From contig NC_013959.1 of the NCBI RefSeq assembly GCF_000025705.1, positions 124,001 through 188,000 on the forward strand: DNA of 64,000 nucleotides. Reading direction: 5' to 3'. Shown here piece after piece: positions 1 to 64,000 of this stretch; position 1 is the stretch's first letter; each line of letters begins with the position of its first letter. The notes beneath the pieces are model-generated. The model was not told the origin of the DNA and searched no databases. It worked only from the letters and a program-made list of their open reading frames with translations. The position numbers were made by a program, and so were the translations under genes. The DNA is from Sideroxydans lithotrophicus ES-1. Its GTDB lineage: Bacteria > Pseudomonadota > Gammaproteobacteria > Burkholderiales > Gallionellaceae.

Positions 1-2
1 TG

Positions 3-2812
<2,810 letters not shown>

Positions 2813-2813
<1 letters not shown>

Positions 2814-4276
2814 TGGGCAAGCCAACCGGCTTCATGGAGTTTCAGCGCGTCAACGAAGGCTATGAACCTGTCGAACTGCGTGTCAAAGACTACCGCGAAT
2901 TTGTAGCGCACCTGAGCGATAGCGGTGCCAAGCAGCAGGGTGCGCGCTGCATGGATTGCGGCATCCCGTTCTGCAACAGCGGCTGTCCGGTCAACAACAT
3001 CATCCCCGACTGGAACGACCTGGTGTATCGCGGTAACTGGAAACAGGCGCTGGATGTGTTGCATTCCACCAACAACTTCCCCGAAGTGACCGGGCGCATC
3101 TGCCCCGCTCCATGCGAAGCGGCGTGCACGCTGAACATCAACAACGATGCAGTCGGCATCAAGTCCATCGAGCACGCCATCATCGACAAGGGCGGCGAGA
3201 ACGGCTGGGTGGTGCCGCAACCTGCGAAGAAGAAGACCGGCAAGAAGGTCGCCGTGGTCGGTTCCGGCCCTGCAGGTCTGGCTGCCGCACAGCAGCTGGC
3301 GCGTGTCGGGCACAGCGTCACCGTGTTCGAGAAGAACAGCCGCATTGGCGGTCTGTTGCGCTATGGCATCCCCGACTTCAAGCTGGACAAACGCCTGATC
3401 GACTGGCGCATGGCACAGCTCGCCGCCGAGGGCGTGAAGTTCCAGACCAACACCTTCGTCGGCAAGGATGCGTCGGGCAAGGGCATCGTCAACGACGCGA
3501 AGAAAACGATCAGCCCGAAAGAATTGCAGAAGCAGTTCGACGCGGTGATCCTCGCAGGTGGTGCAGAGCAGCCGCGCGACCTGCCGGCTCCGGGGCGCAA
3601 TCTGCAGGGCGTGCATTACGCGCTGGAATTCCTCATACCGCAAAACAAGCAAGTGGCGGGCGAAGGCAACAATCCGATCAACGTGCATGGCAAGCATGTC
3701 GTCGTCATCGGCGGCGGCGATACCGGCTCCGACTGCGTGGGCACCTCGAATCGCCACGGCGCAGCATCCATCACGCAGATCGAAGTGATGCCGCGCGCGC
3801 CGGATCAGGAGAACGGCCCCCTGACTTGGCCCTATTGGCCGCTCAAACTGCGCACCTCCAGTTCGCATGAAGAGGGCTGCGAACGCGACTGGGCGATCTC
3901 CACCAAGGAATTCATCGGCGAGAACGGCGTGCTCAAGGCGATCAAGGCCGTGCGCGTCGAGTTCAAGGACGGCAAGATGGTCGAGATCGCGGGCAGCGAA
4001 TTCGAGCTCAAGGCCGACTTCGTGTTCCTCGCCATGGGCTTCACCAATCCGCTGGCGCAGGTGCTGGATGCCTTCGGCGTGGAGAAGGATGCACGCGGCA
4101 ATGCCAAGGCAACGACCGATGGTCCCGGCTGCTACCAGACCAGCGTGAAGAAGGTGTTCGCCGCGGGCGACATGCGCCGCGGCCAGTCGCTGGTGGTGTG
4201 GGCCATCCGCGAAGGCCGCCAGGCAGCGCGTGCAGTAGATGAATACCTGATGGGCAGCAGCGTCCTGCCCCGATAA
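2813..4276 (+). CDS. gltD: Glutamate synthase small subunit (beta)
   Basis: This 487-residue protein is the usual length for the NADPH-oxidising small subunit, which passes electrons through FAD to the large subunit. The N-terminal iron-sulfur region has [15 protein letters not shown] and, further on, [10 protein letters not shown]. The FAD Rossmann motif is [16 protein letters not shown] near residue 145. The NADPH-binding motif is [16 protein letters not shown] near residue 297. A C-terminal [16 protein letters not shown] segment closes the FAD site. The start ATG overlaps the gltB stop (TAATG), and AAGGAG lies just upstream. hemE follows after 12 bases, so all three genes probably share one transcript. 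Confidence 0.97.
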
Positions 4277-4288
4277 GAAAAGAGCAAA

Positions 4289-5353
4289 ATGAACTTCAAA
4301 GTAAAGAACGACACCTTCCTACGCGCCCTGCTGCGTGAGCCGACCGAATACACGCCGTTGTGGATGATGCGCCAGGCTGGCCGTTACTTGCCGGAATACT
4401 GCGCCACGCGCAAACGTGCCGGCAGTTTCCTCAACCTGTGCAAGAGCCCGGACATGGCGACGGAAGTCACCCTGCAGCCGCTGGATCGTTTCCCGCTGGA
4501 TGCCGCGATCCTGTTCTCCGATATCCTGACCGTGCCGGACGCGATGGGCCTGGGCCTGTATTTCTCCGAAGGCGAAGGTCCCAAGTTCGAGCGTCCGCTG
4601 ACCACCGAAGCGGCGATCAAGGCGTTGCGCGTGCCGGACATCGGCAAGGACCTGAAATATGTGACCGATGCCGTGTCGCAGATCCGCAAGGCACTGGACG
4701 GTCGCGTGCCGCTGATCGGCTTCACCGGCAGCCCGTGGACCCTGTCCTGCTACATGGTCGAAGGCGGCAGCAGCGACGACTATGCCAAGGTGAAGACCTT
4801 GATGTACAAGGAGCCGAAGCTGATGCACCACATCCTCAGCGTGACTGCGGATGCCGTGACGGAGTATCTCAATGCGCAGATCGAAGCCGGCGCTCAGGCC
4901 GTGATGATCTTCGACTCCTGGGGCGGTGCACTGTCGCATGCGGCCTATCATGAATTCTCGCTGCCCTACATGCAGCGCATCGTGCAGGGCCTGAAGCGCG
5001 AGCACGACGGCGTCAAGATCCCCAGCATCGTGTTCACCAAGGGCGGCGGCCTGTGGATCGAGAGCATCGCCGACATCGGTTGCGATGCGGTCGGTCTGGA
5101 CTGGACCATGGACATCGGCGTGGCGAGGCAGAAGGTCGGCCACAAGGTCGCGCTGCAAGGCAACCTCGATCCGACCATCCTGTTTGCGACACCGGAAGTC
5201 ATCCACAACGAAGTGGAAAAGATCCTCAGCAGCTATGGTTATGGCAGCGGCCATGTGTTCAACCTCGGGCATGGGATCTCGCAATTCACCAACCCCGACA
5301 ACGCGGCTGCGCTGGTGCAGGCAGTGCATGAGTTGAGCAAAAAATATCATTAA
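4289..5353 (+). CDS. hemE: Uroporphyrinogen decarboxylase
   Basis: HemE removes four acetate carboxyls from uroporphyrinogen III to give coproporphyrinogen III in the cytoplasmic haem pathway. The 354 residues match the family length. The N-terminal signature [15 protein letters not shown] (residues 23-37) supplies the conserved active-site arginine region. A second signature, [17 protein letters not shown], lies near residue 144. FDSWGGALS and a C-terminal NLGHGI motif are also family hallmarks. It starts 12 bases after gltD and is followed by a strong intrinsic terminator at 5402, so it ends the gltBD-hemE unit. Haem demand fits the bc1 complex and the sirohaem nitrite reductase elsewhere in the window, since they share early steps. 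Confidence 0.97.
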
Positions 5354-5401
5354 GAATCAAGCGCGGTTCAAAATCTTATAAACAGCGCTTGCTCGGCAAC
5401 A

Positions 5402-5432
5402 GGCCACGGATGGCATCACCCGTGGCCTTTTT
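5402..5432 (+). terminator. Intrinsic terminator after hemE
   Basis: An 8-bp perfect stem GGCCACGG / CCGTGGCC (5402-5409 and 5420-5427) with a 10-base loop is followed by TTTTT. It sits 49 bases after the hemE stop and points in the same direction. Confidence 0.9.
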
Positions 5433-5554
5433 CTGTTCTGAATATAACCTGTTGTTTATTAATGGCCTATAGACCTGAGCAGAATTTGGGCTACAGCAGA
5501 AAACCGTATATACGATTAGCAGTTAGCGCATCTATCGGGTAATTGCCCACACAG

Positions 5555-5563
5555 TTATCCACA
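5555..5563 (+). promoter_or_regulatory. DnaA-box-like site upstream of priA
   Basis: TTATCCACA is an exact match to the consensus DnaA box. It lies 86 bases before the priA start codon, inside a 216-base spacer after the hemE terminator. A second, one-mismatch copy (TTATCCATA, 5638-5646) is directly in front of the start codon. I infer possible DnaA control of priA. A 9-mer can occur by chance. Confidence 0.45.
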
Positions 5564-5637
5564 GGATATGTGCATAAGAAAAAATCCCCATTCGGCTCAA
5601 GCCGATTAGCTAAACTTCGCAGAAATCACCAGAGAAA

Positions 5638-5646
5638 TTATCCATA
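5638..5646 (+). promoter_or_regulatory. Second, imperfect DnaA-box-like site at the priA start
   Basis: TTATCCATA differs from the DnaA consensus at one position and ends two bases before the priA ATG. It has the same orientation as the exact box at 5555. It occupies the place where a ribosome-binding site would be; no strong Shine-Dalgarno sequence is visible there. Confidence 0.35.
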
Positions 5647-5648
5647 AC

Positions 5649-7868
5649 ATGCCCATCATTCGCGTCGCGCTGGACGTGCCCTTGTCAACACTTTTCGACT
5701 ACGTCGTGAGTGAAGAAATGCGGCTCGAGATCGGGCAGCGTGTGGTCGTGCCGTTCAGGCGCAAACAGGCGCTCGGGGTGGCGATGGAATGGGTGCAAGA
5801 AACGGCATTGGCGGTGGATCGCATCAAGCCCGTCACGCAAGTGCTGGACGATGTGCCGCCGCTGCCGCAAGAGCTGCTGGCCCTATTGCGCTTCTGCAGC
5901 GACTACTACCATTACCCGCTGGGCATGACCGTGCTGGCTGCGTTGCCTACGCGGCTGCGCGCCGTGGAGCCCATCACCGTGAAACAAGCGCTGGATTACA
6001 CGCTGAGTGCCGCAGGCCGTGCACTGGACATCGCAACCCTGCCAAAGCGCCGCGTGGTGCAGCAGCGCATCCTGCAGGCGCTGCGGCTCGCGCCCCTGAG
6101 TGGTGCACAGATGCGCACCCTGTCGCCCTCGGCACCCGCCGCCTTGAAGTCGCTGCTTGAGGCAGGCTGGGTCGAATGTGTGGCTCGCAAAGCAGGCCCT
6201 CTCTCTAACTCTCTCCCGCAAGCGGGAGAAAGGACAAATGAGAAAGGCAATCTTCTTCTTGGGGCGCATGCACTCACTGACGAGCAACAACAGGCCGTGG
6301 ATGCCGTCACACAACAAAAGGGCTACGGCTGCTTCCTGCTGCACGGCATCACAGGCAGCGGCAAGACCGAGATCTATGTGCACCTCATGCACGAGATGCT
6401 GCAACGAAGTGGGCAGATACTTCTGCTGGTGCCCGAGATCAACCTCACCCCGCAACTGGAGAACTATTTCCGCAGCCGCTTTCCCGACGTCGACCTGGTC
6501 AGCCTGCACAGCGGCCTGGCCGACGGCGAGCGCGCGCAGAACTGGCTCAAGGCGCAGTCAGGCGATGCGCGCATCGTGCTGGGCACGCGCCTCTCAGTTT
6601 TTGCGCCGTTGCCGAAGCTGAGCCTGATTCTGGTGGATGAGGAACACGACCCGTCCTTCAAGCAACAGGACGGCCTGCGTTATTCGGCGCGTGACGTGGC
6701 GATCTTCCGCGCCAACCAGCGCGGCGTGCCCATCGTGCTCGGCTCCGCCACGCCCTCGCTGGAGAGCTGGTTCAACGCGCAAAGCGGGCGCTACAAATTA
6801 TTGAAGCTCACGCAGCGTGCCGTGCAACCGGCCACCCTGCCCGTCGTGCGCTGCATGGACATCACCAAACTGCCGCTGCAGGACGGACTGAGCGAGCCCC
6901 TGCTCACCGCGATCGAGACACGCCTGCAGCGCAAGGAACAAAGCCTCATCTTCATCAACCGCCGCGGCTATGCGCCGGTGCTGATGTGCACTTCCTGCGG
7001 CTGGTTGTCCGAATGCAAGCACTGTGCGGGCAAGCTGGTGCTGCATCAGAAAGACCGCAGCCTGCGCTGCCACCATTGCGGCGCACAGCAGCGCGTACCT
7101 AATGCCTGCCCCACCTGCGGCGATGCCGACCTCAAGCCGGTCGGTATCGGCACGCAGCGCCTGGAAGAAACGTTGCAGACCCGCTTTCCCAATGCGCGCA
7201 TCCTGCGCGTGGACCGCGACAGCACGCGCAACAAGGGCGCATGGAGCGCGATGCGCAAACAGATCCACGACGGCGAGGCCGACATCCTCATCGGCACGCA
7301 GATGCTGGCCAAAGGCCACGACTTTCCCAACCTCACCCTGGTCGGCGTCATCAGCCCCGACGGCGCGCTCTACAGCGCCGACTTTCGCGCCTCGGAAAAA
7401 CTCTTCGCCCAGCTCACGCAAGTCGGCGGCCGCGCCGGGCGCGCCGACAAGGCCGGCGAAGTCATCATGCAGACCGCCTTCCCCAACCATCCGCTGTTCC
7501 AGGCCCTGCGCGCGCACAACTACGAGATCTGGGCGCAGACCCTGCTTGCTGAGCGCCAGATGGCGGGTTTCCCGCCGTTCGTCTATCAGGCGCTGCTGAG
7601 CGCGGAAGGCAAACAGGAAAGCGACGCCTACAATTTCCTGAAGCAGGCGCGCAGTGCGGCAATGGAATTGCACATGCCCGTCGAAGTCTACGGCGTCGTC
7701 CCCGCCGCCATGCCCAAACGCGCCAACCACCACCGCGCGCAACTGCTGGTGCAGAGCGACAAGCGCAAAGCGCTGGGGGAATTCTTGCGGGCGTGGAAGC
7801 CGATACTGGATGCGCTGCCGGCGGGCAAGTTGCGCTGGGTGCTGGATGTTGATCCGATGGAGTTTTAA
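5649..7868 (+). CDS. priA: Primosomal replication-restart helicase PriA
   Basis: PriA recognises stalled forks and D-loops and reloads DnaB through 3'-5' helicase activity. The 739-residue protein has the N-terminal 3'-end-binding domain (MPIIRVALDVPLSTLFDY), Walker A HGITGSGKTEIY near residue 235, a DEEH box (LILVDEEHDPSFKQ) near 327, and eight zinc-binding cysteines in paired CxxC motifs from CTSC (near 444) to CPTC (near 489). Helicase motifs V-VI follow (GTQMLAKGHDFPNL, QVGGRAGRADK). The linker before the helicase domain, around residues 182-200, is encoded by a REP-like palindrome (6195-6230) that stays in frame and looks inserted. The gene follows the hemE terminator, so it has its own promoter. 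Confidence 0.97.
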   Translation: MPIIRVALDVPLSTLFDYVVSEEMRLEIGQRVVVPFRRKQALGVAMEWVQETALAVDRIKPVTQVLDDVPPLPQELLALLRFCSDYYHYPLGMTVLAALPTRLRAVEPITVKQALDYTLSAAGRALDIATLPKRRVVQQRILQALRLAPLSGAQMRTLSPSAPAALKSLLEAGWVECVARKAGPLSNSLPQAGERTNEKGNLLLGAHALTDEQQQAVDAVTQQKGYGCFLLHGITGSGKTEIYVHLMHEMLQRSGQILLLVPEINLTPQLENYFRSRFPDVDLVSLHSGLADGERAQNWLKAQSGDARIVLGTRLSVFAPLPKLSLILVDEEHDPSFKQQDGLRYSARDVAIFRANQRGVPIVLGSATPSLESWFNAQSGRYKLLKLTQRAVQPATLPVVRCMDITKLPLQDGLSEPLLTAIETRLQRKEQSLIFINRRGYAPVLMCTSCGWLSECKHCAGKLVLHQKDRSLRCHHCGAQQRVPNACPTCGDADLKPVGIGTQRLEETLQTRFPNARILRVDRDSTRNKGAWSAMRKQIHDGEADILIGTQMLAKGHDFPNLTLVGVISPDGALYSADFRASEKLFAQLTQVGGRAGRADKAGEVIMQTAFPNHPLFQALRAHNYEIWAQTLLAERQMAGFPPFVYQALLSAEGKQESDAYNFLKQARSAAMELHMPVEVYGVVPAAMPKRANHHRAQLLVQSDKRKALGEFLRAWKPILDALPAGKLRWVLDVDPMEF
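6195..6230 (+). repeat. REP-like palindrome inside the priA coding sequence
   Basis: A pyrimidine-rich run of the CCCTCTCTCTAACTCTCTC type leads into a perfect 8-bp inverted repeat, TCTCCCGC / GCGGGAGA (6212-6219 and 6222-6229). This layout is the one I know from intergenic REP-type repeats of proteobacteria. Here it sits in frame inside priA and encodes PLSNSLPQAGE in an inter-domain linker. Confidence 0.7.
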
Positions 7869-8031
7869 GGGATAAGAAGTGCCGAGCCCCGCTTTGGAAA
7901 AGTGAAACGCCATGTTATGGTTTGCACAACACAACAGACTAGGGAGATGAGTATGCGACATCTGGATCTATGGCAGGTCGATCAAGACTATCCGGCATAT
8001 TTGCCACCTACTTTATGTTGGGGATATTGAT

Positions 8032-8511
8032 ATGTATTCCGAAATCACCGCCGCCATCCAGAGCACCAAGACCGCAATTGAACTCGTCAAGGCTGCCCAT
8101 GGGCTTTCCAACTATAGCGAACTCCTCACCGCGGTCACTGCTGTTCAGATAAAGCTCACCGACGCCATCGCTTCTGAGTTGGCGAGCCAAGAGAAGCAGG
8201 CGGCGCTCGCCGAACGGGTGCGCGAACTTGAAAAGCAAATAGCAGAAATCGAGGACTGGAAGAGCCAAATTCAACGCTATGCGCTATTTCAGTTCCCAAC
8301 CGGAGCTCTCGCCTACGCGCTGAAGCCAGGAATGGAGAACAGCGAGCCGATGCACTATCTTTGTACGGCCTGCGTGGATAAGAAAAAGAAAACCACATTG
8401 CAACCTAAAGGTCGCCTTCTTCATTGCCCTGAGTGCGATTCCAACATCGCCATGCGAGATGCGCAGCCAATAAATGTTAATCGCAGCGGTGGGTCGTGGA
8501 TGTCGCGGTGA
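8032..8511 (+). CDS. Hypothetical coiled-coil / zinc-ribbon protein
   Basis: I do not recognise a named family for this 159-residue protein. Residues 1-85 are helical and rich in Glu, Ala, Gln and Lys, with a likely coiled coil around AERVRELEKQIAEIEDWKSQ. The C-terminal third has two CxxC pairs (CTAC near 110, then CPECDS near 132) separated by a Lys-rich loop, as in a zinc ribbon. The start has a weak GGGGAT ribosome site. Its base composition is less GC-rich than priA, and it stands alone between priA and a repeat-filled spacer. It resembles small cargo genes of phage or plasmid origin, but I see no phage gene beside it. Confidence 0.7.
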   Translation: MYSEITAAIQSTKTAIELVKAAHGLSNYSELLTAVTAVQIKLTDAIASELASQEKQAALAERVRELEKQIAEIEDWKSQIQRYALFQFPTGALAYALKPGMENSEPMHYLCTACVDKKKKTTLQPKGRLLHCPECDSNIAMRDAQPINVNRSGGSWMSR

Positions 8512-8546
8512 ACCCAATCCCTCCTTCTTGAATTAAAGCGAGCATA

Positions 8547-8574
8547 GGACGCAATAACCAACGGGCATTGCGCC
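8547..8574. repeat. REP-like hairpin
   Basis: CGCAAT / ATTGCG form a 6-bp stem extended by GG / CC across a bulged A, with an 11-base loop. It resembles the short intergenic palindromes scattered in many proteobacterial genomes. There is no T-run, so it is unlikely to be a terminator. Confidence 0.5.
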
Positions 8575-8593
8575 GCATTTATACTTCCGCGGG

Positions 8594-8686
8594 TAATTAA
8601 AGGGGCCGTGGTCGAATTACCTTTTCAAACCAAGTTTGTTGGTTGTTACCGAATAACTTTAAAAGGTACCGGAGTCGAATTGTTTT
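8594..8686. repeat. Pair of degenerate direct repeats
   Basis: Two related units run in the same direction. Each has a TAA-rich start, a GG-rich centre with a GTCGAATT core (TGGTCGAATTACC and GGAGTCGAATTG), and a TTTT end. They occupy 8594-8625 and 8654-8686. I infer remnants of a dispersed non-coding repeat family; only a genome-wide search can prove it. Confidence 0.4.
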
Positions 8687-8917
8687 GAGAGCGAATCGTG
8701 TCTATCACCGGACGCGAACATACCTATCCCGCAAAGCCCGTCGTTAGGCGTCCTGCAGGCAACATGGCTGAAGTAGACCGTCTTTTCTTGGCTTACAAGC
8801 CGCATGCCTGAACATGCCTGTTCTGCGCGGCTTCACGGGCAGATGGCAAAAGTATCTCCACAGCCACGCTGTCGTCCTGCAGGGCTACAATGCCATCCTG
8901 ACAGGAGCCTGGACACC

Positions 8918-10330
8918 ATGACGATAGAACCGCAACTACTGGAATCCTTCACCGCGATCGTGGGCAGCGACGGCGTGCTGACTGGCGCAGATGCCGTGCC
9001 GTACGGCAAGGATTGGCGCGGCCGTTATGCCAACGAGGCGCTGGCGGTGGTGTTCCCTGCTGATACGCAGCAAGTCAGCGCGGTGGTGAAGTTGTGTGCG
9101 GGCAACAAGATTTCCATCGTGCCGCAGGGCGGCAACACCAGTCTGTGCGGCGGCTCGGTGCCGCTGGCGGGGCCGCTGCCGCAGGTCATCATCAACCTGT
9201 CGCGCATGAACCGCATCCGCAACGTGGATGCCACCAACTACACCATGACCGTCGAAGCGGGCTGCAAACTGGCGTCGCTGTACGATGCGCCAGAACAGGC
9301 GGATCGCCTGTTCCCGCTCGGCCTGACCGCCATCGCGCCGCATTGCGAGATCGGCGGCAACCTGTCCACCAACGCGGGCGGCATCAACGTGCTGCGCTAC
9401 GGCACGGCGCGCAACCTGGTGCTCGGGCTGGAAGTGGTGCTGCCGGACGGGCGCATCTGGAACGGCCTGCGCAGCCTGCGCAAGGACAATACCGGCTACG
9501 ACCTGAAGCAGCTGTTCATTGGCGCCGAAGGCACGTTGGGCATCATCACCGCCGCCGTGCTGAAACTTTTTCCGCGCCCGAAGTCGGTGGCGACGGCTTG
9601 CATTGCGGTGCGCGACCCGGCGGTGGCGGTGGAGTTGCTGGCGCACCTGCGCGCCAACTGCGGCGACACGATCGACGCCTTCGAATTCATCTCGCGCTCC
9701 TGCCTCGACCTGGTTTTCAAACATATTCCAGACTCTAGTGAGCCGTTCGCCACCCGGCACGAATGGATCGTCATCACGCGCCTGGCTGACGTGCTGCCCG
9801 CGCCGCTGGATGCGGCCTTGCGCTATGCGCTCAATTCGTTCGGCGATGGTATCGTCGAATTCGAGGTCACCACCAACAAGGACGATGCCGAGCGCTGGTG
9901 GAAGCTGCGCAAGAACATCGCCGAGGCGCAGAAGCGGGAAGGCCTCAGCATCAAGCACGATATCTCGGTGCCGATCAGTCGCGTGGCGGAATTCATCGAA
10001 CAGGCGAGCGACTCATTGCGCAAGGCCTACCCCGGCGTGCGCATCGTCGCTTTCGGCCACATGGGCGACGGCAACATCCATTACAACGCTTCCATGCCGG
10101 ATGCGGCACAGAACAAGGCGTTCATCGAACAACAGGAGACCGGAGTGCACCACCTCGTGTATGAGATCGCAGCGAAGCTCGAAGGCAGCATCGCCGCCGA
10201 GCACGGCCTGGGCCAGCTCAAGCGCGAGGAGGTCACTCACTACAAGAGCGAGCTGGAGCTGGAATTGATGCGCAGCATCAAGAACACCCTGGATCCGCAC
10301 GGGCTGATGAATCCGGGGAAAGTGATATAG
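8918..10330 (+). CDS. FAD-linked oxidoreductase, GlcD / D-2-hydroxyacid dehydrogenase family
   Basis: The protein belongs to the VAO-type flavoprotein family, whose members oxidise D-2-hydroxyacids such as D-lactate, glycolate or D-2-hydroxyglutarate. With the start at 8918 it has 470 residues, the normal size. The PP-loop FAD domain has VPQGGNTSLCGG near residue 68 and HCEIGGNLSTNAGG near 146, followed by GAEGTLGIIT. The C-terminal FAD-oxidase domain has the metal or substrate histidines in GHMGDGNIHYN near 385 and AEHGLGQLK near 430. It ends in the usual NPGKVI. Substrate cannot be told from sequence. It has a strong ribosome site (AGGAG) and stands alone. Confidence 0.9.
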   Translation: MTIEPQLLESFTAIVGSDGVLTGADAVPYGKDWRGRYANEALAVVFPADTQQVSAVVKLCAGNKISIVPQGGNTSLCGGSVPLAGPLPQVIINLSRMNRIRNVDATNYTMTVEAGCKLASLYDAPEQADRLFPLGLTAIAPHCEIGGNLSTNAGGINVLRYGTARNLVLGLEVVLPDGRIWNGLRSLRKDNTGYDLKQLFIGAEGTLGIITAAVLKLFPRPKSVATACIAVRDPAVAVELLAHLRANCGDTIDAFEFISRSCLDLVFKHIPDSSEPFATRHEWIVITRLADVLPAPLDAALRYALNSFGDGIVEFEVTTNKDDAERWWKLRKNIAEAQKREGLSIKHDISVPISRVAEFIEQASDSLRKAYPGVRIVAFGHMGDGNIHYNASMPDAAQNKAFIEQQETGVHHLVYEIAAKLEGSIAAEHGLGQLKREEVTHYKSELELELMRSIKNTLDPHGLMNPGKVI

Positions 10331-10379
10331 AACACCAGGTCACATCAAGGTATCGCAATTCAACTCAAGGAGATGTGCA

Positions 10380-11204
10380 ATGGCAAACCAACCCGAGATC
10401 ACCAACATGGCATTGTTCTGCGACTTCGAGAACGTGGCGCTGGGTGTGCGCGATGCCAAGTACGCGCAGTTCGACATCAAGAAAGTGCTGGAACGCCTGC
10501 TGCTCAAGGGCAGCATCGTGGTGAAGAAGGCCTATTGCGACTGGGACCGCTACAAGGAATTCAAGGCCACCATGCACGAGGCCGCCTTCGAGCTGATCGA
10601 GATCCCGCATGTGAGGCAAAGCGGCAAGAACTCCGCCGACATCCGCATGGTCGTCGATGCGCTCGACCTCTGCTACACCAAGGCCCATGTCGATACCTTC
10701 GTCATCATCAGCGGAGATTCGGATTTTTCGCCGCTGGTGTCCAAGCTGCGCGAGAACAACAAATACGTGATCGGCATCGGCGTGAAGGATTCCACTTCCG
10801 ATTTGTTGAGCGCCAATTGCGACGAGTTCATCTTCTACGACGACCTCGTGCGGGTGCAGGAAGCGAAGAAGAAGCAGGCCGCAAAGAAGACGCCGCCGAA
10901 GGCGAAAGCAGAAGCCGCAAAACCGGCTGAGGCGAAAGGCGAAGAAGACAAGAAGCAGGAAGCGATGGATTTTCTGGTTGAGACGGTCGAGGGCCTGATC
11001 TCCGAACGCGGTTCGGACGAGAAGCTCTGGGGCTCCATGGTCAAGACCACCATGCAGCGGCGCCGGCCGGGTTTCAATGAGTCGTTCTACGGTTACCGCT
11101 CGTTCCGCGAGCTGATGGAAGATGCGCAAAAGCACAAGCTGGTGATGCTGGTGAAGGACGAGAAATCGGGGCAGTACACGATCCGGTTGCCGGCGGCAGA
11201 TTGA
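10380..11204 (+). CDS. NYN-domain ribonuclease-like protein with OST-HTH/LOTUS domain
   Basis: The first ~160 residues form a NYN (PIN-like, LabA/DUF88) domain. Acidic residues that would bind the catalytic metal lie in CDFENVA (15-21), SADIRMVVDALD (near 80) and ISGDSDFSPLV (near 105). A charged Lys/Ala/Glu linker (about 160-195) leads to a C-terminal winged OST-HTH domain (about 195-272) with GSDEKLWGSMVKTTMQRRRP and FRELMEDAQKH. Family knowledge points to RNA cleavage or RNA binding; the target is unknown. The ribosome site AAGGAG is strong. It follows the flavoprotein by 49 bases and could be cotranscribed. Confidence 0.85.
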   Translation: MANQPEITNMALFCDFENVALGVRDAKYAQFDIKKVLERLLLKGSIVVKKAYCDWDRYKEFKATMHEAAFELIEIPHVRQSGKNSADIRMVVDALDLCYTKAHVDTFVIISGDSDFSPLVSKLRENNKYVIGIGVKDSTSDLLSANCDEFIFYDDLVRVQEAKKKQAAKKTPPKAKAEAAKPAEAKGEEDKKQEAMDFLVETVEGLISERGSDEKLWGSMVKTTMQRRRPGFNESFYGYRSFRELMEDAQKHKLVMLVKDEKSGQYTIRLPAAD

Positions 11205-11344
11205 AGAGTCGCCAGTGCCGGGCCGACAGGAGTCATTGACCCCGAAGATCTGTGCCAGAATGATGCCAAGTCACAGATCGGCGATTTATTGAATTTCGTA
11301 ATCCCGATTGATTCGGAATAACGTATTAGCAAAGGGGTAGAGAA

Positions 11345-12205
11345 ATGCCAGATCCAGATATTGCTGAAATCGACGACTCAGCGATCTATAAGGCAGTGCT
11401 CCTGAGTTCGGAGCGCATCACGCCGGAGTCTTCGCGCGAAGAGATCAGGCAACTGGTCTTTCGTACCGACGACCTGGACTTCGACGGCAAGGTGGGTAGT
11501 TGTGTGCGTGTCCTTGCGCCCGGCCAGTATGGCAATCGCTATCACAAACGGTTCTACCTGATCGCCGACCACGATCACCAGTCTCCCGATGCGGCCGAGT
11601 TCGCGTTGTGCGTGCGGCGCTGCTTCTATACCGACGAGGTAAATGGCGAAGAATATGAGGGTATCGCCTCCAACTACCTGTGCGATCTGAAGCCGGGAAG
11701 TAGCATCGAGTTTTCCGGTCCGGTCGGCTACCCGTTCGTCATCCCTGCAAACCAGAGTGCGAGCCTGCTGATGATCGGCATGGGCACGGGCATCGCACCG
11801 TTCAGGGGATTGATACGCATGCTCTATGAGCAGCATGGGGGCTGGAAAGGCAAGGTACGTCTGTTTCACGGCGCACGCACAGGCCTGGAGATGCCGTACT
11901 TGAACGATGCGAACAACGATCTGGGCAACTATTTCGACCAGCCGACGTTCAAGGCTTTTCAGGCTGTCAGCCCGCGCCCGATGTTCGATGCTCCGGTGGC
12001 CCTGGACAATGCGCTCGAACAGAATGCGGCAGAGGTTTGGGAGATCATCAACAGTCCGGACAGCCGCATCTATGTGGCGGGCCAGTCGCAGATGCACACC
12101 CTGATAGACAAGGCGATGACCAGCATCGCCGGATCGTCGGATGCCTGGCTATCGAAACGAAACGAGCTGGTCGCTGCTGGCCGCTGGCAGGAAGTGCTCT
12201 ATTAG
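11345..12205 (+). CDS. Ferredoxin-NADP reductase-like flavoprotein
   Basis: This 286-residue protein has the two-domain plan of plant-type ferredoxin-NADP+ reductases. An FAD-binding barrel (about 20-140) includes the RFYLIAD strand near residue 72. An NADP domain starts with LLMIGMGTGIAPFRGLIRML near 140, the GTGIAPFRG loop being diagnostic. It continues with RLFHGAR and IYVAGQSQMH, and ends in an aromatic Tyr (QEVLY), which stacks on the flavin in this family. It may supply reduced ferredoxin to the assimilatory reductases further downstream, but that link is inference. The ribosome site is AAGGGG at 11333. Confidence 0.85.
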   Translation: MPDPDIAEIDDSAIYKAVLLSSERITPESSREEIRQLVFRTDDLDFDGKVGSCVRVLAPGQYGNRYHKRFYLIADHDHQSPDAAEFALCVRRCFYTDEVNGEEYEGIASNYLCDLKPGSSIEFSGPVGYPFVIPANQSASLLMIGMGTGIAPFRGLIRMLYEQHGGWKGKVRLFHGARTGLEMPYLNDANNDLGNYFDQPTFKAFQAVSPRPMFDAPVALDNALEQNAAEVWEIINSPDSRIYVAGQSQMHTLIDKAMTSIAGSSDAWLSKRNELVAAGRWQEVLY

Positions 12206-12215
12206 CCAGCGCAGA

Positions 12216-12845
12216 CTAGATGACTGGCGGAGCCGGGTCAACCACCGGCAACCGCAGTAGCTTCCGGATAGCGACAAGCACCAGCAACACCACCGCCAGG
12301 CTGGAAACAAATCCCGCCAGCACGTCAGCCGGGAAATGCGCCCCCAGGTTCACCCTGGAGATTCCGACCCATGCCACGAAACACACCCCTGCTACTCGCC
12401 ACTTGCGCTTCAGCACCGGCCACAGGCTGGCGGTCACCAGCATGGCAAAAGACGAGTGTCCGCTGGGCAGACTGTGGTGATATTCCGGAATGCCGATGAC
12501 ATTCACCGTTCCCGGCAACAACGCCAGCGGTGGTCGTGAGAAATCGAGCATGGGTTTTATATATCCCAGTAACAGCCCGTCCAGCAAATAGGCGATGGTG
12601 AACACCGCGACTACCGACATCCAGCGCGTTGCTTGCAATTGATAGTGCCGATGATCCTGGTCGGGCCTGTTGACCGCGACCAGCGCAAACAACGTCAGCA
12701 ATGCAAGGTAGGGGATGAACAGGTTATGGTCTCCCAGCGCGGTGCCGAGCAACATGACTTTATCCAGCCATTCGAACCTGATGTCGTTGATCGCGTGGAA
12801 CAGCCAGACGTTGGCACCGCCCCAGTCGTAAAAGATCTCCTTCAT
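12216..12845 (-). CDS. PAP2-family membrane phosphatase
   Basis: An integral membrane phosphatase of the PAP2 superfamily (acid phosphatase / lipid phosphatase). The three-part signature is present: KPMLDFSRPP near residue 97, SLPSGHSS with the catalytic His near 125, and SRVNLGAHFPADV with the nucleophilic His near 167. Five or six hydrophobic segments surround them. Likely substrates are undecaprenyl pyrophosphate or phosphatidyl phosphates; the sequence does not decide. It is transcribed toward the FNR-like gene, with only 10 bases between the two stops, and it follows the DUF4337 gene by 12 bases. Confidence 0.88.
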   Translation of the reverse strand: MKEIFYDWGGANVWLFHAINDIRFEWLDKVMLLGTALGDHNLFIPYLALLTLFALVAVNRPDQDHRHYQLQATRWMSVVAVFTIAYLLDGLLLGYIKPMLDFSRPPLALLPGTVNVIGIPEYHHSLPSGHSSFAMLVTASLWPVLKRKWRVAGVCFVAWVGISRVNLGAHFPADVLAGFVSSLAVVLLVLVAIRKLLRLPVVDPAPPVI

Positions 12846-12857
12846 TTCGATCCCGGC

Positions 12858-13424
12858 TTAAGCGGCAAGCGCCAGGCCCCACATCACCAGGCCGCCTGCG
12901 GCCGATACGCCCGCCAAAGCAAACAGCCATTTCTTGCGCGTCAAAACCGTGATGGATGCCAGCGAGATGGCGATCTGGATCAGCGTCATGGCTTGCGCCA
13001 ATTTATGATGCGGATGCATCAGATGATCGCTTTCCTCGTTGGCTTTTTCCGATTCTGCCTCCAGTGCTTCGGCCTTGGCCTTGATCTCTTTCTTGTCGTT
13101 CTCGTATTTCTCGATCTGGGTCTTGTAATAGTCACGCTTGCTCGCCGGCGCCAGATCGGAAGCGAGTTCCATCAAGTGCCCCTTGTTGCTTTTGGCCTGA
13201 TAGAAGCTCCATTGGTCGGAGGCCTGGGTCTTTTTCAGTACGGCCTCGTTCTTGAACAACATGGCCTGATTCTGGGTATCGCCGCCCTGATAGCTGACGA
13301 TCGCGCCAACCGAGGCCAGGATCGCGGTAAAGATCGCGACCTGGCCGCTGAGCTTGTCGCCGCTATGCGCGCCGTGCTCCACCGCATGGTCGTGGGCACC
13401 GTGAACATGAAATCCTTCTGACAT
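12858..13424 (-). CDS. DUF4337 membrane protein
   Basis: A 188-residue protein of the DUF4337 type, function unknown. The N-terminus is His-rich (HVHGAHDHAVEHGAH). A first membrane helix follows (about 28-45), then a long charged, probably coiled-coil region (residues 75-135, EKYENDKKEIKAKAEALEAE), and two C-terminal membrane helices. I chose the start at 13424 because AAGGAA precedes it and the family begins there; the frame extends 69 codons further upstream without family-like sequence. It probably forms an operon with the PAP2 gene. Confidence 0.8.
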   Translation of the reverse strand: MSEGFHVHGAHDHAVEHGAHSGDKLSGQVAIFTAILASVGAIVSYQGGDTQNQAMLFKNEAVLKKTQASDQWSFYQAKSNKGHLMELASDLAPASKRDYYKTQIEKYENDKKEIKAKAEALEAESEKANEESDHLMHPHHKLAQAMTLIQIAISLASITVLTRKKWLFALAGVSAAGGLVMWGLALAA

Positions 13425-13655
13425 GGTATTTCCTTGAAAGTGGGTATGAAAACAGGCGCGCATTCTATACCCGGAAACATGGATGTGTAGCGAGGGTAAA
13501 CCGCGATGACAGCCATGGTATTCAACCGATCGAGCGATGCTGCAGGAGTCGTACAGCAGTAGAATGAATCCTGCATTTTTGCAGGCCCCCGACAGGCTGC
13601 CGCAATACATGTAACTTGAATCGGCGTTCACCGGATCTTCACAGGAGTCACAGCC

Positions 13656-14690
13656 ATGCGATATCGATTACTTGGTAACACCGGCCTCTATGTTTCCGAG
13701 TTGTGTCTGGGAACCATGACTTTCGGGGCAAAGGGTTTTTGGGAAGTGATGGGCGGCCTGCAGCAGGCCGATGTCGACCAACTGGTGAGTGCCTCCTTCG
13801 ACCACGGCGTCAATTTTTTCGATACCGCCAATGTCTATTCGCTGGGTGAATCGGAGAAACTGCTTGGCCAGTCGATCAGGAATCTGGGGCTGCGGCGGGA
13901 CGAGATCGTGGTTGCCACAAAATCCACGGGCATCATGAATGAGCTTCCCAACGGCCGCGGGCAATCGCGTTTCCATCTCTTCAACGAAGTCGATGCGAGT
14001 CTGAAGCGCCTGCAGCTGGACCATATCGATCTTTACCAGCTTCACGGATTCGACCCGCTCACCCCGTTCGAAGAGTCGTTGTCCGCGCTCAACGATCTGG
14101 TGCGATCGGGGAAGGTCCGCTACATCGGCCTGTGCAATATGGCGGCATGGCAGATCATGAAGGCGTTGGGGGTATCCAGGCTCAATGGCTGGAGCGAGTT
14201 TGCGAGTGTGCAGGCTTATTACTCGATCGCCGGGCGGGATCTTGAACGCGAGATATTCCCTCTGTTGCAGGACCAGAGACTGGGCCTGATGGTCTGGAGT
14301 CCGCTTGCGGGCGGGTTCCTGTCCGGAAAATTCAAACGCGGCAAAACGGCGCCTGCAGGCTCGCGCCGTACGGATTTCGATTTCCCGCCATTGGACAAAG
14401 AGAAAGCATTCGATTGCGTAGCGGCGATGGAGCCTGTCGCCAAGGCGCATGGCGTATCTGTCGCCCAGGTTGCCCTGGCATGGATACTGAGCAAACAACA
14501 GGTGTCGAGCATCATCATCGGCGCTCGCCGCATGGAGCAACTGAAAGACAATCTCGCATCCACGAAACTGGTGCTCACCGAAGAGGAGCTGAAGTCACTC
14601 GATGAGGCAAGCAAGCTGACCCAGGAATATCCAGGGTGGATGCTTGCGTTCCAGGGACAATACCGCGCGAAGCCGCCGGTGAAGGAATGA
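13656..14690 (+). CDS. Aldo/keto reductase
   Basis: A 344-residue NADPH-dependent oxidoreductase with a TIM-barrel fold. The catalytic tetrad can be placed: Asp and Tyr in FFDTANVYSLGESE (near 54-59), Lys in VVATKSTG (near 89), and His in DLYQLHGFD (near 131). The cofactor-binding segment near 220-290 (VWSPLAGGFLSGKFKRG, then IIIGARRMEQLKDNLAS) is typical. Substrate is not predictable. It has a GGAG ribosome site and stands alone between the DUF4337 gene, which is divergent, and argS. Confidence 0.92.
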   Translation: MRYRLLGNTGLYVSELCLGTMTFGAKGFWEVMGGLQQADVDQLVSASFDHGVNFFDTANVYSLGESEKLLGQSIRNLGLRRDEIVVATKSTGIMNELPNGRGQSRFHLFNEVDASLKRLQLDHIDLYQLHGFDPLTPFEESLSALNDLVRSGKVRYIGLCNMAAWQIMKALGVSRLNGWSEFASVQAYYSIAGRDLEREIFPLLQDQRLGLMVWSPLAGGFLSGKFKRGKTAPAGSRRTDFDFPPLDKEKAFDCVAAMEPVAKAHGVSVAQVALAWILSKQQVSSIIIGARRMEQLKDNLASTKLVLTEEELKSLDEASKLTQEYPGWMLAFQGQYRAKPPVKE

Positions 14691-14762
14691 TATAGGGTGA
14701 ATGCATTTCACCGGCAATGCAGCCAGCAGCTGATGCAGGGTCGAACGGCGGTTTCCAAATGC

Positions 14763-14768
14763 TATAAT
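14763..14768 (+). promoter_or_regulatory. Putative -10 element of argS
   Basis: TATAAT lies 28 bases before the argS ATG. A weak -35 (GTCGAA at 14740) is 17 bases upstream of it. The gap after the aldo/keto reductase gene is 105 bases, enough for a separate promoter. Confidence 0.5.
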
Positions 14769-14795
14769 CCGCGCCTCTTTTGAAGGTGCTGAGCA

Positions 14796-16472
14796 ATGTC
14801 CGCTGTCCTGAATTTCAAATCCCATTTATCCGAATTGTTCGCGCAGGCCCTGCGCGAAGTCGCGCCCGACCATAGCGGAGCGACCGTGCTGATCGAACGC
14901 CCCAAGCAGGCATCGCATGGCGATTACGCCTGCAACCTGGCGATGCAACTGGCCAAGCCGCTGCGCAAATCGCCGCGCGACATCGCCAATGCGCTGATCG
15001 CGGCGCTGCCTAAATCCGACGTGATCGAAAAGGTGGAGATCGCGGGTGCAGGCTTCATCAATGTATTCATCACCACTGCCGCGAAGCAGGACGTAGTGCA
15101 CGGCGTGCTGCAGGCAGGTGCGGGCTACGGCCATGTGCATGTCGGCGGCGGACGCAAGGTCGGCGTGGAGTTTGTCTCCGCCAATCCGACCGGGCCGCTG
15201 CATGTAGGCCATGGTCGCGGGGCTGCGGTGGGCGATTGCCTGTGCAACGTGCTGCATGCGGCCGGCTGGAATGTGACGCGCGAGTTCTACTACAACGATG
15301 CGGGCGTGCAGATCGACAACCTGACTCTCTCGGTGCAGTTGCGCTGCAAGGGCATCACTCCGGACGATCCGTCCTGGCCTGAATCGGGTTATCGCGGCGA
15401 TTACATCGTCGATGTGGCCAAGTCCTACATGGCGAAGGAAACGGTCGAGGCCGACGATCAGCACATCACCGGCAAGGGCGACGTGAACGATGCCGAAGCG
15501 ATCCGTCATTTCGCTGTGGCCTATCTGCGACGCGAGCAGGATCTGGATCTGCGTGCCTTCGAGGTGGAGTTCGACGTGTTCTCGCTGGAGTCCGCGCTGT
15601 ATACCGACGGCAAGGTGGAAGAGACGGTGCAGAAGCTCATCGCCAGCGGCCATACTTACGAGCAGGACGATGCACTGTGGCTGCGCACTACCGATTTCGG
15701 CGATGACAAGGACCGCGTGATGCGCAAGAGCGACGGCGGCTATACCTACTTCGTGCCGGACGTGGCCTACCATCTGGACAAGTGGCGGCGCGGCTTCGAG
15801 CGCGTCATCAACGAGCAGGGTTCCGACCACCACAGCACGATCACGCGGGTGCGTGCCGGACTGCAAGCCCTGGATGCGGGTATCCCCAAAGGCTGGCCAG
15901 ACTATGTGCTGCACCAGATGGTGACGGTGCTGAAGAACGGCGAAGAGGTGAAGATCTCCAAACGCGCCGGCAGCTATGTGACGCTGCGCGACCTGATCGA
16001 CGAAGTGGGCTGCGACGCCACGCGTTACTTCCTGGCTGCGCGCCATCCCGATTCGCAGCTGGTGTTCGACATCGACCTGGCCAAATCGCAAAGCAACGAT
16101 AACCCGGTGTACTACATCCAGTATGCCCATGCCCGCATCAGTACGGTGCTGGCGCAATGGAATGGCGACCGCCTTGCGCTGTTGCACGCCGATGTCGGCG
16201 TGCTGGACAGCGAGTACGAGACGCAGTTGCTGCAGCGCATGATCGACTTCCCGCAGGTGATCGAAACCGCCGCCGAAGACCTGGCGCCGCACCTGGTTGC
16301 GTTCTACCTGAAAGAATTGGCGGCCGATTTTCACAGCTACTATAATGCTTCGCGCTTTCTGGTCGAGGACGAGAAGCTGAAGCTGGCGCGCCTGGCATTG
16401 ATTGCCGCGGTGGCGCAAGTACTGAAGAACGGGCTGGCCTTATTGGGCGTCTCGGCACCCGAAAAGATGTAA
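14796..16472 (+). CDS. argS: Arginyl-tRNA synthetase
   Basis: This class I synthetase charges tRNA-Arg in the cytoplasm. Its 558 residues fit the family. The N-terminal tRNA-recognition domain (1-115) precedes the HIGH-like motif in [17 protein letters not shown] (HVGH near 137). The KMSKS-like loop is [17 protein letters not shown] near 390. The C-terminal anticodon-binding DALR domain (about 440-558) contains [20 protein letters not shown]. The one tRNA-Arg of the window (37.27 kb) is a natural substrate, but the two are not linked in an operon. A SPOR-domain gene follows after 24 bases. Confidence 0.97.
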
Positions 16473-16496
16473 GCAGCAAAGACAAAAGGAAAGATC

Positions 16497-17075
16497 ATGA
16501 GCGGGGATAAAGGCAAGGTAGTCGCAGGCGTGTTCATCGGCATGGTGCTTGGCATCACCGCTGCGGGCGCCGTTGCGTGGTATATGGTGAACAAGAACCC
16601 GACGGCGTTCGTCAACAAGGATCAGGCCAAGCCTGCTCCGCAAGTGCCTCCGCCGCTGGCGACTGCACCGACGATCATTCCGCCTCTTGCGACATCCGGT
16701 GTCGCCGCACCCCAACAGCATTTTGAATTCTACAAAGAGCTGACCGACAAATCGGACAATACGGCGCGTGGCAGCAATGCCAAATCCGTACAGAAACCAA
16801 AACAGCCCGCGGCGACAAAGCCGGCATCGGTCCCATCAGCTGCGAAAACGTATTTCTTGCAAGCAGGGTCATTCCAGAATGTCGATGATGCCGAGAAACT
16901 AAAAGCCAAGCTGGCACTCTCAGGTTTCGAGGCCAGCCTGCAAACGGTGAACATCCCGGACAAGGGTGTCTGGCATCGCGTGCGCCTCGGTCCGTATAAC
17001 AACGACGAGGCGGGCAAAACCATTTCGGCGTTGAAACAGAACGGCATTATCGCCACCCAACTACACGCCCAGTGA
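16497..17075 (+). CDS. SPOR-domain cell-division-type membrane protein
   Basis: A 192-residue bitopic protein. One N-terminal membrane helix (about 10-32, VAGVFIGMVLGITAAGAVAW) is followed by a Pro/Ala/Lys-rich linker and a C-terminal SPOR domain (about 118-192). The SPOR pattern is clear in TYFLQAGSFQNVDDAEKLKA and VWHRVRLGPYNNDEAGKT. SPOR domains bind denuded glycan strands at the septum, so it is FtsN-like in build. It lies between argS and dsbA, an order I associate with betaproteobacteria. RBS AAAGGA lies just upstream. Confidence 0.88.
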   Translation: MSGDKGKVVAGVFIGMVLGITAAGAVAWYMVNKNPTAFVNKDQAKPAPQVPPPLATAPTIIPPLATSGVAAPQQHFEFYKELTDKSDNTARGSNAKSVQKPKQPAATKPASVPSAAKTYFLQAGSFQNVDDAEKLKAKLALSGFEASLQTVNIPDKGVWHRVRLGPYNNDEAGKTISALKQNGIIATQLHAQ

Positions 17076-17106
17076 AAGGGCAATGTGATTCGATAAGGAG
17101 ACGAGC

Positions 17107-17727
17107 ATGAGATTCTTGAAGCAGATCGTGACAGTGTTGACATTGCTATGCGCGACCTATGCGCATGCCGAAGTGGTGGCAGGCAGGGATTACAAGTTGT
17201 TGAATCCGCCGCAGCCGACCAGCAGCGGCAAGAAGGTCGAAGTGCTGGAGTTCTTTTTCTACGGCTGCCCACACTGTTATCACCTGCACCCGCTGATCAG
17301 CGCGTGGGAAAAGAAGATGCCCAAGGATGTCGATTTCCAGTACGTCCCGACCATATTCAACGAAGGCTGGGAGCCTATGGCGCATACTTATTATGCGCTG
17401 GAAGCGATGGGCAAGATCAGGCAGCTGCACGATGCGCTGTTCCAGGCATGGAATGAGAATGTCGATCTGAGCGACGAAGCGCATATCTCCGAGTTCGTGG
17501 GTAAGCACGGTGTGGATCGGAACAGGTTCGACGCCGACTACAATTCCTTTACGGTATCGAGCAAGATCGCGCGCAGCAATCAACTGGTACAGAGCTTCAA
17601 CATACGCGGTACGCCTACCATTGCGGTGGATGGGAAATACATCATCAGCGGTCTGCAGCCGGAGGAAACCATCCGTGTGCTGGATGAAGTGATCAAGATC
17701 GCGCGCAAGGAACGCAACAGGCACTGA
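17107..17727 (+). CDS. dsbA: Thiol:disulfide interchange protein DsbA
   Basis: A periplasmic oxidase that introduces disulfides into exported proteins. The 206-residue precursor has a signal peptide (1-21, ending THA-type at YAHAE). The thioredoxin fold carries the CPHC active site in FFFYGCPHCYHLHP near residue 56, and a cis-proline loop in RGTPTIAV near 166. The inserted helical domain lies between them. Its stop overlaps the start of the following SDR gene by one base, so both are cotranscribed. Substrates in this window could include the Cys-rich secreted protein at 40.6 kb. Confidence 0.94.
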   Translation: MRFLKQIVTVLTLLCATYAHAEVVAGRDYKLLNPPQPTSSGKKVEVLEFFFYGCPHCYHLHPLISAWEKKMPKDVDFQYVPTIFNEGWEPMAHTYYALEAMGKIRQLHDALFQAWNENVDLSDEAHISEFVGKHGVDRNRFDADYNSFTVSSKIARSNQLVQSFNIRGTPTIAVDGKYIISGLQPEETIRVLDEVIKIARKERNRH

Positions 17728-18515
17728 TGAATGTTGCAAGGGGCGCCATCCCCAACAGCAGGCTGGTCATCAGCGGCGCGTCGAGCGGCATCGGTCTGGC
17801 CCTCGCGCGCCATTATCTTGAGCGCGGTGCAACCATTGCCACTTTCGCAAGGCGCGGCGAATTGCTGCAATCCCTTGCCGCACAGTTCCCCGGCAAAGTC
17901 TACTGCTATGTACTTGACGTGCGGGATGCTCCCGCGATCCAGCAGGCAGCGAAACACTTCATGTCGCATGTCGGCGTGCCTGACATCGTCATTGCCAATG
18001 CCGGAGTAAGTCGCGGCACACTCACCGAATATGCTGAAGACGAAGAGGTGTTCCAGAACATCATGGACATCAACGTGCTTGGCATGGTGAAGACCTTTCA
18101 GCCGTTTCTGATCCCGATGCGTGAAGCACGGCAGGGCACGCTGGTCGGCATCGCCAGCGTCGCTGGATTTCGCGGCCTTCCCGGCTCGGGTGCATATTCG
18201 GCATCCAAAGCGGCAGCGATCTCCTATCTGGAAAGTCTGCGAGTGGAATTGCGGGGCAGCGGCTTGAAGGTCGTTACGCTCTGTCCCGGATATATCAAGA
18301 CGCCAATGACCGACATAAATACTTATCCAATGCCTTTCATACTGGAAGCGGATGAAGCGGCCCGACGCATGGCGCGAGATATTGAACGCGGTACGTCATT
18401 TGCGGTCGTACCGTGGCGGATGGGGATCGTGGGTTGGATTTTGAAGTGCCTGCCGAATTGGTTGTATGACCTGGTTTTCAGCAAAGCGCCGCGCAAGACT
18501 CGTCGAACTGGATAG
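17727..18515 (+). CDS. Short-chain dehydrogenase/reductase
   Basis: A 262-residue NAD(P)-dependent SDR. The dinucleotide motif GASSGIGLALARHY lies at residues 14-27, NAGVSRG near 92, the catalytic serine in GIASVAGF near 142, and the YxxxK pair in GAYSASKAAAIS near 154-158. The C-terminal part has a hydrophobic, basic tail, as in SDRs acting on lipid-like substrates. The start codon overlaps the dsbA stop. Its role next to dsbA is unknown. Confidence 0.9.
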   Translation: MNVARGAIPNSRLVISGASSGIGLALARHYLERGATIATFARRGELLQSLAAQFPGKVYCYVLDVRDAPAIQQAAKHFMSHVGVPDIVIANAGVSRGTLTEYAEDEEVFQNIMDINVLGMVKTFQPFLIPMREARQGTLVGIASVAGFRGLPGSGAYSASKAAAISYLESLRVELRGSGLKVVTLCPGYIKTPMTDINTYPMPFILEADEAARRMARDIERGTSFAVVPWRMGIVGWILKCLPNWLYDLVFSKAPRKTRRTG

Positions 18516-18687
18516 GCTTCACCGCCTATATCACTGGGTTATTTTCCGGCTGAATGATTCTAGGGGGTTACATCATTCATAGCCATAAAGGTAATCAACG
18601 CCTACCCATTTGACCCATTGCATGTGAGGTTATGCGAGCGTAGTATTCACAAGTTTTTTACAATCGGCAATATTCTCAAGGAGCGCA

Positions 18688-19203
18688 ATGATGGAGAACG
18701 AGGCTTTGAGCAGCAATGACCGAAGAGATTTTTTGGTCAAACTGACTTCAGTGGTTGGCGGTGCAGGAGTGGCAGCAGCCTGTGTGCCGTTCGTGGCAAG
18801 TATGAACCCCAGTTCCGATGTTTTGGCCAAGGGCGTGACTGAAGTCGATCTGACCGGCATTCCACCAGGCGGTTTGCGCACCGTGGCGTGGCAGGGGAAG
18901 CCGGTATTCATTTTGCGCCGTACACCGGATGAGGTCAAAGCATCTGAAGCCACCGATGGAACGATCGATCCGGAAGCGGATAGCAAACGCGTAAAGAATC
19001 CCGAATGGCTGGTCGTGATCGGCGTCTGTACACACATGGGTTGTGTGCCGAACAAGGAGGGCGAGGGCTTCGTCTGCCACTGCCACGGCAGCCAATACGA
19101 CGATAGCGGTCGCGTTGTGCGTGGCCCGGCACCGAAGAATCTTGAAGTACCGCCGTATCACTTCATTGCGGAAAACAAGATACTCATCGGCAAAGCAGCT
19201 TAG
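18688..19203 (+). CDS. petA: Ubiquinol-cytochrome c reductase, Rieske iron-sulfur subunit
   Basis: This is the Rieske [2Fe-2S] protein of the cytochrome bc1 complex, which takes electrons from ubiquinol at the Qo site. The 171-residue protein has an N-terminal twin-arginine signal-anchor (DRRDFLVKL, residues 11-19) and a membrane helix to about residue 40. The cluster ligands are in CTHMGC (114-119) and CHCHGS (130-135). RBS AAGGAG precedes the start. A possible -35 TTGACC lies at 18610. It is the first gene of petABC, with 11 bases to petB. Confidence 0.96.
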
Positions 19204-19214
19204 GAGACCAACCC

Positions 19215-20453
19215 ATGAAAACAAAAGTTATGAAATGGATAGACCGGCGTTTCCCGCTCACCAGCTTCATCGAGCATGACCTGACGGGTTATCCGACACC
19301 GCGCAACCTCAGCTATTGGTGGAACTTCGGCTTTCTCGCCGGCATCGTGCTGGTGCTGCAAGTCGCTACCGGCATCTTCCTGGCGTTCCAGTACAAACCC
19401 GATACCAGCCTCGCATTCGACTCCATCCAGCACATCATGCGCGACGTGAACTTCGGTTGGCTGTTGCGCTACATGCATGCGATGGGCGCTTCGGCATTCT
19501 TCTTCGTCATCTTCGTCCACATGGCGCGTACCCTGTACTACGGTTCGTATCGCGCACCGCGCGAATTGCTGTGGTGGACAGGTCAGGGGCTGCTGCTGTT
19601 GCTGATGGCGACGGCCTTCATGGGTTATCTGTTGCCGTGGGGACAAATGTCCTATTGGGGTGCGACGGTCATCACCAATCTGTTCCGCGCAACTCCCTTT
19701 ATCGGAGAACAAGTGGTTGTCTGGTTACGCGGTGATTTCACTGTAGGCGACGACACGCTGACGCGTTTCTTTGCTTTGCACTATCTGTTCCCGTTCATCA
19801 TCATCGGCGCGGTAGTGATACATCTGGTAGCCCTGCATACGGTGAAGAGCAGCAACCCCAGCGGTATCGACCTTGCTGACAAGGACAACATCCCGTTCCA
19901 TCCCTATTTCACTGCCAAGGATCTCTATGGTCTGGGATTGTTCCTGATCGTTTATAGCGTGTTCGTGTTCTTCATACCGAACAGCCTGATCGAACCGGCC
20001 AACAATATTCCGGCCAATCCGATGATGACACCGAACCACATCGTGCCCGAATGGTATTTCCTGCCGTTCTACGCGATTCTGCGATCGGTTCCCAGTCTGG
20101 TCGGCGGCGTGGTGGCGATGGGATTGTCGGTGATGATCTTTGCCTTCATGCCGTACCTGGACCGTTCGCGCATACCCGGCGGCGCGCGCTATCGCCCCTT
20201 CTACCGGATTCAGTTCTACCTCTTCCTGGTGGATATGCTGGTGCTGGGCTATGTCGGATATGTTCCTCCGACCAGCCAGACCATCCTGCTCGGCCAGGTG
20301 GCGACGGTATGGTACTTCTGCTCATTCTTCTTCCTGCCGTTCTTGTCCAAGGTCGAAGAACGCAAGTTGATGCAAAAAGGCTTGCCCCAGGAGGTGAAGG
20401 CGCTGATCGAGAGCGAAAAACTTCAGAAAAGCATTCAAGGAGACATGCAGTGA
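19215..20453 (+). CDS. petB: Ubiquinol-cytochrome c reductase, cytochrome b subunit
   Basis: Cytochrome b of the bc1 complex, 412 residues with about eight membrane helices. The two haems are held by paired histidines: HAMGASAFFFVIFVH (helix B, near 83-97) and the later FALHYLFPF ... VIHLVALH (helix D, near 184-205). The Qo-site motif PEWYFLPFYAILRS lies near residue 278. The N-terminal SYWWNFGFLAG helix is typical. The stop overlaps the GTG start of petC (GTGA), so translation is coupled. Confidence 0.97.
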   Translation: MKTKVMKWIDRRFPLTSFIEHDLTGYPTPRNLSYWWNFGFLAGIVLVLQVATGIFLAFQYKPDTSLAFDSIQHIMRDVNFGWLLRYMHAMGASAFFFVIFVHMARTLYYGSYRAPRELLWWTGQGLLLLLMATAFMGYLLPWGQMSYWGATVITNLFRATPFIGEQVVVWLRGDFTVGDDTLTRFFALHYLFPFIIIGAVVIHLVALHTVKSSNPSGIDLADKDNIPFHPYFTAKDLYGLGLFLIVYSVFVFFIPNSLIEPANNIPANPMMTPNHIVPEWYFLPFYAILRSVPSLVGGVVAMGLSVMIFAFMPYLDRSRIPGGARYRPFYRIQFYLFLVDMLVLGYVGYVPPTSQTILLGQVATVWYFCSFFFLPFLSKVEERKLMQKGLPQEVKALIESEKLQKSIQGDMQ

Positions 20454-21091
20454 AAAAGCTCATAACAATATTGGCTTCGTGCTGTATCGCTACGTCGGTG
20501 ATGGCTTCGGAAGCAGAACTGGAAACAGTCAAGGTGGGCAATGATGCGCAGACGCTGGAACGGGGCATTGACGGCTTCATGACCAACTGTCATTCATGCC
20601 ATAGTCTGAAGTATGTCAAATTCCGGAATCTGGTCGAGATCGGCATAGACAAGGCGAAAGTGGACGCATGGCGCGCAGACCAGCCGCTGGAATCGCCCAT
20701 AATGTCGCAGATGTCGGAAAGCGATGCTGCGCAGGCTTTCGGCAAGGCACCGCCGGACCTGAGCCTGATGACCAGTGCGCGCGAGGGTGGGGTGAACTAT
20801 GTCTATTCCTATCTGCTGGGCTACTACGTTACGCCTGAGGGTTTGACTGGCAACCACTATTATCCGCCGACCAAGATGCCCGACATACTCGGCATGAGCA
20901 TGACCACCGATGCGGCCAAGCGTACCGAGATACAAGGTACGGCGCGCAACATCGTATCGTTCCTGAATTGGGCGGCAGATCCGCATGCAGGAGAGCGTAT
21001 TCGTCTGGGTTACTATGTGATCGCGTACTTGATCGTGTTGACGACGTTGCTCTACTTCGTCAAGAAACAGGTCTGGTCAAAGTTGAAATAA
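20450..21091 (+). CDS. petC: Ubiquinol-cytochrome c reductase, cytochrome c1 subunit
   Basis: Cytochrome c1 carries electrons from the Rieske protein to soluble cytochrome c in the periplasm. With the GTG start at 20450 the precursor has 213 residues. The signal peptide runs to MASEA (about 19). The haem attaches at CHSCH (residues 47-51), and the axial methionine is probably in PPTKMPDILGMS near 142. One C-terminal membrane anchor (IAYLIVLTTLLYFVKKQVW) ends the protein. The frame is open much further upstream inside petB, but a GTGA overlap with AAGGAG in front marks the real start. It is short for the family, which often has about 240 residues. Confidence 0.93.
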   Translation: MKKLITILASCCIATSVMASEAELETVKVGNDAQTLERGIDGFMTNCHSCHSLKYVKFRNLVEIGIDKAKVDAWRADQPLESPIMSQMSESDAAQAFGKAPPDLSLMTSAREGGVNYVYSYLLGYYVTPEGLTGNHYYPPTKMPDILGMSMTTDAAKRTEIQGTARNIVSFLNWAADPHAGERIRLGYYVIAYLIVLTTLLYFVKKQVWSKLK

Positions 21092-21146
21092 GCCTTCGAT
21101 GACTGACTGATTCGGAGATTCAAACAGGATCGGTGCAGGAAACAAC

Positions 21147-21180
21147 AACTGGCGGGCGATCAGCCCGCCAGTTTCTTTTT
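21147..21180. terminator. Terminator shared by petC and the gatB 3' end
   Basis: A perfect 11-bp stem AACTGGCGGGC / GCCCGCCAGTT (21147-21157, 21163-21173) with a GATCA loop is followed by TCTTTTT in the petC direction. The gatB stop codon lies in the loop and the last gatB codons in the right arm, so the terminator is partly coding. On the other strand the downstream TTGTTGTTT could also serve gatB. Confidence 0.85.
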
Positions 21181-22674
21181 CAGGATATCGTTCAGCTGCG
21201 CGGGGTTCGCCTTGCCCTTGCTGGCCTTCATGGCGAGACCGACGAAGAAGCCGAACAGCTTGTCCTTGCCGCTACGGTATTCGGCGACCTTGTCCGCATT
21301 GGCGGCGATGATCTCGTCCACCAGGGCTTCAATGGCGCCGCTGTCGGAGACCTGCTTCAACCCCTTGGCTTCGATGATCGCATCTGCCTCACCGCCTTCT
21401 GCCCACATGGTGCGGAACACTTCCTTTGCGCCGGAATTGGAGATGGTGCCGTCGGCGATGCGTTGCAGCATGCCGCCGAGTTGCTGTGCTGTGATCGGAC
21501 ATTGCGCCATATCCAGGCCGTCGCGGTTCAGCTGCGCGCTGACTTCACCTATGATCCAGTTGGCGCAGATCTTCGCCTGCCCTGTCGCATCGCCGAGTGC
21601 GGCTTCGAAAAAATCCGCCATCTCGCGCGAACTGGTCAGCACGCTGGCATCGTAAGCCGATAGCCCGAGGTCGTTCACATAACGTATTTGCTTGGCCTGC
21701 GGCAACTCCGGCAAGGTACCGCGCACCTGCTCGATCCAGTCGGAAGAAATCTCCAGCGGCAACAGGTCGGGATCGGGGAAGTAACGGTAGTCGTGCGCGT
21801 CTTCCTTGCTGCGCATGGCGCGCGTCTCGCCGGTATCCGGATTGAACAGCACTGTGGCCTGCTGCACCTTGCCGCCGTTCTCGATGGTGTCGATCTGCCA
21901 TTGCACTTCGTAGTCGATGGCCTGCTGCATGAACTTGAACGAGTTCAGGTTCTTGATCTCACGGCGCGTGCCCAGCGGCTGGCCCGGTTTGCGCACCGAC
22001 ACGTTCACGTCGCAGCGGAACGAACCTTCCTGCATGTTGCCGTCGCAGATGCCGATCCAGCGCACCAGCGAGTGCAGCGCCTTGGCATAGGCCACGGCCT
22101 CGGCGGCGGAACACATATCGGGTTCCGAGACGATCTCCAGCAGCGGCGTGCCCGCGCGGTTGAGGTCGATGCCAGTGACATTATCGCGAGGGAAGAAGAT
22201 TCTGCTTCCATCTTCAGCGATAAGGGTATCGTCACTTTCAGAGTTCATCTCAAAGCCGTGGACCGATTTGCCCGCGTCTTCTTCGAGGTGGGCGCGCGTG
22301 ATGCGCACCGTCTTTGCGTAGGGCTTGGCGTTACCGGACAGCGGCTCGACCTGGATGGTCAGCGCGCCCTGTCCCACCACCGGCAGGTCGAACTGGCTGA
22401 TCTGGTAGCCCTTGGGCAGATCGGGATAGAAATAATTCTTGCGTGCGAACACCGAGCGTTGCGCAATGTGTGCACCGGTGGCGAGGCCGAACTTGATCGC
22501 GCGCTCCACTGCGCCCTTGTTCAGTACCGGCAGTACACCGGGCAGCGCAATGCTCACCGCATCCGCCTGAGTGTTAGGTTCCGCGCCGAACGCAGTGGAT
22601 GCGCCGGAGAATATCTTTGTATTGGTGGAGAGCTGGGTATGCACTTCCAGTCCGATGACGATTTCCCAGGTCAT
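21160..22674 (-). CDS. gatB: Aspartyl/glutamyl-tRNA(Asn/Gln) amidotransferase subunit B
   Basis: GatB binds mischarged Glu-tRNA-Gln or Asp-tRNA-Asn and phosphorylates the acyl group before transamidation. The 504 residues are standard. The N-terminal kinase-like catalytic cradle starts with [15 protein letters not shown] and includes the [13 protein letters not shown] segment near 93 and [11 protein letters not shown] near 219. The C-terminal YqeY-like tail binds tRNA ([20 protein letters not shown], near 475). It is last in gatCAB, nine bases after gatA. Its 3' end doubles as the petC terminator. Confidence 0.97.
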
Positions 22675-22683
22675 GTCTTTTCC

Positions 22684-24138
22684 TTACAGCGCCTTGGGCG
22701 CACGCGTGTGCCAATCGGTCGCCAGTTGGTATTGGTGCGCCACGTTCAGCATGCGCGCTTCGTCGAAATAGTTGCCGATGATCTGCAGGCCTACCGGCAT
22801 GTCGTTGGCACCGAAGCCGCAGGGGATGGACATGCCGGGCAGTCCGGCCAGGTTCACCGCGATGGTGTAGATATCAGAAAGGTACATCTGCACCGGATCG
22901 TCGCCCTTCTCGCCCAGCTTGAAGGCGGTCGAAGGCGAGGTTGGACCCATGATCACGTCGCACTGCTTGTAGGCCTCGGTGAAATCCTGCGCGATCAGGC
23001 GGCGGATCTTCTGCGCCTGCAAATAGTAGGCGTCGTAATAGCCGTGGCTCAGCACGTAGGTGCCGATCATGATGCGGCGCTTCACTTCGGCACCGAAGCC
23101 CTGCGCGCGGCTCTTCTCGTACATGTCGGCAAGGTCGCTGTATTCCGGCGTGCGATAGCCGTAGCGTACGCCGTCGAAACGCGACAGGTTGCTCGACGCT
23201 TCTGCCGGGGCCAGCACGTAGTACACCGGCACCGACAGCTTCGAGTTAGGAAGACTGATGTCGACGATGGTGGCGCCGAGTTTCCTGTATTCGGCGATGG
23301 CGGCCTCGACCGCCTTGGCTACGTCAGCGCCCATGCCTGCCGCAAAGAACTCCTTCGGCAGGCCGATGCGCAGGCCGGTCAGCGGTTTGTTCAAGTCGCG
23401 GGTGTAATCTTCCTTGTCGCGTTGCAGCGAGGTCGAATCACGCTCGTCGAATCCAGCCATCACGTTCATCATCAAAGCCAGGTCTTCCGCGCTGCGGCCC
23501 ATCGGGCCGGCCTGGTCGAGGCTGGAAGCGAAGGCGATCATGCCGTAACGCGAGCATACGCCGTAGGTCGGTTTCAAGCCGGAGATGCCGCACAGCGCGG
23601 CCGGCTGGCGGATGGAACCGCCAGTGTCGGTGCCGGTTGCGGCCGCGCACAAACGGGCCGCGACGGCCGCTGCGGTACCGCCGGACGAGCCGCCGGGCAC
23701 GCGCGCCGTGTCCCACGGGTTCTTCACCGGGCCGTAGTGCGAGGTCTCGTTCGACGAGCCCATGGCGAACTCATCCATGTTGGTCTTGCCGAGGTTGATC
23801 GCGCCTGCGTTATTGAACTGCGAGATGACATGCGCGTCGTAGGGCGAGACGAAATTGTGCAGCATCTTCGAGCCGCAGGTGGTGAGCCAGCCCTTGGCGC
23901 AGAAGATGTCCTTCTGTGCGATGGGGATGCCGGTCAGCGCTTCGGCCTTGCCTGCAGCGAGCCTTGCATCGGCGGCGCGCGCCTGCGCCAGAGAGACCTC
24001 CGGGTTCAGGGTGATGTAGGCGTTAAGCTGCGGGTTCAGCTGGGCGATGCGGTCGAGGTAGGCCTGCGTCAGTTCAACGCTGGAAATCTTCTTGGCGCGC
24101 AAGGCGGCGCCCAGTTGGGTGAGGCTGGAATGGATCAT
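22684..24138 (-). CDS. gatA: Aspartyl/glutamyl-tRNA amidotransferase subunit A
   Basis: GatA is the amidase that releases ammonia from glutamine for the GatCAB complex. The 484-residue protein has the amidase-signature triad: Lys in [12 protein letters not shown] (near 77), and the cis-Ser and nucleophilic Ser in [13 protein letters not shown] (about 150-162) and [13 protein letters not shown] (about 172-184). It sits five bases after gatC and nine before gatB. Confidence 0.97.
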
Positions 24139-24143
24139 GGCGG

Positions 24144-24431
24144 TTACTCGATGACCTGCGGAACCAGGTACAAACCCTGCTCCACTTGCGGGGCGACAGC
24201 CTGGAAAGCCGCTCGCTGATCGGCTTCGGTGACCACATCTTCGCGCAGGCGCTGAGCCAGGTCCTGGCTGTGCGACATGGGCTCAACGCCTTTAGTATCA
24301 ACGGCCTGCATCTCGGCGATGAGGCCGAAGATGTTGTTCAGTTGGGCTTGGGCAGCCAGGATTTCCTGCTCGTTCATCGCCAGCCGGGCAAGGCGGGCGA
24401 CTTTTTCGACATCGGCTAAACTTAAGGACAT
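24144..24431 (-). CDS. gatC: Aspartyl/glutamyl-tRNA amidotransferase subunit C
   Basis: A 95-residue subunit that wraps around GatA and stabilises the complex. It has the family start ([19 protein letters not shown]) and a C-terminal LYLVPQVIE strand. It heads gatCAB and is divergent from mreB, with an 89-base shared promoter region. Confidence 0.95.
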
Positions 24432-24478
24432 AAACTGGTTTAAATCTTTATCAAATCAGGCGCGATAGGGTATCATAA

Positions 24479-25564
<1,086 letters not shown>

Positions 25565-25579
25565 TCTCGGGGCGGAGCA

Positions 25580-26497
25580 TTGGACGATACCCGTACCCTA
25601 CGATTCTTCAATCGCGGTCCCAGCCCGGTCGTCCGTCTGGTCTTCTTTTGCGTCCTCTCCCTGCTGCTGCTGTTCGTGGACGCGCGCTACCAGTATCTGG
25701 AATCCACGCGCCAGGTCCTGGCCGTGATGATCTATCCGTTTCAGCGTCTGACCGCCCTTCCCGGCGAGACCATGGGGCAGATCGCCATCTATTTCGAGAC
25801 TCAACAACATCTGTTGGCCGAGAATGCGCAGCTGCGCCAGCAACATGATGTGGATGCCGCACAGCTGACCGAATTACGCGCGATCCAGGCCGAGGACACC
25901 CAACTGCGCACCTTGCAGGAGCTCAAACAGCGCGTCGATTATCCGATGCAGATGGCCGAGATCGCCTATGTCGAGCGCGACATCTTCAAGCGCAAACTGT
26001 TTGTGGATAAAGGGTCGCAGGCCAACGTACAGGCCGGGCAGGTGGTAGTCGACGACAAGGGTGTGGTGGGCCAGATTACCCGCGTTTATCCGTGGCTGTC
26101 AGAAGTGACGCTGGTCACCGACAAGGACCATGCGGTGCCGATACAGATCTTGCGCAACGGTCTGCGCGCAGTGGTGTTCGGATCGGGCGACATCAGCGAG
26201 ATGGCGCTGCGCTACATGCCGGTGAGCTCGGACATCGCTGTGGGCGACGTGCTGGTCACCTCGGGCATCGATGGCACCTATCCCCCTAATCTGCCGGTGG
26301 CACAAGTCATCCGGATAGAGCGCGACCCGGCCTATCCATTCGCGCGCGTCATCTGCGCCCCGCTTGCCGGAGTTGACCGGCATCGCGCCTTATTGATCGT
26401 CTCGGGACTGCCAAAACTGCCGGAACATCCGGCGACGGCCGAAACGAACGCCGAACCTGATCAAACCAAAAAAAGACTCAAGCGGAGGAAACCGTGA
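25580..26497 (+). CDS. mreC: Rod-shape-determining protein MreC
   Basis: A 305-residue bitopic protein linking MreB filaments to periplasmic PBP2. A single membrane helix (about 17-33) is followed by a periplasmic coiled coil (residues 70-115, LAENAQLRQQHDVDAAQL) and two small beta domains (about 120-275) with DKGSQANVQAGQVVVDDKG. The start is TTG at 25580 after GGAG. The stop overlaps the GTG start of mreD by four bases. Confidence 0.95.
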   Translation: MDDTRTLRFFNRGPSPVVRLVFFCVLSLLLLFVDARYQYLESTRQVLAVMIYPFQRLTALPGETMGQIAIYFETQQHLLAENAQLRQQHDVDAAQLTELRAIQAEDTQLRTLQELKQRVDYPMQMAEIAYVERDIFKRKLFVDKGSQANVQAGQVVVDDKGVVGQITRVYPWLSEVTLVTDKDHAVPIQILRNGLRAVVFGSGDISEMALRYMPVSSDIAVGDVLVTSGIDGTYPPNLPVAQVIRIERDPAYPFARVICAPLAGVDRHRALLIVSGLPKLPEHPATAETNAEPDQTKKRLKRRKP

Positions 26498-27012
26498 TTT
26501 CCGGCACGTCCAAAGACCAGGAATTCCTGCTGCCGGCGAGCACCAGCTTCATCATATTCAGCCTGTTCGTGGCGGTGATGCTCAACTGGTTGCCATGGCA
26601 CGGCTGGGCGCTGGCGCTGCGCCCGGATTTCGTTGCGCTGGTACTGCTGTACTGGTGCACGCACAAACCGCATCGCGTCGGTATCGGCATCGCCTGGGTG
26701 GTCGGCATCTTCTCCGATGTGGCGGATGCCAGCCTGTTCGGTCAGCATGCGCTGGCCTATACGGTGCTGGCATTCGGCGGTATCGTGCTGCATCGCCGCG
26801 TGCAGATGTTCGACCTGCGCCAGCAGGCCATGCACGTGTTCCCCATGCTGCTGCTGAGTTACGCGGCCTATGCTGCCGTGCACTGGCAGGTGCGCGGCTA
26901 TGTAGCATGGGAGTATTTCCTCGGTAGCGGCGTGTCCGCGCTGCTGTGGATCCCGATGACCCTGTTGTTGCAAGCCCTGCGCCGTCCGCGCCGCGACCCG
27001 AACGAACTTTGA
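26494..27012 (+). CDS. mreD: Rod-shape-determining protein MreD
   Basis: A small integral membrane partner of MreC and RodA, 172 residues with about five hydrophobic segments (VAVMLNWLPWHGWALALR and others). The conserved RPDFVALVLLYWCTHKPHRVG stretch is split between helices near residues 43-65. The GTG start lies within the mreC stop (GTGA). A 237-base spacer with a long palindrome separates it from mrdA. Confidence 0.93.
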   Translation: MISGTSKDQEFLLPASTSFIIFSLFVAVMLNWLPWHGWALALRPDFVALVLLYWCTHKPHRVGIGIAWVVGIFSDVADASLFGQHALAYTVLAFGGIVLHRRVQMFDLRQQAMHVFPMLLLSYAAYAAVHWQVRGYVAWEYFLGSGVSALLWIPMTLLLQALRRPRRDPNEL

Positions 27013-27105
27013 TCCTGGATACCGCCATTGGCTACTCCCATGAAGACGCAAAAAAGTGAACAAAAAATGACTTTGCGCTTCTCCCTCGCTCAAGCTAAAG
27101 GTGGG

Positions 27106-27230
27106 GCGTTGCGAGGTGCATTGCACGTCCCTCGCAACGCATGGCGGTGTTGCTCCTCCTCGGCATGGAGCGACCATTCCTCGTTGTCGCGCCTTGCCCT
27201 GCGTTGCGATGAACGTACACTCCACCTCGC
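27106..27230. repeat. ~120-bp palindromic element between mreD and mrdA
   Basis: Two ~35-base arms (27111-27145 and 27196-27230) are reverse complements at about 29 of 35 positions. The centre (27165-27177) is itself a small hairpin, ATGG-AGCGA-CCAT. The left arm also forms an alternative 11-bp perfect hairpin, GCGTTGCGAGG / CCTCGCAACGC (27106-27116, 27130-27140), and a third GCGTTGCGA copy lies at 27201. It lies inside the mre operon without a T-run. It is either a MITE-like insertion or a structured leader for mrdA. Confidence 0.7.
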
Positions 27231-27248
27231 CCAATTGCGGAATCCAGG

Positions 27249-29147
27249 ATGAATCGTTACGTCGAGCTGAAGAACCATCAGCGCGAAATCTATTACTTCC
27301 GTCTGCGACTGGTGTTGAGCTTGGGCTTCGTGGCGGTGATGCTGCTCATCCTGCTGTTGCGTTTCTTCTACCTGCAAGTCATTCGCCACGACTACTTCCA
27401 CACCATGGCGGACAGCAACCGCATCTACGTCGTTCCGATCGTGCCGAACCGCGGCCTGATCCTGGACCGCAACGGCGTGGTGATGGCGAAGAACTATTCC
27501 GGCTACACACTGGAGATCGCGCCGACCAAGGTCAAGGACATGGATGGGCTGATCGCCGAACTGTCCAGGCTGGTCGAGATCACACCCAAGGACATCAAGC
27601 GCTTCAAGAAACTGCTGACCGAACGGCAGACGCTGGAGACCATGCCGCTGCTGAGCCAGCTCACCGATGAAGAAGTGGCACGCATCTCCGCACAACAGTA
27701 TCGCTTCCCCGGCGTAGAGATCAAGGCACGGCTGTTCCGCGAATATCCCTATACCGATGTGACATCCCACCTCATCGGCTATGTCGGCCGCATCAACCAG
27801 AAAGACATCGACCAGCTGGAAGAGGACGATGCTGCGTCCAACTATCTCGGCTCCGACTACATCGGCAAGACCGGCATCGAGCAGAGCTATGAGAAGGACC
27901 TGCACGGCAAGACCGGCTTCGAGCAGGTCGAGGTGGATGCCAGCGGGCGCGCAGTGCGCGTGCTGTCGCGCACCGCACCGAAATCCGGCAACAACCTGAT
28001 GCTGACGCTGGACGCGAAATTGCAGGAAGTGGCGGAGAAGGCTTTCGGTGATTATCGCGGTGCGCTGGTGGCGCTCGACCCCACCAATGGCGAAGTGCTG
28101 GCTTTCGTCAGCAAGCCGGGTTACGACCCCAGCCTGTTCATCGACGGCATCGATACCGATACCTGGGACGAACTGAACAATTCGCCCGATACACCGCTCA
28201 ACAATCGCGCCCTGCGCGGGCAATATCCGCCCGGCTCGACCATCAAGCCGTTCATGGCACTGGCCGGGTTGTATTACGGCACACGCTCTCCCACTCATGG
28301 CATCAGCGATCCCGGTTATTACATGCTGCCCGGCAGCAGGCACCAGTACCGCGACTGGAAGGTGGGTGGCCACGGCAGCGTCGACATGTTCAAATCCATC
28401 GTCGTCTCCTGCGACACTTATTACTACGGTCTTGCCAACGAACTGGGCATCGATAACATGCACAGTTACCTGTCGCGTTTCGGCTTCGGCCAGAAGACCG
28501 GCCTGGACATGGAAGGCGAAGTCTCCGGGCTGCTGCCTTCGCCCGAATGGAAAGCCAAACGCTACAACCAGATCTGGTATCCCGGCGACACCGTCTCGGC
28601 TGGCATCGGCCAGGGATACAACCTGGTCACACCGGTGCAACTGGCGTTCGCCACCGCCATTCTGGCCAACGACGGCGTGGCCTTCCAGCCGCATCTGGTG
28701 AAAGAGGTACAGCCGCCCAGTGGCGGCGGTGTGCCAACCGTGATCAAACGGCTGTTCGACCTGAAGATCGATCCCGCCAACCTCAAGCTGGTGAAGAGTG
28801 CGATGGAGGCGGTCACCAAGCCGGGAGGTACCGCGTCGGTAGCCAGCTACGGCGCCCCTTACCGCATCGCGGGCAAGACCGGTACGGCACAGGTGATCGC
28901 GATCAAGCAGGGCGAGAAATACGATGCCAAGAAGATCTCCGAATACAACCGCGACCATGCCTGGTTCATCGCCTTCGCTCCGGCAGACAAGCCGCGCATC
29001 GCGATGGCGGTGCTGGTAGAGAACGGCGGCCACGGCGGCACCACCGCAGCACCGATCGCGCGCAAGGTGATGGATTATTATCTGCTCGGCAAGATACCCC
29101 AGCCGCTGCAGAAAGTGACTGACAAGACCGGGGATGCCAGCGACTGA
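27249..29147 (+). CDS. mrdA: Penicillin-binding protein 2 (elongasome transpeptidase)
   Basis: PBP2 cross-links peptidoglycan in the lateral wall together with RodA. The 632 residues contain one N-terminal membrane helix (about 20-42), a dimerisation or pedestal domain (55-220) and the transpeptidase domain. The catalytic SxxK is in PPGSTIKPFMAL near residue 328; SCDTYYYGLANEL covers the second motif near 385; KTGT lies in IAGKTGTAQV near 540. The Shine-Dalgarno sequence is weak (GCGGAA). The stop overlaps the rodA start by one base. Confidence 0.96.
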   Translation: MNRYVELKNHQREIYYFRLRLVLSLGFVAVMLLILLLRFFYLQVIRHDYFHTMADSNRIYVVPIVPNRGLILDRNGVVMAKNYSGYTLEIAPTKVKDMDGLIAELSRLVEITPKDIKRFKKLLTERQTLETMPLLSQLTDEEVARISAQQYRFPGVEIKARLFREYPYTDVTSHLIGYVGRINQKDIDQLEEDDAASNYLGSDYIGKTGIEQSYEKDLHGKTGFEQVEVDASGRAVRVLSRTAPKSGNNLMLTLDAKLQEVAEKAFGDYRGALVALDPTNGEVLAFVSKPGYDPSLFIDGIDTDTWDELNNSPDTPLNNRALRGQYPPGSTIKPFMALAGLYYGTRSPTHGISDPGYYMLPGSRHQYRDWKVGGHGSVDMFKSIVVSCDTYYYGLANELGIDNMHSYLSRFGFGQKTGLDMEGEVSGLLPSPEWKAKRYNQIWYPGDTVSAGIGQGYNLVTPVQLAFATAILANDGVAFQPHLVKEVQPPSGGGVPTVIKRLFDLKIDPANLKLVKSAMEAVTKPGGTASVASYGAPYRIAGKTGTAQVIAIKQGEKYDAKKISEYNRDHAWFIAFAPADKPRIAMAVLVENGGHGGTTAAPIARKVMDYYLLGKIPQPLQKVTDKTGDASD

Positions 29148-30250
29148 TGATGAACGCGAGACTACTCAAACAACGTTTCATGCAGCATCTCGATCCTGTG
29201 CTGTTGATCGCCCTCGGGGGGTTCGCACTGGTCAGTCTGGTGCTGCTGTACAGTGCCAGCGACGGCAGCTGGATGCGCGTGTTGTCCCAGGCCGGCAATA
29301 TCGTGGTGGCCTTCGGCGCGATGTGGATCGTCGCCAACATGCCGCTGCACTGGCTGATGCGCCTCGCGGTACCGATGTATGTACTCGGCATGATCCTGCT
29401 GCTGCTGGTGATGACGCCGCTTGGTGTGACCAGCCACGGCGCGACGCGCTGGCTCAACATCGGTCTGGCCACCATCCAGCCTTCCGAGCTGATGAAGATC
29501 GCCGTGCCGCTGATGATGGCCTGGTATTTCGAAAAGCACGAGGCGACGCTGAAACTGCGCAATTATTTCATCGCCACCATCCTGTTGCTGGTGCCGGTGG
29601 CACTGATCGCAAAGCAGCCGGATCTGGGTACGTCCATCCTCATCGGCGCGAGCGGATTCTATGTGCTGTTCCTCGCCGGCCTGTCCTGGCGCATCATGAT
29701 CGGCTCCGCCTTGGCCGCCGCGGCCAGCGCGCCGTTCCTGTGGTCGATGCTGCACGACTACCAGCGCCACCGCATCATGATGCTGTTCGACCCCTCGCAG
29801 GACGCACTGGGCAAGGGCTACCACACCATCCAGGGGATGATCGCGGTGGGCTCCGGCGGCATCCTCGGCAAGGGCTACCTGAACGGCACGCAGACGCACC
29901 TCGATTTCCTGCCCGAGCGCACCACCGATTTCATCTTTGCAGTCTGGTCCGAAGAGTTCGGCCTGATCGGCAACATGCTGCTGCTGGGCCTGTATATCTT
30001 TGTCATCGGGCGCGGCTTCATCATCACCGCCAATGCCTCCACCTATTTCACCCGCCTGATGGCGGGCAGCATCACGCTCACCTTCTTCACCTATACCTTC
30101 GTCAACATGGGCATGGTCAGCGGCATCCTGCCGGTGGTGGGCGTGCCGCTGCCGCTGATCAGCTACGGCGGCACATCCATGCTCACGCTGATGCTCGGTT
30201 TTGGTATCCTGATGAGCATCCATACGCACAAGAAACTCGTTAAAACCTGA
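29147..30250 (+). CDS. rodA: SEDS glycosyltransferase RodA
   Basis: RodA polymerises lipid II into glycan strands during elongation. The 367 residues have about ten membrane helices. SEDS hallmarks are RWLNIGLATIQPSELMKI near residue 100, KQPDLGTSILI with the catalytic-site Asp near 160, the long loop TTDFIFAVWSEEFGLIGN near 258-275, and GVPLPLISYGGTS near 328. It is translationally coupled to mrdA and precedes rlpA by 12 bases. Confidence 0.96.
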   Translation: MMNARLLKQRFMQHLDPVLLIALGGFALVSLVLLYSASDGSWMRVLSQAGNIVVAFGAMWIVANMPLHWLMRLAVPMYVLGMILLLLVMTPLGVTSHGATRWLNIGLATIQPSELMKIAVPLMMAWYFEKHEATLKLRNYFIATILLLVPVALIAKQPDLGTSILIGASGFYVLFLAGLSWRIMIGSALAAAASAPFLWSMLHDYQRHRIMMLFDPSQDALGKGYHTIQGMIAVGSGGILGKGYLNGTQTHLDFLPERTTDFIFAVWSEEFGLIGNMLLLGLYIFVIGRGFIITANASTYFTRLMAGSITLTFFTYTFVNMGMVSGILPVVGVPLPLISYGGTSMLTLMLGFGILMSIHTHKKLVKT

Positions 30251-30262
30251 GGGGAGTCGATA

Positions 30263-31234
30263 ATGAAAACAAGATCGCTGTTGGTATTGTTAGCCGCATT
30301 TGCTGTGACCGCCTGTTCCACCACGCAAAAGCCGGGCGACATCCAGGGCGCAGCGCCGGTAGTGGATGCCGTCTCCGGACCCAGCGGACAGTCCGCGCGC
30401 GCTCCGTCAGCCGCGCCGGCTACATCCGGCGGTGGCTACCTGCCCGGCGACGGCCCCGGCACAGACATCCCGGCCAATATCGCTTCGATCCCCGATGCCG
30501 TGCCCAAGGCCGAACCGCTGCACCGTTATGCCAACCGCCCCTACTCCGCACTGGGCAAGACTTACACACCGATGCAGGTGCCGGGCAACTACAAGCAGCG
30601 CGGCATCGCCTCCTGGTACGGCAAGAAGTTCAATGGTCAGCGCACTTCCATCGGCGAGATCTACGACATGTACGGCATGACCGCGGCCCATCCCACGCTG
30701 CCGATCCCCAGCTATGCGCGCGTCACCAATATCGCGAACGGCAAATCCGTCGTCGTGCGCATCAACGACCGTGGCCCGTTCCTGCATGACCGCATCATGG
30801 ATCTCTCCTATGCCGCTGCGTACAAGCTGGGCTTCATCAACAGCGGCAGCGCCGAAGTCGAAGTCGAGAGCATCGCCGTCGACGGCAACGCGCCAGTCGT
30901 AGCTTCTGTCGAGCCACCCGCGGTCAACGTAGCGCCCATCGCCGCGACTCCCGCGGCGATGGAAACGACCAGCCTGCCGGTCGAGACCGCAGGCGCGGGC
31001 AATGGCAAGGTCTACCTGCAGCTCGGCGCGTTCAAGTCTGCAGAAGGTGCGGCCAGCTTTCTGGCCAAGATGCGCGCCGAACTGGGCGATGGCAGCAAGG
31101 CGCTGACCCTGTATCGAAAAGGCGGGCTGACGCGCATACATCTCGGCCCCTATGCGAATGCAGACGAGGCCCATAAAGCTGCCACCAGCGTCGCATCGAC
31201 ACTGGGCTTCAAGCCTTTCGTCAGCATGCACTGA
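30263..31234 (+). CDS. rlpA: RlpA-type septal lytic transglycosylase (lipoprotein with SPOR domain)
   Basis: A 323-residue outer-membrane lipoprotein that cleaves glycan strands lacking stem peptides. The lipobox is FAVTACS (Cys near residue 18). A double-psi beta-barrel domain (about 110-205) has GIASWYGKKFNGQRTSIGE and VVVRINDRGPF, with the catalytic Asp in NDRGPF. An Ala/Pro-rich linker leads to a C-terminal SPOR domain (about 248-323, VYLQLGAFKSAEGAASFLA). RBS GGGGAG is strong. Its stop overlaps the next start. Confidence 0.94.
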   Translation: MKTRSLLVLLAAFAVTACSTTQKPGDIQGAAPVVDAVSGPSGQSARAPSAAPATSGGGYLPGDGPGTDIPANIASIPDAVPKAEPLHRYANRPYSALGKTYTPMQVPGNYKQRGIASWYGKKFNGQRTSIGEIYDMYGMTAAHPTLPIPSYARVTNIANGKSVVVRINDRGPFLHDRIMDLSYAAAYKLGFINSGSAEVEVESIAVDGNAPVVASVEPPAVNVAPIAATPAAMETTSLPVETAGAGNGKVYLQLGAFKSAEGAASFLAKMRAELGDGSKALTLYRKGGLTRIHLGPYANADEAHKAATSVASTLGFKPFVSMH

Positions 31235-31593
31235 TGCATACCGTCGCCAGCATCGCGGTTGGCATCGTTGCACTCATCCACGTGTACATTCTCGTGCTGG
31301 AGATGTTCCTGTGGGAGAAACACACTGGCATGCGCGCCTTCGGCCTGACCAGGGAATTCGCCTCCGCCACGCGGATACTCGCGGCGAACCAGGGTTTGTA
31401 TAACGGTTTTCTTGCGGCGGGATTGTTCTGGAGCCTGTACACGGGCGATGTCCAGGTGCAGCGGTTCTTCCTGGGTTGTGTGGTGACGGCGGGTTTCTAC
31501 GGTGCGATCACCGCGAATGCCAAGATACTCTGGGTGCAGGCGGCACCGGCGGCGGTGGCATTGGTGTTGTTGGGGTTCGTGCCGGGCTACTGA
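31234..31593 (+). CDS. DUF1304 small membrane protein
   Basis: A 119-residue protein with four predicted membrane helices and the DUF1304 features: an N-terminal HVYILVLEMFLW segment near residue 18, and NQGLYNGFLAAGL near 52. The function of the family is unknown. The ATG overlaps the rlpA stop, so it is the last gene of the elongasome transcript before a repeat-rich spacer. Confidence 0.88.
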   Translation: MHTVASIAVGIVALIHVYILVLEMFLWEKHTGMRAFGLTREFASATRILAANQGLYNGFLAAGLFWSLYTGDVQVQRFFLGCVVTAGFYGAITANAKILWVQAAPAAVALVLLGFVPGY

Positions 31594-31618
31594 GAATTGG
31601 AGACCGTTCGCGGTTTGT

Positions 31619-31650
31619 CCCCTCTCCTTCTGGGGGGTAGGGTGGGGGAA
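31619..31650. repeat. REP-like G/C-skewed hairpin
   Basis: A C-rich CCCCTCTCC run is followed by TTCT and a G-rich GGGGGGTAGGG run. This resembles the same repeat class as the palindrome inside priA, but the pairing is imperfect. It lies just left of the larger inverted-repeat element. Confidence 0.4.
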
Positions 31651-31677
31651 CACTCGTTCCATTTCCTCTGCCCTTTA

Positions 31678-32091
31678 AAACCAACCACGTCGGGGGTAGC
31701 CCGACAGCTAGTCACTTTCTTTTGCTTCGCCAAAAAGAAAGTAACCAAAGAAAAGGCGACCCCGGTTTGCCGCTCCTTCGGGGTACCCTCGATAATTCGC
31801 CAACAAGCGGGGCTGCGCAACTCGCCCTAGTGAGGCACACACCCCGTGCCTCACCGCGGAGCTCGGACAGTGCTCGCCTAAATCCCCGCTTGTTGGCGAA
31901 TTATCGAGGCGGCGCTCAGGGGGTAGAAAAGCAGAAACCTGAAACCTGAAACCCCAAACCAGTGAGGCGGGCAACGCCCACCTCACTCAAATCAGAAAAG
32001 AAACGTGCGCGAAGCGCATTCTTTGGGTCACTTTTCTTGGCAAGACAAGAAAAGTGACTAGCTGTCCGGCTACCCCCGACGGTGTTGGTTT
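31678..32091. mobile_element. MITE-like element with terminal and nested inverted repeats (~415 bp)
   Basis: The outer 40-base arms (31678-31717 and 32052-32091) begin AAACCAAC and are reverse complements except at about three or four positions. Further in, CACTTTCTTTTG / CAAGAAAAGTG-type sequence continues the symmetry less exactly. A perfect 26-bp inverted repeat lies at 31787-31812 and 31884-31909 (core TCGATAATTCGCCAACAAGC). Its loop contains a 9-bp hairpin, GTGAGGCAC / GTGCCTCAC (31830-31854). Another hairpin is at 31962-31986. No transposase is present; short open frames across it look spurious. I infer a non-autonomous element. Confidence 0.75.
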
Positions 32092-32136
32092 GCTTTTCCC
32101 TCCAAACTAGATGCTAACCCCTATGTCCATTAGGTT

Positions 32137-32163
32137 TGCTAGAATATTAGATTATGCTAATAT
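32137..32163 (+). promoter_or_regulatory. Promoter with overlapping palindromic operator before the rhodanese genes
   Basis: ATATTAG-N6-CTAATAT (32144-32150, 32157-32163) is a perfect 7-bp inverted repeat. It overlaps a likely -10 (TAATAT at 32158), with TTGCTA 16 bases upstream as a possible -35. An AT-rich palindrome over the promoter is typical of ArsR-family repressors, including sulfide/persulfide sensors of the BigR type. No such regulator gene is in the window. Confidence 0.5.
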
Positions 32164-32193
32164 ACAAACATTGCTAACCAAGGAGCCACAACC

Positions 32194-32529
32194 ATGTTTG
32201 GAATGAACGTTAAGGAAATCGACGCAACCCAGCTCGCGCAATGGGTGGAAGACGACGGCCACAAACTGCGCGTGATCGACGTGCGCCAGTTGGAAGAGAT
32301 CGCACATGGCACCGTGCCCAAGGCCGAGGCGTTGCCTTTGCATGTCCTGCCTGCCAAAGTGCACGAACTGGACAAGAGCGAGAAGCTGATCATGATCTGC
32401 CGCAGCGGCGCACGCTCGGCGCAAGCCTGCATGTTCCTGCAGCAACAGGGGTTCTCCAATGTGTACAACCTGCGCGGTGGGATGATGGGCTGGGTGCAGA
32501 GCGGTTTTCCTGCCTATCGGCTGGGTTGA
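32194..32529 (+). CDS. Rhodanese-domain protein (cytoplasmic)
   Basis: A single-domain rhodanese of 111 residues without a signal peptide. Sulfurtransferases of this kind carry persulfide on an active-site Cys, here in MICRSGARSAQA near residue 69 (CRSGAR loop). The N-terminal half has VIDVRQLEEIAHGTVPKA. RBS AAGGAG is strong. A second, membrane-anchored rhodanese starts 29 bases later, so the pair probably moves sulfane sulfur on two sides of the membrane. Confidence 0.9.
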   Translation: MFGMNVKEIDATQLAQWVEDDGHKLRVIDVRQLEEIAHGTVPKAEALPLHVLPAKVHELDKSEKLIMICRSGARSAQACMFLQQQGFSNVYNLRGGMMGWVQSGFPAYRLG

Positions 32530-32558
32530 ATCCCTCCATTTAACGATCGGAGTACAGC

Positions 32559-32948
32559 ATGAAATTGAAAAAGATATTCTGGACGCTGGCAATCATAGTG
32601 GGCGCGGCCCTGGTTGTGCAGCAATTGCAGGCGGCGGACGGCATAGATGCGAAGCAGGCGCTGAGCATGGAAAAACAGGGCGCATTGCTGCTGGATGTGC
32701 GCGAGCCTGAAGAATACAAAGCCGTACATGCACCGAATGCGAAACTGATCCCGCTGGGGCAGTTGGGCTCGCGCTTGCCGGAGATCGCGGCCTACAAGGA
32801 CAAACCCATCGTGGTGATGTGCCGATCCGGGCGGCGTTCGGCAATGGCAGTTTCGCAATTGCGCGATGCAGGTTACACGCAGGTAAGCAATGTGAAGGGC
32901 GGCATCCAGGCGTGGGAACACGATGGGCTGGAAGTCGTGAAAATGTAA
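32559..32948 (+). CDS. Rhodanese-domain protein (exported or membrane-anchored)
   Basis: A 129-residue rhodanese with an N-terminal hydrophobic segment (about 6-24, IFWTLAIIVGAALVVQQL) acting as signal or anchor. The active-site loop is VMCRSGRRSAMAVS (Cys near 88). The CH2A-like segment LLDVREPEEYKAVHAPNA is standard. It is probably cotranscribed with the upstream rhodanese under the palindromic operator at 32.15 kb. A GC-rich hairpin follows at 32961. Confidence 0.88.
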   Translation: MKLKKIFWTLAIIVGAALVVQQLQAADGIDAKQALSMEKQGALLLDVREPEEYKAVHAPNAKLIPLGQLGSRLPEIAAYKDKPIVVMCRSGRRSAMAVSQLRDAGYTQVSNVKGGIQAWEHDGLEVVKM

Positions 32949-32960
32949 CGATGCAGCATC

Positions 32961-32980
32961 GCCCTGGCCTCGGCCAGGGC
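32961..32980. terminator. GC-rich hairpin between convergent genes
   Basis: GCCCTGGCC / GGCCAGGGC form a perfect 9-bp stem with a two-base loop, located between the rhodanese stop and the end of the opposite rlmI-like gene. The following T-run is poor (ATTCCTTT), so it may act as a weak bidirectional terminator or RNA stabiliser. Confidence 0.5.
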
Positions 32981-32990
32981 AGCAATTCCT

Positions 32991-34334
32991 TTATCCGACC
33001 ACCCGCAACACCAAACCCTTCAGATAAGCTCCCTCAGGAAAAGTCAGCAGCACCGGATGATCCGCTGCCGCATGCAGCTTCTTCACGATCTGCGCATCCA
33101 CGCCCGCATCCAGCGCCGCACCGGCGATGATCTTCTGGAACAGGTCGTCGCTGATGCCGCCCGAGCAGGAGTAGGTGAACAGCAGGCCGCCCGGCCGCAA
33201 CAACTTGAATCCGAGCAGATTGATGTCCTTGTAGGCGCGCGAGGCCTTTTCGGCGAAGGCGGCGGTGGGTGCGAACTTGGGCGGGTCGAGCACGATGAGG
33301 TCGAACTTGCGGTTCTGGTCGCGCAGTTTGCGCAGCGCGTCGAACACGTCGGCGCATTGCCATTCCGCCTTGGCGGCATCGAGTGCATTCAATTGCACAT
33401 TGGTTTGCGCCAGCTGCAGCGCTTCCTGCGACGAATCGATGGACAGCACCGATTTCGCGCCGCCGCGTAAGGCGTAGAGCGAGAAGCCGCCGGTGTAGCA
33501 GAAACAGTTGAGCACGTCGCGGCCGGCAGCCAGCGTGCCGGTCAACGCGCGGTTGTCGCGCTGGTCGAGGTAGAAACCGGTCTTCTGTCCGGCGGCCACA
33601 TCCACCGCAAAGCGGATGCCGTGTTCGGTTACTTCGACTTTATCCGGCAATGCGCCGCGCAGCACGCCGCTGCGCACAGGCAAGCCTTCCAGCTCGCGGC
33701 CGTCGGAATCCGAGCGTTCGTAGATGCAGACGGGTGCGCACAGCTCCTGCAGGATATCGGCCAAGGTGTCGCGCCAATGTTCGGGGCCCGCGCTGCCGAG
33801 CTGCATTACCAGCACATCGCCGTAGCGGTCCACGATGAGGCCGGGCAGCCCGTCCGATTCGCCGTGGATCATGCGCATGCCGTTGCTGTCGCGCTCGAGC
33901 CCGAGAGCTTTGCGTGCGGCCAGTGCATCGGCGATGCGGCTGCGGAAGAAGTTCGCATCGATGACGTCCTTTTCGCGCCACGACCACACTCTGGCGGTGA
34001 TCTGCGAATCGGCGTTGTAGGCCGCCCAGGCGAGGAAATCTCCGGAGAAATCACGTACGGCCACGGTATCGCCGCTGGCAGGCGTGCCGTCGACGCACTC
34101 GATCGCACCGGAGAATATCCACGGATGACGGCGCTGCAGGGATTTTTCGCGGCCCGCCTTGAGCGTGATGCAGGGTTTGGCAGCGGGGTTCCCGAGCCTG
34201 GGTTTTGAAGCAGCTTGAGGAGCAGTTGTCGCAGCTGGATGTTTGCTGCTGCGTTGCACGCGCTTGCGGAAATCCTTGCCGCCCTGCGATTGGCGGTGCG
34301 GTGTGGAAGGCGATCTTGGTTTTGTCTGGCTCAT
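32991..34334 (-). CDS. rlmI: RlmI-like 23S rRNA cytosine methyltransferase
   Basis: A class I SAM methyltransferase of the RlmI/RlmK family, which methylates C1962 of 23S rRNA in E. coli. The protein has 447 residues. After a basic, low-complexity N-terminal extension of about 60 residues comes a PUA-like domain (LKAGREKSLQRRHPWIFSGA), then the SAM domain with NCFCYTGGFSLYAL (near 267) and the catalytic DLIVLDPPKFAP (near 333), and a second Cys motif, FTYSCSGGIS (near 380). The start at 34334 overlaps the xerC stop by four bases. The frame stays open upstream inside xerC, but that part is out of phase with any family. Confidence 0.9.
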   Translation of the reverse strand: MSQTKPRSPSTPHRQSQGGKDFRKRVQRSSKHPAATTAPQAASKPRLGNPAAKPCITLKAGREKSLQRRHPWIFSGAIECVDGTPASGDTVAVRDFSGDFLAWAAYNADSQITARVWSWREKDVIDANFFRSRIADALAARKALGLERDSNGMRMIHGESDGLPGLIVDRYGDVLVMQLGSAGPEHWRDTLADILQELCAPVCIYERSDSDGRELEGLPVRSGVLRGALPDKVEVTEHGIRFAVDVAAGQKTGFYLDQRDNRALTGTLAAGRDVLNCFCYTGGFSLYALRGGAKSVLSIDSSQEALQLAQTNVQLNALDAAKAEWQCADVFDALRKLRDQNRKFDLIVLDPPKFAPTAAFAEKASRAYKDINLLGFKLLRPGGLLFTYSCSGGISDDLFQKIIAGAALDAGVDAQIVKKLHAAADHPVLLTFPEGAYLKGLVLRVVG

Positions 34335-35233
34335 GTTTTCTTTTTGGCACGCGGATGCGCACCGTCGTAGATCTTGGCGAGGTACTGGAAGTCGAGATGG
34401 GTGTAGACCTGCGTGGTGGAGATGCTGGCGTGGCCCAGCATCTCCTGCACCGCGCGCAGGTCGCCCGAGGATTGCAGCACATGGGTTGCGAAGGAGTGGC
34501 GCAGCAAGTGCGGGTGCACCCCGCTGGCGATACCCTGGGTGATGCCGCGCTGGCGCAATTGCAACTGCACGGTGCGTGGGCTGATGCGCGCGCCGTTCTT
34601 GCCGACGAACAGCGCGGTCTCGCCCGGTTTGGCGATCTGGTCGCGCACCGCCAGCCACGCCTTCAGTGCATCGATCGCATGGCTGCCCAGCGGCACGATG
34701 CGCGTCTTGTTGCCCTTGCCGGTGACACGCACCGAAGCGTCGGCAAAGTCCATATCGATGGGATCGAGGCTCACCAGCTCGGCCAGACGCAGGCCGGAAG
34801 AATAGAGCAGTTCGAACATCGCCTTGTCGCGCGCATCCAGCGGCGTCGCCACCAGCATCTCCACCAGTTTCACGGCTTCGTCGGGCGAGAGCGCATGCGG
34901 TAGGGTCTTGGGCGCCTTCGGCGCGCGCAGGCCGACGCAGGGATTGCTCTTGCAGCCGTGGTCGCGCATCAGGTAACCATAGAATCCGCGCCATGCCGAC
35001 AGCACACGCGCCAGCGAGCGGCCGCCGAGTCCGCTGCCGTGCAACTGTGCGATATAGCGGCGGATATGGTGGCTTTTGAGGTCGGGAAGCGGGGTCGCTC
35101 CTGCAAGTTCGAACAGGCGGCGGATGTCGCGCGCATAATTTTCAGCCGTCAGCGGCGAATAATTACGCTCGTTGTTCAGGTAGGCGAGGTAGCCTTGCAG
35201 TGTGGCAGGGACTTGTTCAGCGGCGGGCATCAC
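34331..35233 (-). CDS. xerC: Tyrosine recombinase XerC
   Basis: XerC resolves chromosome dimers at dif with XerD. The 300-residue protein has the SAM-like N-terminal domain (1-95) and the catalytic domain with Arg in LYSSGLRLAEL (near 157), Lys in VTGKGNKTRIVPLG (near 183), HLLRHSFATHVL (His and Arg near 250), LGHASISTTQVYTHLD with the second His and the nucleophilic Tyr near 285. It overlaps the DUF484 gene by four bases. The gene order dapF-DUF484-xerC is widespread in proteobacteria, so this is the housekeeping recombinase, not a mobile-element integrase. Confidence 0.95.
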   Translation of the reverse strand: MMPAAEQVPATLQGYLAYLNNERNYSPLTAENYARDIRRLFELAGATPLPDLKSHHIRRYIAQLHGSGLGGRSLARVLSAWRGFYGYLMRDHGCKSNPCVGLRAPKAPKTLPHALSPDEAVKLVEMLVATPLDARDKAMFELLYSSGLRLAELVSLDPIDMDFADASVRVTGKGNKTRIVPLGSHAIDALKAWLAVRDQIAKPGETALFVGKNGARISPRTVQLQLRQRGITQGIASGVHPHLLRHSFATHVLQSSGDLRAVQEMLGHASISTTQVYTHLDFQYLAKIYDGAHPRAKKKT

Positions 35234-35856
35234 ACATGCAGGTTGAACGCGCTGCCCAGCGTTTCGGCGATGCGTTGCAGGAACAGCGTGCCCATCTCGG
35301 GATAGAAACGCTCCTTGTCTTCGCTGGCGAGGATGAGCAGGCCGATGGTTTGGCCATGGGCGCGCAAGGGCAGATAGGCGAACGAGCGCAGGTGTTCGGC
35401 CGATTCGCCGAACCAGGGCAGGGTGTCGTGCACCGCGTGGTGGGCGCAGACCGGCAGCTGGTGCTCATCGGCAAAAGCCAGCACTTCCGCGCTGGGGGGT
35501 TCGTCTTTCCACAGATGCAATGCGACATGGGGAACGGCAAAAATATCGCGCAGGTTATGTGTGATCAGGCTTTGCAGCGTTGAACGGTCATGCGGGCCAA
35601 ACAGGGCGCAATTGAACTGATGCACTTTGAGCTGCAGCGCGTCGTTCTCCTTGGCGAACTCCAGCAATTCATGCAGTTTCTTTTCCAGCTCCTTCACGCG
35701 TTCGCGCAGGGTCAGCAACTGACGCTCGCTCAATGAGATGGTGCGCCCCCCGTGCGGATGGGGCAGATTGATCTGCGACAGCATCTCGGCGTGGTCTTCG
35801 AAAAACAGGGGGTTGTCCTGCAAGTATTGTGCTACATCTTCTGCTTTCATCTTCAT
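35230..35856 (-). CDS. DUF484 protein (GAF-like)
   Basis: The DUF484 family has a GAF-like fold and unknown function, and is nearly always found with dapF and xerC. The start at 35856 gives 208 residues (MKMKAEDVAQYLQDNPLFFE). A heptad-rich coiled coil (about 45-75, LTLRERVKELEKKLHEL) precedes the GAF-like domain. It overlaps xerC by four bases and follows dapF by eight. Confidence 0.9.
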   Translation of the reverse strand: MKMKAEDVAQYLQDNPLFFEDHAEMLSQINLPHPHGGRTISLSERQLLTLRERVKELEKKLHELLEFAKENDALQLKVHQFNCALFGPHDRSTLQSLITHNLRDIFAVPHVALHLWKDEPPSAEVLAFADEHQLPVCAHHAVHDTLPWFGESAEHLRSFAYLPLRAHGQTIGLLILASEDKERFYPEMGTLFLQRIAETLGSAFNLHV

Positions 35857-35864
35857 ATCGCCTC

Positions 35865-36695
35865 TTACAAGTTGATCTCGCCCTCGAACACTGTGATGGC
35901 CGGACCGGTCATCATCACGGGCGAGCGTTCGCCGGCCCAAGTGATGCTGAGCGTGCCACCACGCGTGGCGACATGCACCGTGTTGTCAAGCAGCTTGCGG
36001 CGGATGCCAGCGACCACGGCGGCGCAAGCGCCGGTGCCGCAAGACAGCGTCTCGCCAGCGCCCCGCTCGTAGACGCGCAGCCGTATATGTTCGCGATCGA
36101 CGACCTGCATGTAGCCGACATTCACGCGCTTGGGGAAACGCGGATGGATCTCGATGAACGGTCCCTGGGTAGCTACGGGCGCGGTCTCCACATCGTCCAC
36201 CACCTGCACGGCATGCGGGTTTCCCATGGACACGACAGTGATCTGCACGGATTCGTTGCCGACCTGCAGGGGCTGGATGACCTCGGTGCTGTCGCTCACG
36301 AAGGGGATCTGGGCCGGATCGAAGATCGGTAAACCCATGTTCACGGTGATGCGTCCGTCCTCCTCAAGGCGCGGCGAGATCAGGCCGCTTTTGGTTTCGA
36401 CCACGATCTCGCGCTTGCTGGTGAGGTTCTGGTCGTGCACGAAGCGCACGAAGCAACGCGCCCCGTTACCGCACTGCTCCACTTCGCCGCCGTCGGCGTT
36501 GAAGATGCGATAGCGGAAATCAGCCTCGTCGCGCTGGGTCTTTTCCACCAGCAAGACCTGGTCGCAACCGATGCCGAAATGGCGGTCGGCGATATAACGG
36601 ATCTGCTCGGGCGATAGCGCGACCGATTGGCGCACACCGTCGAGCACCACGAAATCGTTGCCAGCGCCGTGCATTTTGGTGAATTTGAGGGACAT
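35865..36695 (-). CDS. dapF: Diaminopimelate epimerase
   Basis: DapF converts LL- to meso-diaminopimelate for lysine and peptidoglycan. It is a 276-residue, cofactor-independent epimerase. The two catalytic cysteines lie in [10 protein letters not shown] (near 75) and [13 protein letters not shown] (near 219). The N-terminal [14 protein letters not shown] is the family signature. It is the first gene of dapF-DUF484-xerC-rlmI on the minus strand. The meso-DAP supply fits the elongasome genes upstream, though they are separate units. Confidence 0.97.
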
Positions 36696-36739
36696 GATTC
36701 TGCCGTTTCAGTTAGTACAGCGATTATACGTGCTTGCGC

Positions 36740-37159
36740 TCAAGGGTTGCACAGCTGGGTGTGGTCGCGGAACATGCACCTGTCCATCACCACGATGATG
36801 CCTGCCTGCTGCGCCCGCAGCGCAGCTTCCTCGTGTACCACGCCGTCCTGCAACCACAGCCTTTTGATCCCCAGCTCGATACAGCTATCCACGATAGCTG
36901 GCACATGCTCAGGTGCACGGAAGACATCCACGATGTCCGGCAATTCGGGCAGGCTTTCAAGATCGGGGTAAGCCTTTTCGCCCAGAACTTCAGTCACCAA
37001 AGGGCGAACCGGGATAATACGGTGGCCAAAGCTTTGCAATGCCTGCGCCACGCGGAAACTGGGCCGGGCAGTATTGGGGGAAAGCCCCACTACGGCGACG
37101 CTATGCACCTCGCGCAACAGTTTGCAGATGTCTTCGGGGCTGGGATTGGCAAAATTCAT
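36740..37159 (-). CDS. CoA-binding-domain protein (YccU type)
   Basis: A 139-residue protein made of one Rossmann-like CoA-binding domain. It has VHSVAVVGLSPNTARPSFRV near residue 20, the RPLVTEVLGEKAYPDLESLP segment near 55, and LWLQDGVVHEEA near 102. The family binds CoA or acyl-CoA; no reaction is established. I chose the start at 37159, since the preceding 28 codons of open frame are unlike the family. It is divergent from tRNA-Arg. Confidence 0.88.
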   Translation of the reverse strand: MNFANPSPEDICKLLREVHSVAVVGLSPNTARPSFRVAQALQSFGHRIIPVRPLVTEVLGEKAYPDLESLPELPDIVDVFRAPEHVPAIVDSCIELGIKRLWLQDGVVHEEAALRAQQAGIIVVMDRCMFRDHTQLCNP

Positions 37160-37250
37160 GGTGCACACGATAGCATTTTTTATGCTGTCCGGCGCGGCAG
37201 GACGCGCGTGCTGTTTTTCGCAGGAATGCGTAGCAACCCGCAAAAAACGC

Positions 37251-37256
37251 TATACT
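37251..37256 (+). promoter_or_regulatory. Putative -10 element of tRNA-Arg
   Basis: TATACT lies 14 bases upstream of the tRNA 5' end and is followed by GCGCGCC, a GC-rich discriminator typical of stringently controlled stable-RNA promoters. No clear -35 is visible. Confidence 0.5.
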
Positions 37257-37270
37257 GCGCGCCGTTCAAA

Positions 37271-37347
37271 GCGCTCGTAGCTCAGCTGGATAGAGTATCG
37301 GTTTCCGAAGCCGAGGGTCGTGGGTTCGACTCCCGCCGAGCGCACCA
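37271..37347 (+). tRNA. tRNA-Arg, anticodon CCG
   Basis: A full cloverleaf can be drawn. The acceptor stem is GCGCTCG / CGAGCGC, the D arm GCTC...GAGT, the anticodon stem TCGGT / GCCGA with loop TTCCGAA and anticodon CCG reading CGG, and the T arm GTGGG-TTCGACT-CCCGC. The CCA end is encoded (37345-37347). The 3' end borders the probable island that begins at 37348. Confidence 0.96.
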
Positions 37348-37359
37348 ACATCATTATGT

Positions 37360-37372
37360 AATATGGACATTT
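37360..37372 (+). repeat. Left copy of a 13-bp direct repeat flanking the tRNA-linked island
   Basis: AATATGGACATTT starts 13 bases after the tRNA-Arg CCA end and recurs exactly at 43260-43272. It is a candidate attachment-site remnant; no integrase gene lies between the copies. Confidence 0.45.
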
Positions 37373-37586
37373 CCATGTTTGCCATGTTTATCCAGGCGAT
37401 GTTGTTTAGCAAGCCGGAGGAACTCGCCAAATCAGCCAAGCTGATGCATTGGGACTGACGATAACCTTATGTCGGTATTCGCAAGCAAATTGATTCAGCT
37501 ATCTTTGATTTTGTCCGTGATAGTGAATCCCGCGTGCGGCATCGGTGAAGGAGCGTCCGCTCCAGCAAGGCACGGGAGGTTATCGC

Positions 37587-39785
37587 GTGCTCAATAATCT
37601 CAGCGGACAGGCTATGACTCGCTACAAGTGGCTTCCTTCTTTTGCGCCAGTGACCATCATCACTATTTCGGCGATATTGACAGTAAGTTTAGCTGTGTTG
37701 TCTACAGAGCTTGCCATGCGCGAGCCGTGGTTGGGCGTCGTCTTTGATCCAACCTACGACGGAGAAGGGGTGCGTGTCGAGCAGGTTGTGCACGACAGCC
37801 CGGCATCCGGAAAATTAAGTGCTGGCGATATTATCGTTGCATTTGAGACACCGCCGCATGAAAGAGTAGCTGTTCGCTCGCTGGCTACACAGGAAGACCC
37901 TGACTATTTAGGCAGCTACGCAGAATACAATGAGTTTATGGACCTTCAGCAACGGGTTTGGGAGGCCATTTCATCTTCATCATTCACCGTTATTCTGGAC
38001 GATGGCCGGAGAGCCAAAATCAACCCGCTCGCCATCCCGGGACCGACAGCGCTGCCTGCTGTGTTCTGGTGGCTGGTAATCTTCGGCGGAACTTCTTTTC
38101 TCCTCGGTATAAGCGCATGGAGCCTGCGGCGCAAAGACCCGGTTGCAAGGGCTCTGGCGATATCGGGCATGGGGTTTATGGTGGCATCCTACTGCTGCGG
38201 TATCTATGTGGCACGCGAACTTGTGATGCCGTCAAACCTCTTTTATGCCATGGTGTCTGCCAGTCACCTCGGCTTCGTCGTATTCGCCTATGCTGCGATT
38301 TCCACCTTCTGGTACTGCCCGCGAAAATTGGGTAGTGGCCCCGCGGTCTGGATATTAGCTATTTGGGGTGCTGGAACATGGCTCAACGAGACGATGCAGT
38401 GGAGTTGGCCGATCCACCCCTTTTATGCGCCGCTTGTCGTGGCCTTCCTCATACTGGTGCTATTCACGTTCCTGCAGTGGCGCAAATCCCTGGGCGCACC
38501 ACTGGAACGCGCAATGCTCAAGTGGATGCTGACAACCATGTTGATCACACTGGGGCTTAACGTTGTACTGTTTTGCATTCCCATCATATTAACGGGCAAA
38601 CCCATTACCTCCACCGTGCTTACTTTTGGTTCGGTGTTTGTGTTTTATCTAGGACTTTCCATTGGCAACATTCGCTACCAGCAATTTGATCTGCAGCACT
38701 GGTGGTTTAAGGCGTGGCAATGGCTGATCTTCATAACAATTGCCCTGATTGCCGATGCGCTTTTTGTCTATTGGTGGCACCTGACAGAAATTACATCGGG
38801 CGGCTTAGCGATGGTTGTCGGAGGATTTTATCTTCTGGCACGCCAGTGGTTCTGGGGGCGCTTCTCGGGAAACAGCAGCAGAGCGTTGGATCATGCCCTG
38901 CCACATCTGGTGGACGCACTCATGCTGCAGCGACAAAGAGTAACGCCGGATCAGCAGTGGCGGCAGATCATCGAGCGCATATTCGATCCACTCACGGTGA
39001 AAGTGAGCCCGGACAGACGCGAGGCCGCAATCATCGAACAGGGTGGGCTGGTGCTGCAACTTCCCAGCCTTGACGGCCTTGGAGCGATGGAGCTTTTCTG
39101 TTGCGGCCAGGGGAAACGGTTGTTTGTTTCCACGGATGTAAAGTTGGCAAACCGATTGCTGGAACTCATGCGTTATTCGCGGGACATAATCGCGGCGCGC
39201 GAGCAGGGGGCGCAGGAAGAGCGTCATCGCATCCAACGAGATCTGCACGATGATGTTGCAGCACGATTGTTATCACTGATCCACCAAACGCGTGAACCCA
39301 CAATCAGCAAGGTCGCGCGCAATGCATTGCGCGGCTTGCGTGATGTCATCTACGTCCTCGGTGCAGAGGAGGCGCAGCTTGCCGATGTGATTACCGACAT
39401 CGAAGCCGGTGCGCGTGAACAGCTGGCAGGGTTGGGGGTCCATTTTGAGTGGCGTTCTCCAGAGAGATGGCCTGCAGTCATGCTCAATTCGCAGCAACAC
39501 ATCAACTTGCGCCGAATTTCGCGAGAGGCGATCACCAATGCGATCAGGCATGCTCAGGCAGAAAATATAATCATGGAAGTTGGCCTGAATAGCGGGGGGC
39601 TCTTCCTGCGAATCAGCAGTGATGGTGCACTGACCGAGCCATCCAGTTGGGTGCCGGGCAGAGGATTGCATAATATCAAGTCTCGCGTTGCAGAAATGAA
39701 CGGCTCCCACGAATGGGGGATTGAGCGCCAGGCAGCAGACAAGCAATATTGCTATCTTGCCGTACAAATGCCATACCATAAGTGA
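37587..39785 (+). CDS. PDZ-domain membrane histidine kinase (ComP-like)
   Basis: A 732-residue sensor kinase, with the start taken as GTG 37587 because GGGAGG lies seven bases upstream; ATG 37614 is an alternative. The N-terminal helix is followed by an extracytoplasmic PDZ-like domain (about 45-140) containing LGVVFDPT and SPASGKLSAGDIIVAF. Then come seven or eight membrane helices (about 150-415). The cytoplasmic part has an HisKA_3 dimerisation box with the phospho-His in IQRDLHDDVAARLLSL (near 554), an N-box in REAITNAIRHAQAENI (near 635) and a G-box in GRGLHNIKSRV (near 692). PDZ plus multi-helix plus HisKA_3 is the plan of Bacillus ComP. It overlaps the response regulator by four bases. 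The ligand is unknown. Confidence 0.88.
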   Translation: MLNNLSGQAMTRYKWLPSFAPVTIITISAILTVSLAVLSTELAMREPWLGVVFDPTYDGEGVRVEQVVHDSPASGKLSAGDIIVAFETPPHERVAVRSLATQEDPDYLGSYAEYNEFMDLQQRVWEAISSSSFTVILDDGRRAKINPLAIPGPTALPAVFWWLVIFGGTSFLLGISAWSLRRKDPVARALAISGMGFMVASYCCGIYVARELVMPSNLFYAMVSASHLGFVVFAYAAISTFWYCPRKLGSGPAVWILAIWGAGTWLNETMQWSWPIHPFYAPLVVAFLILVLFTFLQWRKSLGAPLERAMLKWMLTTMLITLGLNVVLFCIPIILTGKPITSTVLTFGSVFVFYLGLSIGNIRYQQFDLQHWWFKAWQWLIFITIALIADALFVYWWHLTEITSGGLAMVVGGFYLLARQWFWGRFSGNSSRALDHALPHLVDALMLQRQRVTPDQQWRQIIERIFDPLTVKVSPDRREAAIIEQGGLVLQLPSLDGLGAMELFCCGQGKRLFVSTDVKLANRLLELMRYSRDIIAAREQGAQEERHRIQRDLHDDVAARLLSLIHQTREPTISKVARNALRGLRDVIYVLGAEEAQLADVITDIEAGAREQLAGLGVHFEWRSPERWPAVMLNSQQHINLRRISREAITNAIRHAQAENIIMEVGLNSGGLFLRISSDGALTEPSSWVPGRGLHNIKSRVAEMNGSHEWGIERQAADKQYCYLAVQMPYHK

Positions 39786-40429
39786 AGACCTTGAACAGCA
39801 TACTGCTGATAGAAGACTTTGAAGATATCCGCCACTGGCTCGCTGGTTTGTTGCGTCAGGCATTCGGGGAGGTGAATGTCACAGAGGCTGCCACCGTGGC
39901 CCAAGGCTATTCTGCGTTAGATTCGAAATCGTTCGATCTGATAGTGGTTGATCTCAATCTCCCAGATGGAACAGGCGTGGATATACTCCGGCGGGCCAAA
40001 ATGCAAGGGTTGGCGGGGTACTGCGTCGTTGCTACAGCATATGACGACGATGCTCATCTGCTACCTGCACTAAACGCTGGTGCCGATGGCTATTTGCTAA
40101 AGGATCAAACGGACGAGCAGTTGATCCGTGATCTCCACGGGATTCTGAATGGCGCTCCACCACTCTCGCCACCAGTGGCCCGACGCATCATGCAGTTGGC
40201 CAAACAAACCCCTGCGACATCGTTGTTGCTGGTACCACTCACTGCGCGCGAAGAAGAGGTATTGACCTATATCGCCAAGGGATTAAGCCGCACAGAGATT
40301 GCACAACTGCTCAGCGTGAGTGCCCATACCATTATCGCGCACGTGCGCTCGATTTACTCCAAGCTTGATATCTCCTCTCGCGCAGAAGCCACTGTTGAAG
40401 CAATACGGCGAGGCTTGATCAGTACTTAA
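39782..40429 (+). CDS. NarL/LuxR-family response regulator
   Basis: A 215-residue regulator that is the evident partner of the upstream kinase, coupled by a GTGA overlap. The receiver domain (1-120) has the acidic pair ED at 11-12, the phospho-acceptor Asp57 in LIVVDLNLPDG, and the conserved Lys in YLLKDQTDEQ near 107. The LuxR-type helix-turn-helix (about 148-212) contains LTAREEEVLTYIAKGLSRTE and HVRSIYSKLDISSRAEA. Target genes are unknown; the secreted-protein gene 146 bases downstream is an obvious candidate. Confidence 0.93.
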   Translation: MKTLNSILLIEDFEDIRHWLAGLLRQAFGEVNVTEAATVAQGYSALDSKSFDLIVVDLNLPDGTGVDILRRAKMQGLAGYCVVATAYDDDAHLLPALNAGADGYLLKDQTDEQLIRDLHGILNGAPPLSPPVARRIMQLAKQTPATSLLLVPLTAREEEVLTYIAKGLSRTEIAQLLSVSAHTIIAHVRSIYSKLDISSRAEATVEAIRRGLIST

Positions 40430-40575
40430 TCTATTTACCTCTCGTCCGGCTCCCTCGTTCGTGGGATAGACGAAACACACCATACAAAATAATGTTCCAC
40501 GCGGCTTCACCTCCATGCATGCGCATTAGGAGTCTAAATAATGTTTAGTAGTTCTTAACTTAACAGGGGGATTAG

Positions 40576-40932
40576 ATGAAGAAGTTTCTATTGGTAGCAG
40601 CATCAGTGTTGTCATTAGGATTAGCGTCGGCATCGAAGGCTGAGCAGGACGATTGCCAAACATGGACTCACAGAGCATATCCGGTAGAAATGTCAGTATG
40701 CTCTCGTGCTGGCGGCGGATCCGGTTATGTCAAAGTAACCAATAATGGAAATAGAAGTGCAAGCATTTGCTGGACTATCGTGGCCAATAACGGCAATAGA
40801 GAAAGAATGTGCCATTCGTCAATGGGTCCCGGTGAGACTGATGACGCATCCGCATATCAATGTGGCGTGAATACAAAATACGGTGGCTGTAATCAAATTT
40901 TGTTGGAGAGCTACAAAGTGGACGATTATTAA
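40576..40932 (+). CDS. Small secreted Cys-rich protein, unknown
   Basis: I recognise no family. The 118-residue precursor has a clear signal peptide (1-22, MKKFLLVAASVLSLGLASASKA, cleaved before EQDD). The mature ~96 residues contain six cysteines (in DDCQTW, MSVCSRA, ASICWTI, RERMCHSS, AYQCGVN and GGCNQIL) and repeated N-N-G-N motifs. The even number of cysteines suggests three disulfides in the periplasm or outside the cell. RBS AGGGGG lies at 40564. It follows the PDZ-kinase/regulator pair in the same direction and may be its target or its signal; this is inference. Confidence 0.8.
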   Translation: MKKFLLVAASVLSLGLASASKAEQDDCQTWTHRAYPVEMSVCSRAGGGSGYVKVTNNGNRSASICWTIVANNGNRERMCHSSMGPGETDDASAYQCGVNTKYGGCNQILLESYKVDDY

Positions 40933-41377
40933 CGGCTACTAATTAGCCGACCGCCTGTCTTCTCCGGTGTGGTTAGGTGTCCAGATCGAGGCTAACTTAC
41001 AAGATGAAGCCACACAGCGTTCAGGTCAGAGTATTCAGCAAACTGAGAATATTTGATCTGGATGCTGAAATTTCTTGGAAAGAATCTTCTTTCCTCAGTT
41101 CCCAATTTATCTCTCTAGGCGTACCACATCAAATTGGGCCTATATTTCATGTGACGTACGCTTTTTTCATTCGCGACCGGGAATATAAATGCGGGCACAT
41201 CAGACGGGTCTTGGCAGATTGCTAAATGTGCCATTTGTGATTATTGATTAACGTTTGCATAACAAATTGATTTGCCTGCAAGGAATATCTCGTTGATAGC
41301 GTTTATCCAAGAATGTTGCATGGCCAATTGAAGAACTTTGGTTGTAAGTTTTCAATTTATTAAGAGGAGATGTATTA
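40933..41377. other. AT-rich spacer between island genes
   Basis: This 445-base gap holds a 6-bp hairpin directly after the secreted-protein gene (CGGCTA / TAGCCG, 40933-40949), without a T-run. An open frame of 82 codons (40977-41225) lacks a convincing ribosome site and family features, so I do not call it a gene. The strong RBS AGGAG for the next lipoprotein lies at 41363. Confidence 0.55.
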
Positions 41378-41926
41378 ATGAATCGCATATTTATGTTTGT
41401 AATGGCAGCAGCCTCCCTATTTTTATTAAGCGGCTGTCAAACATACTATGACGCATCTTATAAATATAGTTGGGATGAGCAACAGAACTTGGCTAGACCA
41501 AAAATAATGCCAGGACAAAAAGCTTATGTATGGGCGGGAACGAATGTTTTGCACGCTTTAGAGGAAACCGGACTCTTTTCTTCAGTTGAAGAGGCGCCTA
41601 GTCGACAACCGGTCCCGAACGGGATTTATATCTCAATGGTGACAGTTGACAACAAGTGGGAATCTGGAAGCTTCTTGGGAGCTTTGCTTACCTTGGGGTC
41701 GCTTGGATTAATTCCAAACTACAACGGAGGCGAGACCACGCAAACTGTCGAAATTGAAGTTTATCAAAATGGAGCGCTCTTAATGAAAACCGAAGCGACT
41801 ATCCTATTAACGACAATGTCAGGGTTCACAGCCCCGCTGATTGCCGACGAGGATAAGGCGTATAAGAAAGAATCCAAACTATTAGTTAGGAAAATGATAT
41901 CCGAACTAAATAGAACAACTAAATAG
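41378..41926 (+). CDS. Putative lipoprotein, unknown function
   Basis: A 182-residue protein with a type II signal peptide: the lipobox LSGC puts the lipidated Cys at residue 20. The mature part has mixed beta character and one hydrophobic Gly/Leu-rich stretch (FLGALLTLGSLGLIPNYNGG, near 108). This pattern occurs in several uncharacterised outer-membrane lipoproteins, and I cannot name the family. The C-terminus is Lys/Arg-rich. Base composition is clearly more AT-rich than the flanking chromosome, consistent with transfer as part of the island. RBS AGGAG is strong. Confidence 0.78.
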   Translation: MNRIFMFVMAAASLFLLSGCQTYYDASYKYSWDEQQNLARPKIMPGQKAYVWAGTNVLHALEETGLFSSVEEAPSRQPVPNGIYISMVTVDNKWESGSFLGALLTLGSLGLIPNYNGGETTQTVEIEVYQNGALLMKTEATILLTTMSGFTAPLIADEDKAYKKESKLLVRKMISELNRTTK

Positions 41927-42028
41927 CAAAGTAGAGTAAAGAAAATTCCAATCCCCTGTAATGCATGCGTCTCAAACGCGCCACTAGTCAAACGTCATAT
42001 GAATCTTAATGGCTAAGGTGAATAAAAA

Positions 42029-43036
42029 ATGGACAATATGAAAACATTAATTTTGATCGTCTCAATTTACTTACTGGCTGGTTGTGCTGAGGTAGAGGTG
42101 CCGCATTACGCATCTATTTCCGCCCCGGTCGCTTTGGCCGACAAGGAGGGGTGGTATCACTTTGCGGGTTTAGACTTTAAGGGAGTGCTGAGTAATGGAA
42201 GGCCGGATGGTATTGGTACTTGTCGGAGCTACTATAATCTAGAGGGGTATAACGAAAAGAAAGAGTCTCCGTGTGAGTTTAAAAACGGCGGGCGTATAGA
42301 CGAACTGCATCGGATGCGCATGGAACAGGTTGCGATTAATCTGAAGAAGACCCAGCAACGGGAGGATCAAGAAAGAGCAGAACAAGAAGCAGAGCGTATT
42401 CGGCAAAATAACGAATCGGTTCGCGCCACTGATGGAGCAATGAGGGCGGGTTTTCAGCAATTCCAGAGCCAACTTAATGATTATGCGCAGCAAGACCAGG
42501 CTAATGCGCGTCAAATAAAGCAACTTCAAGATAGGGCTATCCAGCAGAAGCAGGCCGATATTGATGCAGAGGAGAGAAGTCGAGCGCAACGTGCAGAACG
42601 AGAGGCCAAGGAAAAGCGTGCTGCCGATGAGTTGATGGACAGAGCACGCAACTCGTCATCTATGCAGTCCAATTCGGGTGGCTCTACCAATGTCTATGGG
42701 GGAGGGGTAACGCCTGCTGTAATTGGAGCTACAGTGCAGGGCGAGCATTCCACCAACCAAACACGCAGGAAAAAATATGTTCATGATGGCTTCAATGACA
42801 ATGGGGCCAGGGCTGCCAGGCCCGAACTTGCGATTGAGCAAGATATCGCCCAACTTAAGAGAGAAGCGGAAAAATGGGTTGCAGAAAGAAGGCATAACGG
42901 GAGTGTGCCTATACATGGCGTGATTACGGACATGCGGGTAAGAGAAGGTTGTACTGCTTATAAACAACTTGATGATGCCGGCGGTTACTGGGCGAAGTGT
43001 ATCCTTGACATCACGTACGAGGGGGACGATTTGTAG
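42029..43036 (+). CDS. Putative lipoprotein with MORN-like repeat and coiled coil
   Basis: A 335-residue protein of unknown function. The lipobox LLAGC places the lipidated Cys near residue 19. A MORN-like turn (GVLSNGRPDGIGTC, near 53) is followed by CEFKNGG. A long Gln/Glu/Arg-rich coiled coil spans residues 95-205 and is extremely charged. A Ser/Gly linker (SSSMQSNSGGSTNVYGGG) leads to a C-terminal globular part with two cysteines (REGCTAY and WAKCILD). It begins 102 bases after the other lipoprotein gene and shares its AT-rich composition. The two may form one envelope-associated unit. Confidence 0.75.
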   Translation: MDNMKTLILIVSIYLLAGCAEVEVPHYASISAPVALADKEGWYHFAGLDFKGVLSNGRPDGIGTCRSYYNLEGYNEKKESPCEFKNGGRIDELHRMRMEQVAINLKKTQQREDQERAEQEAERIRQNNESVRATDGAMRAGFQQFQSQLNDYAQQDQANARQIKQLQDRAIQQKQADIDAEERSRAQRAEREAKEKRAADELMDRARNSSSMQSNSGGSTNVYGGGVTPAVIGATVQGEHSTNQTRRKKYVHDGFNDNGARAARPELAIEQDIAQLKREAEKWVAERRHNGSVPIHGVITDMRVREGCTAYKQLDDAGGYWAKCILDITYEGDDL

Positions 43037-43206
43037 AACGTATATATAATAATATTGGGTCGAACTGCATTGTTTACAAACTCAGGCATCGGTTTCTCTG
43101 TTATTGCACCATGCTCGAGATATTGACGCAGATTATTTTTATTAAGGGATAGGCAACTGCACTTCCCAGTGCCCAGATTCACTTCTTCCGGCGCACCACC
43201 TCAAAG

Positions 43207-43238
43207 CTCCCTCATTCCGTAAGGGAGTTTTCATTTTT
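43207..43238 (+). terminator. Intrinsic terminator at the right end of the island
   Basis: CTCCCT / AGGGAG (43207-43212, 43222-43227) with a nine-base loop is followed by TTTTCATTTTT. It lies 170 bases after the last lipoprotein gene. Confidence 0.7.
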
Positions 43239-43259
43239 CCTTAGCGTTCATATCCGATG

Positions 43260-43272
43260 AATATGGACATTT
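43260..43272 (+). repeat. Right copy of the 13-bp direct repeat flanking the island
   Basis: AATATGGACATTT is identical to 37360-37372. The copies enclose the kinase, regulator, secreted-protein and lipoprotein genes, and nothing from the core genome. Confidence 0.45.
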
Positions 43273-43336
43273 TCAGTTGCTGGCAAGGGCACGGTCAGTG
43301 AGTTATCGGAAAACGCTTAGGGCATATCTGATTTGA

Positions 43337-43352
43337 TGGCACATGGTTTGCT
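43337..43352 (+). promoter_or_regulatory. Sigma-54 promoter of the NIT-ANTAR regulator gene
   Basis: TGGCAC-ATGGT-TTGCT fits the RpoN consensus, with GG (43338-43339) and GC (43350-43351) exactly 12 bases apart. Transcription should start near 43363, only about 23 bases before the start codon. Confidence 0.8.
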
Positions 43353-43388
43353 TATGATTGAACATCATTCAGTCATAAGCAAACCATG
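43342..43388. repeat. 16-bp perfect inverted repeat over the promoter and start codon of the NIT-ANTAR gene
   Basis: CATGGTTTGCTTATGA (43342-43357) and TCATAAGCAAACCATG (43373-43388) are perfect reverse complements separated by 15 bases. The left arm covers the -12 part of the sigma-54 promoter and the right arm ends with the ATG start codon. Since transcription should begin between the arms, it is more likely a DNA operator than an RNA hairpin. Confidence 0.75.
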
Positions 43389-44651
43389 AAATTGTCAGCG
43401 GAAAAGATCGTCCTGCTTGCCAAACAACTCCAGATCGAGGAGTTAAAGCACTTGGCCGCAATGTCGCAGTTCGTCGGCGTAGTCGGCCACTTGATTCACA
43501 ATCTGCAGGCCGAACGCGGTGCATCAGGCATCTTCCTCGCCTCGGCTGGAGATCGCTTTGCCGACATACGCCTGGAATTGGCCGCGGAATCCGAGTCAGT
43601 GGAGCGCGAATTGCGGACTGCGTTCGAGCCGCAGTTGAAGCGAGCCATCTATGGCAACGCAAGGCTTCTGCACCTGATGGCCTGGGTTCTGCTCGGTCTG
43701 GATGAACTTCCCGAACTCAGAATACGAATCAGTGAACAGAAGCTGACTGCGGATGACTCTATCGCAGCATTCAGCCGCCTGATCGCCGGCCTGGTTTCCC
43801 TGATCTTCGAGGTGGCTGATTCCACGGTCGATCCGCGCATATCCAGCTTGTTGGTCGCGTTCTTCAATCTGGTTCAGGGCAAGGAGCTGGCAGGCAGAGA
43901 GCGTGCGGTCGGGGCGTTGTCCTTCGCCTCAGGCATCTGCGACGATGTCCACCAGCAAAGAATCTTGCATCTCATCGACGCCCAGGAACGCCACTTCCAG
44001 GTATTTGGTGAATTCATAGAAGAGCAGCTGATGGCCCAGTGGCAGGAAGTCCAGGATGCATCCTGCATCGCGCAGCTGGAGCGCATGCGGCGGATGTTGT
44101 GCAATGCCAGGCAGACCACCGCCCTCGACGCAAATCTGAGCGATAAGTGGTTCGAAACATGCAGCGAGCGCCTGACAGCAATCTGGTCTATACAGTGCAC
44201 GCTGGTGGACCGCCTTGAAGAACTCTGCGCTTCGCTTGTCAACGAGGCTGAGTCCGATTTGCAGGATTCGGAAGGACTGCTCAAGGCGCTTCGCGAGCAC
44301 CCGCCCGCGAGCGCCGAGTTGGCCGACAAATTCTTTAACCCCGCCATACCAGTCGAGAATGCACTGAGCTTTGTGGCACATGCCGGTGGTGAAGCCGGTC
44401 AGAGACGGTCGATAGTCGACGTGCTGCAGGCTCAGTCCCAGCGGCTGGCCGGCATGGAGACCGAGCTGGTTGCGGCACGGCGCGCGCTGGACGAGAGGAA
44501 AACCATCGAGCGTGCCAAAGGTATCCTGATGGCGCGCTTCAATCTCAGCGAGGATGCTGCTTACAAAAGATTGCGCAATGCATCCATGGAGCAGAACCGG
44601 CGACTGGCGGATGTGGCCGAAGCGGTTCTGACGCTCGCAGCGGTTTCCTGA
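43386..44651 (+). CDS. nasR: Nitrate-responsive antiterminator, NIT-ANTAR (NasR type)
   Basis: A 421-residue soluble regulator. Residues 40-290 form the helical NIT domain, which in Klebsiella NasR binds nitrate or nitrite; HNLQAERGASGIFLASAG near residue 38 is its characteristic start. The C-terminal ANTAR domain (about 365-421) has ERKTIERAKGILMARFNLSE and AYKRLRNASMEQNRRLADVA, which bind paired RNA hairpins and prevent termination. There is no visible Shine-Dalgarno sequence; the start lies in an inverted repeat. It stands 550 bases upstream of nrtA and is not in its transcript. Two matching RNA targets occur downstream (45064 and 49637). Confidence 0.93.
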   Translation: MKLSAEKIVLLAKQLQIEELKHLAAMSQFVGVVGHLIHNLQAERGASGIFLASAGDRFADIRLELAAESESVERELRTAFEPQLKRAIYGNARLLHLMAWVLLGLDELPELRIRISEQKLTADDSIAAFSRLIAGLVSLIFEVADSTVDPRISSLLVAFFNLVQGKELAGRERAVGALSFASGICDDVHQQRILHLIDAQERHFQVFGEFIEEQLMAQWQEVQDASCIAQLERMRRMLCNARQTTALDANLSDKWFETCSERLTAIWSIQCTLVDRLEELCASLVNEAESDLQDSEGLLKALREHPPASAELADKFFNPAIPVENALSFVAHAGGEAGQRRSIVDVLQAQSQRLAGMETELVAARRALDERKTIERAKGILMARFNLSEDAAYKRLRNASMEQNRRLADVAEAVLTLAAVS

Positions 44652-44728
44652 ATTCCGCACAAACTCGGGGCAGTGCCGATCTCAAACGCACCATACAGGA
44701 GCTGAAAACTCCCATTGAGTATTTCAAT

Positions 44729-44766
44729 GATCCGGGAATCTGCCCTATGGCGCAGACTCCCGGATC
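44729..44766. terminator. Long hairpin downstream of nasR
   Basis: GATCCGGGAATCTGC (44729-44743) pairs with GCAGACTCCCGGATC (44752-44766), 14 of 15 positions, with an eight-base loop. There is no T-run. It probably ends or stabilises the nasR transcript, or binds a protein. Confidence 0.5.
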
Positions 44767-44896
44767 GGCACGAAAACTACAAATATCCAGCAACAGGCCA
44801 AGTTAATGATGGTTTTGACCCGGGCGGCGATGTCATCCTGTCCGTATCGTGCCAACGGATATACAAAGAATTCAGTTTGAATATACGCGCATAAGG

Positions 44897-44933
44897 GGTG
44901 CACATTTGTGGCCACCAAATAAAGTCATGCACC
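44897..44933. promoter_or_regulatory. Putative NtrC enhancer half-sites upstream of nrtA
   Basis: GGTGCA (44897-44902) and TGCACC (44928-44933) are convergent copies of the NtrC half-site, about 100-135 bases before the sigma-54 promoter. The distance fits an enhancer. The spacing within the pair is wider than in a canonical NtrC dimer site, so two separate weak sites are possible. Confidence 0.4.
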
Positions 44934-45031
44934 AATTCAGTTCGTTAAATCATGCTAATGAAACTCAAAGAAAAACGGAGAATCATTCTATCTTGCTGAT
45001 TGCATAGGCAATAGACGTACCCGCCAAGTTG

Positions 45032-45047
45032 TGGCACGACTGTTGCA
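45032..45047 (+). promoter_or_regulatory. Sigma-54 promoter of nrtABC
   Basis: TGGCACG-ACTG-TTGCA matches the RpoN consensus at every conserved position, with GG (45033-45034) and GC (45045-45046) 12 bases apart. The transcript should begin near 45058, giving a leader of about 145 bases before nrtA. Confidence 0.9.
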
Positions 45048-45063
45048 TCGCAATTGTCAGTAG

Positions 45064-45109
45064 CGAACCAATGGCGGTTCGGAAAATGAGTACAAGGACA
45101 AAGGCGTCC
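45064..45109 (+). promoter_or_regulatory. ANTAR-type two-hairpin antiterminator in the nrtA leader
   Basis: Hairpin P1 is CGAACC-[AATGGC]-GGTTCG (45064-45081). Hairpin P2 is GGAC-[AAAGGC]-GTCC (45096-45109). Both loops have six bases with A at position 1 and G at position 4, the known recognition pattern of ANTAR proteins; a 14-base linker joins them. P2 uses bases 45104-45109, which are also the 5' arm of the terminator, so the two folds exclude each other. Confidence 0.88.
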
Positions 45110-45141
45110 CACTGCGCAAATGCGTAGTCGGACGCTTTTTT
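45104..45141 (+). terminator. Leader attenuator terminator of nrtABC
   Basis: GCGTCC / GGACGC (45104-45109, 45130-45135) is extended by ACTGCGC / GCGTAGT (with one G-T pair) after a C-C mismatch, loop AAAT, then TTTTTT. It lies 60 bases before the nrtA start and overlaps hairpin P2. It should stop transcription unless NasR with nitrate holds P2. Confidence 0.9.
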
Positions 45142-45201
45142 ATTAGATCGTTTAAAGATGTTGTCTTTTATATATGGCGGTTAATTCAAGGAGAACGCAA
45201 C

Positions 45202-46638
45202 ATGAAAAGTGAAACTACAAATGGAACGGCCGTTTCCGTAAACGGCAACTGTAAACCTCGTCGCGGATTTCTTAAAAGTACGGCAATCGTTGCGTGTGTG
45301 CTCGCACTGAATTGTGTTGCGCCGCTAGGCCTGTCCGACGCTAAAGCCGCAGTCGGCAAAGCCGAACAGACTTCCTTGAAATTCGGTTTTATCAAGCTCA
45401 CCGATATGGTGCCGCTGGCAGTCGCCTACGAGAAAGGCTACTTCGAGGACGAGGGGCTGTCAGTCACGCTGGAAGCGCAGGCAAACTGGAAAGTGTTGCT
45501 CGATCGAGTAGTCACCGGCGAACTGGATGGCGCGCATATGCTTGCCGGTCAGCCGATTGGGGCCACCATCGGCATAGGCACCAAAGCCGACATCATCACT
45601 CCGTTCAGCATGGACATGAATGGCAATGCCATCACTGTTTCCAATGCCGTGTGGACCGAGCTCAAGAAAAAGCTGCCTATGAAGGATGGCAAGCCGGTAC
45701 ATCCGGTCGATCCGAAGTACCTCAAGGAAGTTGTCGACGAATACAAGGCACAGGGCAAGGCATTCAAGATGGGGATGGTGTTCCCGGTATCCACACATAA
45801 TTACGAATTGCGCTACTGGCTTGCGGCAGGCGGAATGAATCCCGGCTACTACGCGCCGACCAAGGGCGATACCAGTGGGACCCTCAAGGCGGACGTGCTG
45901 CTGTCGGTCACTCCGCCGCCTCAGATGCCGTCAACTATGGAAGCCGGCACGATTGACGGTTATTGCGTCGGGGAACCGTGGAACCAACAGGCAGTGTTCA
46001 AGGGGATAGGCGTGCCGGTCGCAACCGATTACGACGTGCAGAAAAACAATCCGGAAAAGGTTTTCGGCGTATCCAAGAAGTGGGCGGATGCGCACCCCAA
46101 TACGCTTGTGCACATCGTGAAGGCGCTGATCCGTGCCGGATACTGGCTTGACGCGCAGAACGACGGGAACCGTATGGAAGCGGTCAAAATGATCTCGAAA
46201 CCGAACTACGTTGGTGCCGACGAAAAGGTGATCGCCAACAGCATGACCGGTACCTTTGAATATGAAAAAGGCGACAAGCGTCCCGCACCTGACTTCAACG
46301 TATTCTTCCGCCACAACGCAACCTATCCCTACTACAGCGATGCGGTCTGGTACCTGACGCAGATGCGCCGCTGGGGCCAGATTGCGGAAGCCAAACCGGA
46401 CAGCTGGTACATCAAGATTGCCAAAGAGGTCTACCGTCCGGACATATATGCCACTGCAGCAAAGGAGTTGATAGCTGAAGGCAAGATGAAGGCGTCCGAC
46501 TTCCCCGATTTTTCCAGGGAGACCGGCTTCAAGGGACGGGAAGACGGTTTCATCGACGGCATTGTTTACGATGGGCGCAAGCCGAATGCGTATATCGACA
46601 AGTTCAAGATTGGCTTGAAGGGCAACGAACAGCCGTAA
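45202..46638 (+). CDS. nrtA: Nitrate ABC transporter substrate-binding protein
   Basis: The periplasmic nitrate receptor of an NrtABCD/NasFED-type importer. The 478-residue precursor has a twin-arginine signal (KPRRGFLKS, residues 18-26; cleavage near DAKAA, 50). The mature protein starts with KFGFIKLTDMVPLAVAYEKG, typical of NrtA/CmpA/SsuA receptors. GQPIGATIGIGTKADIITPF and GYCVGEPWNQQAVFKGIG supply ligand-pocket residues of the nitrate/bicarbonate branch. RBS AAGGAG follows directly after the attenuator. nrtB starts 56 bases later. Bicarbonate receptors are close relatives, but the nas context favours nitrate. Confidence 0.93.
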   Translation: MKSETTNGTAVSVNGNCKPRRGFLKSTAIVACVLALNCVAPLGLSDAKAAVGKAEQTSLKFGFIKLTDMVPLAVAYEKGYFEDEGLSVTLEAQANWKVLLDRVVTGELDGAHMLAGQPIGATIGIGTKADIITPFSMDMNGNAITVSNAVWTELKKKLPMKDGKPVHPVDPKYLKEVVDEYKAQGKAFKMGMVFPVSTHNYELRYWLAAGGMNPGYYAPTKGDTSGTLKADVLLSVTPPPQMPSTMEAGTIDGYCVGEPWNQQAVFKGIGVPVATDYDVQKNNPEKVFGVSKKWADAHPNTLVHIVKALIRAGYWLDAQNDGNRMEAVKMISKPNYVGADEKVIANSMTGTFEYEKGDKRPAPDFNVFFRHNATYPYYSDAVWYLTQMRRWGQIAEAKPDSWYIKIAKEVYRPDIYATAAKELIAEGKMKASDFPDFSRETGFKGREDGFIDGIVYDGRKPNAYIDKFKIGLKGNEQP

Positions 46639-46694
46639 ATATAGTGAATGCGTCCCGGCAGTTGCCGGGATGCAAATGACTGCGTGGAGTACTC

Positions 46695-47696
46695 ATGAAC
46701 ACAATACAACCAACACCATCCATCAGGCGACGTGTGTCCGCATTGTTGCAACCCGACTCCAGCGGCGAGCCGGTGTTGCGGGTGATATTTCGCACAGTGC
46801 TGCCGCCTTTGCTGGGTATTTTCATCTTCCTGGTCTTGTGGGATGTCGGAGCCAGCCATGTCCACACGTCGCTGGGCACATTACCGGGACCGGTTGCGGT
46901 GATGAAACAGGCTGGCAACCTGTATCAGGAATATCAAGACGAGCAGGGACGCAAAGCTGCGTTCGAAGAACGCCAGAAGGAACGCAAGGCTGAATTCCAG
47001 GCCACGAACCCGGGGCAGCAATTCGATGAGATAAAGTACACCGGCCAGCCGACCTACCTGGATCAGATCTTCACCAGCCTCTACACGGTGTTCGTCGGGT
47101 TCTTCCTGGGGACGATCATCGCCGTGCCGCTCGGTATCCTGTGCGGTTTGAACAAGACGATACAGGCTGCACTCAATCCACTGATCCAGATATTCCGTCC
47201 GGTGTCGCCGCTCGCCTGGTTGCCCATTGTCACACTGGTGGTCAGCGCACTCTATGTCAGCGCCGATCCGATGTTCGCGAAATCATTCCTCATCTCGGCG
47301 ATCACCGTGACGCTGTGTTCGATGTGGCCGACGCTGGTCAACACCGCACTGGGTGTCGCTTCAATCGACAAGGATCTGCTCAATGTCTCCAAAGTGCTGC
47401 GCTTGTCCACCAGCACCAAGGTGATGAAGATCGTTATCCCCTCATCTCTCAAGCTGATCTTCACCGGCATGCGCCTGTCGCTCGGTGTGGCGTGGATGGT
47501 GCTGATCGCTGCCGAAATGTTGGCGCAAAACCCCGGTTTGGGCAAATTCGTCTGGGACGAATTCCAGAACGGCAGCTCACAGTCGCTGGAACGCATCATG
47601 GTGGCGGTATTCACCATCGGATTCGTCGGTTTCCTGCTCGACCGGACCATGCATACGCTGCAGCAGATGGCCAGTTTCGGTCAGCGCACCAACTAA
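46695..47696 (+). CDS. nrtB: Nitrate ABC transporter permease
   Basis: A 333-residue inner-membrane permease with about six or seven helices. A cytoplasmic or periplasmic charged insert (residues 75-115, DEQGRKAAFEERQKERKAE) is longer than I expect from cyanobacterial NrtB. The core from about 120 has GFFLGTIIAVPLGILCGLN, and the EAA-type coupling loop falls in NVSKVLRLSTSTKVMKIVIP near 240. The stop is followed without a gap by the ATPase gene. It pairs with nrtA and the double ATPase. Confidence 0.92.
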   Translation: MNTIQPTPSIRRRVSALLQPDSSGEPVLRVIFRTVLPPLLGIFIFLVLWDVGASHVHTSLGTLPGPVAVMKQAGNLYQEYQDEQGRKAAFEERQKERKAEFQATNPGQQFDEIKYTGQPTYLDQIFTSLYTVFVGFFLGTIIAVPLGILCGLNKTIQAALNPLIQIFRPVSPLAWLPIVTLVVSALYVSADPMFAKSFLISAITVTLCSMWPTLVNTALGVASIDKDLLNVSKVLRLSTSTKVMKIVIPSSLKLIFTGMRLSLGVAWMVLIAAEMLAQNPGLGKFVWDEFQNGSSQSLERIMVAVFTIGFVGFLLDRTMHTLQQMASFGQRTN

Positions 47697-47717
47697 GTGA
47701 CTACTCAGGAAAATCGA

Positions 47718-49451
47718 ATGAAATCCAGCGCACAACTTATAGAGGCTGATCACGCCGAGATCGCGTCACCACCGGTGACATCCTCCCCTATCCTGGAATT
47801 CAAAGGGGTTAGCAAGTCGTATGGCACAGGCACACAGCGCACGGTTGTGCTTGACGACATCAACCTGCGCATCAACGAGGGCGAGTTCGTTGCCATCGTT
47901 GGCTTTTCCGGCAGCGGCAAGTCGACCTTGATTTCGTTGATCGCCGGGCTTCAGCAGGCAGATGCAGGTGCGATTTTGTTAAGAGGAAAAGCGATAGCGG
48001 GGCCGGGGCCTGATCGCGGTGTGGTATTCCAGAATTACTCACTGATGCCGTGGATGACGGTAGGCCAGAACGTCGCTCTCGCGGTCGATCAGGTATTCAA
48101 GGACGCGCCCAAGGGGGAACGTATGTTGCGCGTCGAAAAATATATCCACATGGTGAACCTGACCCATGCCATGGACAAGCGGCCTGCCGAACTATCCGGC
48201 GGTATGCGCCAGCGGGTGTCGGTGGCGCGTGCGCTGGCAGCTTCCCCGGACATCCTGTTGCTCGACGAGCCGTTGAGTGCGTTGGATGCCCTCACCCGTT
48301 CCAAGTTGCAGGACGAGATCATCCGCATCTGGAGCAAGGAGAAAAAGACCGTCGTATTGATTACCAACGACGTGGACGAAGGCATCATCATGGCCGACCG
48401 CATCATCCCGCTGAACCCTGGTCCGAATGCGACACTGGGGCCAGAGTTCCCCGTCATGCTGCCGCGTCCGCGCGACCGTGCAGCCATCAATCATGCGCCT
48501 GAGTTCAAACGCATCCGCCGTGATGTGACACAGTATCTCATGCAGATTGGTGCGGAAAAAAGTGCGGCTGTCGACAGCAAGATCGTCAACCTTCCTTCAG
48601 TGTTGCCAAACACATCGCGTGAACACCAATCAAACGTCAGCCAGAAATCTCGAGACGTCACTGAAGCAAATCCGGACCGCTATGTCGACTTCTCGCAGGT
48701 ATCGAAGATTTATCCGTCAAGGAAGGGGCCGATCAAAGTGGTCGACGGTTTCGACCTCAAGATACGCAAGGGTGAGTTCATATCCATCATTGGCCATTCC
48801 GGCTGCGGCAAATCAACCGTGCTATCCATGATGGCCGGCCTCAACGACATCAGCGAAGGTGTCATCGTTCTTGATGGACGCGAGATCGCCGCTGCAGGGC
48901 CGGATCGAGGTATCGTATTCCAGGCTCCCAGTCTCGTGCCATGGCTGACCGCCCATGAGAATGTCGCGCTGGGAGTGGAACAGGTATACCCGCATGTGAC
49001 GGCACAGAACCGCAAGGACATCGTCGAAAATTATCTCGGTCGCGTCGGCTTGGCCGACGTGAAGGACAAGAGAGCCTCCGAGCTTTCCAACGGCATGAAG
49101 CAGCGTGTCGGCATCGCACGCGCGTTTGCGCTCTCGCCCAAGATGCTATTGCTCGATGAGCCGTTCGGCATGCTGGATTCGCTGACGCGCTGGGACCTGC
49201 AGGAAGTGCTGATGGAAGTCTGGACGCGAACCAGGGTCACGGCCATGATGGTCACTCATGATGTTGATGAGGCGATCCTTCTTGCCGACCGTGTTGTGAT
49301 GATGACCAACGGTCCGAACGCAAGGGTTGGCAAGATCCTGGAGATCAATTTGCCACGCCCGCGCACACGCAAGATGTTGCTCGAGCACCCTGATTACTAT
49401 GAATTGCGAGAACAGCTGCTTACGTTTCTTGAGCAATGCGATCATGGCTGA
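47718..49451 (+). CDS. nrtC: Nitrate ABC transporter ATPase with two fused ABC domains
   Basis: A 577-residue protein made of two complete ABC domains in tandem. Domain 1 (about 20-265) has Walker [10 protein letters not shown], signature LSGGMRQRV and Walker [13 protein letters not shown]. Domain 2 (about 320-570) has [18 protein letters not shown] (Asn in place of the second Gly) and [12 protein letters not shown]. In cyanobacteria NrtC and NrtD are separate ATPases, with NrtC carrying an extra receptor domain; here both ATPases are one polypeptide and that domain is absent. The ATG at 47718 has AGGAAA at a good distance; a GTG at 47697, touching the nrtB stop, is an alternative. Confidence 0.92.
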
Positions 49452-49602
49452 CAAGGCGGGCAGCTTCTCCGGCAATAATCTGCCGGAACTCAAAGAGGCT
49501 CGGGTTCGTTGTCAATTGCATTGATGCACCAGAAGAAGGTCTTGTGCACCAATTAAATGCACATTTTGTCCGGCATCACCAGTATCTATGCGGCCATTGC
49601 AA
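49452..49602. other. Upstream region of the nirB promoter
   Basis: No gene is supported here. Several short open frames cross it without ribosome sites. It carries the TGCACC half-sites and, at its end, a perfect palindrome GCCATTGCAATGGC (49593-49606) running into the sigma-54 promoter. Confidence 0.6.
49525..49550. promoter_or_regulatory. Putative NtrC half-sites upstream of nirB
   Basis: TGCACC occurs at 49525-49530 and again at 49545-49550, two helical turns apart, about 55-80 bases before the sigma-54 promoter. The same hexamer lies upstream of the nrtA promoter. Confidence 0.4.
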
Positions 49603-49618
49603 TGGCACAGGAATTGCA
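49603..49618 (+). promoter_or_regulatory. Sigma-54 promoter of nirBD-nasA
   Basis: TGGCAC-AGGAA-TTGCA matches the RpoN consensus, with GG (49604-49605) and GC (49616-49617) 12 bases apart. The predicted start is near 49629, giving a leader of about 110 bases. Confidence 0.88.
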
Positions 49619-49636
49619 CTACCAGGCTATAGAAAT

Positions 49637-49691
49637 CTTCCCAACCCAATGGCGGGCGGAAGGTCGATCAGAAACACCGACAAAGACGTCG
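49637..49691 (+). promoter_or_regulatory. ANTAR-type two-hairpin antiterminator in the nirB leader
   Basis: P1 (49637-49662) is CTTCC-CAA-CCC-[AATGGC]-GGG-C-GGAAG, an interrupted stem with the same hexaloop as in the nrtA leader. P2 (49678-49691) is CGAC-[AAAGAC]-GTCG. Both loops keep A1 and G4. A 15-base linker separates them. P2 shares bases 49685-49691 with the terminator. Confidence 0.87.
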
Positions 49692-49721
49692 TTACGGCTG
49701 AGGGCCGGACGGCGTCTTTTT
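49685..49721 (+). terminator. Leader attenuator terminator of nirBD-nasA
   Basis: GACGTCGTT / GACGGCGTC (with G-T pairs) continues, past a bulged A, into CGGC / GCCG around a TGAGG loop (49685-49716), followed by TTTTTATTTT. It ends 18 bases before the nirB ATG and competes with hairpin P2. Confidence 0.88.
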
Positions 49722-49738
49722 ATTTTGAGGAGTAAACG

Positions 49739-52183
49739 ATGAGGAAAGAAAGTGTACGACTGGTAGTGATCGGCAACGGTATGGCGGGTATGCGCACCAT
49801 CGAGGAATTGCTCAAGATGTCGGCGGACGAATTCGACATAACAGTATTTGGTGCGGAACCGCAGCCAAACTACAACCGCATCCTGCTGTCTCCCGTGTTG
49901 TCCGGCGAAATGTCGTTCCAGGACACGATCCTGAACGACTGGGACTGGTACGAGAAAAACCGTATCACCCTGCACGCCGGGAAAACAGTGACGAAGATCG
50001 ATCGCACCCGCTGTGTGGTCGAAACCGATGATGGAATCATTGTTCCCTACGATCGCCTGCTTATCGCAACGGGTTCCAATCCCATCATGCTGCCCATACC
50101 CGGAATTGATTTGCCCGGCGTATTAAGCTATCGCAGCATCGCCGATGTCGGGAGCATGCTGAGCAAGGCCACCGCAGGCAGTCGCGCCGTGGTGATAGGC
50201 GGCGGCTTGCTCGGACTGGAAGCGGCCAACGGCTTGTCGCTGCGCGGCATGGACGTATCCGTGGTGCATTTGTGCGACTGGCCGATGGAACGCCAGTTGG
50301 ACAAGGTCGGCGGTGGCTTGTTGAAAGACGCGCTGGAAAAACGCGGACTGAAGTTCTATCTGTCGCGACAGACGGAAGCCATACTGGGTGAAACGATCGT
50401 CACCGGCTTGCGCTTCAAGGATGGGGAGGAAATACCAGCCGACCTGATCGTGATGTCGGCCGGTATCCGCCCCAACATCGCGTTGGCCAAGTCGGCAGGT
50501 ATTCATTGCGAGCGCGGCATCGTGGTCAGCGACACCATGCAGACTTACGATCCGAAGATATATTCGGTGGGTGAATGCGTGCAGCATCGCGGGCAAACTT
50601 ACGGCCTGGTCGCACCCTTGTTCGAGCAGGCCAAGGTGGCGGCGAATCATCTCGCCCGTTACGGGGCGATGCGCTATGAGGGTTCTTCCGTTTCGACCAA
50701 GTTAAAGGTAACGGGCATCGACCTGTTTTCTGCGGGGGATTTCAATTCGGGCGGATTGGACGAAGAGTTGCTGCTGCAGGATTCGGCGCGCGGCGTGTAC
50801 AAGAAACTGGTGTTGCGCGACAACAAATTGCGCGGTGCAGTGATGTACGGCGATACCGTGGACGGCCCGTGGTATTTCCAGATGATGCGCGATGGAACGG
50901 ACGTTTCCGAATTGCGCGAGCATCTGCTGTTCGGGCAGATGCATATCGGGGATTCCGGCCTCGGGGGCGTATCGAGCGTGGTGAGCATGTCCGACACGGC
51001 GGAGATTTGCGGCTGCAACGGCGTATGCAAGGGAGCGATCGTCAATGCCATCGTCGACAAGAAACTGTTCACGCTGGAAGAAGTGCGTGCCCATACCAAG
51101 GCATCCTCTTCCTGTGGGTCCTGTACCGGTCTGGTGGAAGCGCTGCTGGCGAACACATTGGGCGGCGATTATTCCGCCAAGCCGAGCAAGAAACCGCTCT
51201 GCGCCTGTACTGAATTTTCGCACCAGGATGTGCAACAGGCGATTCGCGCTCGTGCGCTGAAAACCATTCCCGACCTGATGCAGACCCTGCAATGGAAAAC
51301 CCCGGATGGTTGCCATATCTGTCGTCCCGCGCTGAACTACTATTTGCTGGCAGCATGGCCTGGCGAATATCAGGACGACAGCCGTTCGCGCTTCATCAAT
51401 GAACGCGTGCATGCCAACATTCAGAAGGACGGCACCTATTCGGTCATCCCGCGCATCTGGGGCGGCGTCACTTCGCCGGCCGAGTTGCGTTCGATCGCCG
51501 AGATCGCCGAACGCTATGAAGTGCCTACCGTCCACATCACCGGCGGCCAGCGCATCGGTCTATATGGAATCACCAAGGACAATCTGCCCAAGATGTGGGC
51601 CGAGATGGTCGATGCGGGATTCGTTTCAGGCCACGCTTATGGCAAAGCGTTGCGCACGGTAAAAACCTGCGTTGGATCGGAATGGTGCCGGTTCGGCACA
51701 CAGGATTCCACCTCGCTGGGCATCAAGGTCGAAAAGATGACCTGGGGTTCGTGGACTCCGCACAAATTCAAGATCGCCGTCTCCGGCTGTCCACGCAATT
51801 GCGCCGAGGCCACCATCAAGGATTTCGGTGTGGTGTGCGTGGACTCCGGTTACGAGATCCATGTGGGCGGAAACGGCGGCGTCAAGGTTCGCGTCACCGA
51901 CTTTCTGTGCAAGGTCGAGACCGAGGCCGAGGTATTGGAGTATTGCGGTGCATTCATGCAGCTCTATCGCGAGGAAGCTCATTACATGGAGCGTACGGCC
52001 CCATGGATAGAGCGTGTCGGGCTGGTCTATGTCAAGCGGCACATCGTTGAGGATGCTGCCGGGCGTACACAGCTATATGGGCGATTCCTGGAATCGCAAC
52101 GCGACTCACAGGAAGACCCGTGGAAAGAACGCGCCGAAGGGAAGGATGCACATGAATACGCCGCTCTTGCCACCATTGAATAA
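49739..52183 (+). CDS. nirB: Assimilatory nitrite reductase, NADH-dependent large subunit
   Basis: NirB reduces nitrite to ammonium in the cytoplasm with six electrons from NADH. The 814 residues show an FAD/NADH oxidoreductase domain (IGNGMAGMRTIEELL at residues 11-25; VVIGGGLLGLEAANGL near 153), a first BFD [2Fe-2S] domain (CGCNGVCKG near 423, CGSCTGLVEALL near 458), a second BFD-like segment (CACTEFS near 487, CHICRPALNYYL near 522), and the sirohaem domain with four Fe-S ligands in KTCVGSEWCRFGTQ (near 643) and VSGCPRNCAEA (near 683). The RBS is GAGGAG. nirD starts 10 bases later. Confidence 0.96.
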   Translation: MRKESVRLVVIGNGMAGMRTIEELLKMSADEFDITVFGAEPQPNYNRILLSPVLSGEMSFQDTILNDWDWYEKNRITLHAGKTVTKIDRTRCVVETDDGIIVPYDRLLIATGSNPIMLPIPGIDLPGVLSYRSIADVGSMLSKATAGSRAVVIGGGLLGLEAANGLSLRGMDVSVVHLCDWPMERQLDKVGGGLLKDALEKRGLKFYLSRQTEAILGETIVTGLRFKDGEEIPADLIVMSAGIRPNIALAKSAGIHCERGIVVSDTMQTYDPKIYSVGECVQHRGQTYGLVAPLFEQAKVAANHLARYGAMRYEGSSVSTKLKVTGIDLFSAGDFNSGGLDEELLLQDSARGVYKKLVLRDNKLRGAVMYGDTVDGPWYFQMMRDGTDVSELREHLLFGQMHIGDSGLGGVSSVVSMSDTAEICGCNGVCKGAIVNAIVDKKLFTLEEVRAHTKASSSCGSCTGLVEALLANTLGGDYSAKPSKKPLCACTEFSHQDVQQAIRARALKTIPDLMQTLQWKTPDGCHICRPALNYYLLAAWPGEYQDDSRSRFINERVHANIQKDGTYSVIPRIWGGVTSPAELRSIAEIAERYEVPTVHITGGQRIGLYGITKDNLPKMWAEMVDAGFVSGHAYGKALRTVKTCVGSEWCRFGTQDSTSLGIKVEKMTWGSWTPHKFKIAVSGCPRNCAEATIKDFGVVCVDSGYEIHVGGNGGVKVRVTDFLCKVETEAEVLEYCGAFMQLYREEAHYMERTAPWIERVGLVYVKRHIVEDAAGRTQLYGRFLESQRDSQEDPWKERAEGKDAHEYAALATIE

Positions 52184-52193
52184 GGAGAATGCC

Positions 52194-52520
52194 ATGAACT
52201 GGATACAAGTCGGCACGCTGGAGGATATTCCGCGCCAGGGTTCGCGCGTGATCAATACTGCACATGGCGAGATCGCCCTGTTTCGCAGCAAGGACGATCA
52301 GGTATTCGCACTCAACAACCGCTGCCCGCACAAAGGCGGGCCACTGGCGCAGGGTATCGTGCACGGCAAACGCGTCACCTGCCCGTTGCACAACTGGGTG
52401 ATCGACCTGGAATCGGGCTCCGCCATCGCGCCCGATGTAGGGTGTGCACATCGGCATGAAGTGCGCGTCGCACATGAAGTGCTGTTCCTTGCGCTAGAAG
52501 CAGGAGCATGCAAAGCATGA
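52194..52520 (+). CDS. nirD: Nitrite reductase small subunit
   Basis: A 108-residue Rieske-fold partner of NirB. The ligand-type motifs CPHKGGPL (near 41) and CPLHNWVIDL (near 60) are kept, so it may hold a real cluster, unlike the cluster-free E. coli NirD. I chose the start at 52194, which has AAGGAG seven bases upstream; the longer open frame belongs to sequence inside nirB. The stop overlaps the nasA start (ATGA). Confidence 0.93.
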   Translation: MNWIQVGTLEDIPRQGSRVINTAHGEIALFRSKDDQVFALNNRCPHKGGPLAQGIVHGKRVTCPLHNWVIDLESGSAIAPDVGCAHRHEVRVAHEVLFLALEAGACKA

Positions 52521-55165
52521 ATGCAGCACAAGTCGCCCGCAGCACCTGTCCTTATTGCGGGGTCGGCTGCGGAGTGACAGCGAACGTCAGTGCAGATGCT
52601 GTCACGCTCGCGGGCGATATAACGCATCCGGCCAATTTCGGCAGGTTGTGTTCCAAGGGCGCTGCGCTGGCCGACACACTGGATCACGAAGGCCGATTGC
52701 TGTATCCGCTAGCCAACGGCGTGCGCATATCCTGGGATGAGGCACTCGACCGGGTTGCGCATGGATTTGAAAAGATCATCGCCGAACATGGCACGGATGC
52801 CGTTGCGTTCTATGTCTCCGGGCAACTGCTGACCGAAGATTATTACGTTGCCAACAAGCTGATGAAGGGATTCATCGGCAGCGCGAACATCGATACCAAT
52901 TCACGGCTGTGCATGTCGTCGGCGGTGGCCGCGCAGAAACGCGCATTCGGCGCGGATGCGGTGCCTGTGTGCTACGAGGATGTCGAGATGGCGGACCTCG
53001 TGGTGCTGGCCGGTTCCAACTATGCCTGGGCGCATCCGGTGTTATACCAGCGCCTCGCGGCGGCGAAGAAAGCGCGTCCCGAGATGCGGGTAGTGGTGAT
53101 CGACCCGCGGCGCACTGCGACTTGCGACATCGCCGATCTGCATCTGGCGATCGCGCCGGGTGCAGATGCGTTCTTGTTCAACGGGCTGCTGCACCATCTG
53201 CGCCGCGAGGATGCGATCGATCTCGGTTACGTCGAGGCACATGTGGAAAGTTTTGCCGGTGCCTTCGAGGCGGCACGTGCGGCTGGCTCGATCCCCAAGG
53301 TAGCGCAGGTGTGCGGGCTGGCGGAATCGGACTTGAGCGAATTCTTCCGTCTGTTCGCGAAGACAGAACGCACCGTGACGGTGTTCTCGCAGGGCATCAA
53401 CCAGTCTTCCAGCGGTGTGGACAAGGGCAACGCAATCATCAATGTACATCTGGCTACGGGTCGGGTCGGGAAAGCCGGCATGGGGCCTTTCTCGGTGACC
53501 GGACAGCCGAACGCGATGGGCGGACGCGAGGTTGGCGGATTGGCCAATCAACTGGCGGCGCATCTGGATTTTTCCGATGCAGCGAGTATCGATTTGGTTG
53601 GGCGGTTCTGGAAAGCAGCCGGCATCGCGCGCAAACCCGGTCTGAAAGCTGTAGAGATGTTTCATGCCATCGCTTCGGGCAAGATCAAGGCGGTGTGGAT
53701 CATGGGCACCAATCCGGTGGTCAGCATGCCGGATGCGGACAGTGTGCGTGCCGCATTGATGGATTGCGAACTGGTTGTTGTGTCCGATTGCATGCGACAC
53801 ACCGATACGACGGCATGCGCCGACATCCTGCTTCCTGCCACAGGCTGGGGCGAAAAGGACGGCACGGTGACCAACTCCGAGCGGCGCATCTCACGGCAGC
53901 GCGCGTTCATGCCGGCAGCGGGTGAAGCCAGGCCTGATTGGTGGATCATCACCCAGATTGCGCAGCGCATGGGATTTGCCGAGGCGTTCCCCTATACCCA
54001 GCCTGCGCAAATATTCCGCGAGCATGCACGCCTGTCTGGTTTTGAGAATGCGGGAACGCGTGCTTTCGACATCAGTGCATTGGCTGATCTGGGCGATGCG
54101 GATTACGATGCACTGCAGCCTGTGCAGTGGCCGGTCAACAGTCAGGCACCGCAGGGGACTCAGCGTTTGTTCGTGGATGGAAGATTTTATACGCCCAGCG
54201 GCAAGGCACGCATGACCACAGTTTCGCCTCATCTGCCCGCAGTGGCGGTAGATGATAATTTTCCGCTGGTGCTGAATACCGGCCGGATCCGCGATCAATG
54301 GCACACCATGACCCGAACCGGGAAGGTGCCGCGTCTCAATGCGCATCAAATTGAGCCGTTTGTGCAAGTGCAGGCATCCGATGCTCAACTGTGTCGGTTG
54401 CAGGACGGTGCGCTGGCGCGCTTGACGAGCCGCGACGGGACCATGTTGGCACGGGTTCAGGTGAGCGACGATCAGCGACCCGGCTCGGTGTTCGTACCCA
54501 TGCACTGGAATGATGGCTTTGCCAAATTGGCACGTGTGGATGCCCTGGTCGCACCGATCACCGACCCTATCTCGGGACAGCCTGAATCCAAACATACACC
54601 GGTTCGAGTCGAAACTTATCAGCCTGCCTGGCAGGGTTTTGTTCTGAGCCGGACCCGTCTTGACTTTGCCGATACCAGTTATTGCGTTTGCTCACGTGGC
54701 GCAAACTATTGGAGGCATGAAATTGCCGGTGACGTCACGCCTGAAGATTGGCGTAGCTGGGTACAAACTACTTTGCATGGCCCTGGTGACTGGATCGAAT
54801 ATCGCGATATGGGAATGAGGCGTTATCGCGCTGCCTGCCTTCGAGATGGCAGATTGGAAACGGTGTTCTTTATTGCGGCAGACCACCTCTTGCCGGAACG
54901 CGAATGGCTGGGCAGTCTGTTCAGCCAAGAGCGACTTGAAGCAGTCGACTTGGCTGGATTGCTGGCTGCACGCCCGCCCAAAGGCGCCGCGACCGACGCA
55001 GGACGTAATGTGTGCGCATGTTTCAGCGTGGGCGAAAAAACCATCCTGAACGCCATTCAGACACAAGACCTGAATAGTATCGAAGCCATCGGGCTATGCT
55101 TAAGGGCAGGCACCGGCTGCGGTTCATGTGTACCTGAAATTCGGCGCATTCTTGACCAAAGCTGA
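52517..55165 (+). CDS. nasA: Assimilatory nitrate reductase, molybdopterin subunit with C-terminal [2Fe-2S] domain
   Basis: The cytoplasmic enzyme reduces nitrate to nitrite. Of its 882 residues, the first 60 bind a [4Fe-4S] cluster (STCPYCGVGCGVTAN near 9-23, then RLCSKG). The molybdopterin domains follow, with SSAVAAQKRAFGAD near 135 and NVHLATGRVGKAGMGPFSVT near 315. The C-terminal ~60 residues are a BFD-type [2Fe-2S] domain (NVCACFSVGE, then GTGCGSCVPEIRRIL), as in Klebsiella-type NasA. The start at 52517 overlaps the nirD stop and has AGGAG ten bases upstream; an ATG at 52508 is too close to that site. No nasB flavoprotein gene is adjacent. Confidence 0.94.
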   Translation: MNAAQVARSTCPYCGVGCGVTANVSADAVTLAGDITHPANFGRLCSKGAALADTLDHEGRLLYPLANGVRISWDEALDRVAHGFEKIIAEHGTDAVAFYVSGQLLTEDYYVANKLMKGFIGSANIDTNSRLCMSSAVAAQKRAFGADAVPVCYEDVEMADLVVLAGSNYAWAHPVLYQRLAAAKKARPEMRVVVIDPRRTATCDIADLHLAIAPGADAFLFNGLLHHLRREDAIDLGYVEAHVESFAGAFEAARAAGSIPKVAQVCGLAESDLSEFFRLFAKTERTVTVFSQGINQSSSGVDKGNAIINVHLATGRVGKAGMGPFSVTGQPNAMGGREVGGLANQLAAHLDFSDAASIDLVGRFWKAAGIARKPGLKAVEMFHAIASGKIKAVWIMGTNPVVSMPDADSVRAALMDCELVVVSDCMRHTDTTACADILLPATGWGEKDGTVTNSERRISRQRAFMPAAGEARPDWWIITQIAQRMGFAEAFPYTQPAQIFREHARLSGFENAGTRAFDISALADLGDADYDALQPVQWPVNSQAPQGTQRLFVDGRFYTPSGKARMTTVSPHLPAVAVDDNFPLVLNTGRIRDQWHTMTRTGKVPRLNAHQIEPFVQVQASDAQLCRLQDGALARLTSRDGTMLARVQVSDDQRPGSVFVPMHWNDGFAKLARVDALVAPITDPISGQPESKHTPVRVETYQPAWQGFVLSRTRLDFADTSYCVCSRGANYWRHEIAGDVTPEDWRSWVQTTLHGPGDWIEYRDMGMRRYRAACLRDGRLETVFFIAADHLLPEREWLGSLFSQERLEAVDLAGLLAARPPKGAATDAGRNVCACFSVGEKTILNAIQTQDLNSIEAIGLCLRAGTGCGSCVPEIRRILDQS

Positions 55166-55280
55166 ACCATTTGATCACCCTCAACATAATTGGGAAGAAG
55201 GTGTTCGTTTGCGTTGGGACATTCACCCATCCGGCACGATGAGTGTGGGCACTCCAGTTGCGTCAGTCTATTTAACCCGA

Positions 55281-57608
55281 TCAGAAGCCAAAATGCCGGA
55301 AGACACGTATCTTTATGAAATCCACTGCGATGAGGTAAGTCAGCACCAAAGCCATCAATCCGGAGACTAGCCCCAGCGGAATGGCGGCCATGAATATCCC
55401 CTGGGTGGAGAAAAAACCGACGATCACGATATCCAGCAAGGAGGCCAGCAGCAGCCATTTGCTCGGCAGCGAATGCCAGAAATGACGGCGCTCGCGCACC
55501 AGATACACGTTGCCCTGGCCGGAAAAAACCAGCATCACGAAGATCAGCGTCTGCAACTCGGTCAACGGCAAATGGAGCCAGTCGCGCCCGGCAAAAAACA
55601 CAGCGAACGACAGTATCAGCACCAGCACAGCCAGGATGCCGGATGTCAGCATCAGGTTTGGAATATTCCAGCGCTCGGGTGCGCGCGCATAGGAGACGTT
55701 ATCGGTGGCGATGGACATCGTAACGAAATCATTGGTGAACAGCAGCAGTACGATGAGCAGGGGCGTTATCACGAATACGCCCGTCAGCATTACGCCGACA
55801 CTCAGGAAGACGGCGATCTCCAGCGTCTTGATGATTTTGTTCATCGTGTAGGTGAGCATGCGCTGGTTGATGCGCCTGCTGGTTTCTACTGCTGCCTTGA
55901 CGTCTCTCAGGCCGGGGTTAGTCAGTACCAGGCTGGCGGCAGCCTTGGCGACATCCGTGGCGCTGGCCACGGCAATGCCGACCTCAGCCTGCTTGAGCGC
56001 CGGGGCATCGTTGACGCCATCGCCGCTCATGCCGACCACATGCCCGCTTTGCTGCAATGCCTGTACCAGACGGAATTTGTCTTCCGGCAACACACGGGCG
56101 AACACGTCGTAGTCCAGCACGCCGTGCTCAATCGCAGCATTCAGGTTTTCCGGTGCGCACACGCGTCCACCAATGCCCACCTGTTCGGCGACCGCGCGGG
56201 ACGTGGCCGGACCATCGCCGGAAACCATCAGCACACGCACCCCAAGGTCCTGCAGGTCCTGGATCAGCAACCGCGAATCATCCCTTGGCGGATCTTGCAG
56301 CGCCACCAGCCCGGCCAATTGCAGGCCGTCGTTGCCGTTTTCGGCGGCAACCGCCAGGACACGGGAGCCGTCTGCAGCCATGCGCTCCACGTCCGTACCG
56401 ATGTCGAGCCCGCCCGCAACGAGTGCAGCAATCACGCGCGGTGCACCCTTGAGCACTCTCAACTTGCCGCCATTCTGGACGTAACTGGCTTCCGACCGTT
56501 TGGTTTCGGGGTCGAACGGAATGAAGCTTAAGCGCGAAGTGATTCCGGCAAGCAGGCCGCGCGACTGGGCGGCGTCCAGAATGGCGAGGTCTATCGGATC
56601 CTGTGTCGCATGGTCGCAGGCGAGCGCGGCCAATCGCAGCAGGTCGTTGTCGGCATAAGGCGCGCGTGCCTGTAACGCAGAAAGTGCCAGGCGGTTTTGC
56701 GTGATGGTGCCGGTCTTGTCGCTTGCCAGCACATCCATGGCCGCTGCTTCCTCGATGGCCGATAGCCGTGTAACCAGCACACCGTTCCTGGCCAGCTCCA
56801 GCGCGCCCAGCGCCGTAGCGAGGGTGTAGGTTGCCGGAAGCGCAATGGGGACTGAGGCCACCAGCAGGATCAGCGCGAAAGGAAGAACTTCGGTGATGGC
56901 GATACCGTACATCCAGCTATAGAGCAACAAAGCGGCAACCAGGATTGCGTCGAGTGCCACCAGATACTTCACGATGGTCACGATGAGGGTTTCAAGGTGG
57001 CTCGCCGTCCTGGCGGTACGCACCAGCTCGGCAGTCTTGCCGAAATAGGTGCGCCCCCCCGTCTCGATGACTTCGCCCGAGGCTTCGCCTCGTTTAACGA
57101 TGGCACCGGCATGCACAGTCGCTTCGGCGCCGGTTTCAACAGGGAGGGCTTCGCCGGTAAGTGCCGATTGATCCAGCAGCAGCTGCCCGTCAAGCAGGCG
57201 GATGTCGGCAGGTGCAAGATCGCCCATGCGCAGATGCACCACATCTCCCGGCACCAGGTCTTGCGCTTCAGCCTGTCTCCAGGCCCCGTCGCGCAGAACG
57301 CGCACCTGGATAGCCAGGCGTTTTCTCAGCAACGCCAGTGCGTTGTTGGCGCGATTCTCCTGGGCGAACCCCAGCACGGCGTTGAAGACCAGCAAGAGGG
57401 CAATAATGGCGGCCTCATCAGTCTTGCCTAAAGCGAACTGCAATGCGATCGTTGCTTCCAGCATCCAGGGTACGGGAGCCCAGAATTTACCCAGGAATAG
57501 CAGCCAGGGATGAGGGTGGTCTTCCGCCACCATGTTTGGGCCAAACTTTGCGAGCCGTTGTTTGGCCTCGGCAGTGGTGAGGCCTTGAAGTGCAGTTACT
57601 TCTGACAT
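55281..57608 (-). CDS. P-type H+-transporting ATPase (P3A family)
   Basis: A 775-residue plasma-membrane proton-pump-type ATPase. The actuator loop is QSALTGEALPVE near residue 150. The M4 segment has VASVPIALPATYTLA near 255. The phosphorylation site is LASDKTGTITQN (Asp near 293), and the hinge is MSGDGVNDAPALKQAEVG near 505. About ten membrane helices are spread as in this family, and the short regulatory tail of plant pumps is absent. It is convergent with nasA (115 bases between stops). Proton export could offset the H+ balance of nitrate uptake, but the link is only positional. Cation specificity other than H+ is possible. Confidence 0.9.
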   Translation of the reverse strand: MSEVTALQGLTTAEAKQRLAKFGPNMVAEDHPHPWLLFLGKFWAPVPWMLEATIALQFALGKTDEAAIIALLLVFNAVLGFAQENRANNALALLRKRLAIQVRVLRDGAWRQAEAQDLVPGDVVHLRMGDLAPADIRLLDGQLLLDQSALTGEALPVETGAEATVHAGAIVKRGEASGEVIETGGRTYFGKTAELVRTARTASHLETLIVTIVKYLVALDAILVAALLLYSWMYGIAITEVLPFALILLVASVPIALPATYTLATALGALELARNGVLVTRLSAIEEAAAMDVLASDKTGTITQNRLALSALQARAPYADNDLLRLAALACDHATQDPIDLAILDAAQSRGLLAGITSRLSFIPFDPETKRSEASYVQNGGKLRVLKGAPRVIAALVAGGLDIGTDVERMAADGSRVLAVAAENGNDGLQLAGLVALQDPPRDDSRLLIQDLQDLGVRVLMVSGDGPATSRAVAEQVGIGGRVCAPENLNAAIEHGVLDYDVFARVLPEDKFRLVQALQQSGHVVGMSGDGVNDAPALKQAEVGIAVASATDVAKAAASLVLTNPGLRDVKAAVETSRRINQRMLTYTMNKIIKTLEIAVFLSVGVMLTGVFVITPLLIVLLLFTNDFVTMSIATDNVSYARAPERWNIPNLMLTSGILAVLVLILSFAVFFAGRDWLHLPLTELQTLIFVMLVFSGQGNVYLVRERRHFWHSLPSKWLLLASLLDIVIVGFFSTQGIFMAAIPLGLVSGLMALVLTYLIAVDFIKIRVFRHFGF

Positions 57609-57877
57609 GGTGCTCTCCTCGCTTGGACAGGAAAGGGCGGGCGGCGTGGACTGAAATAATCACATTGGTTGCTGCGCTGCAAATCAGCATGATGGGAGAG
57701 CGACTGATGCGCATTAAGTTCCGGAGCAGGGAAGTGCAAGGCGAAATATTCCCGAATAATCTGCGTCAAGGCGGTTTCCAGTATTGCTTGCCGGCAAATG
57801 GAAGAAATTCGTATCCTGCGCTTCCGGTATTCGGATCGGCTCCAGGCCCGGATTTGGCGCGTTGGTTCAGGATGCTC

Positions 57878-58282
57878 TCATCGATTGCTTCTCAGCAAGT
57901 CGCGAATCTCCATCAGCAGGGCTTCTTGCGCAGAAGGTGGCGGAACTGCAGATGGGGCTTCGGCAGCTTTTTTCTTCATCGAGTTGATGCCTTTGATGAC
58001 CAGGAAGATGACCGCGGCAACGATCGTGAAATCCACCACTGTTTGAATGAATCTGCCGTAGCTGATCAGGACGGCTGGCGCAGTGGCGGTGGATTCCTGC
58101 AGGGTGAAGGCCAGTTTCGAGAAGTCGACACCGCCTACCAGAACTCCGATAGGGGGCATGACGACATCGGTCACCAATGAAGAAACGATCTTTCCGAACG
58201 CGGCACCGATGATCACGCCCACAGCCATATCGACCACGTTGCCCTTGACTGCAAATTCCCTGAATTCCTGCATCATGCTCAT
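57878..58282 (-). CDS. mscL: Large-conductance mechanosensitive channel
   Basis: MscL opens at high membrane tension and protects against osmotic downshock. The start at 58282 gives 134 residues, the usual length, with AGGAGA in front. The N-terminal helix and TM1 are [20 protein letters not shown]. The pore-lining Gly/Val stretch [15 protein letters not shown] follows. TM2 is [18 protein letters not shown], and a charged C-terminal helix with a Pro-rich linker ends the protein. It lies 269 bases before the P-type ATPase start on the same strand, with no gene between. Confidence 0.95.
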
Positions 58283-58478
58283 GATGTTCTCCTTGTTGGA
58301 TATTGAACTACTGCATGGTTCAGACTCTGTCACCGCGAAGAGGATACCCCGTCCTTGCCAGGTGTCCAGATTCTGCCTCTTCTGGCGAGTCAGGCTGACA
58401 TACTAAACTTTATCACCGGGGGGCCGATACATCACATACAGGGGCGATCTTCAGGGCCCTGCGTTGAGGAGGTGTGAC

Positions 58479-58700
58479 ATGGCCATCGTGATGAACATGA
58501 GCGGGTATGAGGTCGAACGCGAGGCGGTCGCGCCCGGCGAATATGACGATGAGGTGTTGTGCGCGGGCTGGAATCCGCAGCTGGCATCGATCGGAAACGA
58601 ACCTGTCGGGAGGATGGAAAGACATACCGCTTTTCCTGCCGAATTGGCGAACGTGGATGCCGATGCTTTTCTGCAGAAAATGTACCGATACCAGTGTTGA
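58479..58700 (+). CDS. Small hypothetical protein
   Basis: A 73-residue acidic protein I do not recognise. It begins MAIVMNMSGYEVEREAVAPG, and has two cysteines (EVLCAGWNP and the C-terminal YRYQC). There is no signal peptide or membrane helix. The start at 58479 has an excellent ribosome site (GAGGAGG), which is the main evidence that it is real. It stands alone between mscL, which is divergent, and slt. Confidence 0.65.
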   Translation: MAIVMNMSGYEVEREAVAPGEYDDEVLCAGWNPQLASIGNEPVGRMERHTAFPAELANVDADAFLQKMYRYQC

Positions 58701-58898
58701 AAATACGCAGACCCGGGCGGCTTCGCTACTGAGGCCGTCCATTGCCGAATATGAACGCCAGTCATCCGGCCGGGCTGCAATTCCGCCAAGTGGCTGATTA
58801 TCCGAAAGCCTTATTCAGCGCCTTATTCGGGGGAGTTTGAGTAACTTGATGCAAGTGGCTCTGTGATATTCTTCACATAGTCGATCCCGAGTCCTCCC

Positions 58899-60827
58899 AT
58901 GAAATTCGTATTGCTCCTGCTGCTGGCGCTGCCCGCATGTGCGCTGGCCGACCAAGAAAGCGATTTTCGCGCTGCGCGCGAAGCATTGCGCGTCGGTAAT
59001 GCGGAACGTCTGGACCAGCTGGCGGAGCGTCTCAAGGACAGTCCGCTGGAGCCGTATGTGACGTATTACCAGCTGCGCATGCACTGGGGCAGCAAAGCCA
59101 CCGAGCCGATCAAGGCATTCCTGGCGCGCAGCAACGAGTCGCCGGTGGTCGATCAGTTCCGCAGCGAATGGCTCAAATATCTCGGCGAACACGGAAGCTG
59201 GGCAGAGTTTGCCGAAGAATATGCACATCTGGTCAACACGGACGACGAGCTGACCTGCTATGCCCTGCAATTGCGTGAACAGACCGTCGCAGCGGGCGCG
59301 CTGGCTCAGGCGCGCAAGATGTGGTTCAGCGGCGACGATACGCCGGATAGCTGTACACCGTTGTTCGATGAGGGCCTGAAGCAGGGCGTCATCGGCGAAG
59401 ACGATGTGTGGCAGCGCATGCGCCTGGCGCTGGAGAACAACAACACTGCGCTGGCCAGGGAACTGATCAGGAAATTGCCCAAGGCACAGGTTTTTCCGGC
59501 GGCGGAGCTGACCATGGCGGCAAGATACCCGCGGCACTATCTGGAAAGGACCAAATTCGACAAGGCAGGCAAAGGCCGGCGTTTGGCGGCCCTGTTCGCC
59601 TTGCAGCGGCTGGCCAGGCAATCGCCGCAGATCGCCTTTGCGCACTGGGAACATATCGCCAACTATTTTACCGAAGAAGAGCAGCGCTACTTCTTTGGCT
59701 GGCAAGGCTACGCCGGGGCGCTGGCGCACGACGAACGCGCATTGCAATGGTTCTCGGTGGCGGGCGATGCAGCGTTGAATTCCAAGGAGTTGGCATGGCG
59801 AACCCGCGCTGCGCTACGCGCGCAGAATTGGCACGAAGTGTGGGAAAGCATCAATGCCATGTCTCCGCAACAGCAGAGCGAAGGCGCGTGGCGCTACTGG
59901 AAGGGCCGGGCGCTCAAGATACTGGGACGCCCGGATGAGGCGAACGCGCTGTTTACCCAGCTGAGCCGCGAATACAATTTCTACGGCCAGCTCGCTTCCG
60001 AGGAATTGGGCGCAGCGCCGGGCGCAGGCATGAGCTCGGCGCATTACCTGCCGACCGATGCCGAGATCGAAGCGATGCAGGCGCAGCCGGCGATTCAGCG
60101 CACATTGCTGCTGTATCGCATGGACATGCGCACCGAGGCAGCCAAGGAATGGGCGTGGGCGACGCGCAATTTCACCGACCAGCAACTGCTGGTCGCTGCC
60201 GCAGTGGCGCAGCACAACGAGATGTACGACCGCTCCATCAACGCGGCGGACCGCACGGTGCAATTGCATGACTTCAATCTGCGCTATCCTGCGCCATACC
60301 GTGATGCCATGCAGGAGAACCTGCACAAGCACGGACTGGAAGAGGCATGGGTGTACGGCCTGATGCGGCAGGAGAGCCGCTTTGCGACCAAGGCCAAATC
60401 CGACGTCGGCGCAGCCGGCCTGATGCAGATCATGCCCGACACAGCGCGCTGGGTGGCCAGGCAGATCGGCATGAAAGGCTACCGCAAAGGCCTGATCCAC
60501 CAACTGGATGTGAACATCAAACTGGGCACGTTCTACATGAAGACGGTATCGCACCAGTTCGACGACAACCCGGTGCTGGCTTCCGCTGCCTACAATGCCG
60601 GTCCGACCCGGGCGCGGCAATGGTGCGGCACGCAGCCGATGGAAGGCGCGATCTATGTCGAGACCATCCCGTTCGACGAGACGCGCGATTACGTGAGAAA
60701 GGTGCTGAGCAACACCATGTATTATTCCAAGCTGTTCGGCCAGACCTCGCAATCGCTCAAGCAGCGGCTCGGCACCATCGAGGCGGTGAATGAAAAGAAC
60801 CAGAGATCAGATCGCAATGAACGTTAA
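58899..60827 (+). CDS. slt: Soluble lytic murein transglycosylase
   Basis: A periplasmic enzyme that cleaves glycan strands to 1,6-anhydro ends. The 642-residue precursor has a signal peptide (1-18, ending CALA). A long alpha-superhelical U-domain (20-450) precedes the C-terminal catalytic domain. The catalytic Glu lies in [20 protein letters not shown] near residue 493, followed by [18 protein letters not shown] and [12 protein letters not shown], hallmarks of family 1. The 3' end overlaps the start of cca by 11 bases. Confidence 0.95.
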
Positions 60828-62046
60828 CGACCTGAAAACATATTGCGTCGGCGGTGCGGTGCGCGACCGTCTGCTCGGCCTGCCGGTGCAGGACCACGAC
60901 TGGGTGGTGGTGGGCAGCACGCCGGAGCAGATGGTCGCGCGCGGCTTCAGACCGGTGGGTGCCGATTTCCCGGTTTTCCTGCATCCCGACACACACGAGG
61001 AATACGCGCTGGCGCGCACCGAGCGCAAGGTGGCGCAGGGCTACAAAGGCTTCACCGTCTATACCTCGCCTGATGTCACGCTGGAACAGGACCTGCTGCG
61101 CCGCGACTTCACCATCAATGCCATCGCGGAAGATGCCGACGGCAACCTGATCGATCCCTACGGCGGACAAACCGACCTGAAGGCGGGCATCCTGCGCCAC
61201 GTCAGCGACGCCTTCGCCGAAGACCCGGTGCGTATCCTGCGCGGTGCACGCTTCGCCGCACGTTTCGGTTTCACCTTTGCGCCGGAGACGCTCGCGCTGA
61301 TGCGCAAGATGGTGGACAACGGCGAAGTGGATGCGCTGGTGGCCGAGCGCGTATGGCAGGAACTGGCGCGCGGCCTGATGGAAAAGCAGCCGTCGCGCTT
61401 CTTCACCACGCTGCGCGAGTGCGGTGCGCTGAAGAAGATATTGCCGGAGATGGACGCGCTGTTCGGCGTGCCGCAGCCCGCGCACTACCACCCGGAGATC
61501 GACTGCGGCATCCACGTCCTGATGGTGATCGACGATACGGCGAAATGCGGTCACCCGCTGGAAGTGCGCTTTGCCGCACTCGGACACGACCTCGGCAAGG
61601 CGACCACGCCCGAAGATACGCTGCCGCGCCATATCGGCCACGAACAGCGCAGCGTCGATCTGCTCAAGGGTCTATGCGAACGGCTGCGGGTGCCCGCCGA
61701 TTGTCGCGATCTGGCGATGCTGGTCGCGCGCTACCACAGCCATGTGCACAAAGCGCGCGAGTTGCGCGCCGATACCATCGTCAAGGTGTTCGATGCCTGC
61801 GACCTGTGGCGCAAACCGGAACGCTTCGCTCAGATATTGCTGGCCTGCGAATCCGATGCGCACGGCCGCACCGGGCATGAGCATGATGCCTATCCGCAAG
61901 CTCCTTACCTGCTGGATTGTGGCCGCGCCGCGCAGGCAGTGAAGGCGGGCGAGATCGCACGTGCCTGTCCGGACAAGAACCTGATCGCCGACAAGGTGCG
62001 CGAAGCGCGCATCGTGGCGGTGGAAGCAGTCATCAAGTCCGCGTAA
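60817..62046 (+). CDS. cca: CCA-adding tRNA nucleotidyltransferase (multifunctional)
   Basis: It adds or repairs the CCA end of tRNAs. With the start at 60817 it has 409 residues. The nucleotidyltransferase head has [20 protein letters not shown], with the metal-binding Asp pair in DHDWVV, and RRDFTINA and the [11 protein letters not shown] basic motif further on. The C-terminal HD domain ([20 protein letters not shown], near 255) gives the phosphatase/phosphodiesterase activities of the bacterial multifunctional form. It overlaps slt at its start, and the convergent glycosylase gene by 14 bases at its end. An ATG at 60790 is an alternative start. Confidence 0.95.
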
Positions 62047-62527
62047 CAACCTGCCATGCCTGCAGCTTGTCTGCATAGTGCATACCGGCATGCGCAGGGC
62101 TGGTCGAAGGCAGGCGCGCAAATTCCAGCGCGGGCAATTTCTGTTTTCCCAGCACGAACCGTTTGAAACTCTGCTCAGCCTTGGCCCCGTTGAAATACAC
62201 GTGCGTGATGCACGGGTGCTGGACGAAGAAGGCGGTGAAGTCGTTGCCTATCTCTTCGCGGATATGCGTATCCAGGCTGCTCTCGCGTACGCACGAGGCC
62301 AGCACATCCCATAATGCGATGCCTGAAGACTTCAGTAGGCCCAGCCTTTGTGCATAGGGTAGAGATGGATGCGCACCGACCAGTTCACCCATGATCTTCC
62401 AGAAGGCATTCTGTGGGTGGGCATAGTACTGGTGCTGCCGCAGCGATTCCTTGCCGGGCATGCTGCCCAGGATCAGCACACGGGCTTCAGCATTGCTTAC
62501 CGCTTTAAAACTGTGGATGTGCGGCAT
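62033..62527 (-). CDS. DNA-deoxyinosine glycosylase (UDG superfamily, HDG type)
   Basis: A 164-residue base-excision enzyme of the hypoxanthine-DNA glycosylase branch (UDG family 6), removing deaminated bases. The first motif is [20 protein letters not shown] (near 19-38), followed by [11 protein letters not shown]. The second active-site motif is [11 protein letters not shown] near 140. [13 protein letters not shown] is also typical. It lies 12 bases after the MidA-type gene on the same strand and overlaps the end of cca. Confidence 0.88.
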
Positions 62528-62539
62528 GCTTCAGAAAAA

Positions 62540-63694
62540 CTACAGCAGGCGCGACAGATCGCCGCGCAGGAATCCTGCCAGCGGCTGGTCAATGCCCTTG
62601 CCCAGCGCGATCACCTTGAACAGTTCGCCCATTTCCGCCGGACTGGTGAGTTTCTGCAGTTGCGCGGAAAGCGGCGCATAAGCCTTCACGTCTTCCGGCG
62701 AGACCTTGCCCAGATGGTCGGTGATCCCGTTGTTGAACAGGAAGTGCGCTTGCGAGGTGTAGCCAAGGAAACTTGCGCCGTGATCGATGGCCGCTTCCGC
62801 CACCGCGGTGAAGTCCACATGAGAGGTGATGTCCTGTAGGCCGGGCAGGTAGAACGGGTCATCATGAGAGTGGTGGCGGTAGTGGCACATCAACGTACCC
62901 CGTGACCGTTGCGGGTGGTAATACTCCCCCGCGCCGAAGCCGTAGTCGATGAAGATCAATGCGCCCTTGTCCATGCGCTCGCACAGGCTGGCGATGAGAC
63001 CGCGTGTGGTGAGCGAGACCTCGCTCAGGTAATCGTCCGGCACCTTGAGGTTCTTGGCGAAGTCAAGCAACGCTGGAACGTCCAGTTCCCTATCCACCCA
63101 TAAAAAACGAGTAGCCTTGCTGGTCACGCCGCGCTCCAGGATGCGGCGATTCGACCAATACAGCAGGTGTACCGGCAATGCATCCAGTACCTCGTTGCCG
63201 ATGACTGCGCCGGAGATCTTTTCCGGCAGCGTATCCAGCCAGCGCACCCGTTCGACCAGATGCGGCAGGTGCTTGCCCAACAAGGCTTGCTGGCGTTCGC
63301 GCAGGTCGGCGCTCACTTCGAGGATCGAATAGCTTTCCGGCAATTCGCCCAGACGTTCCAGTTCGCCGAGGATGTCCACTGCCAGCTTGCCGCTGCCCGC
63401 ACCGAGTTCGAAGATGTGCGGCGCGCTGGCATGCATCACCTCGACCAATTGCCGGGCCAGGGTGTGGCCGAACAGGGAAGACAACTCCGGCGCGGTGATG
63501 AAATCGCCTGCCTCCCCGAACTTGAGCGCCCCTGCTGTGTAGTAACCCAGGCCGGGCGCATACAGGGCCAGTTCCATGAAGCGCGAGAAGGGTATCCAGC
63601 CGCTTTGCGCAGCGATATCGCCGCGAATGAGTTCACACAGCTTCGCGCTGTGTACTAGGGCATCCGGGGTCGGGGCAGGCAGGGATATGGACAT
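62540..63694 (-). CDS. SAM-dependent methyltransferase, MidA/NDUFAF7 family
   Basis: A 384-residue member of COG1565 (DUF185). The mitochondrial homologue NDUFAF7 methylates an arginine of a complex I subunit; the bacterial role is not settled. The substrate-side start has SGWIPFSRFMELALYAPGLG near 35. The SAM motif is FELGAGSGKLAVDILGELE near 96, with GNEVLDALPVHL near 168. The family block LMCHYRHHSHDDPF and PGLQDITSHVDFTA lies near 270-295. It heads a two-gene unit with the glycosylase and is divergent from the pteridine-reductase gene. Confidence 0.9.
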   Translation of the reverse strand: MSISLPAPTPDALVHSAKLCELIRGDIAAQSGWIPFSRFMELALYAPGLGYYTAGALKFGEAGDFITAPELSSLFGHTLARQLVEVMHASAPHIFELGAGSGKLAVDILGELERLGELPESYSILEVSADLRERQQALLGKHLPHLVERVRWLDTLPEKISGAVIGNEVLDALPVHLLYWSNRRILERGVTSKATRFLWVDRELDVPALLDFAKNLKVPDDYLSEVSLTTRGLIASLCERMDKGALIFIDYGFGAGEYYHPQRSRGTLMCHYRHHSHDDPFYLPGLQDITSHVDFTAVAEAAIDHGASFLGYTSQAHFLFNNGITDHLGKVSPEDVKAYAPLSAQLQKLTSPAEMGELFKVIALGKGIDQPLAGFLRGDLSRLL

Positions 63695-63701
63695 GGTCGG
63701 G

Positions 63702-63707
63702 TATAAT
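63702..63707 (+). promoter_or_regulatory. Putative -10 element of the pteridine-reductase-like gene
   Basis: An exact TATAAT lies 32 bases before the ATG at 63740, in the 45-base gap between two divergent genes. No good -35 is seen. Confidence 0.5.
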
Positions 63708-63739
63708 TCGGCAGTTGCGCGAGTTTAGTGGGGAATGCG

Positions 63740-64000
63740 ATGCAAGGCAAAACGGTTTTGGTGACAGGCGGGGCGAAGCGCGTCGGCGCGGCTATCGTTC
63801 GCCGTTTGCATGCGGCGGGCGCGAACGTTTCGATCCATTACCGGGATTCGCTGCACGAAGCGATGGCCTTGTGCGACGAGCTGAACGAGAAACGCGCAGA
63901 CTCGGCTTGCACCGTGCAAGCCGACCTGCTCGACATCGCCAGCCTGCCGCGCGTGGTCGAAGAGACCTTGCGTGAGTTCGGTCAGCTGGATGCGCTGGTG
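63740..64000 (+). CDS. Pteridine-reductase-like SDR, 5' part
   Basis: Only the first 87 codons are inside the window. They begin KTVLVTGGAKRVGAAIVRRL, in which the GGAKRVG variant of the SDR dinucleotide loop is the mark of pteridine reductases (PTR1/FolM type), which reduce biopterin or dihydrofolate. SIHYRDS after beta-2 carries the basic residue for NADPH, and DLLDIASL follows at beta-3. The catalytic YxxxK lies beyond the edge, so the identification rests on the N-terminus. RBS GGGGA lies just upstream. Confidence 0.82.
   Translation, partial: MQGKTVLVTGGAKRVGAAIVRRLHAAGANVSIHYRDSLHEAMALCDELNEKRADSACTVQADLLDIASLPRVVEETLREFGQLDALV

Follow-up and report, generated by a model that had tools for sequence, protein, structure and literature searches.

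The window analysed here, a stretch of 64 kb covering positions 124001–188000 of a genome that comprises 3,003,656 bases in one contig, contains a nitrate-assimilation cluster in which all genes and features are oriented on the plus strand. The gene nasR (43386–44651) encodes a NIT-ANTAR nitrate-responsive antiterminator of 421 residues (Pfam NIT, 2.6e-43; ANTAR, 1.4e-21), and is followed by nrtA (45202–46638) for the nitrate-binding protein of an ABC transporter (NMT1_2), nrtB (46695–47696) for the ABC permease, and an nrtD-like gene (47697–49451) for a double ABC ATPase. Further downstream are nirB (49739–52183), encoding the large subunit of an assimilatory nitrite reductase, nirD (52194–52520) for the Rieske-type small subunit, and a nasA/nasC-type gene (52508–55165) for a molybdopterin nitrate reductase with a C-terminal BFD-like domain. 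Two leaders interrupt this arrangement, one before nrtA (leader 1) and one between the end of nrtD at 49451 and the start of nirB at 49739 (leader 2).

NasR, the sole ANTAR protein of the genome, can be aligned with Klebsiella NasR (4akk) across both domains (E 3e-44), and its gene adjoins leader 1. The first-pass annotation placed this gene 550 bases upstream, which is accurate relative to nrtA, whereas the nasR stop codon is about 380 bases from the leader 1 promoter. When the numbering of PMC7496416 is applied with an offset derived from the alignment to 4akk, the residues discussed there as important are largely retained: Glu175 and Arg176 of the GxERA motif in the nitrate pocket, Arg340, Lys341, Lys347, and Gln194 are present, while Lys345 is replaced by Arg, Trp362 by Tyr, and Glu191 by Val. 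The change of Lys345 to Arg has been described as close to wild type (PMC7496416).

Leader 1 begins with a sigma-54 promoter (TGGCACGACTGTTGCA, 45032–45047) that matches the consensus with zero mismatches and also precedes P1 in relatives; transcription is predicted to start at about 45057–45058. The P1 hairpin (CGAACC-AATGGC-GGTTCG, 45064–45081) presents the hexaloop AATGGC at 45070–45075, and the P2 hairpin (GGAC-AAAGGC-GTCC, 45096–45109) the hexaloop AAAGGC at 45100–45105; both loops have A at position 1 and G at position 4, and both are closed by a C-G pair. An intrinsic terminator with a T-run on its 3′ side extends over 45100–45141. According to RNAfold, positions 45100–45109 pair with 45130–45139 in a structure of about −26 kcal/mol (−26.1; z −6.1) that none of 200 shuffled sequences equalled. 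Because the entire P2 loop and 3′ arm are consumed by this structure, P2 and the terminator are mutually exclusive. The promoter, the two hairpins with their loops, and the terminator are where the first-pass annotation had put them, and its claim of mutual exclusion holds as well, with an overlap (45100–45109) somewhat larger than the 45104–45109 it gave. The full-length leader is predicted to fold into the terminator (−35.4 kcal/mol), and a version truncated before the terminator into P1 plus P2 (−13.8 kcal/mol), which in the modelled RNA is the expected default-off arrangement. A pattern scan for sigma-70 promoters and terminators did not list the leader 1 terminator, the stem of which is interrupted.

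Leader 2 (49603–49721) has the same organization. Its perfect sigma-54 site (TGGCACAGGAATTGCA, 49603–49618; predicted start at about 49628) is the only match to TGGCACN5TTGCA in the 64 kb apart from the leader 1 promoter. The P1 hairpin (49635–49664) consists of a lower stem (49635–49641 with 49658–49664), an internal loop, and an upper stem of only three base pairs (CCC/GGG) that carries the hexaloop AATGGC at 49648–49653, the same P1 loop as in leader 1. P2 (CGAC-AAAGAC-GTCG, 49678–49691) is excluded by an intrinsic terminator (49682–49721; −24.5 kcal/mol, z −3.6) that uses the P2 loop and 3′ arm as its 5′ arm and ends 18 bases before the nirB start. In both leaders, the A1/G4 hexaloops are placed on stems of at least 3 bp, the predicted fold sets P2 against the intrinsic terminator, and all four hairpins have the C-G closing pair preferred in SELEX. 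A composite scan that combined a sigma-54 site with two hairpins bearing A1/G4 hexaloops and with a terminator that overlaps P2 returned exactly two sites in the window, at 45032 and 49603; in 200 first-order random sequences with matching dinucleotide composition, the mean was 0.04 per sequence. Since the scan was designed after leader 1 had been seen, the unforeseen match to leader 2 is the better evidence. With leader 2 as a second complete leader, NasR probably gates two units separately.

The covariance-model search for the two-hairpin motif that had been proposed as a check on leader 1 gave a clear result for that leader, and a less decisive one for leader 2. With a model built from nine leaders, that is, leader 1 and eight leaders of relatives, leader 1 scores 49.8 bits and leader 2 scores 21.6 bits, followed in the window by a match of 9.7 bits; covariation in this model is biased upward, as its members were chosen by a scan that requires paired stems. 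Genome-wide, the 21.6 bits of leader 2 are not outstanding, and a chance match within a coding gene reaches 24.5 bits. The third whole-genome match of the hairpin model (G000:C1:2106711) is located inside a coding frame of 1618 residues and was rejected as a chance match.

The far lower score of leader 2 and the three pairs of its upper P1 stem agree with an alternative in which only the nrtA leader is functional, and the nirB element is either a decayed copy or an operon terminator and a promoter behind nrtD; a genome of the same family (G064, locus L151) indeed has no leader before nirB. Against this, leader 2 has A1 and G4 in both loops, a terminator that overlaps P2, and a perfect sigma-54 site of its own, and a full element precedes nirB in G049. 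Two or three leaders, positioned before nrtA and nirB or nasA, are also found in G324, G534, G287, G331, and G246. Moreover, two genomes of the same genus keep P1, P2, and the terminator before nirB, with lower P1 stems that are different in sequence, yet complementary. A single functional leader is therefore considered unlikely, and two functional leaders remain the preferred reading. In the same-genus loci (L149, 6340–6455, and L150, 6380–6495), no sigma-54 site is close by, and in one of these genomes (G133) the unconstrained fold of the nirB leader favours another pairing. These leaders apparently represent an ANTAR attenuator inside the operon, and, as they do not have a nearby promoter, they must act on transcripts arriving from upstream. 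By comparison, leader 2 in the window has gained, or kept, a promoter of its own.

A third sigma-54 promoter-like site (TGGCACATGGTTTGCT, 43337–43352) precedes nasR, with a predicted start at about 43362. The pattern YGGCACN5TTGCW occurs at 15 sites in the whole 3.0-Mb genome, and once for the reversed control; three of the 15 fall within this 12-kb cluster. The −24 GG and −12 GC elements are in place, and the genome encodes RpoN and an NtrC, the latter above its curated cut-off. Putative NtrC sites are less distinct. An NtrC-like site ahead of the nirB promoter (TGCACCAATTAAATGCA, 49545–49561) is weak, with two mismatches and matches as good in 6 of 100 shuffles, and the best match before nrtA, also weak, has three mismatches. 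Over 22 related promoters, the best NtrC sites have a mean of 2.7 mismatches, compared with 4.1 in shuffled sequences.

Two inverted repeats flank nasR. The first (43342–43388; 21-base arms, 95% complementary, 5-base spacer) overlaps the −12 element of this sigma-54 site as well as the start codon of nasR; as the predicted nasR transcript would contain only the second arm, this repeat may act as an operator at the DNA level. The nasR ATG is not preceded by a clear ribosome-binding site. The second, a strong 15-base inverted repeat without a long T-run (44729–44766), is located after nasR, and is perhaps the nasR terminator.

The first-pass annotation had named lack of hexaloop conservation in relatives as an argument against its reading of leader 1. 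Since many relatives have these loops and stems, the overlapping terminator, and the sigma-54 promoter ahead of nrtA or nirB, that argument falls away. NIT-ANTAR proteins at E ≤ 1e-25 are encoded by 18 of 399 genomes of the order, this one included. Where nrtA follows the NIT-ANTAR gene, a leader built in the same way is present, usually with a TGGCAC-type promoter 34–60 bases before the P1 loop, and plasmids of Erwinia and Pantoea carry a single-leader form with NasR and NrtA. Several loci of relatives depart from this pattern. The linkers between P1 and P2 are seemingly long, about 50 to 160 bases, before nrtA in L054, L055, and L056, and in L049 (10340–10470); for EutV, short linkers are reported as needed. 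Leader-like stretches also follow the NIT-ANTAR gene in Ideonella, Burkholderia, and others (L049, L050, L053, L057, and L070), where some loops deviate from A1/G4, and in the annotated records of L049 and L050 this stretch precedes a gene for a formate/nitrite transporter. At locus L066 of G246, NrtA shares 76% identity with its counterpart in the window and the NIT-ANTAR protein only 34%, so that the transporter and the regulator have different histories.

Members of the family generally use a short NasT-type ANTAR protein as regulator. A full-length NIT-ANTAR relative was not found in the other family genomes searched, and a search for related loci in genome contigs returned no relative. 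In two genomes of the same genus (G133 and G124), a NasT-type gene occupies the place of nasR before the same leader, which over 111 aligned bases is 85% and 76% identical, respectively, to that of the window; other NIT-ANTAR genomes reach 67–75%. NirB and NasA of these two genomes are 87–88% and 77–78% identical to their counterparts in the window. NrtABD, on the other hand, are 84–86% identical to those of another genus of the family (G001). These identities are most simply read as an exchange of the regulator, and perhaps of nrtABD too, next to a native leader and native nirB-nasA genes.

That the closest leaders stand behind short NasT-type genes, and that leader 1 is more similar to that of G133 than to those of other NIT-ANTAR genomes, would also suit a scheme in which a NasS-NasT system or some other regulator acts on the hairpins and the NIT-ANTAR protein has a different role. 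However, the genome encodes no ANTAR protein besides the NIT-ANTAR one, and NIT-ANTAR genes elsewhere have the same kind of leader downstream, which makes this scheme highly improbable and NasR the expected reader of both leaders.

At gathering thresholds, Rfam reports only tRNA in the window, and nothing in nine related loci. In a search by E-value, both leaders match the narK RNA family (RF03032) over the full model, with E-values of 8e-6 for leader 1 and 6e-4 for leader 2. As the corresponding scores of 37.5 and 29.1 bits are below the gathering score of 43.2 bits, the leaders are regarded as related to narK RNA and are not filed as members. Leader 1 also matches P11 (RF00625), which we take to be NalA, at 23.8 bits (E 0.001), short of the cut-off of 70 bits. 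The RF03032 model begins inside the sigma-54 promoter (GGCaCAgcucUUGCU) and continues with P1 (CC-AACGGC-GG) and a tail, CGAC-AAAGAC-GUCG. P1, with the loop AACGGC, is its sole annotated hairpin; the tail, which corresponds to P2, is left unpaired. In contrast to the leaders described here, the annotation of RF03032 treats the promoter as RNA.

Of 399 genomes of the order, 46 contain a narK-type element (three of them above the cut-off), and no such element was found in 14 control genomes. An ANTAR gene is present in every one of the 46, as opposed to 14 of 34 compared genomes without the element (Fisher 4e-10, a value that serves as a guide only since related genomes are not independent). In 29 of the 46, the ANTAR gene is encoded on the same strand no more than 500 bp upstream, and in 41 it is within 7 kb. 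The best 30 of these loci were read with P2 placed by fixed position and not by pairing. Among them, A1 and G4 are present in the P2 loop in 29, complementary bases occupy 114 of 120 P2 pair cells (the largest value in 2000 shuffles was 109), and the 3′ arm of P2 is taken up by a terminator fold in all 30. The exception with respect to the loop, L122, is due to a shift in placement, and a full element occurs at the same place in L113. Because the element tracks ANTAR genes, and because P2 loops and terminators are kept in these best 30 loci, narK RNA is very probably the ANTAR leader of nitrate genes with the promoter attached. A prediction of a NasT-type hairpin before narK in Bradyrhizobium (PMC6759348) points the same way. 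The terms 'narK RNA', 'narK motif', and 'RF03032' were not mentioned in the literature searched, which did not include the source paper of the family. The broader proposal is likewise regarded as likely: that in Burkholderiales-type bacteria the family as a whole represents a sigma-54 promoter plus the ANTAR dual-hairpin leader that precedes nitrate-assimilation genes, with P2 and the terminator missed and the promoter taken for RNA, and that either of two unrelated sensors, NasS-NasT or NIT-ANTAR, reads this RNA, one having taken the place of the other within a single genus on an RNA that was retained.

An ordinary constitutive terminator between operons with a sigma-54 promoter, coincidental hexaloops, and no protein switch is hardly credible. 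Intergenic terminator folds are frequent in general, but dozens of genomes share both A1/G4 hexaloops and a terminator that excludes P2, and these features go together with ANTAR genes.

Based on these comparisons, we consider it about 90% probable that the nitrate-assimilation cluster is under NasR-type transcription antitermination at two separate leaders, the RNA of which is related to the narK RNA elements of Rfam. NasR-type antitermination had been proposed for leader 1 in the first-pass annotation, and the NIT-ANTAR gene, RpoN and NtrC in the genome, and the recurrence of the leader in relatives speak in favour of it; the system outlined there is well supported with respect to leader 1 and incomplete, as it included neither the nirB leader, nor the promoter before nasR, nor the relation to narK RNA. 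In the proposed mechanism, nitrogen limitation would cause phospho-NtrC and sigma-54 to start transcription before nasR, nrtA, and nirB, as suggested by the promoters and the presence of RpoN and NtrC. When nitrate is lacking, the RNAs of both leaders are predicted by folding to form the intrinsic terminators. Binding of nitrate or nitrite in the NIT domain would allow the ANTAR domain of NasR to grip the A1/G4 hexaloops of P1 and P2, by analogy with Klebsiella NasR. With P2 held by NasR, its loop and 3′ arm would be withheld from the terminator, and read-through into nrtABD and, separately, nirBD-nasA could follow, again as for Klebsiella NasR. Transcripts that arrive from nrtD may be gated by the nirB leader as well. 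For nitrate-triggered binding, read-through, and NtrC-driven initiation, the model draws on work in Klebsiella and Pseudomonas (PMC7496416, PMC3369931, and PMC12830290).

The switch mechanism is already known, and taken alone, the nrtA leader adds a new host to a well-understood type of device. The Klebsiella oxytoca nasF leader has P1 and P2 with A1/G4 hexaloops and C-G closing pairs, and an intrinsic terminator that excludes P2 (PMC7496416 and PMC3369931). The cluster in the window shares these leader features and the NIT-ANTAR one-component sensor. Unlike the K. oxytoca system, it is a betaproteobacterial cluster with a double ABC ATPase, it has two leaders, each with its own sigma-54 promoter, and nirBD-nasA would be gated separately from the transporter. 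In Pseudomonas, the NasS-NasT/NalA system combines a sigma-54/NtrC start with ANTAR antitermination of the nirBD leader (PMC12830290). The situation in the window appears similar, and includes the weak match of leader 1 to P11, but the sensor is a fused NIT-ANTAR protein in place of the NasS-NasT pair. Control of several dual-hairpin leaders by one ANTAR protein is also found for EutV and the eut leaders of Enterococcus (PMC3369931), although there the signal comes from an ethanolamine two-component system and other genes are controlled. The same source reports a 2012 covariance survey of 1902 genomes, which may list this genome. What is new from the window is the second switch and the third sigma-54 promoter. 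Within such clusters, nitrate uptake and reduction would be gated separately, probably by the same protein. The RNA switch may suit two different nitrate sensors, and leader and sensor swaps could thus be used to probe ANTAR specificity. For the orphan RNA family narK RNA, the comparison provides a testable and likely function.
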